Assembly (NCBI GenBank): GCA_021733985.1
Contig: JAIPJT010000021.1
Coordinates: forward strand, 1 to 43,171
From: Victivallales bacterium
GTDB lineage: Bacteria > Verrucomicrobiota > Lentisphaeria > Victivallales > GWF2-38-69
Direction: 5' to 3'
DNA length: 43,171 nucleotides
Position 1 is the stretch's first letter. Each line of letters opens with the position of its first letter. Made by a program: the position numbers and the translations under genes. Shown here in pieces: positions 1 to 43,171 of this stretch. Under the pieces are notes generated by a model. The model was not told the DNA's origin. It searched no databases and worked only from the letters and a program-made list of their open reading frames with translations.

Positions 1-4
1 AGCT

Positions 5-68
5 TGACCGGCCACCGCACACCAATAAACCAAACTTCGTTTGCTTTATAGGCGCACGGCGCCGGTCA
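5..68. repeat. Imperfect inverted repeat (hairpin) at window start
   Basis: An outer arm TGACCGGC (5-12) is exactly complementary to GCCGGTCA (61-68). An inner hairpin pairs CAAAC with GTTTG around TTC, extended by ATAAA/TTTAT. The stretch is much richer in G and C than what follows. It could be a cruciform, the end of a mobile element or a terminator. I could not match it to an integron attC site, because no convincing core-site pair is present. The identity is unresolved. Confidence 0.4.
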
Positions 69-282
69 GCACCGCAATTATGAAAAAGGGAATCCAAAAC
101 CATATGAATTGATAGAGCTAACTTTTGAAACATTTGAAAAGATATTTGCTTCTATACCTAATGAAAATACAAGAAAACAACTTATAAATAAGTATAAAAA
201 GTATATTTCTGAATTTCAGAGTAGTATTTTCCGTTTATCGGGGTCGTTGTTAGATAACATCTTGCATAATAATAGGATATAA
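52..282 (+). pseudogene. C-terminal fragment of an unknown protein, running into the repeat
   Basis: After a TAG at 49-51 the frame stays open to a TAA at 280-282. It contains no ATG, so it is probably the 3' remnant of a gene rather than a complete one. The middle of the translation (ELIELTFETFEKIFASIPNE, codons from 106) is protein-like, with alternating hydrophobic and charged residues. The last 15 or so codons lie inside the repeat that begins at 237, so that part of the tail is repeat-derived. I do not recognise the family. A gene cut by insertion of the repeat is the simplest explanation. Confidence 0.3.
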
Positions 283-506
283 TAATAGTCTTCGATATGG
301 AAGGCTTAGATGTTTAAAAATATATAGTTTTTATGATTTTAAATATTTTATTTGATAAGAACCATTGCACAGAAATATAACCATTTAAAAAAAGAGAAGG
401 TTCTTTCTGGAGGGATCGCTACCATATAACATTAATTGAGAATGGCTGAAAAATATAATTATCTATCTAATTTATTATTAGATTATTAGTTAACAACGAC
501 CACAAT
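237..506 (+). repeat. MITE-like repeat with inverted ends, copy 1 (complete)
   Basis: The left end (ATCGGGGTCGTTGTTA, from 237) is matched in reverse complement by the right end (TAACAACGACCACAAT, 491-506) with two mismatches. Positions 239-457 recur at 1151-1370 with only about ten differences and one indel. The right end, 450-503, recurs inverted at 43043-43096. Inside are a hairpin (AGTCTTC/GAAGGCT around GATATG) and a promoter-like pair, TTGATA at 352-357 and TATAAC at 376-381. No transposase is encoded, so it fits a non-autonomous element. There is no obvious target-site duplication. Confidence 0.7.
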
Positions 507-567
507 AAATTTCGCGCGGCCGAACAGCCGAATGTACCCTGACAGCGCCCCATTATCCAGAAATGAC

Positions 568-609
568 TTGACAAATCCTTAAAAAGAACGTATCGTATTA
601 CGTACGTAA
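568..609 (+). promoter_or_regulatory. Promoter and palindromic operator of the toxin-antitoxin pair
   Basis: A perfect -35 box TTGACA (568-573) is followed after 17 bases by TATCGT (591-596), a 4/6 match to the -10 consensus. Overlapping the start region is a perfect 12-bp palindrome, TTACGTACGTAA (598-609), with a further ACGTA half-site at 588-592. Phd/YefM antitoxins usually bind palindromes at their own promoter, so this is the likely autoregulation site. The operator role is inferred. Confidence 0.65.
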
Positions 610-625
610 AGAAAGGATATAAATT

Positions 626-868
626 ATGACAACATTAACTGCAACAGAAGCAAGAACAAGGCTTTATAGATTACTTGATGATGTTTCAGAATCACATGAT
701 CCTGTCCACATTACAGGTAAAAGGCATTCTGGCGTTTTAATATCTGAAGAAGACTGGAATAGTATTCAGGAAACCTTAAATCTTCTTTCTATTCCTGGTA
801 TGAGAGAATCAATAGTTGAGGGAATGAATACAGCAGTAGAAGAATGCAGTGAGGAACTGGAATGGTAA
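626..868 (+). CDS. Phd/YefM-family antitoxin
   Basis: This 80-residue protein has the Phd/YefM plan. Residues 1-50 form an N-terminal DNA-binding fold (TATEARTRLYRLLDDV, then PVHITGKRHSGVLISEEDW), and an acidic C-terminal tail should wrap the toxin. It is expected to neutralise the YoeB-like toxin encoded next and, with it, repress the promoter at 568-609. The ATG follows an AAAGGA ribosome site at a normal distance. Its stop overlaps the toxin start by 7 bases, the typical coupled arrangement. The pair sits between two copies of a repeat, a common setting for mobile addiction modules. Confidence 0.88.
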   Translation: MTTLTATEARTRLYRLLDDVSESHDPVHITGKRHSGVLISEEDWNSIQETLNLLSIPGMRESIVEGMNTAVEECSEELEW

Positions 869-1128
869 AGTGGAAGCTGGTATATACTAAACAAGCTCAT
901 AAAGACGCTAAGAAACTTTATTCATCCGGTTTAAAGCCCAAAGCATTAAAACTTTTAAAAATATTAGAAAAAAATCCTTATCAAACACCTCCACCCTTTG
1001 AAAGACTTGTGGGAGATTTAAAGGGAGCAGTTTCCAGAAGAATAAATATCCAACATAGACTTGTTTACCAGATCCTTGAAGAAGAAAAAATTGTTAAAGT
1101 AATTAGAATGTGGACACATTATGAATAA
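862..1128 (+). CDS. YoeB/Txe-family mRNA interferase toxin
   Basis: This 88-residue RelE-superfamily toxin of the YoeB/Txe branch should cleave mRNA in the ribosomal A site. Features matching YoeB include PFERL (Glu47), SRRI (Arg59/Arg60), HRLVYQ (65-70) and a C-terminal WTHYE with His86. These correspond to the Glu, Arg and C-terminal His needed for catalysis in E. coli YoeB. A GAGGA site inside the antitoxin gene precedes the ATG. All the expected catalytic residues are present, so the toxin looks intact. Confidence 0.88.
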   Translation: MVKWKLVYTKQAHKDAKKLYSSGLKPKALKLLKILEKNPYQTPPPFERLVGDLKGAVSRRINIQHRLVYQILEEEKIVKVIRMWTHYE

Positions 1129-1148
1129 ATCGGTATTAATCGCTATTA

Positions 1149-1370
1149 ATCGGGGTCGTTGTTAGATAACATTTTGCATAATAATAGGATATAATAATAG
1201 CCTTCGATATGGAAGGCTTAGATGTTTAAAAATATATAGTTTTTATGATTTTAAATATTTTATTTGATAAGAACCATAGCACAGAAATATAACCATTTAA
1301 AAAAGGGAGAAGGGTTTTTCTGGAGGGATCGCTACCATATAACATTAATTGAGAATGGCTGAAAGATATA
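1149..1370 (+). repeat. MITE-like repeat, copy 2 (right end missing)
   Basis: This is a near-identical direct copy of 239-457, offset by 912 bases. It ends at 1370, where copy 1 continues into its right inverted end, so this copy is truncated or was joined to other DNA there. The hairpin is conserved, and its one changed base (AGCCTTC instead of AGTCTTC) turns a G-U pair into G-C. A short tandem duplication, TATTAATCG twice, lies just before it (about 1133-1151). Its truncated end lies only about 15 bases from the ribosome site of the next gene. Confidence 0.75.
1264..1293 (+). promoter_or_regulatory. Promoter inside repeat copy 2, facing the amidinotransferase-family gene
   Basis: TTGATA (1264-1269) and TATAAC (1288-1293) are separated by 18 bases and read toward the gene at 1396. 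The same pair occurs in copy 1 at 352-381, facing the toxin-antitoxin pair. No other good promoter is visible between this repeat and the downstream gene. The repeat therefore probably supplies its transcription start near 1300. This is a sequence match only. Confidence 0.45.
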
Positions 1371-1395
1371 GCTGTTTCTATACCTAAGGAGGGAA

Positions 1396-2466
1396 ATGAA
1401 AAAGAAAATTTTTTGCAATTCTTTTCTGATTTTTTTATTCACTATTACTTCGGGGCTTTTTGCAAGGGAAATTCAGCGTAAAGGAAAACCGATTTCAGTG
1501 AACTATGAATGGGACAAATTAGAAGAAGTGATCCTTGGATCTCCGAAAAAACTAACAGTTCCCGGAAATTGTCCCACTATTAAATTCGGATTTGACTATC
1601 AAAGCGGCAACGAGGAATGGATTAAAAAACACGGAGGTCAGGAGATGTCTGAAATTGATCCTGATTTCTATAAAAAGCTTGTTCAGCAATCAGATAATCT
1701 CGCAAAAATCCTTGAATCTCATAATATTAAGGTACATCGCCATAATCCTGATTTACTGACTCCGGAAGAGCTTGTATTTATGTCAGATTTGGAGAAAGGT
1801 CATAATTTTCTTTATCCAAGAGACCCTGTTATAGTTATCGGGAACCATGTTATCGAGACTGCTTTAAAATTACCTATGCGTACGAAAGAAAAATTTATTA
1901 TAAGGAAGATCTTTAATAGAATTCGTATGAATCACCAGAATTTTAAATATGTTTCTGTACCTTCGGTATCACCTTCTTTTCCTGTGAAAGGAGGAATTTA
2001 TCTGGAAGGCGGCGATGTAATGCTCAACGGATATGAAATTTATGTTGGCCATTCAGGAAACGCATCAAATAAAGCCGGCATTGAATGGCTACGCAACTAC
2101 CTGGGAAAAGATTATACTGTTCGCCAGATAGAAATCAAAGATTTTCAGCACCTGGATTGCGTGTTATCACTTATACGTCCGGGCCTTGCTGTTCGTTGTC
2201 CGGATGCCTTTGTCGGAAGCCTGCCGGATTCTCTAAAAAACTGGGATTTCATCAATATTCCTCTTGAGGATGCTAAAAAATTAGCATGCAATGTATTTGT
2301 TATTGATCAAAATACAGTTATAATTGATGAAAGATTCACATATTTGAAAGAAGAACTGGAAAAACGCGGGATAAAAGTCATAAGCATCCCATTTGACGCA
2401 ATCGCGCAAATGGGAGGAGGATTTCGTTGTTCTCATCATCCTGTGCGACGTATTAAAAAGAAGTAA
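1396..2466 (+). CDS. Exported amidinotransferase/guanidino-modifying enzyme
   Basis: This 356-residue protein belongs to the amidinotransferase/arginine deiminase superfamily (PF02274 type). A signal peptide spans about residues 1-23 (basic start, hydrophobic stretch, LFA). The body carries YPRDPVIVIGN (140-150, as in glycine and inosamine amidinotransferases), EGGDV (204-208), HLDC (His252) and GGGFRCSHHPVRR with the nucleophile Cys345. All catalytic positions are present. Motifs are mixed: RD..IVIGN..IE resembles amidinotransferases, while EGGDV and GGGxRC resemble deiminases, so transfer versus hydrolysis cannot be decided. Export is unusual, since most characterised members are cytoplasmic. 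A strong AAGGAGGG site precedes the ATG, and transcription probably starts in the repeat upstream. Confidence 0.78.
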   Translation: MKKKIFCNSFLIFLFTITSGLFAREIQRKGKPISVNYEWDKLEEVILGSPKKLTVPGNCPTIKFGFDYQSGNEEWIKKHGGQEMSEIDPDFYKKLVQQSDNLAKILESHNIKVHRHNPDLLTPEELVFMSDLEKGHNFLYPRDPVIVIGNHVIETALKLPMRTKEKFIIRKIFNRIRMNHQNFKYVSVPSVSPSFPVKGGIYLEGGDVMLNGYEIYVGHSGNASNKAGIEWLRNYLGKDYTVRQIEIKDFQHLDCVLSLIRPGLAVRCPDAFVGSLPDSLKNWDFINIPLEDAKKLACNVFVIDQNTVIIDERFTYLKEELEKRGIKVISIPFDAIAQMGGGFRCSHHPVRRIKKK

Positions 2467-2467
2467 A

Positions 2468-2617
2468 AGGTGTCAAGTCTTTAACCTTGCATCGAGACTA
2501 TTTTGTGATAGCATAAATCGTATGTCACGTCCGTTACGCTTACTTTGTAAAGTTCAAATGCATTATATGGGTTCAACAAGTTGCGTGCGTAAGTCACCAG
2601 TATTTTTTGAAAATTAA
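2468..2617 (+). pseudogene. Remnant of a REP-associated tyrosine transposase (RAYT) gene
   Basis: An ATG at 2522 opens a 31-codon frame starting MSRPLRL, the N-terminus typical of RAYT/Y1 transposases (M[AS]RPLRI..). The following residues (QMHYMGSTSCVRKSPVFF) align loosely with the usual YHV..RGN.R..IF segment but are degraded, and the frame stops at 2617. The upstream sequence (AAGGTGTCAAGTCTTTAACC, from 2467, then TTGCATCGAG) resembles the leader often seen before these genes. The HUH catalytic part is absent. I know this resemblance from memory and could not search for it. Confidence 0.55.
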
Positions 2618-2814
2618 TGAAATACATATTATGAAAATGAAAGTGGCCTCAGGCTTACCTAATATTTAAAAAAAAGAGATATGCAGCAAGTTTTCTGTTA
2701 ATTTCATTCTTTCGTTCTATCTTAAAAGTATGATATAGGTATGATGCAAAATAATGACTTTGGATAAAATGCTTATTAAACAGTTTATAAGTAATTGTTT
2801 TAAATAAGTTAAGT
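2618..2814. other. Non-coding stretch before tRNA-Pro
   Basis: This AT-rich spacer lies downstream of the transposase remnant. I see no supported gene, no clear promoter and no strong terminator in it. A reading frame on the minus strand overlaps the tRNA and is not credible. Confidence 0.5.
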
Positions 2815-2892
2815 TGGTCGGGATGAGAGGATTCGAACCTCCGACCTTTTGACCCCCAGTCAAACGCGCTAACCAGGCTGCGCTACATCCCG
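2815..2892 (-). tRNA. tRNA-Pro (anticodon GGG)
   Basis: The minus strand folds into a full cloverleaf. The acceptor is CGGGATG/CATCCCG, the D arm is GCGC/GCGC, the anticodon stem is TTTGA/TCAAA with loop CTGGGGG, and the T arm is GGAGG-TTCGAAT-CCTCT. The loop gives anticodon GGG (proline). The discriminator base is A, and CCA is encoded at 2817-2815. It lies just downstream of the SRP RNA on the same strand. Confidence 0.95.
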
Positions 2893-2989
2893 AAATGAAG
2901 CAGATATATAAATTGCATATATAAGCGGAACTTTCAAGTTTCAAGCTCTATGAATTTCAAAGAAAATGATTGAAAGCGGGGAAGACGGC

Positions 2990-3115
2990 AAAAAAAACGC
3001 CGCCGATTATCAGATGCACCTACAGCGCATGGCTTCTTCGCATAGGGCTGCTTGATTCCTCACCTGACCCGGTTAACGAGACTCCATCGCATAGGGTCCG
3101 AAAAATCGGCGACGC
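2990..3115 (-). ncRNA. ffs: Small bacterial signal recognition particle RNA (4.5S-like)
   Basis: The minus strand carries the diagnostic domain IV: GGGTCAGGT, a GGAA tetraloop closed by GA/TC, then AAGCAGCCC. These form the internal loops bound by the Ffh M domain. The ends pair: CGTCGCCGATT near 3114-3104 with AATCGGCGGCG at 3008-2998, giving a rod of about 118 nt without an Alu domain. A run of eight T (2997-2990) follows directly, so the terminal helix also serves as terminator. It sits between accD and tRNA-Pro. A plus-strand reading frame over this interval is spurious. Confidence 0.93.
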
Positions 3116-3148
3116 ATTTAATCTATTTCAAAAATCAAAGAAAACAAC

Positions 3149-4036
3149 TTATTTTTTTGTTTTTTTTACTGTTAAATACTGGAGTATTACTCCGATTTCA
3201 TGCTTAAGTTCTTTTCTATGGATAATTCTGTCTATTAAACCTTTTCTAAGTAGAAATTCAGAAAGCTGAAATCCTTCAGGAAGAGTAGCCTGAGTAGTAT
3301 CTTTAATAACTCTGGGACCTGCGAACCCTATCAGGGCTTTAGGTTCTGCCAATATTAGATCTCCAAGTGTAGCAAAACTGGCACTTACTCCTGCGGTGGT
3401 AGGGTGTGTCATTAATACAATATAAGGAAGACGGGCCTCTTTATGTCTTTCAAGAGCACCGCTTGTTTTGGCCATCTGCATAAGGCTGAACATACCTTCG
3501 TACATCCTGGCCCCGCCGCTTGCTGTAACAATCATAAGGGGAAGCTTCTGTTTTGTAGCGAGTTCAGTAATCCTTGCAATTTTTTCTCCGACTACTGAGC
3601 CCATGCTTGCTCCGAGAAAACGGAAATCCATGACTCCGATAGCAGTTTTTATTCCTTTGATCATGCCTGTGCCGCAGACAACACTGTCATTTAACCCGGT
3701 TTTTTCCCTGTTCTTTTTAAGTTTTTCTTCATAGGAAGCCGCACCTTCAAATTTTAAGATATCAACAGACTTCATTGCACTGTCGGTTTCTTCAAACTCA
3801 GTATTATCATCAATTAAAAGCTTTATTCTTTCAAAGGCAGGCAGCTGTCTATGAAATCCGCAAAGCGGACAAACATTCATATTCTGCTTCCATTCATCTT
3901 TATGAACGCTTCCTCCGCAGCCTTTACACTGGTCAAAAGTCCCCGGCGGAATCTTTGTCTTTTTCGGAGTTGAAGGATGCGGTACATTTATTGCAGTTTT
4001 TAATGTAGAATATCTTGGTTTTCCAAAAAGGCTCAT
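3149..4036 (-). CDS. accD: Acetyl-CoA carboxylase carboxyltransferase subunit beta
   Basis: AccD (295 residues, usual length) forms the carboxyltransferase with AccA and transfers carboxyl from carboxybiotin to acetyl-CoA, giving malonyl-CoA for fatty acid synthesis. A zinc ribbon is visible with Cys37, Cys40, Cys56 and Cys59, followed by the crotonase-like domain with VVCGTGMIKG, VTASGGARMYEG and the MTHPTTAGVSASFA segment. The start is supported by AGGAG about 8 bases upstream. accA is not in the window. The gene is followed on the same strand by the SRP RNA after about 30 bases. Confidence 0.95.
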   Translation of the reverse strand: MSLFGKPRYSTLKTAINVPHPSTPKKTKIPPGTFDQCKGCGGSVHKDEWKQNMNVCPLCGFHRQLPAFERIKLLIDDNTEFEETDSAMKSVDILKFEGAASYEEKLKKNREKTGLNDSVVCGTGMIKGIKTAIGVMDFRFLGASMGSVVGEKIARITELATKQKLPLMIVTASGGARMYEGMFSLMQMAKTSGALERHKEARLPYIVLMTHPTTAGVSASFATLGDLILAEPKALIGFAGPRVIKDTTQATLPEGFQLSEFLLRKGLIDRIIHRKELKHEIGVILQYLTVKKTKK

Positions 4037-4369
4037 ATAATAAACTCCTGATTTAAAAATTCTATGTTTAACAGTATATAATATAAGTTTTGTATTGCTT
4101 ATTTACTTAATGATTGGTTTCCATTGAATTCACTGTCTATTTGTATAACGGTTGAATTCCGAAGTAAAAAAAAATGCAAATACTACATTACATTTTTATC
4201 ACAGTTTCCATTTGATTTCAATCAGCTTCTGTATATAAACACGAATTAACACTGTTTTTCCTTACGAACTTAAAGGCTGGTGACTTTCGGATCATGCAGT
4301 TCATTTTGATCCTGAAGCAGCAGAACTGTAAATCTCAGCAGATATTTCGGCCCAGGTCCGAGAAACTGC
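4037..4369. other. Non-coding spacer between hisB and accD
   Basis: No supported gene lies here. The accD end is AT-rich (TATATTATATACTG on the minus strand could hold a -10 box, but no clear -35 is present). A short minus-strand frame near 4380-4310 (reading VSRTWAEISAEIY) looks protein-like but has no start, and I do not call it. Confidence 0.4.
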
Positions 4370-4400
4370 AAAAAAGTATGATTAAGCCCGGATTGGGTTA
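4370..4400 (-). terminator. Probable terminator of hisB
   Basis: On the minus strand the hisB stop is overlapped by TTAACCC-AATCC-GGGCTTAA, a short stem with one bulge. TCATAC and a T run (complement of 4376-4371) follow. The same TTAA-CCC...GGG-TTAA palindrome recurs at 15404-15434 and 25626, so it may be a dispersed repeat used as a terminator. Confidence 0.45.
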
Positions 4401-4985
4401 AAGTTTCCCTTTAGTTGAGAGTACTTCTCCGTTAAGGCGGTCATCCTGAGAAACAGCAATATCCAGTGCTTTCGCGAAGGCTTTAAATGCAGCTTCGAAA
4501 ATATGATGTGTTTCGCCCCCTGCCTCCTGTATCAGATGAAGATTCAATCCAGACTTAACGCTCAAAGCCTGGAAGAACTCATTGAAGAGCTGTGTATCAA
4601 TGTTATTAATTGTATCTTTAACTGGATTTAGCCCATAAACAAGGTACGGACGACCCGAAAGGTCAAGAGCGCATGTTACTCTGGTTTCGTCCATAGGAAG
4701 TATAAAGTATCCGTATCTTTTTATTCCCTTTTTCCCGCCCAACGCTTTTTGAATTGCCAGCCCGAGAACAAGGCCTATATCTTCCATAGTATGGTGGCAG
4801 TCTACTTCCAGGTCACCTTCTGCTTTGATCTCAAGGTCAAAGAAGCCGTGTTTTGCAAAAAGTTCAAGCATATGGTCCAAAAAAGGTATACCTGTATTAA
4901 TACTGTATTCACCTCTGCCGTCAAGATTAATATTAATATATATATCTGTTTCTTTTGTCTTTCTTTCAATAGCCGAAGTTCTCAT
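4398..4985 (-). CDS. hisB: Imidazoleglycerol-phosphate dehydratase
   Basis: This monofunctional HisB (195 residues) removes water from imidazoleglycerol phosphate in histidine synthesis. It binds two Mn ions through paired His-rich motifs. Visible are FLDHMLELFAKHG, DCHHTMEDIGLVLG (first HHxxE) and GGETHHIFEAAFKAFAKAL (second), plus the LDLSGRP segment. There is no phosphatase domain, unlike the enterobacterial fusion. The start has only a weak AGGTA site. No other his genes are adjacent. It lies downstream of purB with a hairpin between, so it is probably transcribed separately. Confidence 0.96.
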   Translation of the reverse strand: MRTSAIERKTKETDIYININLDGRGEYSINTGIPFLDHMLELFAKHGFFDLEIKAEGDLEVDCHHTMEDIGLVLGLAIQKALGGKKGIKRYGYFILPMDETRVTCALDLSGRPYLVYGLNPVKDTINNIDTQLFNEFFQALSVKSGLNLHLIQEAGGETHHIFEAAFKAFAKALDIAVSQDDRLNGEVLSTKGKL

Positions 4986-5097
4986 AATTATACCTATTCT
5001 TATGAATTTAAATTAAAATCATACTTTAACCGCTTACGAATGAAGTTATCGAATAAATTTACAAGTCTTCAAGGTTTAAACTTCGTCGAACGAAGAT

Positions 5098-5141
5098 CAA
5101 CGCTAATTTGAGATTTTCTGTAAAACTCGGTATTGGCGTTG
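5098..5141 (-). terminator. Long hairpin after purB
   Basis: CAACGC-T-AAT at 5098-5107 pairs with ATT-G-GCGTTG at 5132-5141, and TGAG.TTTT pairs with AAAACTC inside, leaving a small loop. It lies 9 bases beyond the purB stop, as a transcript end would. A good T run is lacking, so it could equally be a processing or stability hairpin. Confidence 0.45.
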
Positions 5142-5150
5142 TTTATATTT

Positions 5151-6590
5151 TCAGACTTTTATTTCATCGGTTTCAGTCTCTTTTAATACTTTATGGTATT
5201 TTTCAAGCAGTGGAAGTATATCGTTTTTCAAGAAATCCTTCACCTGTTCCGGGGCACATCCTATAAACTCTTCAGGATTAATCAAACCGTCAATTTCATT
5301 TTTAACAGAATCGAAGAGAGGATCGTTTTTTATTCTGAAAATAAGGTCGTTAGCTTTCCCTTCTTTTTTTATTCTTGTTACGGCATCCATTGAATGTTTT
5401 CTTATAGTCTCATGCAGGGCCTGTCTGTCTCCGCCCTTTTTTACAGCTCTCATCATTATATTCTCTGTAGCCATAAAGGGGATTTCAGCCTTCACTCGTG
5501 ATTCTATAACCTTTTCCCAAATTTTTAAACCGTCTACTATATTGTACATCAACGATAGAATCGCATCGGCAGCCAGGAATGATTCAGGAAGAACAATTCG
5601 GCGGTTTGCAGAATCATCGAGAGTTCGTTCAAACCATTGGTTTGCATGGGTATTGGCACAGTTATCCGGGAGAGAAATCAAATATCTTGCCAGAGAACAG
5701 ATTCTTTCCGAACGCATAGGATTTCTTTTGTATGCCATGGCACTTGAGCCTATTTGAGAAGTTCCGAAAGGCTCTTCTGCCTCTCTGAGGTTTGAAAGCA
5801 GTCTGAGATCCCCCGCAAATTTATAAGCGGATTGGCCAATCCCGGAAAGGCAGGATAAAATATAATAATCTATTTTTCTGGTATAAGTTTGACCGCTGAC
5901 CGCAACAAGCTTTTCAAAACCCATTTTTTCGGCAACTTTCTCATTGAGCCTTTTCACCTTTTCTGCATCTCCTTCAAACAGCGAAAGAAAGCTGGCCTGT
6001 GTCCCGGTCGTTCCCTTAACACCGCGAAAAGGCATTTCTTCAATTTCCTTTTCCAGTTTCAAAAAATCAAAGTAGAGATCCTGTAGATAAAGCGACAACC
6101 TCTTTCCTACAGTAGTAAGTTGTGCAGGCTGGTAATGAGTAAACCCGAGTGTAGGAATATACGCAAATTCTTCAGCCCTTTCAGAAAGCCTTGATATTAC
6201 TTTCAACAGTTTCTTTTTTATCAGTTCCATTCCGTCTTTAAGCTGGATCTGTTCGGTATTATCTGTGACAAAACAGCTTGTAGCTCCAAGATGGATTATC
6301 GGTTTCGCTTTCGGGCACTGTCCACCAAATACATGAACATGACTCATGACATCGTGTCTCAATTCTTTTTCCTTAGCCGCAGTTTCTTCAAAATCAATAT
6401 CTTCAAGATGTTTTTCCATTTCGTTTATCTGTACATCTGTAATATTAAGGCCGAGTTCCTGCTCTGATTTTGCCAAAGCAACCCAAAGCCTTCTCCATGT
6501 AGAATGTTTTTTCTGCGGAGACCAATTATAACTCATATCTTTGCCTGCATATCTGCCGGCAAGAGGATTCTGATAAAAATTTTTATTCAC
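5151..6590 (-). CDS. purB: Adenylosuccinate lyase, human-like type
   Basis: PurB splits fumarate from SAICAR and from adenylosuccinate in purine synthesis. The N-terminus (NPLAGRYAG), RLRHDVMSHVH-type segment, PKAKPIIHLGATSCFVTDNT and the signature SSAMAYKRNPMRSER closely follow vertebrate ADSL rather than the short Bacillus type or the E. coli type. The frame is open to a GTG at 6683, which has no ribosome site. I choose the GTG at 6590, which follows AAGG and begins exactly where family homology begins, giving 479 residues. It is divergent from the transporter at 6759. Confidence 0.93.
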   Translation of the reverse strand: MNKNFYQNPLAGRYAGKDMSYNWSPQKKHSTWRRLWVALAKSEQELGLNITDVQINEMEKHLEDIDFEETAAKEKELRHDVMSHVHVFGGQCPKAKPIIHLGATSCFVTDNTEQIQLKDGMELIKKKLLKVISRLSERAEEFAYIPTLGFTHYQPAQLTTVGKRLSLYLQDLYFDFLKLEKEIEEMPFRGVKGTTGTQASFLSLFEGDAEKVKRLNEKVAEKMGFEKLVAVSGQTYTRKIDYYILSCLSGIGQSAYKFAGDLRLLSNLREAEEPFGTSQIGSSAMAYKRNPMRSERICSLARYLISLPDNCANTHANQWFERTLDDSANRRIVLPESFLAADAILSLMYNIVDGLKIWEKVIESRVKAEIPFMATENIMMRAVKKGGDRQALHETIRKHSMDAVTRIKKEGKANDLIFRIKNDPLFDSVKNEIDGLINPEEFIGCAPEQVKDFLKNDILPLLEKYHKVLKETETDEIKV

Positions 6591-6695
6591 AGCAGCACCT
6601 TGTGTAAAATTTAAATGCACTTTGCCTGGTAACGATTTCTTTACTATACACAAATGTACTTTATTTTTCGAATTTTTATCCACAAGTTAATAATG

Positions 6696-6711
6696 ATATT
6701 TTATAAAATAT
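6696..6711. promoter_or_regulatory. 16-bp perfect palindrome between purB and an EamA gene
   Basis: ATATTTTATAAAATAT is perfectly self-complementary and lies in the only shared upstream region of two divergent genes. It could bind a dimeric repressor. Its base content is entirely A and T, so chance is a fair alternative. Confidence 0.25.
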
Positions 6712-6758
6712 GCTAAAATTGAATATATAGTCATATAAATTTAAAAGGGAACTCATAC

Positions 6759-7625
6759 ATGTCAGACTTAAGCAAAGGAATAATTTCGGCGATTCTGGGT
6801 TCAGTATCGATCGCGTTTATGGGTGTATCGGTAAAACTCATTGGAGATAATTACAGTAATTTTACATTATTATTTTTCCGTTTTTTTATCAGTTTACTAA
6901 TACTGTTACCGTTAATTCTCAGGGACAGAAACTTTTCTTTTAAAATCAAGTTTCCCGTTTTATACTTTTTTAGAATTTTATTCGGATTTATAGCTATTGC
7001 CTGTTACTTTTTTGCAATTCTGAAAATCCCGCTGACAAATGCAATACTTTTAGAAAGCACATATCCGGTTTTTGTACCAATAGTAATTTTTTTAATTACA
7101 AAAGAGAAAACCAATTTAAAAGTTATTGCCGGAATAATAATCAGTTTTATCGGTATAACTCTGATTATACAGCCGGATAAAAATATTGTTGATATTGACT
7201 CGTTAATCGGACTTTCTGCCGGAATTTGCGCAGCTGTCTCTTATGTTTTTCTGCGCCTGGTACTTTTTAATGACAAAACCCAGGTTAACAATATATTGTT
7301 TTACTTTTTCCTTTTTTGTACATTGGTTTCAGCTCCTATAATGCTGGCAGACTGGCATACCCCTGATTTAACTCACCTTATTATACTTATAAGCGTCGGT
7401 CTTTTCGGATACGGTTATCAGTTTTTCGTTACAAATGCTTTGAAATTAGCTTCAGTTAAAATTGTTTCACCTTTGATATACATATCAGTTATAATAGGCG
7501 GTTTTGCAGACTGGCTTATCTGGAATGACTGTTTGCCGATGTCAATGTATTTCGGAAGCGCAATAACCATACTGGGCGCTGTCATAACAATACTATTCAG
7601 AGATAAATATATTCTTAAGAAATAG
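6759..7625 (+). CDS. EamA/DMT-family membrane transporter
   Basis: This 288-residue protein has about ten hydrophobic segments in two halves, each an EamA repeat of the drug/metabolite transporter superfamily. The start SDLSKGIISAILGSVSIAFMGVSVKLIG is the first helix, and FFRFFISLLILLPLIL and LESTYPVFVPIVIFLI are typical of the first repeat. An AAGGGA site supports the ATG. Members export small metabolites such as amino acids or nucleosides, and nothing here fixes the substrate. Its divergent neighbour is purB. A second, only distantly similar family member is at 18674. Confidence 0.85.
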   Translation: MSDLSKGIISAILGSVSIAFMGVSVKLIGDNYSNFTLLFFRFFISLLILLPLILRDRNFSFKIKFPVLYFFRILFGFIAIACYFFAILKIPLTNAILLESTYPVFVPIVIFLITKEKTNLKVIAGIIISFIGITLIIQPDKNIVDIDSLIGLSAGICAAVSYVFLRLVLFNDKTQVNNILFYFFLFCTLVSAPIMLADWHTPDLTHLIILISVGLFGYGYQFFVTNALKLASVKIVSPLIYISVIIGGFADWLIWNDCLPMSMYFGSAITILGAVITILFRDKYILKK

Positions 7626-7695
7626 ACCGAAGGGGCCGCAGACCATAGACCGCAGTCCCTGTAGTCTAAAGTTACTGCATCGGAATTTTCGGGAC

Positions 7696-7736
7696 TTGAC
7701 TGTTTGTATTTTTTACTGTTTAAAGATATCTTTAAA
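7696..7736 (+). promoter_or_regulatory. Promoter with 18-bp perfect palindrome upstream of larC
   Basis: TTGACT (7696-7701) and TTTAAA (7719-7724) are 17 bases apart. The -10 box forms the left half of a perfect palindrome, TTTAAAGATATCTTTAAA (7719-7736), ending 49 bases before larC. A palindrome over a -10 box is a classic repressor site. Its regulator is unknown. Confidence 0.45.
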
Positions 7737-7785
7737 TGTTAAAATACAAAAAAAATAAACAAGACTTTTCATAAGAGAAAACTGT

Positions 7786-9009
7786 ATGGCAAGAATTTTA
7801 TATATTGAACCTTATGCCGGCATTGCAGGCGATATGTTTGCCGGAAGTGTATTAGGATTATTAGAAAATACAGAAGAATATTTTAAACAGCTTTATTCGC
7901 TGCCCATCAGAGATGATTTTGAAGTCAGGCTGAATGATACTGCTAAATCGGGAATATCGGCCAAACGTTTTGAGGTAATTTTAAAGTCCAGCAGTCAAAG
8001 CATGCACAAAGATATGGGAAGGCATCTTTCAGAGATCATTACTGTTATAAATACTGCAGAAAAAATATCCGATAATGCCAAAAATACTGCAGTCAGTATT
8101 TTTAAAAACTTAGCTGAAGCTGAAGCATCAGTCCATGATTCGACATTAGAAAAAGTGCATTTCCACGAAGTAGGAGCTGTTGATGCGATAATAGATATCT
8201 GTTCAGCAGCAATAGCAGTAGACCTTCTGAATGTCGATTCAGTTGTCTCTGCCCCTGTTTCTGTTGGCACAGGTACAGTTAAGTGCTGCCACGGAATACT
8301 TCCCGTGCCTGTCCCCGCAGTCGTGGAACTCCTGGAGGGAATGCCTATAAATAAAACCCTGATCAAGACAGAATTAACCACTCCTACCGGGGCAGCTGTA
8401 TTAAAAACACTGGTAGACTGCTGGAATCCTGAAATTGCAGGAACAGTTCTAAAATCAAATTACAGTGCCGGGACCAAAGATCTTGACGGCATACCTAACA
8501 TATTAAGGACCTCTATTATTAAAACACCTGATAGAAAAGCAGATAACGAGCTGAACGATGAGGTAGCTATTATAGAAAGCAATATTGATGATTACCCCGG
8601 GGAACATTTTACAGCTCTGGAAAAAGCGCTGTTCAATGCCGGGGCCCTGGATTATATTTTAGTCCCCGGGACAATGAAAAAAAGCCGCCCCGGCCTTCTG
8701 CTGCAGGTTATTTGCCCAAAAAACAAATTCGGTAAAATTGCAGAAGTAATTTTCTCTGACACAACTACAAACGGCATACGTTTCAGGAACGAGAAAAGAA
8801 TTAAACTGAACCGTAAGATTGTTTCAATCGATACACCTTTAGGAACAATTACTGCAAAGCTGTGTTATAATGGAAATAGATTTCTAAAAGCAAAGCCGGA
8901 ACAGGAAGAAGTTGAACGAATAGCTTCAGAATCCGGTAAAAACTATATTTCCGTACTGAATGAAATCAATTATTATATTCAGGAATGGACAAAGTTAGAG
9001 CGCCTATAA
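7786..9009 (+). CDS. larC: Nickel-pincer cofactor biosynthesis protein LarC
   Basis: LarC (407 residues) inserts nickel into the pyridinium-dithiocarboxylate pincer cofactor, using CTP, the last step before lactate racemase and related enzymes. Family marks are IEPYAGIAGDMFAGS (5-20), EKVHFHEVGAVDAIIDI, SAPVSVGTGTVKCCHGILPVP and TTPTGAAVLKTL. The length shows a full, unsplit LarC, whereas Lactobacillus larC is split by a programmed frameshift. larA, larB and larE are not in the window. A small overlapping frame at 8985-9182 is not credible. Confidence 0.93.
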   Translation: MARILYIEPYAGIAGDMFAGSVLGLLENTEEYFKQLYSLPIRDDFEVRLNDTAKSGISAKRFEVILKSSSQSMHKDMGRHLSEIITVINTAEKISDNAKNTAVSIFKNLAEAEASVHDSTLEKVHFHEVGAVDAIIDICSAAIAVDLLNVDSVVSAPVSVGTGTVKCCHGILPVPVPAVVELLEGMPINKTLIKTELTTPTGAAVLKTLVDCWNPEIAGTVLKSNYSAGTKDLDGIPNILRTSIIKTPDRKADNELNDEVAIIESNIDDYPGEHFTALEKALFNAGALDYILVPGTMKKSRPGLLLQVICPKNKFGKIAEVIFSDTTTNGIRFRNEKRIKLNRKIVSIDTPLGTITAKLCYNGNRFLKAKPEQEEVERIASESGKNYISVLNEINYYIQEWTKLERL

Positions 9010-9096
9010 AAATGGTTATTGATAAAAGCAAAGCTGTTAAACACTTTACAGCAGGCCGACTGAGAATATTAAGTGAAGTAGATACATTCTGTATTT

Positions 9097-9140
9097 CTTA
9101 TCAAACCGTTAAGTCAGCGTTATTTCGCTTAACGGATAAG
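9097..9140 (+). terminator. Hairpin downstream of larC
   Basis: CTTATC and CCGTTAAG (9097-9102, 9106-9113) pair with CTTAACGG and ATAAG (9128-9140), forming a 13-bp stem with a small internal bulge. It lies between larC and the following exported protein. Without a strong T run, the terminator role is only likely. Confidence 0.45.
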
Positions 9141-9240
9141 AAAACTTTGATTCAGAATACTGCTCCAACTGCATCTTATTGAATTTTTTCTCTAAATCGT
9201 AAACAGAACAACTAAAATACTTATATGAACAGGAACTAAT

Positions 9241-12200
9241 ATGACTAAAAAACTTATTTTCTTTTCGACAATAATTCTTTTTCTATCAATACAGTTTGCT
9301 ACCACAGCCTGGAACAAAGGCTATTCAACCGGAATAACAACTTCAGATAAAATATACAAAAGGGCTGAAAAACTTAAAGCAACGGATTACCCAAATGCCA
9401 ATAGCATAATAGTAAATGATTTAACAATAGAAAGTTACAAGCCTGACGGAACCGGAACAGCCTGGAACGACTGCTCCGTTAAAATATTTACAGAAAAAGG
9501 AAAACGTGAAAACAGAACTTATAATATTCCGTTCTCTGCAGATTATTCTAAAGTAAAGATCACTTTGGCTGAAATTATCAGTAAAAACGGCAAAGTAGAA
9601 AAAATAAATATACCTGAACAGAGCAAAACAACGATAGCCTCATCGCAGATGGCATCAAATATTTTTAACCCTAACAGCAAAGTTATCTCTCTTAATGTAC
9701 CGGGCCTTAAAATTGGAGACACCTTTAGAATCGTGACTTGTACAGATAATTTCAAAAACCCGATCCCAAACACCTGGAGCAATCTTGTTACTTTTGAAGG
9801 GACTGCTCCGATATATCATCAGTCGTATACTGTTAAAGCTCCACATTCACTGCCTTTAAAAAAGACCGCAGTCCTCGACAGAGTTGAAGATACCTTAAAC
9901 TTTTCAAAAAATGAAACATTGAAGGGAATAACTTACAGGTGGGAAGCCGAGAATGTGCCGAGAATGTTTCCTGAACCTCAAATGCCGGCACTGAGCTCTG
10001 TTGTACAGCGGGTTGCTGTAAGCACAATTCCGTCCTGGGGTTATATATCAAAGTGGTACTGGAATCTGTGCAAACCTCATATGGAAACATCTACTCCTGA
10101 AATGAAAGAAAAGGCTCATGAATTAATTAAAAACTCGGTAAATGACAGCAGCAGAATAAAGAATATTTTTGATTTTGTCTCACAAAAAATAAGATATATG
10201 GGGCTTATCGCTGAAAAAAAAGCGCCTGGAATGGAGCCTCATGACGTGAAACTTACTTTTAACAACAGATATGGAGTATGCAGGGACAAAGCGGTTCTTC
10301 TTGCCGAAATGCTGAGACTCGCGGGCTTTAAGGCATTTCCGGTTTTAATTAAAGTCGGACCTAAGCTTGACAAGGAGGTACCAATGGCCTGGTTCAACCA
10401 TGCCATTACATGCGTCAAACTTGGAGACAAAACAATCCTTATGGATCCCACTAATGAAAACACAAAAGAAATTTTCCCCGCATACTTAAGCAATTTAAGC
10501 TATATAATAGCTGATCCGGAAGAAAATAAACTGCATACTTCCTCGGTAATTCCTGCAGGTAAAAATATGATGAACATAAAAACTTCCGGTACTCTGGATA
10601 AAAAAGGAGTTCTGACCGCTACTACTGTAATCAGATGCCGTGGTATAAACGATACTATTTATAGAAATTTTCTGAGTAGACGGACACCGGCACAGCTTGA
10701 ACAGCTTTTTGACAAAGTTTTCAGGTATATAATTCCTTCTTCAGAAATCATAAAACTCGATATTCACCCTGAAAATCTGCAGAACACAAACGAGGAAATT
10801 AAGCTGGTCATTAAATTTACTTCCAATAATGAGCTGGTAAAAGGTAAAACTAAGGCCATGCTTGACTTACCCTGGATAGGAAAATCATTAGGATTTGTTA
10901 AGCAGGTAACACAGGCAGCAGGCCTTGAAAAAAGAAAGTATCCGTTAGTAACTTCATTTACCTGCGGTTATAAAGAAACAATAAAAATTAAACTGAATAA
11001 TTCCCGCTTAAAACTTTCACACGTTCCTGAATATAAAGCTGTTAATTCTAAGATTTTAACCTGTAGCCGGAATGTAAATGTTAAAAACAACCGATTTACC
11101 GGCAAAAGTATGTTAAAAGTCAAAAAAGTTGAATTCACTCCAAAGGAATACCTTCAGCTAAAAAGTTATCTTAAAGAACTCGAAGTAAACAACAGGAAAA
11201 AAATTATATTCAATATCCCGCCGGTTAAAAAAGTCAAAGAAAAAAGCGATTCTGTTATCCTGAACAAAACCGCGAAATTAAAATTAAAAAATAAACATTG
11301 CTGGCAGGAGGAATATAAAATTGAAAGAAAGATTCTCACTTATAACGGTAAAAAAGAATATTCAGAAATAAAAATCCCCTATAACCCGGCCTGGGAAAAA
11401 ATAAGTATTAAAGATGCAGAAGTCATAAACAAAAGCGGAAAAATTTCCAGACTCACTGAAAATGAAATTAACATAATGGATGCTTCCTGGAACAGCACAG
11501 CACCGCGTTATCCGGGCGGAAAAATCTTCGTAGCAAATTTGCCTTCAGTAGATATCGGTTCCGTAATTAAATATACTCTGATCAAAAAGGTGAAGGGCAG
11601 GCCTTTCTTCTCCACTGCCTTCAGTTTCCAGACGTTCAGTCCAGTCAAAAAATTGAAAACAGTCCTGGAATACCCCGAAAACCTGGATTTAAAATTATAT
11701 AAAATGAAAACGGATAATATAAAAGAAATTAAATCTACTGAACAAAGTACAGCAAAATACACTTGGAGCGCAGAAGATATTCCTGCTGTTAAAAAAGTTT
11801 CATCTTTACCTCCCAAATGGACGTTCTTACCAACGATCATAGTTTCAACCGGAAGTTGGGAAAACTATACCGCAGCTGTCAAAAAAAAATTAAGCAAAAA
11901 TGCGCAAAATACAACAAAAATAAAGCATGTTGCTCATTCCCTTATAAAGGATAAAAAAACAGAAAAAGAAAAAATTAAAGCTGTAAAAAATTATATAGCT
12001 GAAAATATACGGCGTGCAGGCCCTTCATTTACATCTATGCCGTTAAGCGCAATAAGTAAAGCAGATACAACACTCAAAGACGGTTACGGTAACAGCGCCG
12101 ACTGTGCTGTTTTATTATACTCTATGCTTAAGTCTCTCGGATTTGAACCTGAATTTGTTCTCGCTTCAAACATTCCGTATTTACAGGAAATCCTAACCCC

Positions 12201-13029
12201 GGTTAAGGAAACACCTCTGAGAAGCCTTTTAAAAGATGTACTGATTAAAGTCAGTCTGTCAGAAAGTGAAACTGTTTTCCTTAATGACACAGATGAATAT
12301 GCAGCTCTCGGAACTACAGCACATCAGGGGCGTACAGGTTACGACTTAAATATGGATAAATTTTTTAAAATAAAAGCGCTGAAAAACAAAGCCGATAAAA
12401 TGGAGGTTTTTTATAACCTTGAAGTATCCGGAAACGGCTGCGCAAATTTAAGTGTAATGAAAAAATATTACGGTAATAATTACTCTTTAAAAAAGAAAAA
12501 ATTTGCAAGAATGCGTCCGGAAGACAGAAATCGCTATTATCAGCGAAGAATAGCGAATATTTCTCAGCTCGCTGTCCCGACTGCAGAATTGTATACGAAC
12601 TTCAAAAAATATCCGGGAATAGAAAAATATTCAGCAAAAATCAGCAGCTATGCAATTCCGGAAAACAACTACTTCCATTTTGCCCTGCCACTCCGGTTCA
12701 AGTTTATCCTTAACCTTGATGCAAACAAAAGGGAACTTCCGTTTTTTCTCAGCAACGCCCGCAATATTGACTTCTATATAACTACTAAACTGCCGAATAA
12801 TTATACAGACATTCTGATACATCCTGAAACTAATATTTTTACCCTGCCCGATAATTCAGGAATAATTTCAGTAAAATCAACAAAAATCGATAATACTACT
12901 TATAAAAATAATATTCTGATTAATACAAAGCCGGCAATTTATTCAAAAGAGGCTTACAGGGAAGCAGTTCGGATAAATAAACTTATAACTTCCCCGGAGA
13001 CTAAAACCTTTTTGTTAAAAAAGAAATAA
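9241..13029 (+). CDS. Exported protein with two DUF3857/transglutaminase-like modules
   Basis: This 1262-residue protein begins with a signal peptide (about 1-22). Module 1 is a DUF3857 beta domain (about 50-270) plus a transglutaminase-like core (about 300-405) with an intact triad: Cys347 in RYGVCRDKA, His387 in WFNHAITC and Asp402 in MDPT. Module 2 repeats the layout (DUF3857-like about 670-860, core about 900-1040). It keeps Cys955 in NSADCAVLL and an Asp at 1016/1018, but has Asp999 where the histidine belongs. The C-terminal part is beta-rich with no anchor. The substrate is unknown, and the family is often envelope-linked. Module 2 is probably inactive. The gene stands alone, convergent with rpe. 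Confidence 0.82.
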   Translation: MTKKLIFFSTIILFLSIQFATTAWNKGYSTGITTSDKIYKRAEKLKATDYPNANSIIVNDLTIESYKPDGTGTAWNDCSVKIFTEKGKRENRTYNIPFSADYSKVKITLAEIISKNGKVEKINIPEQSKTTIASSQMASNIFNPNSKVISLNVPGLKIGDTFRIVTCTDNFKNPIPNTWSNLVTFEGTAPIYHQSYTVKAPHSLPLKKTAVLDRVEDTLNFSKNETLKGITYRWEAENVPRMFPEPQMPALSSVVQRVAVSTIPSWGYISKWYWNLCKPHMETSTPEMKEKAHELIKNSVNDSSRIKNIFDFVSQKIRYMGLIAEKKAPGMEPHDVKLTFNNRYGVCRDKAVLLAEMLRLAGFKAFPVLIKVGPKLDKEVPMAWFNHAITCVKLGDKTILMDPTNENTKEIFPAYLSNLSYIIADPEENKLHTSSVIPAGKNMMNIKTSGTLDKKGVLTATTVIRCRGINDTIYRNFLSRRTPAQLEQLFDKVFRYIIPSSEIIKLDIHPENLQNTNEEIKLVIKFTSNNELVKGKTKAMLDLPWIGKSLGFVKQVTQAAGLEKRKYPLVTSFTCGYKETIKIKLNNSRLKLSHVPEYKAVNSKILTCSRNVNVKNNRFTGKSMLKVKKVEFTPKEYLQLKSYLKELEVNNRKKIIFNIPPVKKVKEKSDSVILNKTAKLKLKNKHCWQEEYKIERKILTYNGKKEYSEIKIPYNPAWEKISIKDAEVINKSGKISRLTENEINIMDASWNSTAPRYPGGKIFVANLPSVDIGSVIKYTLIKKVKGRPFFSTAFSFQTFSPVKKLKTVLEYPENLDLKLYKMKTDNIKEIKSTEQSTAKYTWSAEDIPAVKKVSSLPPKWTFLPTIIVSTGSWENYTAAVKKKLSKNAQNTTKIKHVAHSLIKDKKTEKEKIKAVKNYIAENIRRAGPSFTSMPLSAISKADTTLKDGYGNSADCAVLLYSMLKSLGFEPEFVLASNIPYLQEILTPVKETPLRSLLKDVLIKVSLSESETVFLNDTDEYAALGTTAHQGRTGYDLNMDKFFKIKALKNKADKMEVFYNLEVSGNGCANLSVMKKYYGNNYSLKKKKFARMRPEDRNRYYQRRIANISQLAVPTAELYTNFKKYPGIEKYSAKISSYAIPENNYFHFALPLRFKFILNLDANKRELPFFLSNARNIDFYITTKLPNNYTDILIHPETNIFTLPDNSGIISVKSTKIDNTTYKNNILINTKPAIYSKEAYREAVRINKLITSPETKTFLLKKK

Positions 13030-13058
13030 CTTGATTTAATGCTTCTTTGATATATTAA

Positions 13059-13748
13059 TCAGGCTGTAAGCATGGTCTTTTTTAATATATCAATTGCTGC
13101 TTTTACTCCCATTGGATGTCGGAAAACCGAGGTACCGGCAACAAAATTATTTGCTCCATTATCAAAAGCTGTTTTAACAGTTTCTTCATTAATACCGCCG
13201 TCAACCTGAATATGGACATTACTGTTGGCGGATTTTATTTTTTCTCGTAAAACCCGGACTTTATCCATCATATCGGGCATAAATTTTTGACCGCCGAACC
13301 CAGGTTCAACTGTCATAACAAGAATCATATCAACCTCCGAGAGGTATGGCAGTACCGATTCAACAGAGGTTTTGGGTTTTATGGAAATACCGGCAGTTTT
13401 ATTATAATACTTTACTTTCTCAATTACTTCCCGGGGAGAATTATTCGATTCCACATGGAAAGTAATATGGTCTGCTCCCGCATTGACAAAACTTTCGACA
13501 TATTTAAGCGGATCGGTAATCATCAGATGAGCATCAAAGATCAGACCGGAATATTTTCGTATGCTTTTAATTAAAGGCGGCCCGATCGTCAGGTTCGGGA
13601 CAAAATGCCCGTCCATTATATCAAGATGCAGCAAATCCGCTCCACCCTCTTCGACTCCGCAAATCGCTTTTTTTAAATTAGAAAAATCTGCCGCCAGTAA
13701 AGAAGGAGCAATCAAAATATTATTATTTGATAATTGTTTAAGTTTCAT
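13059..13748 (-). CDS. rpe: Ribulose-phosphate 3-epimerase
   Basis: Rpe (229 residues) interconverts ribulose 5-phosphate and xylulose 5-phosphate in the pentose phosphate pathway. TIM-barrel marks are IAPSLLAADFSNL, LLHLDIMDGHFVPNLTIGPP (metal ligands His and Asp), FDAHLMI, VEPGFGGQKF and QVDGGI. No ribosome site precedes the ATG. A TATAAT sits three bases upstream of it, but the gene is more likely read through from the GlyRS gene 51 bases upstream. All expected catalytic residues appear present. Confidence 0.96.
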   Translation of the reverse strand: MKLKQLSNNNILIAPSLLAADFSNLKKAICGVEEGGADLLHLDIMDGHFVPNLTIGPPLIKSIRKYSGLIFDAHLMITDPLKYVESFVNAGADHITFHVESNNSPREVIEKVKYYNKTAGISIKPKTSVESVLPYLSEVDMILVMTVEPGFGGQKFMPDMMDKVRVLREKIKSANSNVHIQVDGGINEETVKTAFDNGANNFVAGTSVFRHPMGVKAAIDILKKTMLTA

Positions 13749-13799
13749 TGAATTATACTTGCTCTTTTATTTTTATATCGTTTACGGGGGCTGAATACT

Positions 13800-15119
13800 T
13801 TATTTTACTTGATCGTTCAAATAATTTATAAGCTTTCCTGCGGAAACCCTATCCTGCTTCATTGAATCTCTATCACGGACGGTAACTGTATCATCCTCAA
13901 TTGTATCAAAATCTACTGTAATGCAGTAGGGTGTACCGATTTCATCCTGCCTTCTGTAACGTTTGCCTATACTTCCTGTGATATCAAACTCTGATCTGAA
14001 TTGTTTTTTTATGTCATTATATACGCCTTCCGCTTTTTCTGAAAGTTTTTTGGAGAGCGGGAGGACTGCAGCCTGTACAGGCGCTACTTTAAAAGGCAGC
14101 CTCATTACAACTCTGACATCTTCAGCTTTACCTATCTTCTGGGTTTCAGCTGTATCTTCATCATAAGCGTTACACAGGACCGCGAGTGTTGTCCTATCGA
14201 GACCGACAGAAGTTTCAATAACTGTAGGAATAAATTTACTTTTATTTTTCTGATCAAAATATTCAAGATTTTCACCGGAGTATTGCTGGTGCCTCGACAT
14301 ATCCCAGGTGCCTCTATGATGAATGCCCTCAAGTTCACCCCAGCCGAACGGGAACTGATATTCGATGTCAACAGCGGCTTTTGCATAATGTGCAAGTTCA
14401 TCATGCTTATGAATTCTCAGGGTTTCATCAGAAAAGTTAAGGTAATCATAGTAATATTTAGTCCTTTGTTCTTTCCAGTATTCAAACCATTCCATCGCTT
14501 CTTCATCCGCACAGAAATACTCCATTTCCATTTGCGAAAACTCTCTGGAACGGAACGTGAAATTTCTTGGATTAATTTCATTTCTGAATGCCTTACCGAC
14601 CTGGGCAATTCCAAAAGGGAGCTTCTGTCTTGAAGCTATTCTGACGTTATGAAAATTGACAAAAATAGGCTGGCATGTTTCGGCCCTTAAATAGGCGGCA
14701 TGATCTTCGTCTGATATCGGCCCGACATAAGTTTTCATCATAAGATTAAACTCTCGGGGTTCGGTTAAATTTTTCGAACCGCAGTTTGGGCACAAAGAAG
14801 GATCTTCCATCTGATCTACACGGTGTCTTGCCTTGCAGTCTCTGCAGTCTGTCATCAGATCACCGAATTTTTCCAGGTGACCGGAAGCTTTCCATACCAT
14901 AGGATTGCATATAACAGTAGAATCAAGGCCTTCAACATCTTCTCTAGACACAACCATTTCTTTCCACCAAAGATTCTCTATAGCTCTCTTCAGGGTTGTA
15001 CCATAAGGGCCGTAGTCCCAGAAACCATTTATCCCGCCATAAATTTCTGAGCTTTGAAATATAAAACCCCGTCTTTTACATAACGAAACCAGCTTTTCCA
15101 TGCTTACCAGTTCTGACAT
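13800..15119 (-). CDS. glyQS: Glycyl-tRNA synthetase, single-chain (alpha-2) type
   Basis: This 439-residue class II synthetase charges tRNA-Gly. It begins MEKLVSLCKRRGFIFQSSEI and has INGFWDYGPYG (motif 1 region), KAFRNEINPRNFTFRSREFSQMEMEYF (motif 2) and ETSVGLDRTTLAVL (motif 3 with the class II Arg). A short zinc-like insert, DCRDCKARHRVD...CPNCGS, follows motif 1. This is the dimeric type of archaea, eukaryotes and some bacteria, not the alpha2-beta2 type of E. coli. A GAGGAAA site supports the ATG, and another ATG just upstream is out of frame. It is divergent from ileS and upstream of rpe. Confidence 0.96.
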   Translation of the reverse strand: MSELVSMEKLVSLCKRRGFIFQSSEIYGGINGFWDYGPYGTTLKRAIENLWWKEMVVSREDVEGLDSTVICNPMVWKASGHLEKFGDLMTDCRDCKARHRVDQMEDPSLCPNCGSKNLTEPREFNLMMKTYVGPISDEDHAAYLRAETCQPIFVNFHNVRIASRQKLPFGIAQVGKAFRNEINPRNFTFRSREFSQMEMEYFCADEEAMEWFEYWKEQRTKYYYDYLNFSDETLRIHKHDELAHYAKAAVDIEYQFPFGWGELEGIHHRGTWDMSRHQQYSGENLEYFDQKNKSKFIPTVIETSVGLDRTTLAVLCNAYDEDTAETQKIGKAEDVRVVMRLPFKVAPVQAAVLPLSKKLSEKAEGVYNDIKKQFRSEFDITGSIGKRYRRQDEIGTPYCITVDFDTIEDDTVTVRDRDSMKQDRVSAGKLINYLNDQVK

Positions 15120-15512
15120 TTTCCATTTTCCTCAAAGTTAATTATATTAAATTTATTAATTTATCATTGTTTCTGTATCGGATTTCTAAATCTGTCCGGC
15201 ATAATCTACTACAAAAACATATAAAATAAATAGAGAGTATTTGAAAGATATAATATTTTAAGTAAATTTTAACCTCTGGATAAATTTTATTTAGAGTATT
15301 GAGGAAAAAGAAAGACAGGATTATGATAAATTCAGTTTCAGCAAATACAGTATATTACAGCGTCGGCTTCATAATATCTGTCTACTCTATTACCGGTTAA
15401 ACCCAATTTATGCATAGACCGGGTTAAAGCTACCGTTTACACTGTAATTCCTACTCTTAGGCAATTATGAATTTTATTAGTATCACAAAATTAAATAAAT
15501 CAGGAAAATAAA
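15120..15512. other. Intergenic region between glyQS and ileS, with a small palindrome
   Basis: This 393-base shared upstream region of two synthetase genes has no open frame I can support and no T-box features (no specifier stem or TGGNACC). The one structured item is an imperfect palindrome at 15404-15434: TTAAACCC at the left and GGGTTAA at the right around TTATGCATA. Both halves match a motif also seen at 25626, 35575 and 35847. I found no confident promoter for either gene. Confidence 0.5.
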
Positions 15513-18500
15513 ATGTTTAAACCAGCAGGCAGCAAAGCAAACTTCCCCAAAATAGAAGAAGATGTGCAGAAGTTTTGGGAAGATAATAAAATTTTTGAAA
15601 AGTCATTAACAAATAGAGAGGGATCTGAAGAGTTTGTTTTTTATGACGGACCTCCTTTTGCAACAGGATTGCCCCATTACGGACACTTACTGGCAGGTTC
15701 TATAAAAGATGTAATCCCGAGATATCAGACGATGCAGGGAAAACATGTTGACCGCGTTTTCGGCTGGGACTGCCACGGTCTTCCTGTTGAATATGAGATG
15801 GAAAAAGAACTGAATCTTTCCGGAAAAAAAGGGATTGAAGAATACGGTATTGACGGTTTTAATGAAGCCTGCAGGGGCATTGTATTGAGATATACTAAGG
15901 AATGGGAAACAATAGTAAAAAGGATGGGCCGCTGGGTTGATTTCGAAAACGGTTATCGTACTATGGATAAAAATTATATGGAATCAATCTGGTGGGTTTT
16001 CAAACAGCTTTGGGATAAGGATTTAATTTATGAAGGTTATAAAATATTGCCTTACTGCCCAAGATGTGCTACTCCTTTGTCAAACTTTGAAGCAAACCAG
16101 GGATATGTTGAAGTTAATGACCCGGCAATCACAGTAGGATTTAAGTCTTTAAGTGAAAAAGATACTTATTACCTGGCTTGGACAACTACCCCGTGGACCC
16201 TTCCTTCAAATATGGCGCTCGCCGTCGGCAAAGATATCGATTATGTAAAAATTAAGGACGGTGAAAGGTATTTTGTTCTGGCCAAAGGCAGACTGTCTGC
16301 TTATTATAAAGATCCTGAAGATTATGAAGTAATTTCTGAATTTAAAGGGGAGACACTTTTAAATAAACACTATATTCCTCTGTTTCCCTATTTTAAAGAG
16401 CTGAAAAGTGAAGGGGCATTCAGGATTGTTACGGCAGATTATGTCAGCACTGAAGACGGTACAGGCATAGTTCACACAGCGCCGGGTTTCGGGGAAGATG
16501 ATAATATAACAGGGAAAAAATACGGTATACCTGAGGTTTGCCCTGTGGATAATGAGTGCTGCTTTACTTCTGAAATTGAAGATTATTCCGGGATGTATGT
16601 CAAAGATACAGATAAAGCTATAATAAAAAAACTGAAGCTGGAGGGTAAACTCATACATCGGGGATCAATTAAACATAATTATCCTCACTGCTGGCGTGAT
16701 GACTCACCGCTGATATACAGGGCAGTGTCAACGTGGTTTGTCAGGATAGACAAAATAAAGGAATCTATGCTTAAGGCAAACAGCCAGGTTAACTGGATTC
16801 CTGACCATATAAAAGAAGGGCGTTTCGGAAAATGGCTTGAAAATGCCCGTGACTGGGCAATAAGCAGAAACAGGTACTGGGGTTGCCCGCTGCCTATATG
16901 GAGAAATACCGAAACAAATGAAGCTGTATGCATAGGCTCAGTTAAAGAGCTTGAAGAGCTTTCCGGCAGAAAAATAGAAGACATACACAAACATTTTGTA
17001 GATAAAATTGAATTAAAATCCTCTAAAAATAATTCTGTACTGCAAAGAGTTCCTGAGGTACTGGACTGCTGGTTCGAAAGCGGTTCAATGCCTTATGCAC
17101 AGAAACACTATCCTTTTGACAATAAAGAATGGTTCGAACAGAATTATCCGGCTGACTTCATCGCCGAAGGCCTGGACCAGACAAGAGGTTGGTTTTATAC
17201 GCTTGTAGTTCTGGGGGCAGCTCTTTTTGACAAACCCGCTTTTAAAAATGTTATAGTTAACGGGTTGGTGCTCGCTGAAGATGGACAGAAGATGTCTAAA
17301 AGGAAAAAGAACTATCCAGACCCTATGTACATAATAAACAATTACGGTGCCGATGCACTGCGTCTGTTTATGCTCGGATCTCCTGTAGTACGGGCTGACG
17401 ATCTGAAGTTTTCAGAAGACGGAGTTAAAGATATACTGAAAAATATAATTCTTCCAATATGGAATTCATACAGCTTTTTTACAACTTATGCAAATGTCGA
17501 TAAGTGGGAGCCCCCAAAGGGTGATTTAACTGTTCCTACAGGTTTATCAAACCCACTGGATAAATGGATAATATCGTCATTATGCCAAATGGTTGAAGAA
17601 ATAAAAGAAAACATGGACAGGTATTACCTTCAAAAGGCATCAAACAGGTTTAAAGCATTTGTAGAGGACCTGACCAACTGGTATATACGAAGAAGCAGAC
17701 GCAGATTCTGGAAGAGTCAGAATGACAGTGATAAGGAAGAAGCCTACAAGACTCTGCACTTTGTTCTGATAACTTTTGCCCAGACGGCATGCCCGTTTAT
17801 ACCGTTCATCACAGAAGAAATATATCGAAGCTTAAGAACGGAGCAAATGCCTGAATCCGTTCATTTATGCGATTATCCTGAAATTGACCGGCTCGTCAGA
17901 GATTCTAAACTGGAAGAACAGATGACGCATACAATTATTACAGTTTCACTTGGCAGATATCTAAGAACAAAAAGAGAGATAAAAGTCAGACAGCCGCTGA
18001 AAGAAGTCGTTATAATTACCCCTGATGAAAAAATAAAAGAACTGCTCAGGGAAACTTCAGATATAATAAAGGAAGAGCTCAATGTAAAAGAAGTAACCTT
18101 TAAACATGACGAAGAGGAACTCGTAGTCCGCCATGCTAAAGCAAACTTCAAAGAATTGGGCCCTAAAATCGGTAAAGACGTGAAAGAAGTCTCAGAAATA
18201 ATAGCAGATTTTGATGCTAAAGTAATTACAAAAATAATGAACGGCGAAACTCATGAAATTACTCTCGCATCCGGCAGAGAAATGGAGCTCAGCCATAAAG
18301 ATATTCTTATTTTCAGAAAAGAGAGGGAAGGCCTTACCGTTGCAACGGAAAAAGATATTACTGTAGCTCTAAATACGACAATTACACCGGAACTCGAACA
18401 GGAAGGATTCGCAAGAGAATTTGTCAGTAAAGTTCAGAATATGAGAAAAGAACTGGACCTGAACGTAACAGACAGGATAATAATTAATTACTTTGTTCCG

Positions 18501-18647
18501 GAGAAATATCTCGAAGCAATAACAAATTTTGCCGGTTATATTAAGGCCGAAACACTTTCAAATGAACTTGTAAATACTGAATACGACAAAAACCGGAGCT
18601 GTAATATTAACGGGAATAACTGCAGCATAAAAATCAGGAAAGCATAA
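15513..18647 (+). CDS. ileS: Isoleucyl-tRNA synthetase, eukaryote-like (IleS2) type
   Basis: IleRS (1044 residues) charges tRNA-Ile and edits valine. Class I motifs are PHYGH (54-58, the HIGH motif) and KMSKR (593-597). The segments MQGKHVDRVFGWDCHGLPVE, GKKGIEEYGIDGFNEACR and YYLAWTTTPWTLPSNMALAV, and the length, place it in the eukaryote-like clade that includes mupirocin-resistant bacterial IleS2. The C-terminal end lacks the cysteine zinc finger of E. coli IleRS. The start sits after a CAGGAAAA site. Mupirocin resistance is suggested by the clade but not shown. No second ileS is in the window, so this is probably the housekeeping copy. Confidence 0.95.
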   Translation: MFKPAGSKANFPKIEEDVQKFWEDNKIFEKSLTNREGSEEFVFYDGPPFATGLPHYGHLLAGSIKDVIPRYQTMQGKHVDRVFGWDCHGLPVEYEMEKELNLSGKKGIEEYGIDGFNEACRGIVLRYTKEWETIVKRMGRWVDFENGYRTMDKNYMESIWWVFKQLWDKDLIYEGYKILPYCPRCATPLSNFEANQGYVEVNDPAITVGFKSLSEKDTYYLAWTTTPWTLPSNMALAVGKDIDYVKIKDGERYFVLAKGRLSAYYKDPEDYEVISEFKGETLLNKHYIPLFPYFKELKSEGAFRIVTADYVSTEDGTGIVHTAPGFGEDDNITGKKYGIPEVCPVDNECCFTSEIEDYSGMYVKDTDKAIIKKLKLEGKLIHRGSIKHNYPHCWRDDSPLIYRAVSTWFVRIDKIKESMLKANSQVNWIPDHIKEGRFGKWLENARDWAISRNRYWGCPLPIWRNTETNEAVCIGSVKELEELSGRKIEDIHKHFVDKIELKSSKNNSVLQRVPEVLDCWFESGSMPYAQKHYPFDNKEWFEQNYPADFIAEGLDQTRGWFYTLVVLGAALFDKPAFKNVIVNGLVLAEDGQKMSKRKKNYPDPMYIINNYGADALRLFMLGSPVVRADDLKFSEDGVKDILKNIILPIWNSYSFFTTYANVDKWEPPKGDLTVPTGLSNPLDKWIISSLCQMVEEIKENMDRYYLQKASNRFKAFVEDLTNWYIRRSRRRFWKSQNDSDKEEAYKTLHFVLITFAQTACPFIPFITEEIYRSLRTEQMPESVHLCDYPEIDRLVRDSKLEEQMTHTIITVSLGRYLRTKREIKVRQPLKEVVIITPDEKIKELLRETSDIIKEELNVKEVTFKHDEEELVVRHAKANFKELGPKIGKDVKEVSEIIADFDAKVITKIMNGETHEITLASGREMELSHKDILIFRKEREGLTVATEKDITVALNTTITPELEQEGFAREFVSKVQNMRKELDLNVTDRIIINYFVPEKYLEAITNFAGYIKAETLSNELVNTEYDKNRSCNINGNNCSIKIRKA

Positions 18648-18673
18648 AAATCAGTACAGGCAAATTTGTTCAG

Positions 18674-19600
18674 CTATTTTTTTTGTACTATTGCCCAGTT
18701 AATTCCTGCAAGTATGATAATTACACCAATTATGACAGAGTCGTATATGGGAGTTCCAAGTACATATAAAGCGATTACAGGAGCAAGCAGCGGCTTTAGA
18801 AAGGAAATCTGAGCTCCTTTTGAAGTATTGACATTTTTAAAGCCATGCGAATATAAATAATGCCCAAGAGCACAGGTGATCAATGAATATCCCAGCATCA
18901 CCCATAAATTATTTGAAAATTGTGCCGGTTCAGGTATCCCGCTTATAAAATAAGCTACAACAGCAGAAACAAATCCGCCCATTAAAAAAAGCATACCGAG
19001 ATATTTCATGCTTCCGTATTCTAAAATATATTTTTTAGAATACGGAATCTGCACAGCAAATAATACTGAAGCTCCAAGCATTAAAAATGCCCCTTCAAAG
19101 CTGCTTCCGAATCCTTCAATAGCAGAAAAAGCCGCAATAGCAACTCCAACAAGAGCTATAAATGCTCCGCTAAGCCTGCGAAAACCTGTAACACCAAAGC
19201 GCCTGTTAACTAAAGGTGACCAGAAAATTGCAAAAATTGGGTTGGCACAGAAAATAATTGCCGCAATAGAAGCATTTAAATTATACTCAGGCATCAGTGC
19301 AACCTGAAAAAAGCAGGTCATTGCTAAAGTTACAGAAAATATGCTGAGAAAAAAAATTACAAACAAATCTCTAAGTTTAAAGCAGGGACGCGCGAAAAAG
19401 GAAGGAATGAAAACAATACCGGCAAGGATAAATCGTACGGATGAAATCCAGTACGCAGAAGGATAAGGCTTTGTCATTGTAACAAGTTTTGAAAATACTT
19501 CAGCTGAACTGAATAAAAACACTCCGATTATCAGACTGAAATAGCCAAACATAACGGCTTTGTTTTTTTTAATCCGTTCGTTTAATGTTTTTTCTTGCAT
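18674..19600 (-). CDS. EamA/DMT-family membrane transporter
   Basis: This 308-residue protein has two EamA repeats with about ten membrane segments (for example YFSLIIGVFLFSSAEVFSKLV near 21-41 and the second-repeat ALVGVAIAAFSAI). It ends the minus-strand operon 20449-18674, starting two bases after the upstream stop. No ribosome site is visible, so translation may be coupled. Small-metabolite export is the family role, and the substrate is unknown. It is only distantly similar to the transporter at 6759. Confidence 0.83.
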   Translation of the reverse strand: MQEKTLNERIKKNKAVMFGYFSLIIGVFLFSSAEVFSKLVTMTKPYPSAYWISSVRFILAGIVFIPSFFARPCFKLRDLFVIFFLSIFSVTLAMTCFFQVALMPEYNLNASIAAIIFCANPIFAIFWSPLVNRRFGVTGFRRLSGAFIALVGVAIAAFSAIEGFGSSFEGAFLMLGASVLFAVQIPYSKKYILEYGSMKYLGMLFLMGGFVSAVVAYFISGIPEPAQFSNNLWVMLGYSLITCALGHYLYSHGFKNVNTSKGAQISFLKPLLAPVIALYVLGTPIYDSVIIGVIIILAGINWAIVQKK

Positions 19601-19602
19601 TT

Positions 19603-20442
19603 TTATACTTCACCACTGTAAGGAGCGTCCAGGATGTCAGAAAGATTTTTCTCTTTTAATGCATTTTTCAAACAATTTCCTATTGTATATACATACCTAT
19701 AGCTTGCAGTGCAGATTGAACAGACAAGCAGCTGATAAATTATAAACCGAAAAACACTATCCGGATAAAATCTTTTAGAGTTATTAATTTTCTTTTTGTT
19801 TGTTACTGTTTTAGTTTTCCAGGTCATAGGGTCAATATAGCAGTTTTTGTTATCATAAATGAAAAATTTATTATCAAAAGCAATAATACTGTATTCAATT
19901 TTAATACTCTCAGCAATGAGCGCTATAATTGAGCACAACAGGATGTCAGTCCCGATTTTTGTATCTAAGACAGAACCGATACAGTAGCTGTCCGGTTCCA
20001 GTTCACTATTCTTAGCAGTAATAAAATCGTTTTTTTTAAAAAATACTGCGATATCTTTAAAAGTTTCCAGCCCGGAAATCCGTGCTTTAGCTATAAAACT
20101 GTTTACCTGATTTTTTAAGTTTTCTTCATTATCTCTGTCATACCATAGCAGATGAAGTTCAATTAAGCCGCTTAATAAGTCTTTCCTTTTAGGGTTTATG
20201 AGCCTTGAGGAAAGTCTGGTTCTTACAGCCCTTATCTTTATTATAGACTGCAACTGATGAGCTCTCTGTCTTAATTTTGGATTTGTTGAGTCCTGCATTT
20301 TTTTAATAACATTGGAAATTCTTTCCATGCTGCTTAATCTTAGCATTTCCTTCATAGCGGCAGAAGATACACTACTGTCTTCATCTTCAAGTAAAGTAAT
20401 AAGTGCAGGTATTCTCTCTTTTTTATTTAAGTATAGACTCAT
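19603..20442 (-). CDS. HEAT-repeat protein with possible SirB1-like (Transglut_core2) domain
   Basis: Residues 1-60 contain helical HEAT-like units (PALITLLEDEDSSVSSAAMKEML, then KLRQRAHQLQSI). The rest (about 85-215) resembles the SirB1/Transglut_core2 family: LLSGLIELHLL, F...N, and VLDTKIGTDILLCSIIALIAE in the place of the usual VLxRRxGIP segment, ending YIDP. The usual GH and catalytic cysteine are not evident, so any activity is doubtful. It sits between a DEDDh exonuclease (6 bases upstream) and a transporter (2 bases downstream). The family call is tentative; otherwise it is a hypothetical protein. Confidence 0.6.
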   Translation of the reverse strand: MSLYLNKKERIPALITLLEDEDSSVSSAAMKEMLRLSSMERISNVIKKMQDSTNPKLRQRAHQLQSIIKIRAVRTRLSSRLINPKRKDLLSGLIELHLLWYDRDNEENLKNQVNSFIAKARISGLETFKDIAVFFKKNDFITAKNSELEPDSYCIGSVLDTKIGTDILLCSIIALIAESIKIEYSIIAFDNKFFIYDNKNCYIDPMTWKTKTVTNKKKINNSKRFYPDSVFRFIIYQLLVCSICTASYRYVYTIGNCLKNALKEKNLSDILDAPYSGEV

Positions 20443-20448
20443 TATATT

Positions 20449-21243
20449 TTATTTTGTTTTTGTTGGAAATTTTCCGGTTAAGGCCTCTTTTGCTATCTTT
20501 TTAGCATCATCAGGAAAGTCCATTCTATTTATCCAGGAAAGGAATCCGGGGTTTTTTGCAGCAATATTTTTTAATTTGATTCCCTTGTTTTTACCAAAGG
20601 CAACGATTGCCTCCCCGTCATCATCCCATTTGAATTTTCCGGTTTTATCAATCCAGTTAGGATCTGTCGGATTACAAAAATCATGCAGTTCTTTGACTTC
20701 TCTCGGGAGTGTGGAATATTTTTCAAGTTCTCCGTCTAAAACGGATATAGTTGCAAGGACATCTGATTCGGCAGCATGAGCATCTTCCAGTTCATTTCCT
20801 GTAAAAAACTTATAAGCTGCGCTTAAGGTCCTCGGCTCCATTTTATGAAAAATTGTCTGGGCATCAATAACTTTTCTATCTTCAACATGAAAATTAAGCC
20901 CTGCACGTTTAAACTCACTGGCTAACAGCGGAATATCAAATCTGTTAATATTATATCCGGCTAAATCACTGTTTTCAAAATACATAAAAAGCGAAGCTGA
21001 AACCTGAGAAAAAGTCGGTTCATCCGCAACGTCTTCATCTGTTATGCCGTGAATTTCAGTAGATTCTTTAGGGATCGGTCTTTCCGGGTTAATCCTTCTG
21101 CTTTTTATTTCAGTTTCTCCTCCGGGCTGAATCTTGGCTACACAGATTTCAACTATTCTGTCAAACTGCGGATTCGTCCCGGTGGCTTCCAGGTCAAAAA
21201 ATATTATCGGCCTTGCTAAATTTAAGTTTCTTAATTTTGCCAT
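20449..21243 (-). CDS. DnaQ-like DEDDh 3'-5' exonuclease
   Basis: This 264-residue protein has an exonuclease fold with FDLEATG (Exo I, Asp and Glu), GYNINRFDIPLL (Exo II Asp) and DAHAAESD (Exo III His and Asp), so the full DEDDh set is present. The C-terminal 60 residues (VAFGKNKGIKLKNIAAKNPGFLSWI) form a small added domain seen in ExoX-like proteins. It probably trims single-stranded DNA or RNA in repair rather than acting as polymerase epsilon. It is first in a three-gene minus operon and divergent from the lipoprotein/SbcD pair at 21435. No ribosome site is visible. Confidence 0.88.
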   Translation of the reverse strand: MAKLRNLNLARPIIFFDLEATGTNPQFDRIVEICVAKIQPGGETEIKSRRINPERPIPKESTEIHGITDEDVADEPTFSQVSASLFMYFENSDLAGYNINRFDIPLLASEFKRAGLNFHVEDRKVIDAQTIFHKMEPRTLSAAYKFFTGNELEDAHAAESDVLATISVLDGELEKYSTLPREVKELHDFCNPTDPNWIDKTGKFKWDDDGEAIVAFGKNKGIKLKNIAAKNPGFLSWINRMDFPDDAKKIAKEALTGKFPTKTK

Positions 21244-21434
21244 AGTTCTTTTGTTTAAGCTATATTTTAGTTATACACATATCCAATTACAGTAATTTAA
21301 GAGCAAAACCGCTATCAATCAATTCGTTAACTGTTAATTATCTGATTTTTATTTTGCAATATTTATTTATCAAAGATATATTTAACTCAAATTATGTATG
21401 CATTTGCATTAAATCATTATCAAAAAGGTAAAAA

Positions 21435-21614
21435 ATGATTAATACAACCAAATTTAAAATAATTAAAATTATTACGGCTGTTGTTCTTTTCTGTCTGATT
21501 TTGTTATTTAGCGGCTGTATGTCTCCCCAGGAGAGAAACGGTGTCAGCCTGCTTCCTCACAACCGGCCGTCCGGCTGGGAATCAGACAGGACAATGGGCG
21601 GTGCAATGTTCTGA
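21435..21614 (+). CDS. Small lipoprotein, 59 residues
   Basis: An ATG at 21435, with AAGGT upstream, opens a 59-codon frame ending in TGA at 21612. The product has a basic start, a hydrophobic stretch (ITAVVLFCLILLFSGC) and a lipobox LFSG-C with Cys28. This leaves a mature 32-residue lipoprotein ending CMSPQERNGVSLLPHNRPSG followed by WESDRTMGGAMF. Its stop overlaps the start of the next gene (TGATG), so the two are translationally coupled. Short NRP..WE lipoproteins seem familiar from PVC genomes, but I could not verify this. The function is unknown. Confidence 0.75.
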   Translation: MINTTKFKIIKIITAVVLFCLILLFSGCMSPQERNGVSLLPHNRPSGWESDRTMGGAMF

Positions 21615-22888
21615 TGAAGATTATAGCAGTAGGCGACATACATTTAGGCAGAAATCTACCTGTTATGCCGGAAGAATTAAACGAAAAAAGGAACTCGTGG
21701 ATCGAAAAGTCCCTGCATAATATTGTTGATTTTGCGAAAAAAACAGATATCGATGCTGTTTTGTTTACCGGAGATATCATAGAAAAAGATAATGACAGAT
21801 TTGAAGCCCTGCCGGTTTTGTCAAACTTTATGCAGCAGCTTTCGGCCTTGAAAATAAAAATTTTCTCAATAGCCGGAAATCACGATATTACCGCTCTCCC
21901 CAGAATAAAAAAGCTTATTCCTGATTTAAAAATATTGGGCGAAGACGGTGAATGGGAAAATTCGGTCCTGAAAAAATCCCCCCAGGACACAGTCAATATT
22001 ATAGGTTTGTCACACTCTAAAAATAAATTGCAGGCAGACAGAGTTTTTAGCAGTTTCTCGCATAAATATAGAAAAGATAATATGCTTAACATAGGCCTCC
22101 TCCACTGCGATTTAGAAAGTACTGCCGATATATATATGCCTGTTAAAAAGGATGAATTATATTACAGCGGAGTCGATTTATGGCTCCTTGGCCATATTCA
22201 TAAACCCGATTATTTCAAGGGTGAAACCAAATTCGGTTATCTCGGATCAGTTACCGGACTTGATGTTACAGAAACAGGCCTCCATGGAATACTCTTTTTG
22301 GAAACAGAAAATAATACAGTGAAGAAAATTACAAGGATACCTGTCTCACCCGTAGTTTGGAAAAATATAAACCTGAATCTACCCTGTTTTGACCACAATG
22401 ATCCTGAGAAAATTAAGGACAGTTTTATCTTTATGCTTCAGAAAAAAATAAAATCGGAACTTGATACATTAAAGGATGAACTGTCATATGCAAAAATAAT
22501 CGGGACAAGGGTGTTTTTAAAAGGTGAAGTATCCCCTTCACTGGAAATTAATCCTGTTTGTACTGATTTTAATAATTTCTATCTGGGTAAAATCAGAAAT
22601 TTCGATATTTTTATTGACAGAATTATTGATAAAACTTATCCGGATCCAAACATTGAATCATTGTCAAAACAGAACGATCCGGTTGGAATTTTAAGCCGGA
22701 TATATTTAGGGCTGAATAAAAATATTGAAAATGATTTTCTTGAGCAGCTGGAGGAATTTATTGACTCAAAACTTAACACAGTACAGAGAAAATATGTAAA
22801 GGAAAAACTGAAAACTCTGAACATTAATGAATCCATCCTTAAGTGCAGTAAAGATAACATAAAAGAGTTTCTCGAACAGATGAAATAG
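21614..22888 (+). CDS. sbcD: SbcD/Mre11-like metallophosphoesterase nuclease
   Basis: This 424-residue calcineurin-like phosphoesterase has the five motifs of SbcD/Mre11: GDIHLG (7-12), GDIIEKD, GNHD, LLHCD and GHIHKP. The layout after the phosphoesterase domain (cap strands, then a C-terminal helical part) suits a partner of an SbcC/Rad50-type ATPase. It should act on DNA ends or hairpins. No SbcC gene is adjacent, which is unusual, since the pair is normally in one operon. It overlaps the upstream lipoprotein by one base. A YhaO-like role is the main alternative. Confidence 0.82.
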   Translation: MKIIAVGDIHLGRNLPVMPEELNEKRNSWIEKSLHNIVDFAKKTDIDAVLFTGDIIEKDNDRFEALPVLSNFMQQLSALKIKIFSIAGNHDITALPRIKKLIPDLKILGEDGEWENSVLKKSPQDTVNIIGLSHSKNKLQADRVFSSFSHKYRKDNMLNIGLLHCDLESTADIYMPVKKDELYYSGVDLWLLGHIHKPDYFKGETKFGYLGSVTGLDVTETGLHGILFLETENNTVKKITRIPVSPVVWKNINLNLPCFDHNDPEKIKDSFIFMLQKKIKSELDTLKDELSYAKIIGTRVFLKGEVSPSLEINPVCTDFNNFYLGKIRNFDIFIDRIIDKTYPDPNIESLSKQNDPVGILSRIYLGLNKNIENDFLEQLEEFIDSKLNTVQRKYVKEKLKTLNINESILKCSKDNIKEFLEQMK

Positions 22889-23094
22889 CGTACGATTTTT
22901 CTGCCTTAGTGCTGTTCAGATACCGTATAGCAAGGATAAAACGGCCTGCTCTGCACATATCACGTAGTACCGTAATCAGGACGAAGCAGGGTGAGCAATA
23001 AAGATTAGCGCACCGTGCAAATACAGTGAATGCATAATTCGGAAACAATTTTGACATAAAACTAACAACAAAGAACCGACAACTGACAACCACT

Positions 23095-23122
23095 CCCTAC
23101 AAAAGCTCAGCTTTTGAGAGGG
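23095..23122. terminator. Bidirectional terminator-like hairpin
   Basis: CAAAAGCT and AGCTTTTG (23100-23107, 23109-23116) are perfectly complementary around one base, and CCCT/AGGG extends the stem. It lies between two converging genes, the SbcD-like nuclease and the methyltransferase whose stop is at 23125. The A and T bases in the stem give a short T run on both strands. Confidence 0.6.
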
Positions 23123-23124
23123 CT

Positions 23125-23994
23125 CTATTTAACAAGATCAGAAACAGCCCTTATGTATTCCGGGGAAGTTCCACAGCAGCCTCCGACTAACCCCGCACCT
23201 GCTTCTAAACATTTTTTTATTCCATCCACATATTTCTCAACAGGCATATTAAATACAGTTTTTCCATTAACAAGCTTCGGTTTCCCAGCGTTGGGCTGAG
23301 CTAAAAAGGGAAGTTCTGAGTACTTTTTATAAGTTTTAATAAGTTCAGCCATTTCAAAAGGATCGAGGTCGCCGCAGTTAGAGCCCAAAACATCAGCTCC
23401 GTTATCCGTAAGTTTCTTTGCGCATTCTTCGGCTGAATTTCCCATCATGGTCATACCGCCATTGACAAGATTGGAAAAAGTGATACTTGCTAAAACGGGA
23501 AGTTTGGAAACAGCCTTACACGCCTTTAAAGCACAAATAGATTCGTTCAGATCCATCATTGTTTCAATTATAAAAAAGTCTACACCTCCCTGTTCGAGAA
23601 GCTGAGCCTGCTCTTTATAGTTTTCAGTAACCTGTTCTTTAGTATATAAACCTATTGGTTCTATCATCTGTCCGGTTGGACCCATGTCTCCGGCAACTAA
23701 AACATTTTTGTCCGCAGCAGCTTCTTTTGCAATAGCGACACCTTTAAGGTTGAGCTGAGTTACATCAAAATTTATTTTGTGCGACTCCATATAAATTCTA
23801 TTGTTTATAAATGTATTTGTTATGATAATATCTGAACCGCTGTTTATATATTCTTCATGAACAGCTTTAACTTTTTCAGGGTACTTTATGTTAACATTTT
23901 TTTCAGAGCCCGCACCCTTAGAGTCAAGCTGTGTGCCCATCGCTCCGTCGAAAACAAATATTTTACCATTGTTTAATTCATCAAGAAAGTTCAT
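23125..23994 (-). CDS. Homocysteine S-methyltransferase domain protein
   Basis: This stand-alone TIM-barrel homocysteine S-methyltransferase has about 289 residues. It resembles the N-terminal module of MetH. Marks are FVFDGAMGTQL, AGDMGPTGQMIEP, FIIETMMDL and the zinc ligands in GSNCGD and GGCCGT, which activate the thiol of homocysteine. The frame stays open upstream to 24150, but that extension is hydrophobic and unrelated. I choose the ATG at 23994, which has AGGAAAAA before it and starts at the family boundary. No cobalamin-binding or folate domain is fused, so the methyl donor is unclear. Confidence 0.85.
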   Translation of the reverse strand: MNFLDELNNGKIFVFDGAMGTQLDSKGAGSEKNVNIKYPEKVKAVHEEYINSGSDIIITNTFINNRIYMESHKINFDVTQLNLKGVAIAKEAAADKNVLVAGDMGPTGQMIEPIGLYTKEQVTENYKEQAQLLEQGGVDFFIIETMMDLNESICALKACKAVSKLPVLASITFSNLVNGGMTMMGNSAEECAKKLTDNGADVLGSNCGDLDPFEMAELIKTYKKYSELPFLAQPNAGKPKLVNGKTVFNMPVEKYVDGIKKCLEAGAGLVGGCCGTSPEYIRAVSDLVK

Positions 23995-24210
23995 TTTATT
24001 TTTTCCTATTATTTGCTTGTTTTTATCTATCAGCCACAGCTGTATATCCAGTAGCGTGAATGCCGGAATACACAAAAGCCGATTTTTATTTTTGAAATAC
24101 AGTATTATAGAATATACTGAAATTATCCAGGTTACAAGTAAACTTTCCAAGCCAAATTATGCAATTGAACTTTACAAAGGTTTTAAGTAATTTATTTTTT
24201 AGATTTTCAA

Positions 24211-24284
24211 CTGCATGTTTACTGCCGTCGAATGACCGGTATGTATTTGAAACACACCGGTAGGGCGCGATCTCCGAGCGCGCC
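24211..24284. repeat. REP-like double palindrome
   Basis: It contains a 10-bp stem with one mismatch and a 6-bp GC-only stem, much richer in G and C than its surroundings. The pattern GTCG-ATGAC...TTTGAA is shared with the hairpin at 35736-35791, so both may be copies of one dispersed family. Confidence 0.5.
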
Positions 24285-24559
24285 GAAATACAGCATCGTT
24301 TATTGAGTATGTTAAATTTTACATTTATGCTGAATTACTTTTCCTTTGCAACTGTGCTTCCTGGATTTAGGGAAGCGGATTAATTTGTTTATCTGTTGAT
24401 GTATTGATTCGATACTACAGCATCGAAATATTTCAGAAACATTCAGAGTTTTTTTATTAAAAACAATTTAACAACCAATAACTCAGTTGCTTTAGCAGCA
24501 GACATTGGTTATGCGGTATTTTGACCTAAACTGACGGTTTAATTTTTTAGAAAAAACGT

Positions 24560-24565
24560 TATAAT
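24560..24565 (+). promoter_or_regulatory. -10 box implying a leaderless asparaginase mRNA
   Basis: A perfect TATAAT ends 8 bases before the ATG at 24574. A start about 7 bases beyond it would leave at most two or three leader bases. No ribosome site precedes the ATG, which agrees. The -35 region is weak (GTTTAA at 17-base spacing, CTGACG further up). Confidence 0.4.
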
Positions 24566-24573
24566 AAAGTATT

Positions 24574-25608
24574 ATGAATAAAACAGATTCAGATAAAAAT
24601 ACTGCGGCAGGCGGCAAAAAAAAGATAGCATTAGTAACAACCGGCGGTACTATTGCACAGAGGGTGGACTCTGAAGTCGGAGGGGCTGTTCCCGCTTTGA
24701 CCGGAGAAGAAATCCTTAAAACCGTCCCGAAACTTAAAGAATATGCCGATTTTACCGTCGTCCCTGTTGTAAATATCGACAGCCGCGATATGAACTTTCA
24801 AATTTACTGTAAGCTGGCGCATAAATTAAAAAAGTTAAGCAGAGATGGCGGCATAGATGCAATTGTTATCCTCCATGGTACTGACACTATGGAAGAAACC
24901 GCTTTCTTCCTGAATCAGGTTATTAAAGCTGAAAAACCAATCGCCATAACAGGAGCTATGAGATCGGCCTCTGAAAGAGATGCTGACGGCCCCCGCAATC
25001 TTATAGATACAGTTAGAGTTCTGCTGACCCCTTATGCACTGAACGGGAATATTATGGTTGTAATGAATGGAAATATAATAAACGGCCTGGCCGTAACTAA
25101 AGTCGACTCTTCAAATATTGATGCTTTCAACGGGGGAAAACACGGAGTATTGGGAATTATCGATGAATTTCATGTTACATGGTACAATAAGCCTATCAAT
25201 ATAAATACATTCAAAATTCCCCAACGATTTCCAAAAGTGGACATTGTCCTGGCCTACCCCGGAGCCAGCGGAAACTTGATAAAAGCTTCCGTTAGAGATG
25301 GCGCAAAAGGAATTGTAATTGTCGGTTATGGGGCCGGAAACGTGAGTAAGCAACTGTTCAGAACTATTCGTTCCGTACTGAAAAATAAAAAAGATTTTAT
25401 ATTCCTTATAAGTACACGTTCCCCTGAAGGAAATATACTTCCGGTGTATGCGGGTGAAGGCGGTGCAGTGGACCTTGAAAAACTCGGTGTAGTGCTCGGC
25501 GGAAGTCTAAATCCGACAAAATCAAGAATACTTCTTATGCTGTGCTTATGCAGCAGTTATCCCAAAAGCCGGATTATTTCAATCTTTCAAAAATCAGAAA
25601 TATTTTAA
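24574..25608 (+). CDS. L-asparaginase (bacterial type I/II fold)
   Basis: This 344-residue enzyme hydrolyses L-asparagine to aspartate and ammonia. Active-site marks are TTGGTIA (22-28, nucleophile Thr26), VNIDSRDM, HGTDTMEET (second Thr-Asp pair) and VTKVDSSNIDAF with the catalytic Lys. GPRNL and GYGAGNV are also typical. There is no signal peptide, so it is probably cytoplasmic like AnsA. An extra polar segment of about 15 residues precedes the fold. No ribosome site is seen (see the -10 box at 24560). It is a single-gene unit with no related neighbours. Confidence 0.93.
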   Translation: MNKTDSDKNTAAGGKKKIALVTTGGTIAQRVDSEVGGAVPALTGEEILKTVPKLKEYADFTVVPVVNIDSRDMNFQIYCKLAHKLKKLSRDGGIDAIVILHGTDTMEETAFFLNQVIKAEKPIAITGAMRSASERDADGPRNLIDTVRVLLTPYALNGNIMVVMNGNIINGLAVTKVDSSNIDAFNGGKHGVLGIIDEFHVTWYNKPININTFKIPQRFPKVDIVLAYPGASGNLIKASVRDGAKGIVIVGYGAGNVSKQLFRTIRSVLKNKKDFIFLISTRSPEGNILPVYAGEGGAVDLEKLGVVLGGSLNPTKSRILLMLCLCSSYPKSRIISIFQKSEIF

Positions 25609-25933
25609 AAAGATAACTGTCTCAGTTAAACCCGGATTATTCATATGTGTTAAAAGTGCAGCGGACTCAGGCAATTTTTGGGCCTGGTAGTATTATGCCC
25701 GGGAAATGATAAATTCAAAGTCAGTTTCTGATTGTCAAACATTTTTTCTTCCCGGAGGTCTCCGAGATCAATCATAAAAATAATTTTATGTTTTTTCAAA
25801 TTTTTTTATTTCAAATAACAATTATAGTTAATATATTATATTTGTAAAATTCTATAATGCGATATTCAATTATTGCTGTAGCCTAACATCTGACAATTTT
25901 TACTGCTCAATGTTTAAAAAAGGAATATTTAAT
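25609..25933. other. Intergenic region with a dispersed motif
   Basis: No gene lies here. The motif TTAAACCCGGATTATTCATA starts at 25626 and matches motifs at 15404, 35575 and 35847 (reverse). A GGGC...GCCC hairpin lies around 25679-25702, and CCCGGAGGTCTCCGAG near 25755 is partly palindromic. A TATAAT at 25853-25858 may be the -10 of the LysM gene, but no matching -35 is clear. Confidence 0.45.
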
Positions 25934-26518
25934 ATGCGTTTTCTTTTTAACAAAATCCGGTTTACCGCTTTTGTTATTATTCTTTTTTTCTCTTTTGTTT
26001 CTATAAATGCTGCACAGTATTCTACACGTTCCATATATACAGTTTTAAAAGGGCATGACGAGCAGCTGAAAACTATTTCTGCCAGAGTTAATATGCTCCA
26101 GGATAATTATGTGAAACTAATAAAAAATGTAAATCTGCTGGAGAAACAGCTCCGTACTGAAAAAAGGAGAAATGCACGACTTCAGAAAAAAATAGAATCA
26201 TTAGAAATACAGTTAGCCAGTGACAGAAAACAGATCCAGGCTAATCTGGATCAGGTAATAAATAAAGTATCTGAAGAAACAAGCAGAGCAATAAAGGATA
26301 TGGCTGAAAGAAAGGCTGCATCCGACAAAAAATTTGAAAGCGGAAACGGCAACAGCCCGAGAGGAACCGGTAATTTTGATGAGTATATCGTTCAGCCCGG
26401 AGCTACGTTAAGCGCTATCTCAAAAGCCTACGGGGTAAGTGTTAATGATATTAAAAAAGCAAATGGTTTAACCGGAGATATCATTAGAGTTGGAGAAAAA
26501 TTATATATACCACAATAA
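25934..26518 (+). CDS. Exported coiled-coil protein with C-terminal LysM domain
   Basis: A signal peptide (MRFLFNKIRFTAFVIILFFS, cut near INAAQ) is followed by a long coiled coil (about 35-130, for example LLEKQLRTEKRRNARLQKKI). A polar linker and one LysM domain (about 148-194: YIVQPGATLSAISKAYGVSV...LYIPQ) complete it. LysM binds peptidoglycan or chitin-like glycans, so it probably stays on the cell wall. The frame is also open from 25910, but the ATG at 25934 has AAAGGA before it and begins the signal peptide, so I prefer it (194 residues). It lies 18 bases upstream of dapB. Confidence 0.82.
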   Translation: MRFLFNKIRFTAFVIILFFSFVSINAAQYSTRSIYTVLKGHDEQLKTISARVNMLQDNYVKLIKNVNLLEKQLRTEKRRNARLQKKIESLEIQLASDRKQIQANLDQVINKVSEETSRAIKDMAERKAASDKKFESGNGNSPRGTGNFDEYIVQPGATLSAISKAYGVSVNDIKKANGLTGDIIRVGEKLYIPQ

Positions 26519-26536
26519 ATTAGAAGGATATAAGCT

Positions 26537-27343
26537 ATGATAAAAATTTCTGTAATCGGAGCTTCAGGAAAAATGGGTAAACTGATTGTTAAAAATACGT
26601 TACAGACTGAAGGATTTGTTTTGGCGGGAGCTGTAGAAAACGGCGACTGCCCTGATATCGATAAAGACGCAGGTTCAAATGCAGGCCTTAATGAAACCGG
26701 AATTAAAATTACCGGCAACATTGAAAGCACAATAGATAATACTGATGTATTTATAGACTTCAGTACAGGCCCCGTAGTGAAAAATGCCGAATTTATCACT
26801 GAAAAAAACAAAAGCATAGTAATAGGCACAACAGGTTTAACTGCAGAAGAAAAAGAAAAGCTAACCGAACTGCCGGAGCGGAATAAAGGAAAAATCGTAT
26901 TTGCCCCTAATATGAGTTCAGGCGTAAATCTGCTTTTTTACTTAACAGAACTTGCATCGAAGATTCTGAACAAAAACTATGAAACAGAGATCGTTGAAAT
27001 GCATCATAATTTGAAAAAGGATGCCCCGAGCGGAACAGCGTTAAAGCTGGCTGAAGTTATATCGGATACCAGAGACATCGACCTGGATAAATATGCAAGA
27101 TATGGCAGAAAAGGGAAAACGGGCCCCAGAGAAAATGATGAAATCGGAATTCATGTCCTCAGAGGCGGAGACGTTGTGGGAGAACATACAGTTATTTTTG
27201 CAACAGAAGGAGAACGCTTTGAGCTTACCCACAAAGCATCAAACAAAGAGGCTTTTGTAAAAGGCGCTCTGGAAGCCGCAAGGTTTATAATTGATGCCGC
27301 TCCCGGCATATATGATATGCAGGACGTTTTAGGGATTAAGTGA
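26537..27343 (+). CDS. dapB: 4-hydroxy-tetrahydrodipicolinate reductase
   Basis: DapB (268 residues) reduces the dihydrodipicolinate precursor in lysine and diaminopimelate synthesis, and so feeds peptidoglycan. Marks are IGASGKMGK (NAD(P)H loop), DFSTGPV, GTTGLTAEE, APNMSSGVN and EIVEMHHNLKKDAPSGTAL (catalytic HH and KKDAPSG). The AGAAGGAT site supports the ATG. It is the second gene of a run that begins with a wall-binding LysM protein and continues into an ABC transporter, an envelope-oriented neighbourhood. Confidence 0.97.
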   Translation: MIKISVIGASGKMGKLIVKNTLQTEGFVLAGAVENGDCPDIDKDAGSNAGLNETGIKITGNIESTIDNTDVFIDFSTGPVVKNAEFITEKNKSIVIGTTGLTAEEKEKLTELPERNKGKIVFAPNMSSGVNLLFYLTELASKILNKNYETEIVEMHHNLKKDAPSGTALKLAEVISDTRDIDLDKYARYGRKGKTGPRENDEIGIHVLRGGDVVGEHTVIFATEGERFELTHKASNKEAFVKGALEAARFIIDAAPGIYDMQDVLGIK

Positions 27344-27382
27344 ATTTTACTCAAAAACAAATTAGGTTAACTGTATATATTT

Positions 27383-28345
27383 ATGACTGATATAAAACAA
27401 TCTGATAATTTTTCAAATGTTATTACAGCGGAAAATCTTTCAAAAATTTTCAAGGATTTTTGGAACAGGCCGAAATCAAAAGCAGTAAATAAAATAACTT
27501 TTAATGTTAAATCCGGAGAAACCATAGGACTGCTCGGCCCCAACGGTTCAGGAAAATCAACAACAGTGAAAATGATTTTAGGACTCCTGTATCCAACTTC
27601 CGGCGATTTGAATGTCTTTGGTGAGGCACCTTCAAATATAAAGACAAAAAAACTGATAGGCTACCTGCCGGAAGAAACCTACCTTTATAAATATCTTACT
27701 GCATGGGAAACTCTGGATTTTTTCGGTTCCCTGTTTAAAATTCCTTCAAAAGAAAGAAAGAAAAGAGTCAGAGAACTTCTGAATATGGTTGGGCTTTCAA
27801 ATTCCGCCGGCAGATGCGTTGGTGAATTTTCAAAAGGTATGGCCAGAAGAATCGGACTTGCCCAGACAATGATCAATAATCCTGAACTCATTATCCTTGA
27901 TGAACCTACTTCAGGGCTGGACCCAATAGGTTCTAAAGAAATGAAGGAATTAATAAAGCTTTTCAAAAAACAGGGAAAAACGATTTTGATCTGCAGCCAT
28001 CTTTTAAGTGATATTGAAGATATGTGCGACAGAGTAATTCTGCTTTACGGAGGCAAAATCAGAGCTGAAGGCAGTCTGAATGAAATTTTAAAAGAAAAAT
28101 CAACTCAGAAAATAACTGTTCCGGCATTATCTCCGGAAGCAACAAAAAAACTGCTTGAAATACTAAGAAGCAGGCTTTCAGAAGAAAAAATTGTAATTGA
28201 TAATCCAAGAATTTCTCTTGAATCCTTTTTTCTTGATGTAATTAAAAAAGCAAATGAAGAAAAAGCAATAACTTCCGGAGCCGAATCCGGAGGGAAGATA
28301 CCGGATTTCCTATATAAAAAAAATAATTTTAGCCAGCAGAAATGA
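27383..28345 (+). CDS. ABC-2 type transporter ATP-binding protein
   Basis: This 320-residue ATPase has LLGPNGSGKSTT (Walker A), FSKGMARRIGLAQ (signature), LIILDEPTSGLDP (Walker B) and CSHLLSDIEDM (H loop). All key residues are intact. About 90 extra C-terminal residues follow the core, as in CcmA/NatA-like subunits. Its stop overlaps the permease start by 4 bases (ATGA), and the permease overlaps the next gene in the same way. The three therefore form one unit. Direction (export or membrane-protein handling) is inferred from the ABC-2 type. Confidence 0.93.
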   Translation: MTDIKQSDNFSNVITAENLSKIFKDFWNRPKSKAVNKITFNVKSGETIGLLGPNGSGKSTTVKMILGLLYPTSGDLNVFGEAPSNIKTKKLIGYLPEETYLYKYLTAWETLDFFGSLFKIPSKERKKRVRELLNMVGLSNSAGRCVGEFSKGMARRIGLAQTMINNPELIILDEPTSGLDPIGSKEMKELIKLFKKQGKTILICSHLLSDIEDMCDRVILLYGGKIRAEGSLNEILKEKSTQKITVPALSPEATKKLLEILRSRLSEEKIVIDNPRISLESFFLDVIKKANEEKAITSGAESGGKIPDFLYKKNNFSQQK

Positions 28346-29721
28346 AAGCTTTTTTCAGCATAAACAGAATTACTTTTCTTGCACTTACAAGATCATATGT
28401 ATTCCAGACTGTTCTTGCCTTTCTGCTTCTATGTGTAATCGGGCTGCCGATGCTATTGTCCGGTGACGGAACCGCACTCAGCCATATAAAGCTTTCAATA
28501 GATTATACACTCAGCTTTGTTACATTCATACTTGTTTTTTCTATTCTCTGGACAAGCTGTACTGTAATGAATTCGGACCGTGATAAATACCAGCTTCATT
28601 TAGTGGTCGTAAAACCTGTGAGCAAAGTCACTGTATGGTTAGGCAAGTTCTTCAGCATTCTGGTGACACATACTCTGCTTCTCTTTATCAGCATGGCCGT
28701 TCTTTATCTTGTACTGCATTTTAATTTAAACTCTTCTACATATACCCAGAAACAGAGGGAAAAAGTTTATAATAAAATACTTACAGGCAGGAAAACAATT
28801 AAACACGATTTTTCAGGATTAAAACAGCTTTACAGAAAGAACTGGAAAGAAAAACTGGCTGCGCTGAAAAAAAGCGGGGAAGTATTAACTGACCGTAATA
28901 AGAAAGAATTAAGACAGGAAATTTACTTTCAGACACTTACCAATTCAGGACAGGTTGAACCAGGGAAAAGCAGCGAATTTATTTTTAAGAATATTAAAGA
29001 GGACTCATTAACAAATATCATTTTAAAATTCAGAATTTTTGTTGGAAATATAAAAATGATTTCCAAACAAAATAAACCTAAGGCTGCCGGAGCATGGGAA
29101 ATTTTTGATCCCAGGACTAAAAAATATAATAAAATAAAAGGATCACTGCAGGATTATACTTCAAATATTTTTTATGAATTAAAGCTTCCTGCAGGGTGCC
29201 TTTCAAAGGACGGTACAGCAAAACTTCGTTATATAAATAAAGCTGAATCTGTTTCTGTTTTTTTCCAGATAACAGAAAGTCCCGTTCTTTATATAACAGA
29301 AGTTCCCTTTCTTAATAACTATTTGAGGGCATTTATAGTTATATTTTTATCCCTTGTACTGATCACAGGGCTCGGCTGCGCATTGGGTGGTGTTTTTTCT
29401 TTTCCTATTGCAGTTATTACTGTTGCCGCTTACCTGGTAATCGGTTCAATATCCAACTTTGTAACACTGTCCTCAAAGAGCGCGCTGGATATTAAAAAAG
29501 AACAAAGCTTTGAAAAAAGTTTAACCGATTTTCTTCTTTCAGTTATTATCCCTTTAAGCAGGTTTGACACATCGGACGAATTATCGAGCGGGATACTGAT
29601 TGAAAAAAGTAAAATTTTCGATCTGCTTTTCTTTCTTATCCTCTGTAAAGAGTTTCCTTTGCTTTTCCTTTGTATTTATATTTATTCAAAAAAAGAATTG
29701 GGGCTAATTACTAAAAAATGA
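28342..29721 (+). CDS. ABC-2 type permease with a large extracytoplasmic domain
   Basis: This 459-residue protein has membrane segments near 10-35, 48-72 and 100-125, then a soluble stretch of about 190 residues (135-325, rich in Lys and Asp). More segments follow near 333-355, 360-385 and the C-terminus (430-450). The big outside domain between helices recalls gliding/GldG-type and NosY-like permeases. The predicted topology puts it on the outer face of the cytoplasmic membrane. It overlaps the genes on both sides by 4 bases. The substrate is unknown. Confidence 0.82.
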   Translation: MKAFFSINRITFLALTRSYVFQTVLAFLLLCVIGLPMLLSGDGTALSHIKLSIDYTLSFVTFILVFSILWTSCTVMNSDRDKYQLHLVVVKPVSKVTVWLGKFFSILVTHTLLLFISMAVLYLVLHFNLNSSTYTQKQREKVYNKILTGRKTIKHDFSGLKQLYRKNWKEKLAALKKSGEVLTDRNKKELRQEIYFQTLTNSGQVEPGKSSEFIFKNIKEDSLTNIILKFRIFVGNIKMISKQNKPKAAGAWEIFDPRTKKYNKIKGSLQDYTSNIFYELKLPAGCLSKDGTAKLRYINKAESVSVFFQITESPVLYITEVPFLNNYLRAFIVIFLSLVLITGLGCALGGVFSFPIAVITVAAYLVIGSISNFVTLSSKSALDIKKEQSFEKSLTDFLLSVIIPLSRFDTSDELSSGILIEKSKIFDLLFFLILCKEFPLLFLCIYIYSKKELGLITKK

Positions 29722-31208
29722 AAAAAATATATAATAAGATTCTTTTATTAATAATCATAATAATCACTCTTTTCTGTATATATAAAATAGAGTTAAAGCT
29801 TAATAAAATTAGAAAAGAAAAAAAGCTTGTAGAATCAAGTGTTGTATATAATGCACCTCCTATAATAGCCTTTACTACAGTTGCCCTTGGGGGGTTTAGG
29901 GGGATTATTGCTGATATCTTATGGTTGCGCGCTTCTCTTCTTCAAACACAGGGCAAGTATTTTGAGATGGTACAGCTTGCCTCCTGGATTAGTAAACTGC
30001 AGCCCGGATTTACCGGTTCTACAACCTTTTTCGCCTGGAATATGGCATATAATATTTCAGTGACTTTCGCGAATCCAAAGGACAAATACCGATGGGTCGA
30101 GAACGGTCTGAATCTGCTTATTGATGCTATAAAAAATACTCCCAATAAAATCGGTTTATATTCTGAAACTGCCTGGTTATACCTGCATAAATTTGGGTAC
30201 GTTTATGATTCTTCATATAAATACTACAGATACCGGCTTGCTAAAAGTATGTTTAAAGTTACCGGTACATGGCATCCGGACTGGAAGGCCTACGCAGATA
30301 TACCCGAAAATAAAGAAGATATGATGTTGCTTTTGGAAAATAAATACAATGTTAAAGATACCGATATCTCAACTTTTAAACTGCTTGAACACCTGGAAAA
30401 GCATGACGACCTTCCAGATAACTTCAAATCAAATTTAAAAAGTGATAAAGCTGCAAATTCTGTAGAATTGTTCTTAAGGAAAATGCGGCTCAAAAATAAT
30501 TTTTATATGGAACCCGAAAAAATATTAAAAATTAACAGTACCTTAGGCCTGCTTGACTGGAACCTATGGCAGGCTCATGCAATATACTGGTTATTCAACG
30601 CGCCTCAAAAACCTTTGCCGAAGAATAGGGAATTTGTTTCATTCTTATTTTTAGCTTTAAAGCAGACCCTGAAAAACGGTAAGCTTCTTTTATTTGATAA
30701 GGACAATTACAAAGCAATATATACAGGACCTAACTTAGGTATTATTAAAAAAAGCAGTGAGTTCCTGAAACGAAATATTTTAGAAACAGAACATAAAGAA
30801 TTATACAAACAAAAATATAAAATATTCATAGAAGAGGCTATTATTCAGCTCTTTGCTTCAGGAGAATTTCAGCAGGCTGAAAAATTATTAAAAATTATTA
30901 AAAAAATTTACCCGGAGGACAAAATTTATCAAAACGGATTAAGATCTTTTATCAATAAAGCTATACCTTTCAAGTTCTTCCTCCATGATAAGACAGCTAT
31001 ATCTGCGCTGATAAAAAGAAACCTGAAGCTTTCAAATATATACAAATATAGAAACGATTTTAAACATTCTAATGGGCGCAGGAATTTCGCACTCTTCTTA
31101 TATGAAGCTTATAATTCAAGTTCTCCCGATGATAAACTAAAATCCTTTTACAAATTTCAGAAAGCCGCTAAAGTTCAAAAGATAGAAAAATATTTAATCG
31201 AGCATTAG
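29718..31208 (+). CDS. Membrane-anchored helical (TPR-like) partner of the ABC transporter
   Basis: This 496-residue protein has an uncleaved N-terminal membrane segment (about 5-24: ILLLIIIIITLFCIYKI) and a long, helix-rich outside region. A conserved-looking block GGFRGIIADILWLRASLLQT (59-78) continues QGKYFEMVQLASWISKLQPGF, then AWNMAYNIS, which reads like TPR-type helices. More helical pairs follow to the C-terminus. I recall similar proteins beside ABC-2 genes in Verrucomicrobia, Lentisphaerae and Planctomycetes, none characterised, but could not check. The 4-bp overlap with the permease gene argues for a shared complex. Confidence 0.7.
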   Translation: MKKIYNKILLLIIIIITLFCIYKIELKLNKIRKEKKLVESSVVYNAPPIIAFTTVALGGFRGIIADILWLRASLLQTQGKYFEMVQLASWISKLQPGFTGSTTFFAWNMAYNISVTFANPKDKYRWVENGLNLLIDAIKNTPNKIGLYSETAWLYLHKFGYVYDSSYKYYRYRLAKSMFKVTGTWHPDWKAYADIPENKEDMMLLLENKYNVKDTDISTFKLLEHLEKHDDLPDNFKSNLKSDKAANSVELFLRKMRLKNNFYMEPEKILKINSTLGLLDWNLWQAHAIYWLFNAPQKPLPKNREFVSFLFLALKQTLKNGKLLLFDKDNYKAIYTGPNLGIIKKSSEFLKRNILETEHKELYKQKYKIFIEEAIIQLFASGEFQQAEKLLKIIKKIYPEDKIYQNGLRSFINKAIPFKFFLHDKTAISALIKRNLKLSNIYKYRNDFKHSNGRRNFALFLYEAYNSSSPDDKLKSFYKFQKAAKVQKIEKYLIEH

Positions 31209-31252
31209 ATAATTCTTTGCATAAAATTTAAACAACGGAGACAGAAAGAATA

Positions 31253-32647
31253 ATGGATATCGAAACCTTTATAATAGACTATATAAGCAGTCAAAATAAA
31301 AAATTCACACTTAACGACATAAAAGATAAACAGCCCGGAAGCCAGCAGGTTCCCGATAAGATACTTGTTGATTATTTAGAAGAAAGCAGTTTAATTTTTA
31401 TAATGGGAAAAAATGGCTTTAAGGAATATTTGCCAAGACATTTATTCTTTAACGGTTCATCATTTATAATTTCCCCTTCTGAAGAGGAGATTAATAAAGG
31501 TATCCTCTTTCCGGGTCACAAATTTATTCCGTTTTATAATCCGGCCCTTTTCCCTTGTGAATCTTTCACTATTTCGACACCCGAAACTGATGTAATCGGA
31601 ACGACCCGGATAAACTGCAGAATAAAAGACCTATATAAATATTATTTTCTATTGGGGGCAGAAAGTATTATAGACAACTTTGTCGCCGATTACCCTGAAA
31701 ATAAAAAGCTTTTGGAAAGACCTGAAAACAAAATTAAAATTACTGTTTTTGATTTCAAAAACCTATATCGCAAGCATTCTTTTTTCGAAGGCGATTATCT
31801 TAAATTCGAAGTAGCAGACTGGTCAAAAGGAAGTTTCTCTGTATCTGTTCTTAAAAAAGAAAGTATTCAGGAAGAAACAAAAAAATTTATAGATAAACTT
31901 GAAGCCTCACTTTACTGCGTTTTTGAAAAATGCGGCATATGGTTAGATATACCTGAACAGCTTGCCCACGCATATTTTGAAAGCGACAATGACCTTGTTA
32001 ATAAACCGGTATTATCGATAGACGAATTTGTTGATGAAAGCGAAGGTGTACAGGTTAAATTTAATGAAAACCAGACTGTATTATGGTATCCGGACAAAGA
32101 AGAGGATAAGAAGGAAAACGCAACTGAATTATTGAGCCTCTCCAGTGGAACTCTCGAATCAATTGACAGTATACTCAAAGAATGTTCAAATTTTGTTACC
32201 TCTGTAGAACTTACAGCTTTCATCAAAGACTCGCTCCAGAATGAAATCTCCGAACCTGAACAAATTTTATCAAGATGTTTTCCTGAGGCTAAACCGCAAT
32301 TTATTGATAATACACAAAAAGTAGCATTTCATAACCAGTTTGAAGAAATACTTGAGAATTTGGCAAAAGATTTTGTTAAAGATGATCCCAAAATAGCAGA
32401 GATAAGATCAGAAATACTATATCAACTGGAAGACTTTTATTCATTTTTTGACAATCGGATTAAAGAAACCGGCACAGAAATAGATATGGACAGTATAAAT
32501 CAGAATATTTTATACATTAGAAAAATACTTACACATCTTAATATTGAAAATCTGGCTTATACTAATGATGAGGAAATTGAGCAGCTTGACAACTTAGTAT
32601 TTAAGATTCTTTCTGAATTTAACCGGGACATTGAATATTTAGAATAG
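31253..32647 (+). CDS. Acidic protein of unknown function
   Basis: This 464-residue protein has no signal peptide or membrane segment. Residues 1-60 resemble a small winged-helix-like unit (DIETFIIDYISSQNKKFTLN...LVDYLEESSLIFIMGKNG). The middle (70-200) is beta-rich (EGDYLKFEVADWSKGSFSVSV). The last 120 residues are helical and strongly acidic. I do not recognise it. It lies 44 bases after the ABC trio, with an ACAACGGAGA ribosome site, so it may belong to the same transcript. A cytoplasmic partner is possible but unproven. Confidence 0.6.
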   Translation: MDIETFIIDYISSQNKKFTLNDIKDKQPGSQQVPDKILVDYLEESSLIFIMGKNGFKEYLPRHLFFNGSSFIISPSEEEINKGILFPGHKFIPFYNPALFPCESFTISTPETDVIGTTRINCRIKDLYKYYFLLGAESIIDNFVADYPENKKLLERPENKIKITVFDFKNLYRKHSFFEGDYLKFEVADWSKGSFSVSVLKKESIQEETKKFIDKLEASLYCVFEKCGIWLDIPEQLAHAYFESDNDLVNKPVLSIDEFVDESEGVQVKFNENQTVLWYPDKEEDKKENATELLSLSSGTLESIDSILKECSNFVTSVELTAFIKDSLQNEISEPEQILSRCFPEAKPQFIDNTQKVAFHNQFEEILENLAKDFVKDDPKIAEIRSEILYQLEDFYSFFDNRIKETGTEIDMDSINQNILYIRKILTHLNIENLAYTNDEEIEQLDNLVFKILSEFNRDIEYLE

Positions 32648-32662
32648 CCAATAGGCTTTTTT
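32646..32662 (+). terminator. Short terminator-like hairpin
   Basis: AGCC-AATA-GGCT overlaps the stop of the preceding gene and is followed by six T. The stem is only 4 bp, so termination would be weak. Confidence 0.3.
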
Positions 32663-32771
32663 AGCAAAAAAAAAGTTTAAAGCTTTAGACTTGATATATA
32701 AGAGGTTATAATATTGTAATCTTTTTACAGCTGTTATTAATTTTAAACTGCATTAATGAATTTTAAATATA

Positions 32772-33293
32772 ATGGAAGAAAAAGTACCAAAATTAAAAAT
32801 TCTCTCTTCAGAAAGCAGAGGTAAAGCTTTATCCCTGAATAAAAAAGAATTGACCTGCGGACGCGCCAAAAGCAACGACCTGGTTCTTGACGACTCCTCA
32901 ATCAGCTCAAAACACTGCAAATTTATAGGGGATGAGATGGGATATACGGTTAAAGATGAAGGCAGTACAAACGGAACCTTTGTTAATAATATAAAAATTA
33001 CAAACAAATCATTAAAAGACGAAGATATTATAACTTTAGGCAATGTTGAAATGCTTTATGACAGTGGTTATTTCAAGCAGAAAAAAGAAAAGAAGAAATC
33101 TTCCAAAGCAGCAATAAGCCTCGGTAACGATCAAATTAATATTCCCGTCGGTGAAATGCAAAATTTTTCTCCATTCGCAAAGAAAAAAAATTCAAAACTT
33201 TTTTTCTTAAAAAGATTGATGCTTTTTGTATGTGTCGGACTGGTAATATTTGCCGCAGGACTGCTCATATACATATTATTTTCTTCTGTATAA
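32772..33293 (+). CDS. Tail-anchored FHA-domain protein
   Basis: This 173-residue protein opens with a forkhead-associated domain (about 8-98). GRAKSNDLVLDDSSISSKHC carries Gly30-Arg31 and the Ser/His pair for phosphothreonine binding, followed by DEGSTNGTFVNN. A Lys-rich linker leads to a single hydrophobic C-terminal segment (RLMLFVCVGLVIFAAGLLIY, about 148-167) with only a few residues after it. It is thus a tail-anchored sensor facing the cytoplasm. No Ser/Thr kinase or phosphatase is near. ftsH follows 138 bases on, a possible functional tie at the membrane. Confidence 0.88.
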   Translation: MEEKVPKLKILSSESRGKALSLNKKELTCGRAKSNDLVLDDSSISSKHCKFIGDEMGYTVKDEGSTNGTFVNNIKITNKSLKDEDIITLGNVEMLYDSGYFKQKKEKKKSSKAAISLGNDQINIPVGEMQNFSPFAKKKNSKLFFLKRLMLFVCVGLVIFAAGLLIYILFSSV

Positions 33294-33431
33294 TAAATAT
33301 TCTACTTTATCGGAAGCAATATTAAGAAGAATTATATTTCTTACTATAAAAGAGAGTTGTTAATATAAATCACACTGCTATATTATACGTTCTTTTTGAT
33401 TTGTATATTATTATAATTATAGGATGTAAAA

Positions 33432-35573
33432 ATGGATGATAAACAGAAAAATAATAAATTTAAGCCGACCATGCCCGGAGGTAAAAAACCCGTACCGATT
33501 GCTCTTATTATATGGTTTTTAATTTTTGCAACTGCAATTTCCTTTTTCCTCTTTTCGACAAAACATCAGAAAGCTAAACAACTTGACCAGGGGACTTTCG
33601 AAAGAGAGCTCGTTGCAGGAAATATTAAAACTGTTGTTCTTACTCCCGATACTCAAAATACTATGACTGTTGAAGGTGATTATCAACCTTCCAATTCCGC
33701 AAAGGATGTTAAATATCAGTCAAGAGTTATTTATTCCAACAGCCTCGACAGACTTTTAAGAGATGACACAACCGGAAAGTATAAACTTGATGTTGAAGTT
33801 AAAAGTAAAGATACCTGGTTTGGCAATATAATGTACTTTTTTATGCTTGGTATTTTGCCGGTAGTCCTGCTCTACCTGCTATTTTCAAGACAGGTAAAAA
33901 GCGCCGGAAAAGGAGCAATGCAGTTCGGTAAAAACAAGGCAAGAATGATATCTCCTGAGCAGAATAAAATTAGATTTGATGATGTTGCTGGAGCTGACGA
34001 AGCAAAAGAGGAAACAAAAGAGATAATGGATTACTTAAAAAATCCTTTAAAGTTTCAAATGCTTGGGGCAAAAATCCCCAAAGGTGCAATGCTTGTGGGC
34101 CCGCCGGGAACTGGAAAAACCATGCTTGCCAAGGCCATTGCAGCTGAAGCCGGTGTCCCGTTTTTTGCAATAAGTGGATCTGACTTTGTCGAAATGTTTG
34201 TCGGCGTGGGAGCCAGCAGAGTTAGAGATATGTTCGAACAGGCCAGAAAATGTTCACCAAGCCTGATTTTTATTGATGAAATAGATGCTGTGGGCCGTTC
34301 ACGTTTCTCCGGAATCGGTGGCGGACATGATGAACGTGAACAGACTCTAAATGCTATGCTTGTTGAAATGGACGGACTTGAAACCAAGGAAAGTGTAATT
34401 GTTCTTGCTGCTACAAACAGGCCCGATGTACTTGACCCTGCATTAATCAGACCAGGTCGTTTTGACAGACAGATTGTACTTGATCTGCCGGATATTAACG
34501 GAAGAAAACAAATCCTTCAAGTCCATGCAAATAACATTAAAGTAGATGATACCGTTGATTTGACTATTATTGCCAAAGGTACACCTGGGTTCAGCGGTGC
34601 TGATCTAGCAAATCTTATTAACGAAGCGGCCATACAGGCAGCAAAAGCCAACAGAGATGCAACCTGCCATGCCGACATGGAGGAGGCTAGAGATAAAGTT
34701 TGCTGGGGAAGAGAAAGAAGAAGTAGAAAAATCAGCGAAAAAGAGAAAAAAATCACAGCATATCACGAATCCGGCCATACTCTTGCACAACTTTACTGCG
34801 AATTCTCCACTCCGCTCCATAAAGTTACTATTATCCCCAGGGGCGCTGCTTATTTAGGTGCTACTTTCCAGCTTTCGGAAGAAGACAGATACACTCAGAA
34901 CAAACTGGAAATGGAAGATATGATGATCGGCCTTATGGGGGGGCGTTCTGCTGAGGAAATTATTTTCGGCAAAGAAAATATTACAAGCGGCGCCGCTGCA
35001 GATATTAAACAGGCTACAAAAATTGCTAAAGATATGGTCTGCTCCTTCGGTATGAGCGAAAAACTCGGAGAAATAGCTTATGGCTCAAGGGATGAACAAA
35101 TTTATGTCGGAAGAGAAATAACTAAATCTGAAGACTATAGCGAAGATACAGCAAGAGAACTCGACATAGAAGTAAGAAATATTGTTAAAAAAGCAAAAAA
35201 CAGAGCTTATAAAATTCTCGAAGAACATAAAGACCAGTTGATTCTGTTATCTGAAACATTGCTTGAAAAAGAAACAATGACCGCAAAAGATGTAAAAATT
35301 CTTTTAGGCATGGCAAAAGAAGAAGATTTCGTAAAACCTCCGGGTTCCTCTTTAAAAGAAAGAGAAGTCACCAAAAATGAACAAAAAGAAGATAACCCGG
35401 AAAAACAAACCGATGAAATAGACAGTTCCGGGACCGGACAACAAAAAACTTCTGAAGAAACTGAAGAGAAAAAACAGACTAACGAAAACAAAACTGAAAC
35501 TGAAAAAAAAGTATCAGACGAAAAAGTTCAAAAGCAAAACCAGGAAGAAATAACTGAAAAAGACGATTCGTAA
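33432..35573 (+). CDS. ftsH: ATP-dependent zinc metalloprotease FtsH
   Basis: FtsH (713 residues) is the membrane-bound AAA protease that extracts and degrades membrane and short-lived proteins. Membrane segments lie near 20-42 and 130-150. AAA motifs include GPPGTGKT (223-230), [12 protein letters not shown] and the second region of homology ([20 protein letters not shown]). The protease site is HESGH (445-449), with a later Asp in AAADIKQAT. The C-terminal ~75 residues are a low-complexity charged tail rich in Glu, Lys, Gln and Thr, longer than in E. coli. GGATG precedes the ATG. The long inverted repeats that follow may end the transcript. Confidence 0.97.
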
Positions 35574-35894
35574 GTTAACCTGATCTATTCATAAAAAAGT
35601 GAAAAATGATATTAGTTATTTATTATAAGGCTATTATATCTTTTATGCGAAAAACTTTGTTTTTCTTAGTTTTTTTCACTTTTTTACCAAGGGTGTGCCG
35701 GTTTTACCGTATCTACTTCGTTAACTGCAACTCAAGTGCTGTCGCATGACTTGTTTGAAGTACAAAGTACATACCAGTCATACGACAGCACATGGCTTCG
35801 TTTTGTTGCCTTGTAGCTACAACAGACACATGAATAATTCAGGTTAAGGTGAACATTTACTGTAGAATTTTTTACTTTGAAAAGGGGGTTATTT
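35574..35894. other. Intergenic region made of nested inverted repeats
   Basis: These 320 bases between ftsH and trxB hold three nested inverted repeats: TTAACCTGATCTATTCA (35575-35591) with its counterpart at 35831-35847 (15 of 17), AAAAAAGTGAAAAA (35593-35606) with its exact complement at 35672-35685, and GTGCTGTCGCATGACT (35736-35751) with 35776-35791 (15 of 16). No credible reading frame is present. The outer pair gives a unit of about 275 bp like a MITE. Confidence 0.6.
35575..35847. repeat. MITE-like element with inverted ends between ftsH and trxB
   Basis: The terminal motif TTAACC(T)GA.TATTCA faces inward from both ends and also occurs singly at 25626 and as a head-to-head pair at 15404-15434. 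The internal hairpin resembles the palindrome at 24211-24261. There is no transposase. The inner T-rich arm at 35672-35685 could also terminate ftsH transcription. Confidence 0.5.
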
Positions 35895-36815
35895 ATGGAA
35901 AATGTTGTAATAATTGGAAGCGGACCCGCCGGCTATACAGCTGCTATTTACTGCGCAAGAGCAGATTTAAAACCAGTTGTAATCGCCGGACAGCTTCCCG
36001 GTGGACAATTAGTACAGACTACTGATATTGAAAATTATCCGGGTTTTCCCGATGCAGTCGGGGGCGTGGATCTGATGATGAATTTTCAAAAACAGGCAGA
36101 AAGATTCGGCACGGAAGTTATCTATGACAGCGTAGAGTCTGCAGATTTTAAAGATAAAGGCCCTCATAAAGTAAAACTTGGAAACGGGAATGAAATTGAA
36201 AGCAGGGCTGTAATAATTGCTACGGGCGCTTCACCAAAATGGCTCGGGCTTGAAGACGAAAAAAGACTTCAGTCAAAAGGAGTCAGTTCATGTGCGACAT
36301 GTGACGGCGCATTCTATCGTGATGTACCTGTTGTTGTCGTAGGCGGCGGAGATTCCGCAATGGAAGAAGCCGGGTTTTTAACAAAGTTTGCAAGCAAAGT
36401 CTATGTCATCCATAGAAGAGATAAATTACGCGCTTCAAAAATTATGGCTGACAGAGCTTTGAACAACAAAAAAATTGAATTTGTATGGAACTCTGTTGTA
36501 ACAGCTATCTCGGGAAAAGACGAAGTTGAATCAGTAACAGTTAAGAATGTTAAAACTGAAGAGGAAGATGAAATTTCCTGCAAAGCCTATTTTGCCGCAC
36601 TTGGACACATTCCTGCTACAGAAAAGTTTAAAAACATCAATAAGGATGAAAAAGGTTATATACTTCTTGAAAAAGCCACTTCTGAAACAAATTTAGAAGG
36701 AGTTTTTGCTGCAGGGGACTGCGTCGACGGAGTATATCAGCAGGCTGTTACCGCAGCCGGCATGGGATGCAGGGCCGCACTTGATGTAGAAAAATGGCTT
36801 GAAGCAAATTTTTAA
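35895..36815 (+). CDS. trxB: Thioredoxin reductase (NADPH)
   Basis: TrxB passes electrons from NADPH through FAD to thioredoxin. Marks are IIGSGPAGYTAAIYCARA (FAD), GGQLVQTTDIENYPGFP, the redox pair Cys133 and Cys136 in SCATCDGAFYRD, VVVGGGDSAMEEA (NADPH) and FAAGDCVDGVYQQAVTAAGMG. The frame is open from a TTG at 35877, but the ATG at 35895 has AAAGGGGG before it and starts at the family N-terminus, giving 306 residues. It is a single-gene unit, and the thioredoxin gene is not in the window. Confidence 0.96.
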   Translation: MENVVIIGSGPAGYTAAIYCARADLKPVVIAGQLPGGQLVQTTDIENYPGFPDAVGGVDLMMNFQKQAERFGTEVIYDSVESADFKDKGPHKVKLGNGNEIESRAVIIATGASPKWLGLEDEKRLQSKGVSSCATCDGAFYRDVPVVVVGGGDSAMEEAGFLTKFASKVYVIHRRDKLRASKIMADRALNNKKIEFVWNSVVTAISGKDEVESVTVKNVKTEEEDEISCKAYFAALGHIPATEKFKNINKDEKGYILLEKATSETNLEGVFAAGDCVDGVYQQAVTAAGMGCRAALDVEKWLEANF

Positions 36816-36963
36816 ACTTTATAAAATATTAATCAGCATAACTTTTCGCATACGAAGCTGAATTCTTTCTGAAATATTACGAAGTCAAAGCATCCAATTT
36901 CTTGAGAAACAGTTTTTAATATTTCGATTAATCTGTAATACAGCATGAACATCGGAGGTTGTT

Positions 36964-37932
36964 TTGCCAGGAAAAACAATTTTAATTTTTTTATTTTCTA
37001 TCCTTATTTTTAATGTTACCGCCTATTCATCCTCTTTTAAAATTCGCTCTACCTGGCTCAATGGTCAGGAATACGTCTATATGAAGGACATTGCCCGTTT
37101 TTATGGAATGTCTTTACTAAGAGAAAAAACTTCATGCAGCCTGAAAAGTAAATACTCTAAAATATTATATAAATACAATTCCAAACTATGCAGAATTAAC
37201 GGGGTTACTGTTTATAACTCGCTTCCGGTAAAAGTCAGGAAAATTGGAAACTCATGGCTTGTTCTTTTAAGCAGAAAAGACTTTCTGTTACTGCTCGACC
37301 CGATATTGAGAGAAAAGCCGCTCGTAAAACAGAATGTGAAAACCGTTGTAATAGACCCGGGTCACGGCGGGAAAGACTGCGGTGCTGTAGGCTCTAAAAC
37401 AAAAGAAAAAGATATTGTACTTCAGGTTGCTCGAAGGCTTTCAAAAATTCTTAAGAAATCGGGGTACAGGGCTGTCTTAACACGGAACAGAGATGTTTTC
37501 CTTACTTTGTCACAACGCCCGGCTGTTACTGCTAAATATAATGGAGATATATTTATATCCATCCACTGTAATTCGGTTAATTCCGACGCTGAAGGTATAG
37601 AAACTTTTATCTACACTCCACAGGGCACAAAGTCCACTTACGGCGGAAAAACCTCCGGCCATGAAAACGGCAATAAATATAATAAAAACAATTCCAGGTT
37701 AGGGTACTGTATTCAAAAATACCTTACTATAATGAAAACTCCTGACCGGGGGCTGAAACATTCCAGATTTAAAGTATTAAGGTTAAGCTCGAAACCTGCT
37801 GTACTGATTGAGCTGGGATTTGTCTCTTCTGAAACTGAGCAGAAAAAACTAATGACTCCGAATTACCAGTACCTTTTAGCTTACAGGATTGCACAGGGGG
37901 TTAATAAATATGCCTGTGCTGTAAAGCATTAA
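36964..37932 (+). CDS. Exported N-acetylmuramoyl-L-alanine amidase (Amidase_3)
   Basis: This 322-residue amidase cleaves the amide bond between N-acetylmuramic acid and L-alanine in peptidoglycan. It starts with TTG, supported by GGAGG 5 bases upstream (36954-36958), and has a signal peptide (about 1-22). An N-terminal region (23-115) of about 90 residues includes WLNGQEYVYMKDIARFYGM, like a copper-amine-oxidase-type or AMIN-like fold. The Amidase_3 domain carries VVIDPGHGGKD, FISIHCNS and VLIELGFVSS, which hold the zinc ligands and catalytic Glu. It converges on the small Smr gene. Confidence 0.9.
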   Translation: MPGKTILIFLFSILIFNVTAYSSSFKIRSTWLNGQEYVYMKDIARFYGMSLLREKTSCSLKSKYSKILYKYNSKLCRINGVTVYNSLPVKVRKIGNSWLVLLSRKDFLLLLDPILREKPLVKQNVKTVVIDPGHGGKDCGAVGSKTKEKDIVLQVARRLSKILKKSGYRAVLTRNRDVFLTLSQRPAVTAKYNGDIFISIHCNSVNSDAEGIETFIYTPQGTKSTYGGKTSGHENGNKYNKNNSRLGYCIQKYLTIMKTPDRGLKHSRFKVLRLSSKPAVLIELGFVSSETEQKKLMTPNYQYLLAYRIAQGVNKYACAVKH

Positions 37933-37953
37933 CCCAAGCTGTACTTTTCGAGC

Positions 37954-38223
37954 TTAAACTTCTATCAGAGTTACTCCTTCTCTTCCTGATATATTCAGGT
38001 TCTCCCCGTAATAGCATTTTTTTATAAATGAATTGGATGCCGCATATTCCCTAATCCCCCGCCTTAAAATCCCCTGTCCGAGCCCATGAACGACCATAAT
38101 AGAGCTGTATTTACCGGAATACATAGCCCTTTCCAGTTCGAGTATTGCGTCTTCAAGAGTATAGCCGTGCAAATCCAGTACTAAATCATAAAAAAAATTG
38201 TGGTTTTGTTTCTTTTTAGCCAT
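37954..38223 (-). CDS. Stand-alone Smr-domain protein
   Basis: This 89-residue protein is little more than one Smr domain, with LDLHGYTLEDAI and VVHGLGQGILRRGI, the LDxH and HGxG-x-LR signatures. Smr domains of MutS2 and SmrB cut nucleic acid, and stand-alone forms probably act as RNA or DNA nickases. Here the His of LDLHG and the second motif are present, so activity is plausible. A GAGGGA site precedes the ATG. It is the last gene of the minus run that starts with ilvB. Confidence 0.87.
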   Translation of the reverse strand: MAKKKQNHNFFYDLVLDLHGYTLEDAILELERAMYSGKYSSIMVVHGLGQGILRRGIREYAASNSFIKKCYYGENLNISGREGVTLIEV

Positions 38224-38255
38224 TTTCCCTCGGAGTAGCTGAACTCAGGATACAG

Positions 38256-38522
38256 TTAGCCTTTTCGGATTTTTTCTTTTTCCTGTTCCATTTTCGAATC
38301 CAAAGATGCTAATTCTACAGTTAAGTCTGATTTTATCTGTTCTACTTCAGAAATGTCGCCCGAGTTCTTCTGTATCTTGTTTTGTGCTGCAATATTTGCT
38401 TCAATTTTTTTTGCTTTATATTTTTTTTCTATTTCTGATATTTGCTTCTTCTGTTCCTCGGTTAACTTTGTGACCTCTTTCACACCGCTTCTTTCTAATG
38501 CCCGTTCATAAGCACTTTTCAT
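38256..38522 (-). CDS. Small coiled-coil protein of unknown function
   Basis: This 88-residue protein is almost entirely helical, with heptad-like stretches (EEQKKQISEIEKKYKAKKIE and VELASLDSKMEQEKEKI). It has no signal peptide, cysteine or known motif. AAGGAG precedes the ATG at a good distance, which supports expression. It lies between the Nudix and Smr genes with short gaps (42 and 32 bases). I do not recognise the family. Confidence 0.65.
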   Translation of the reverse strand: MKSAYERALERSGVKEVTKLTEEQKKQISEIEKKYKAKKIEANIAAQNKIQKNSGDISEVEQIKSDLTVELASLDSKMEQEKEKIRKG

Positions 38523-38564
38523 GTAATAAACTCCTTATCTATAATATTTTAGAAATTAAGTATT

Positions 38565-39131
38565 TTACTGCTCCATCCTTTGTTTCATCATTTCAATATC
38601 GTAAAAATATAGAGAATTCAAAGTAAGCCCGTGAGTTATTTCACTGTTTAAAATTTTCAGCCTGAATTCTTCTAAAGGTATGAGCAGTGTCTCTATATCT
38701 TCAGCACTGTCAAACTCAGTTTCGTGTTTTAATTCAGCATTTTCAACTAAAACAGTATAACAGTAATTACCCTGCAGCGCCGGATTTGGACAAACTTTAC
38801 CTAAAAGCGCTGCACTGCTTCCAACATACCCGGTTTCCTCCCTCAGCTCTCTAACACCGGCAGCTACAGGAGATTCATCCTGCTCCACTAACCCCCCGGG
38901 GACTTCAAGCTCAGTCTTTTTTGAACCGTAACGAAACTGTTTTACCATAACAATCTCTTTATTTTTTGTTACTGCCACTACCGTCACCCAGTTATGCGGA
39001 CAATCAATTGTGTAAAAGTTCCACTGACTGTTATTTCTGGCACATACAGCGTTTTCCTTATAAATGTCGAAAACGGGAGTTTTCAGCAGTCTCTCTCTTT
39101 TAAGGATCTTCCATGAGTCATTATTATTCAT
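38565..39131 (-). CDS. Nudix hydrolase, ADP-ribose pyrophosphatase-like
   Basis: This 188-residue protein has an intact Nudix box GGLVEQDESPVAAGVRELRE followed by ETG (GX5EX7REVXEEXGU type). The preceding KQFRYG and the ELEVPGG start are typical of ADP-ribose pyrophosphatases. It probably splits nucleoside diphosphate sugars to monophosphates with Mg. No ribosome site is visible. It lies in the ilvB-upp-DAHP run with a 51-base gap to the DAHP synthase gene. The exact substrate cannot be read from sequence. Confidence 0.88.
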   Translation of the reverse strand: MNNNDSWKILKRERLLKTPVFDIYKENAVCARNNSQWNFYTIDCPHNWVTVVAVTKNKEIVMVKQFRYGSKKTELEVPGGLVEQDESPVAAGVRELREETGYVGSSAALLGKVCPNPALQGNYCYTVLVENAELKHETEFDSAEDIETLLIPLEEFRLKILNSEITHGLTLNSLYFYDIEMMKQRMEQ

Positions 39132-39182
39132 ATTTCAATTATGGTCAATGCGTTCAATTTGTCGTGTATTTGCAAAATTGAA

Positions 39183-40208
39183 CTATTTATTTTCTTTCTC
39201 TTTTTTAGCAATTTTTATATAATCTTTAAGTTCATCCATAAACATGTAAAACTCGTCTGATTTTATCTGCTGTGCAGCATCACTGCAGGCATTTACCGGC
39301 TCGGGGTGGGATTCTACGAGAAGGCCGTCGGCACCGGCCGCAAGCGCTGCTTTTGCGAGAGGCAGAACAAGAGAAACCTTTCCCGCTGCATGGCTTGGGT
39401 CAACTACTACAGGGAAATGGCTTTCCTGTTTAGCAACTGCAACTGCACCAATGTCAAGTGTGTTTCTGGTAGCAGTCTCAAAAGTTCTTATACCGCGCTC
39501 GCATAATATTACATCCGGACAGCCGTTTACCAGCAAGTATTCCGCGGCCGCAAGCCATTCGCTTACATTAGTTGACATACCTCTTTTCAGCAAAACGGGC
39601 TTTTCAGCTTTAGAGACCATCTCCAGCAAATGATAATTCTGGCAGTTCCTTGCTCCAATTTGCAGACAGTCGGCTGTTTCGGCAATCCTGTCAATATGTG
39701 TTACACCTACAACTTCTGTTACTACTCCGACCCCGAACTCATCTTTCATCGCCTGAAGGATTTCGAGACCCTTTTCTCCTAATCCCTGAAAAGCATAGGG
39801 GGATGTTCTCGGTTTGAACGCTCCGCCCCGTATAATTTTTACTCCTGTAGCAACAAGGTCTTTAGTTACCTGTTTCATCTGCTCATATGATTCAACAGCG
39901 CAGGGCCCGGCAATTACCTGCACATGTCCGGCCCCGATCAATTCTCTTCCGATTTTTACAGCTGTATTCTCCTGATGGTACTCTCTGCTTGCCAGTTTAT
40001 AGGATTTCTGTATCGGGAGTACATTCTGAATAAACTCATAATTTTTAAGCCGTTCCAGTGACTGATGAAGTATTTCGTCTCCCACAGCACCGATTACCGT
40101 ATTCTCTATACCCTTAATAATTCTGGGTTCATACCCCAGCTTTCTTATCAACGAAGAGACTTCATTGACATTTGCTTCTGTAGCGTGAGGCTTAAAAACA
40201 ATTATCAT
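39183..40208 (-). CDS. aroF: 3-deoxy-7-phosphoheptulonate (DAHP) synthase
   Basis: This 341-residue enzyme joins phosphoenolpyruvate and erythrose 4-phosphate in the first step of aromatic amino acid synthesis. It is of the type found in Thermotoga maritima, with a small N-terminal ferredoxin-like regulatory domain (1-70, MIIVFKPHATEANVNEV) and a catalytic barrel (GPCAVES, GAFKPRTSPYAFQG, KPVLLKRGMS, VVDPSHAAG). The fused domain usually senses tyrosine or phenylalanine. AAGGA lies 8 bases before the ATG. It follows upp after 34 bases. Confidence 0.94.
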   Translation of the reverse strand: MIIVFKPHATEANVNEVSSLIRKLGYEPRIIKGIENTVIGAVGDEILHQSLERLKNYEFIQNVLPIQKSYKLASREYHQENTAVKIGRELIGAGHVQVIAGPCAVESYEQMKQVTKDLVATGVKIIRGGAFKPRTSPYAFQGLGEKGLEILQAMKDEFGVGVVTEVVGVTHIDRIAETADCLQIGARNCQNYHLLEMVSKAEKPVLLKRGMSTNVSEWLAAAEYLLVNGCPDVILCERGIRTFETATRNTLDIGAVAVAKQESHFPVVVDPSHAAGKVSLVLPLAKAALAAGADGLLVESHPEPVNACSDAAQQIKSDEFYMFMDELKDYIKIAKKEKENK

Positions 40209-40242
40209 TTCATATATCCTTATTTAACTGTTTACAGCAAAT

Positions 40243-40938
40243 TTATTCATCAAAAAAATTTACACCCATTGGCGGTATTTTGGGATTCGGTTTGGTCCCG
40301 CACAGACGGTCTCCGGCATCTCCGAGCCCCGGAACAATATAAGCGTTCTCATCAAGTTTTTCATCAATTGAAGCAGTATATACATCGATATCCGGATGAG
40401 CGCTGCACATTTTTTCAATCCCTTCCGGAGCAGAGATCAAACACATAAACTTAATTTTCTTTACTCCGATAGATTTCAGTTTACCGGCTGCTGCGACCGC
40501 ACTGCCTCCGGTTGCGAGCATCGGATCAATAAGTATAATAGTTCTCTCAGTACTGTCTACAGGAAGCTTAAAATAATAAGTGGCAGGTTTAAAGGTTTCC
40601 TCATTTCTCGCCATCCCAATATGTCCGATTCTTGCGGATGGCATAATTTTCAGAAATCCATCAAGCATACCCACACCAGCTCTGAGTATCGGTACAAGTA
40701 CCGGCTTTTTCCCAGCCAGTATTTTTGATTTGGCTTTCATTAAAGGAGTTTCAACTTCGACTTCCGTTAACGGGAAATCTTTTGTCAGCTCGCATGCCAG
40801 AAAAACCCCCACTTCATCAACAAGCTCTTTGAAGTCTTTCTTGTTTGTATATTTATCTCTTATGAAAGTCAGTTTATGCTGTACAAGAGGATGTTCTATT
40901 ACGTGAAGATTCGGATATTTTTTTAATAGTTTCTCCAT
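40243..40938 (-). CDS. upp: Uracil phosphoribosyltransferase
   Basis: Upp (231 residues) makes UMP from uracil and PRPP in pyrimidine salvage. Marks are the N-terminal [37 protein letters not shown] (the PRPP loop) and [10 protein letters not shown]. At 231 residues it is about 20 longer than E. coli Upp, with an extra C-terminal tail ([13 protein letters not shown]). It starts 4 bases after the ilvB stop, so translation may be coupled. Confidence 0.96.
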
Positions 40939-40942
40939 TTTA

Positions 40943-42679
40943 TTACTCTCTGTCTATAATTATTTCTTTGTAGGATTTGCCCGGCGGAATCATCGGCAGT
41001 ACATGTTCATAATACTGGGTATGAATATCCAGGATAAAAGGCCCGTCAGCTTCAAGCATTTCTTTTACAGCATCTTCAAGCTCGCTTTTTTTATAAACTT
41101 CCCTTCCCGGGATCATATACCCTTTAGCAATCGTACAGAAATCGGGATAAGGACGTTTTACCCTTTGGTTCACCAGTACTGTATCACCTCTCTGGCTTCC
41201 GTAAAATCTGTCTTCCCACTGAGCCACCATTCCCAAATGCTGATTATTGAGAATAACAATTTTTACATTTACCTCATATGAATGCACTGTTCCCAGTTCC
41301 TGAATATTCATCTGAAAACTTCCGTCACCGGAAATACATATTATGTTTTTATCAGGATATGCTACCTTTGCCCCGATTGCCGATGGAAGTCCGAACCCCA
41401 TCGCACCAAGACCGCCGGAAGTCAAAAGCTGTCTGGGTTTTGTATAATTGAAATACTGTGCCGCCCACATCTGATGCTGGCCTACACTCGGTACAATTAC
41501 AGCGTCTCCGCCGGAAAGCCTGTAAATCGTGTCAATTACTTTCTGCGGGAGCAGCTCTTTTGTTTTTTTATTATACGTCAACGGATATTTTTCTTTCCAT
41601 TCTTTTAACTGTTTGTGCCATTCCGCATACTCTTTTTTAAACGGTTTCTCGTTTAAACGGCTCAGAAAGTATTTTATATCACTGATGATCCCGATATCTG
41701 CCCGTTTATTTTTATTAATTTCGGAACGGTCGATATCTATATGCACTATTTTTGCACCTGCGGCAAACTTTTTCAGGGGGCCTGTCACCCTGTCATCAAA
41801 TCTTGCCCCGAAAGCCAGCAGCAAATCGCATTCATTTGCTGCATTATTCGCATACACCGAACCGTGCATACCCAGCCATTTCAATGACAGAGGATCATCC
41901 TCCGGAAAACCTCCGACTCCCATTAGGGTAGTAACTACAGGTATATTGTAGCTTCTTGCAAATTTTGTCAGCTCCTCAGATGCTTCTCCGGTTATTATAC
42001 CGCCTCCGGCATATATACAGGGCTTTTCTGAATTTGCTATAGCTTCTTTTACTGTTTCAATTTCAACATCTGAAGCTTTTTTAAAAGGGCTGTATCCTCT
42101 AAGCTGAAGCTCAACGTCCAGCTCAGGTATTACTTTCTGCTGCTGTACATCCTTTGGTACATCAATCAGAACAGGCCCCGGCCTTCCTGTATTTGCTATG
42201 TAGAATGCCTCTTTGACTGTTTTTGAAATATCCCTGGCATCCATAACAAGATAACTGTGCTTAATAATCGGCCGTGTCATGCCTATAATATCTGTTTCCT
42301 GAAATGCAGTTTTTCCTATAAGCTGTTTAGGAATCTGTCCCGTCAGGATAACTAATGGAACTGAATCCATATACGCATCGGCTATTCCTGTTAACAGATT
42401 TGTTGCGCCGGGTCCGCTTGTCGCCATGCAGACACCTGACCTGCCGCTTACTCTTGAATAACCGGCTGCAGCAAAAGCTCCTCCCTGTTCATTCCTAGGC
42501 AAAATAACATCTATACTGGAATCACACAGGGCCTGATGAAATTCCATAGAAGCTCCGCCGGGATAAGCAAAAACAACATCAACGCCTTCGCGTTCAAGGC
42601 ATTTAATAGCTATTTCCGCTCCCTTCATTTCCTTTCTCCAGTTATCCTGTTTTCTATTTTCATCTTTACTGTCAGTCAT
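40943..42679 (-). CDS. ilvB: Acetolactate synthase large subunit
   Basis: This ThDP-dependent enzyme (578 residues from this start) condenses two pyruvates, or pyruvate and 2-ketobutyrate, for valine, leucine and isoleucine synthesis. Marks are [34 protein letters not shown] (the Glu that activates ThDP), [21 protein letters not shown] (the GDG-NN metal site) and FAD-binding GVGGF segments. Starts are possible at 42691, 42679 and 42628. I chose 42679 because GAGGG lies 5 bases before it. 42628 has GGAG and matches the usual family start ([10 protein letters not shown]). The regulatory subunit ilvN is not in the window. Confidence 0.95.
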
Positions 42680-42856
42680 ATTTTCCCTCATTTTTTTATA
42701 TAAAGTTATAAGAATTTAGTATGAATAATATGTTTTTACAAAAAAAATTTCAATAATATCAGTAAAGATATTACCGTATTTAATCGTATATGCATTGAAG
42801 TTGTGATATATGCTGCAAAAGAATATTGTTTCTGATCCTAAATCGTTGCCCTAAAT

Positions 42857-42880
42857 CCTAATCTTGATCCTAATCTTGAT
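42857..42880. repeat. Tandem 12-bp repeat
   Basis: CCTAATCTTGAT occurs twice in direct succession, flanked by decayed versions (GATCCTAAATC before, CCCAATCAATCTT after). It is a small variable-number-type repeat in non-coding DNA upstream of ilvB. Confidence 0.7.
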
Positions 42881-43042
42881 CCCAATCAATCTTCAAACAT
42901 GGACAAACATCCAGTATACACAAGTGTATGCAGTTTTATTGTTTTTGTTCTTTGTAACTGAACTTGGGTATGTAATTAATTTTTCTAAAACTAATTCGTT
43001 TTTGGTATATATTTTTTAAAAACTAAAAAAACTAAGGTAATT

Positions 43043-43096
43043 GGGGTCGTTGTTAACTAATTATCTAATAATAAATTAGATAGATAATTATATTTT
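43043..43096 (-). repeat. Inverted copy of the right end of the MITE-like repeat
   Basis: Fifty-four bases match the reverse complement of 450-503 with two differences, starting with the same GGGGTCGTTGTTA end. It includes an internal hairpin (AATTATCTAAT with ATTAGATAGATAATT). Sequence beyond it is unrelated to copy 1, so this is either another subfamily sharing the end or a truncated copy. The element may continue past the window. Confidence 0.7.
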
Positions 43097-43171
43097 ATTA
43101 TTTGCCTCTTAAACTGTTAATTTTTAACATAAATTAGCTATTTAATATTTCTAGTAAAATATGCTGCTTCT

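What the first reader, a model, noticed from the sequence alone, without database searches (positions are those of the whole stretch)
1396..2466. Exported guanidino-modifying enzyme with mixed family motifs
A clear signal peptide precedes a full amidinotransferase/deiminase-fold enzyme with Cys345, His252 and Asp207 present. Characterised relatives are mostly cytoplasmic. A version acting outside the cytoplasm on arginine-like groups would be unusual, and its motifs fall between amidinotransferases and deiminases.
Basis: partly seen in the sequence, partly recalled or inferred. Interest (0 to 1): 0.55.

Follow-up and report, generated by a model that had tools for sequence, protein, structure and literature searches.

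The report
Exported guanidino-modifying enzyme, uncharacterised subfamily
A bacterium from the Lentisphaerae group carries a rare enzyme, apparently sent out of the cell's interior, whose active site mixes features of two known enzyme types that work on arginine-like chemical groups; its true substrate is unknown, so it is a good but modest lead.

Summary
ORF 1396-2466 (+) encodes a 356-residue guanidino-modifying (pentein-fold) protein with a signal-peptide-like N-terminus; a confident model (pLDDT 89) matches amidinotransferases best (Z 36-38), then arginine deiminases (Z 29-32). A strong ribosome site precedes the ATG, and 11 of 15 scored family members have an export-like N-terminus: 7 pass a strict Sec-like test, 1 fails on charge only, 1 is weaker, 2 carry Tat motifs. 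Of 104 amidinotransferase-like controls 0 pass, though only 18 have room for a signal. The tree puts it outside the amidinotransferase clade (100/100) and outside ADI+DDAH (100/99), in a loose third group (support 41/43). Correction: the catalytic acid is Glu204, not Asp207. EGGD/ENGD and Arg before the catalytic Cys, in 16 of 16 members, are hydrolase-like. Best guess: a periplasmic Cys-dependent hydrolase of a guanidine other than free arginine, since a carboxylate-binding Arg of ADI/DDAH is missing. Amidino transfer remains a serious rival. Substrate, reaction and location are unproven. The gene is rare (3 of 197 genomes of its class, own included); its nearest relatives found are in other phyla.

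The parts
1396..2466 (+). Exported guanidino-modifying enzyme (356 aa)
   Evidence: ORF; Pfam ADI; AF2 model pLDDT 89 and PDB matches
1386..1392 (+). Ribosome-binding site AAGGAGG, 3 bases before the ATG
   Evidence: sequence
1396..1464 (+). Signal-peptide-like N-terminus, residues 1-23 (cleavage after LFA is a guess)
   Evidence: hydrophobic 13-mer mean KD 2.29, n-charge +3; helix 2-28
1822..1824 (+). Asp143 of the RDP motif (residue that pairs by motif with AGAT Asp170 / ADI Asp166, numbers recalled)
   Evidence: Asp in 16 of 16 members
2005..2007 (+). Glu204, proposed catalytic acid, in the EGGD motif (pairs with AGAT Asp254)
   Evidence: pairing; Glu in 16 of 16 members
2149..2157 (+). His252-Leu253-Asp254
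   Evidence: HLD in 16 of 16 members
2425..2430 (+). Arg344-Cys345, nucleophile motif
   Evidence: Arg 16 of 16, Cys 15 of 16 (Ser in L096)
1133..1370 (+). Repeat copy directly upstream of the gene (other copy 221-457); mobile-element-like

Best explanation
The gene encodes an exported (periplasmic or membrane-tethered) Cys-His-Glu enzyme of the guanidino-modifying (pentein) superfamily, in an uncharacterised group that is neither the known amidinotransferases nor ADI/DDAH. Proposed mechanism: the N-terminal signal takes the protein across the inner membrane; Asp143 and Asp254 hold a guanidino group; Cys345 attacks its central carbon and expels an amine or ammonia; His252, supported by Glu204, activates water, which releases a ureido product. 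Because an ADI/DDAH Arg that holds the substrate carboxylate, and the Ser-Ser loop of the amidinotransferases, are missing, the substrate is more likely an amine-type or peptide-borne guanidine (agmatine, a guanidino-polyamine, peptidyl-arginine) than free arginine. Shown: ORF, predicted fold, conserved catalytic residues, position outside the characterised clades in the tree. Inferred: export, hydrolysis rather than amidino transfer, substrate class.
For: Fold: pLDDT 89.2; Z 37.8 to HsvA (rmsd 2.9, 318 aligned), 37.6 AGAT, 36.0 StrB1, 32.0 ADI, 28.9 NnhA, 27.8 DDAH. Export: 7 of 15 scored members pass the strict Sec-like test; L014 fails on charge only; L145 is weaker; L098 (SRRNFCK) and L099 (NRRSFIK) have Tat motifs; controls 0 of 104 for both tests, 18 of them with room. 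Distinctness: outside the 17-row amidinotransferase clade (100/100) and the 9-row ADI+DDAH clade (100/99). Hydrolase-like motifs: EGGD or ENGD 16 of 16 and Arg before Cys 16 of 16; the 17 amidinotransferases have no such GGD (DAAD, DAAN and the like) and His 17 of 17; ADI have EGGD 4 of 4 and Arg 3 of 4. PMC11659421 (passages): ADI and DDAH use a His supported by Glu plus a Cys nucleophile. Carboxylate Arg: the ADI 'S.RT' Arg pairs with Asn222; none of 13 aligned members has Arg in that loop.
Against: Whole-length similarity favours amidinotransferases (profile comparison 6.5e-49, against 2.2e-28 for DDAH and 2.2e-16 for ADI), and in the midpoint-rooted tree the family lies on the amidinotransferase side, so amidino transfer is quite possible. 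Glu alone is a weak marker: Asp in 16 of 17, but in the wider control set a pattern count gives Asp 83 and Glu 19 of 102 rows with a motif. The family's own support is weak (41/43); holding the window gene with the amidinotransferases is not rejected at 0.05 (p-AU 0.075). Four of 15 scored members gave no signal candidate (L146, L147, L102, L003); L005 was not found by the script. L007, not among the 13, has an Arg in an inserted part of the loop. L096 (57% identical) has Ser for the catalytic Cys. Gene neighbourhoods show no shared pathway on inspection.
Confidence: 0.45

Rival explanations
1. It is an exported amidinotransferase: Cys345 takes the amidino group from a guanidino donor and passes it to an amine acceptor outside the cytoplasm, much as HsvA does with polyamines (HsvA activity from the PDB title).
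For: Best solved relatives by sequence and structure are HsvA, AGAT, SxtG and StrB1; profile comparison 6.5e-49 over 313 columns; a carboxylate-binding Arg of ADI/DDAH is missing; Glu at the acid position also occurs in 19 of 102 amidinotransferase-like control rows.
Against: EGGD instead of DAAD/DAAN-type motifs (no EGGD in the 102 control rows with a motif), Arg instead of His before the Cys (His in 17 of 17, and in 69 of 69 control rows where the pattern matched; 35 rows had no pattern match), and the loop with the Ser-Ser-x-Trp type motif is missing.
Confidence: 0.33
2. It is an exported arginine deiminase-type enzyme acting on free L-arginine, feeding citrulline to the cell's arginine pathway.
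For: EGGD, HLD and RC motifs are ADI-like; the genome also carries a genuine cytoplasmic-type ADI (522 bits, cut-off 489).
Against: Only 46 bits against the arcA cut-off of 489; a carboxylate-binding Arg pairs with Asn222; 356 residues against 407 in the genome's own ADI; an ADI already exists in the genome.
Confidence: 0.12
3. It is not exported: the N-terminal hydrophobic stretch is a membrane anchor with the enzyme facing the cytoplasm, or the real start lies downstream (for example GTG at codon 35).
For: Four of 15 scored members gave no signal candidate; the -3 residue before the presumed cut is Leu, which is not ideal (rule recalled).
Against: Strong ribosome site at the ATG; a GTG start at codon 35 would cut into the core, which the alignment starts at about residue 33; Sec-like, Tat-type and membrane-type N-termini recur in relatives.
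Confidence: 0.1

Closest known systems
HsvA, AGAT, SxtG and StrB1 amidinotransferases
   Same: Whole pentein domain (Z 36-38, 25-29% identity); Cys, His and both guanidinium-binding Asp conserved in the 17 amidinotransferase rows
   Different: Of 104 amidinotransferase-like control rows 0 passed the export tests, 18 of them with room; they have DAAD/DAAN-type motifs for EGGD, His for Arg344 and an extra Ser-Ser loop; separate clade 100/100
Arginine deiminase (ArcA)
   Same: EGGD, HLD and RC motifs, Cys and His
   Different: Far under the arcA cut-off (46 of 489 bits); a carboxylate-binding Arg missing; shorter
DDAH and DDAH-like proteins (for example B. velezensis L149)
   Same: EGGD, HLDC and RC in L149; profile comparison 26% identity, 2.2e-28
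   Different: DDAH-like rows are shorter (260-286 residues in my set); no dimethylargininase cut-off reached; separate in the tree
P. gingivalis peptidylarginine deiminase (PPAD)
   Same: A secreted Cys-dependent enzyme of the same superfamily (PMC4893104, passages)
   Different: PPAD has an Ig-like domain and a C-terminal secretion domain (PMC4893104, passages); the window protein does not match PAD_porph PF04371
NnhA 2-nitroimidazole nitrohydrolase
   Same: Same superfamily; also lacks carboxylate-binding Arg of ADI/DDAH (PMC11659421, passages)
   Different: 16-17% identity, Z 29; NnhA has Trp for one of the two guanidinium-binding Asp, the window protein keeps Asp

Membership tests
Guanidino-modifying (pentein) superfamily | alpha/beta propeller fold with catalytic Cys and His | tested here: met
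   model and PDB matches; His 16 of 16, Cys 15 of 16
Amidinotransferases (AGAT/StrB1/HsvA type) | DAAD/DAAN-type motif at the catalytic acid | tested here: not met
   EGGD here; D-[APG]-A-[DNE] in 16 of 17 rows and EAAN in one; no EGGD in 102 control rows with a motif, though Glu in 19
Amidinotransferases (AGAT/StrB1/HsvA type) | His before the catalytic Cys | tested here: not met
   Arg344; His in 17 of 17 rows
Amidinotransferases (AGAT/StrB1/HsvA type) | branches inside the amidinotransferase clade | tested here: inconclusive
   outside, clade 100/100; AU test for forcing it in p 0.075
Amidinotransferases (AGAT/StrB1/HsvA type) | transfers an amidino group to an amine | not testable with these tools
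   needs an enzyme assay
Arginine deiminase (ArcA) | reaches the NCBIfam arcA TIGR01078 cut-off (489.1 bits) | tested here: not met
   46.1 bits; the genome's true ADI scores 522.5
Arginine deiminase (ArcA) | Arg in the S-x-R-T loop that holds the substrate carboxylate | tested here: not met
   pairs with Asn222; which Arg does this is recalled, its role from PMC11659421 passages
DDAH | reaches an NCBIfam dimethylargininase cut-off (300-450 bits) | tested here: not met
   best 31.8 bits
PPAD / agmatine deiminase (PAD_porph) | matches Pfam PF04371 | tested here: not met
   not among the families listed up to E 1; none in the genome at 0.001
Exported proteins | functional N-terminal export signal | tested here: inconclusive
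   home-made hydrophobicity test passes; no SignalP and no experiment

The most novel reading that the evidence does not exclude
A widely scattered, horizontally moving family of periplasmic enzymes that carries out a guanidino reaction outside the cytoplasm on a substrate that is not a free amino acid, sitting between the amidinotransferases and the hydrolases of the superfamily and sent out by either the Sec or the Tat route in different bacteria.
Probability: 0.4. Interest if true: 0.6.

Novelty: new variant of a known kind. Interest (0 to 1): 0.42.

Why it matters
To my knowledge (recalled) characterised guanidino-modifying enzymes mostly work inside cells or organelles, and the secreted one that I checked, PPAD, has a different architecture (PMC4893104, passages). 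A separate family that keeps the catalytic machinery and looks exported by different routes in several phyla would point to guanidino chemistry in the periplasm that I found no description of in seven paper searches. It also offers natural intermediates for asking what makes a pentein a transferase or a hydrolase.

Tried and rejected
Integron cassette: the recombinase at C5 is XerC/XerD-like and under the integron-integrase cut-off; the other four integrase hits were not typed. Rfam at the gathering threshold shows only tRNA-Pro and small SRP RNA in the window. Rejected as unsupported, not excluded.

Pathway from neighbours: read by eye for L096-L101, L145-L147 and L157-L162 (the middle's print-out was cut). 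I saw no recurring neighbour.

Agmatine route: the genome has aguB-like hydrolases below the cut-off (best 227 of 410 bits) and no PAD_porph enzyme at 0.001; suggestive only.

Papers: seven searches. From titles and abstract starts I recognised none as describing an exported amidinotransferase-like family; one search listed only 20 of 89 papers. Extracellular or secreted ADI is named in the papers, which I did not read.

Rows dropped: L013, L168, L156 and L102 left out of the second tree (long branches; L013 was probably the wrong reading frame). L009 was never in a tree. L021 left out of alignment A4 for a stop codon; L064 and L073 left out at that point too without need. L005 was not found by the export script; 7 of 111 control loci gave no row. 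The 1.8 hydrophobicity threshold was set after the family N-termini had been seen.

Changed on recheck: one search showed Glu at the acid position in 19 of 102 control rows, so I lowered the hydrolase reading from 0.5 to 0.45 and raised amidino transfer from 0.30 to 0.33.

Full report
What is there. ORF 1396-2466 (+) encodes 356 residues and starts with an ATG preceded by AAGGAGG. Pfam calls it ADI (2.4e-17) with a weaker DDAH match; no NCBIfam model reaches its cut-off. By sequence the nearest solved proteins are the amidinotransferases HsvA, AGAT, SxtG and StrB1, then ADI and DDAH. The AlphaFold model (27 sequences, mean pLDDT 89.2, pTM 0.86) matches pentein propellers and has an N-terminal helix 2-28; best matches are HsvA (Z 37.8), AGAT (37.6), SxtG (36.7), StrB1 (36.0), ADI (29.0 to 32.0), NnhA (28.9) and DDAH (27.8).

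Where it lives. The window is the whole contig C44 of a 2.46-Mb, 71-contig assembly; the gene is single copy there. The genome is in the same order as G033, whose contig C172 has the same length (42,896) and encodes the same protein as the record CAIQLG010000172.1, named 'uncultured Lentisphaerae bacterium'; I take the organism to be a Lentisphaerae relative. The family is rare: 3 of 197 genomes of the class, own included; in a phylum sample of 386, 6 genomes pass the threshold, of which I count 5 as family (G199 has an amidinotransferase-type motif). Neither of the two same-family genomes searched has it. The nearest relatives found are in other phyla: an Elusimicrobiota MAG (59%) and a Deltaproteobacteria MAG (57%), ahead of Kiritimatiellae (44-46%); Halodesulfovibrio follows (41%). 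This suggests horizontal transfer; I did not test that formally.

Export. For each member I took the stretch from the upstream stop to the conserved core and looked for a start codon, an uncharged hydrophobic 13-mer (mean Kyte-Doolittle at least 1.8) and a positive n-region. Of 15 members scored (16 tried, L005 not found), 7 pass: window, L101, L096, L097, L100, L006, L007. L014 fails on charge only (2.18, charge 0); L145 is weaker (1.66); L098 (1.50) and L099 (1.01) are less hydrophobic but have twin-arginine motifs. Four (L146, L147, L102, L003) gave no candidate. The control set was 104 rows from 111 loci (L016-L095 viral, L103-L133 genomes), looser relatives with amidinotransferase-type motifs in the rows where a pattern matched (102 of 104): 0 pass and 0 carry the Tat motif, but only 18 have a start at least 20 residues before the core, so the fair comparison is 0 of 18. 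The threshold was set after I had seen the family. So export is well supported by recurrence, not proven.

Which family. In a 41-row tree the 17 amidinotransferase-like rows form a clade (100/100) and the 9 ADI and DDAH rows another (100/99); the 15 family rows lie between, one side of a branch but with support of only 41/43. The window gene pairs with L101 (100/98) and then L096 (100/97). Forcing it alone into ADI/DDAH gives p-AU 0.028, into the amidinotransferases 0.075. In an earlier 45-row tree that held four long or doubtful rows the family was not resolved. Profile comparison favours amidinotransferases (6.5e-49) over DDAH (2.2e-28) and ADI (2.2e-16).

Active site. On one joint alignment all 16 members have Asp143, Glu204, His252, Leu253, Asp254 and Arg344; 15 of 16 have Cys345 (L096 has Ser, codon TCG, two base changes from either Cys codon). 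Thirteen members read EGGD and three (L100, L003, L005) ENGD. The 17 amidinotransferases have Asp at 204 in 16, Glu in one (L118), and His at 344 in 17; ADI have Glu in 4 of 4 and Arg in 3 of 4. A wider pattern count over the controls tempers this: Asp in 83 and Glu in 19 of 102 rows, yet no EGGD. So GGD and the Arg beside the Cys separate the groups better than Glu itself. PMC11659421 (passages) describes the ADI/DDAH mechanism: His supported by Glu, Cys nucleophile. The Arg of ADI's S-x-R-T loop, recalled as the one that holds the substrate carboxylate, pairs with Asn222; none of 13 aligned members has Arg in that loop, but L007 has one in an insert there. The Ser-Ser-containing loop of the amidinotransferases is absent (its role in AGAT recalled). 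Hence the proposal of hydrolysis of a guanidine without a free amino-acid head. This is inference; the overall resemblance to amidinotransferases keeps transfer at about 0.33.

Precedent. PPAD shows that a secreted member of this superfamily exists (PMC4893104, passages), but with other domains and another Pfam family. Seven paper searches listed no description of this family that I recognised; the library lacks most subscription papers.

Noticed in passing
G000:C12:57122-58441 (-); L156:6120-7442: A second ADI-like protein with a signal-like N-terminus (by eye) in the same genome (440 aa, Pfam ADI 7.2e-30), with HLK in place of HLD and Ser aligned where the catalytic Cys should be: possibly an inactive exported relative. 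Among 60 genomes searched, own included, only the own genome has it.
   Followed up: partly
window 221-510, 1133-1370 and 43040-43096: Repeat beginning near GGGGTCGTTGTTA, with inverted arms 234-257 and 486-509 around the first copy; further copies at C11:73-191 and C8:23009-23118, three of the copies close to contig ends: a small mobile-element-like repeat that probably breaks the assembly.
   Followed up: partly
window 626-1128 (+): A Phd/YefM antitoxin and Txe/YoeB toxin pair just upstream, between the two repeat copies.
   Followed up: no
L096:3806-4876: Close relative (57%) with Ser for the catalytic Cys; the codon is two changes away from Cys, so it is unlikely to be one sequencing error.
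   Followed up: partly
L147 (OR846605.1) and PQ520363.1: Two records labelled Enterococcus phage carry a 32% relative; L147 shows no signal, and its neighbours (alkaline-phosphatase-like and cell-wall-protein-like ORFs, by eye) look bacterial rather than phage.
   Followed up: no
window 2815-2892 and 3005-3103 (-): tRNA-Pro(GGG) and small SRP RNA lie close together just downstream of the gene.
   Followed up: no
control loci, for example L118, L123, L125: Some amidinotransferase-like proteins of marine type have EAAN or EGAN instead of DAAN (19 of 102 rows by pattern): a Glu for the usual catalytic Asp within that family.
   Followed up: no
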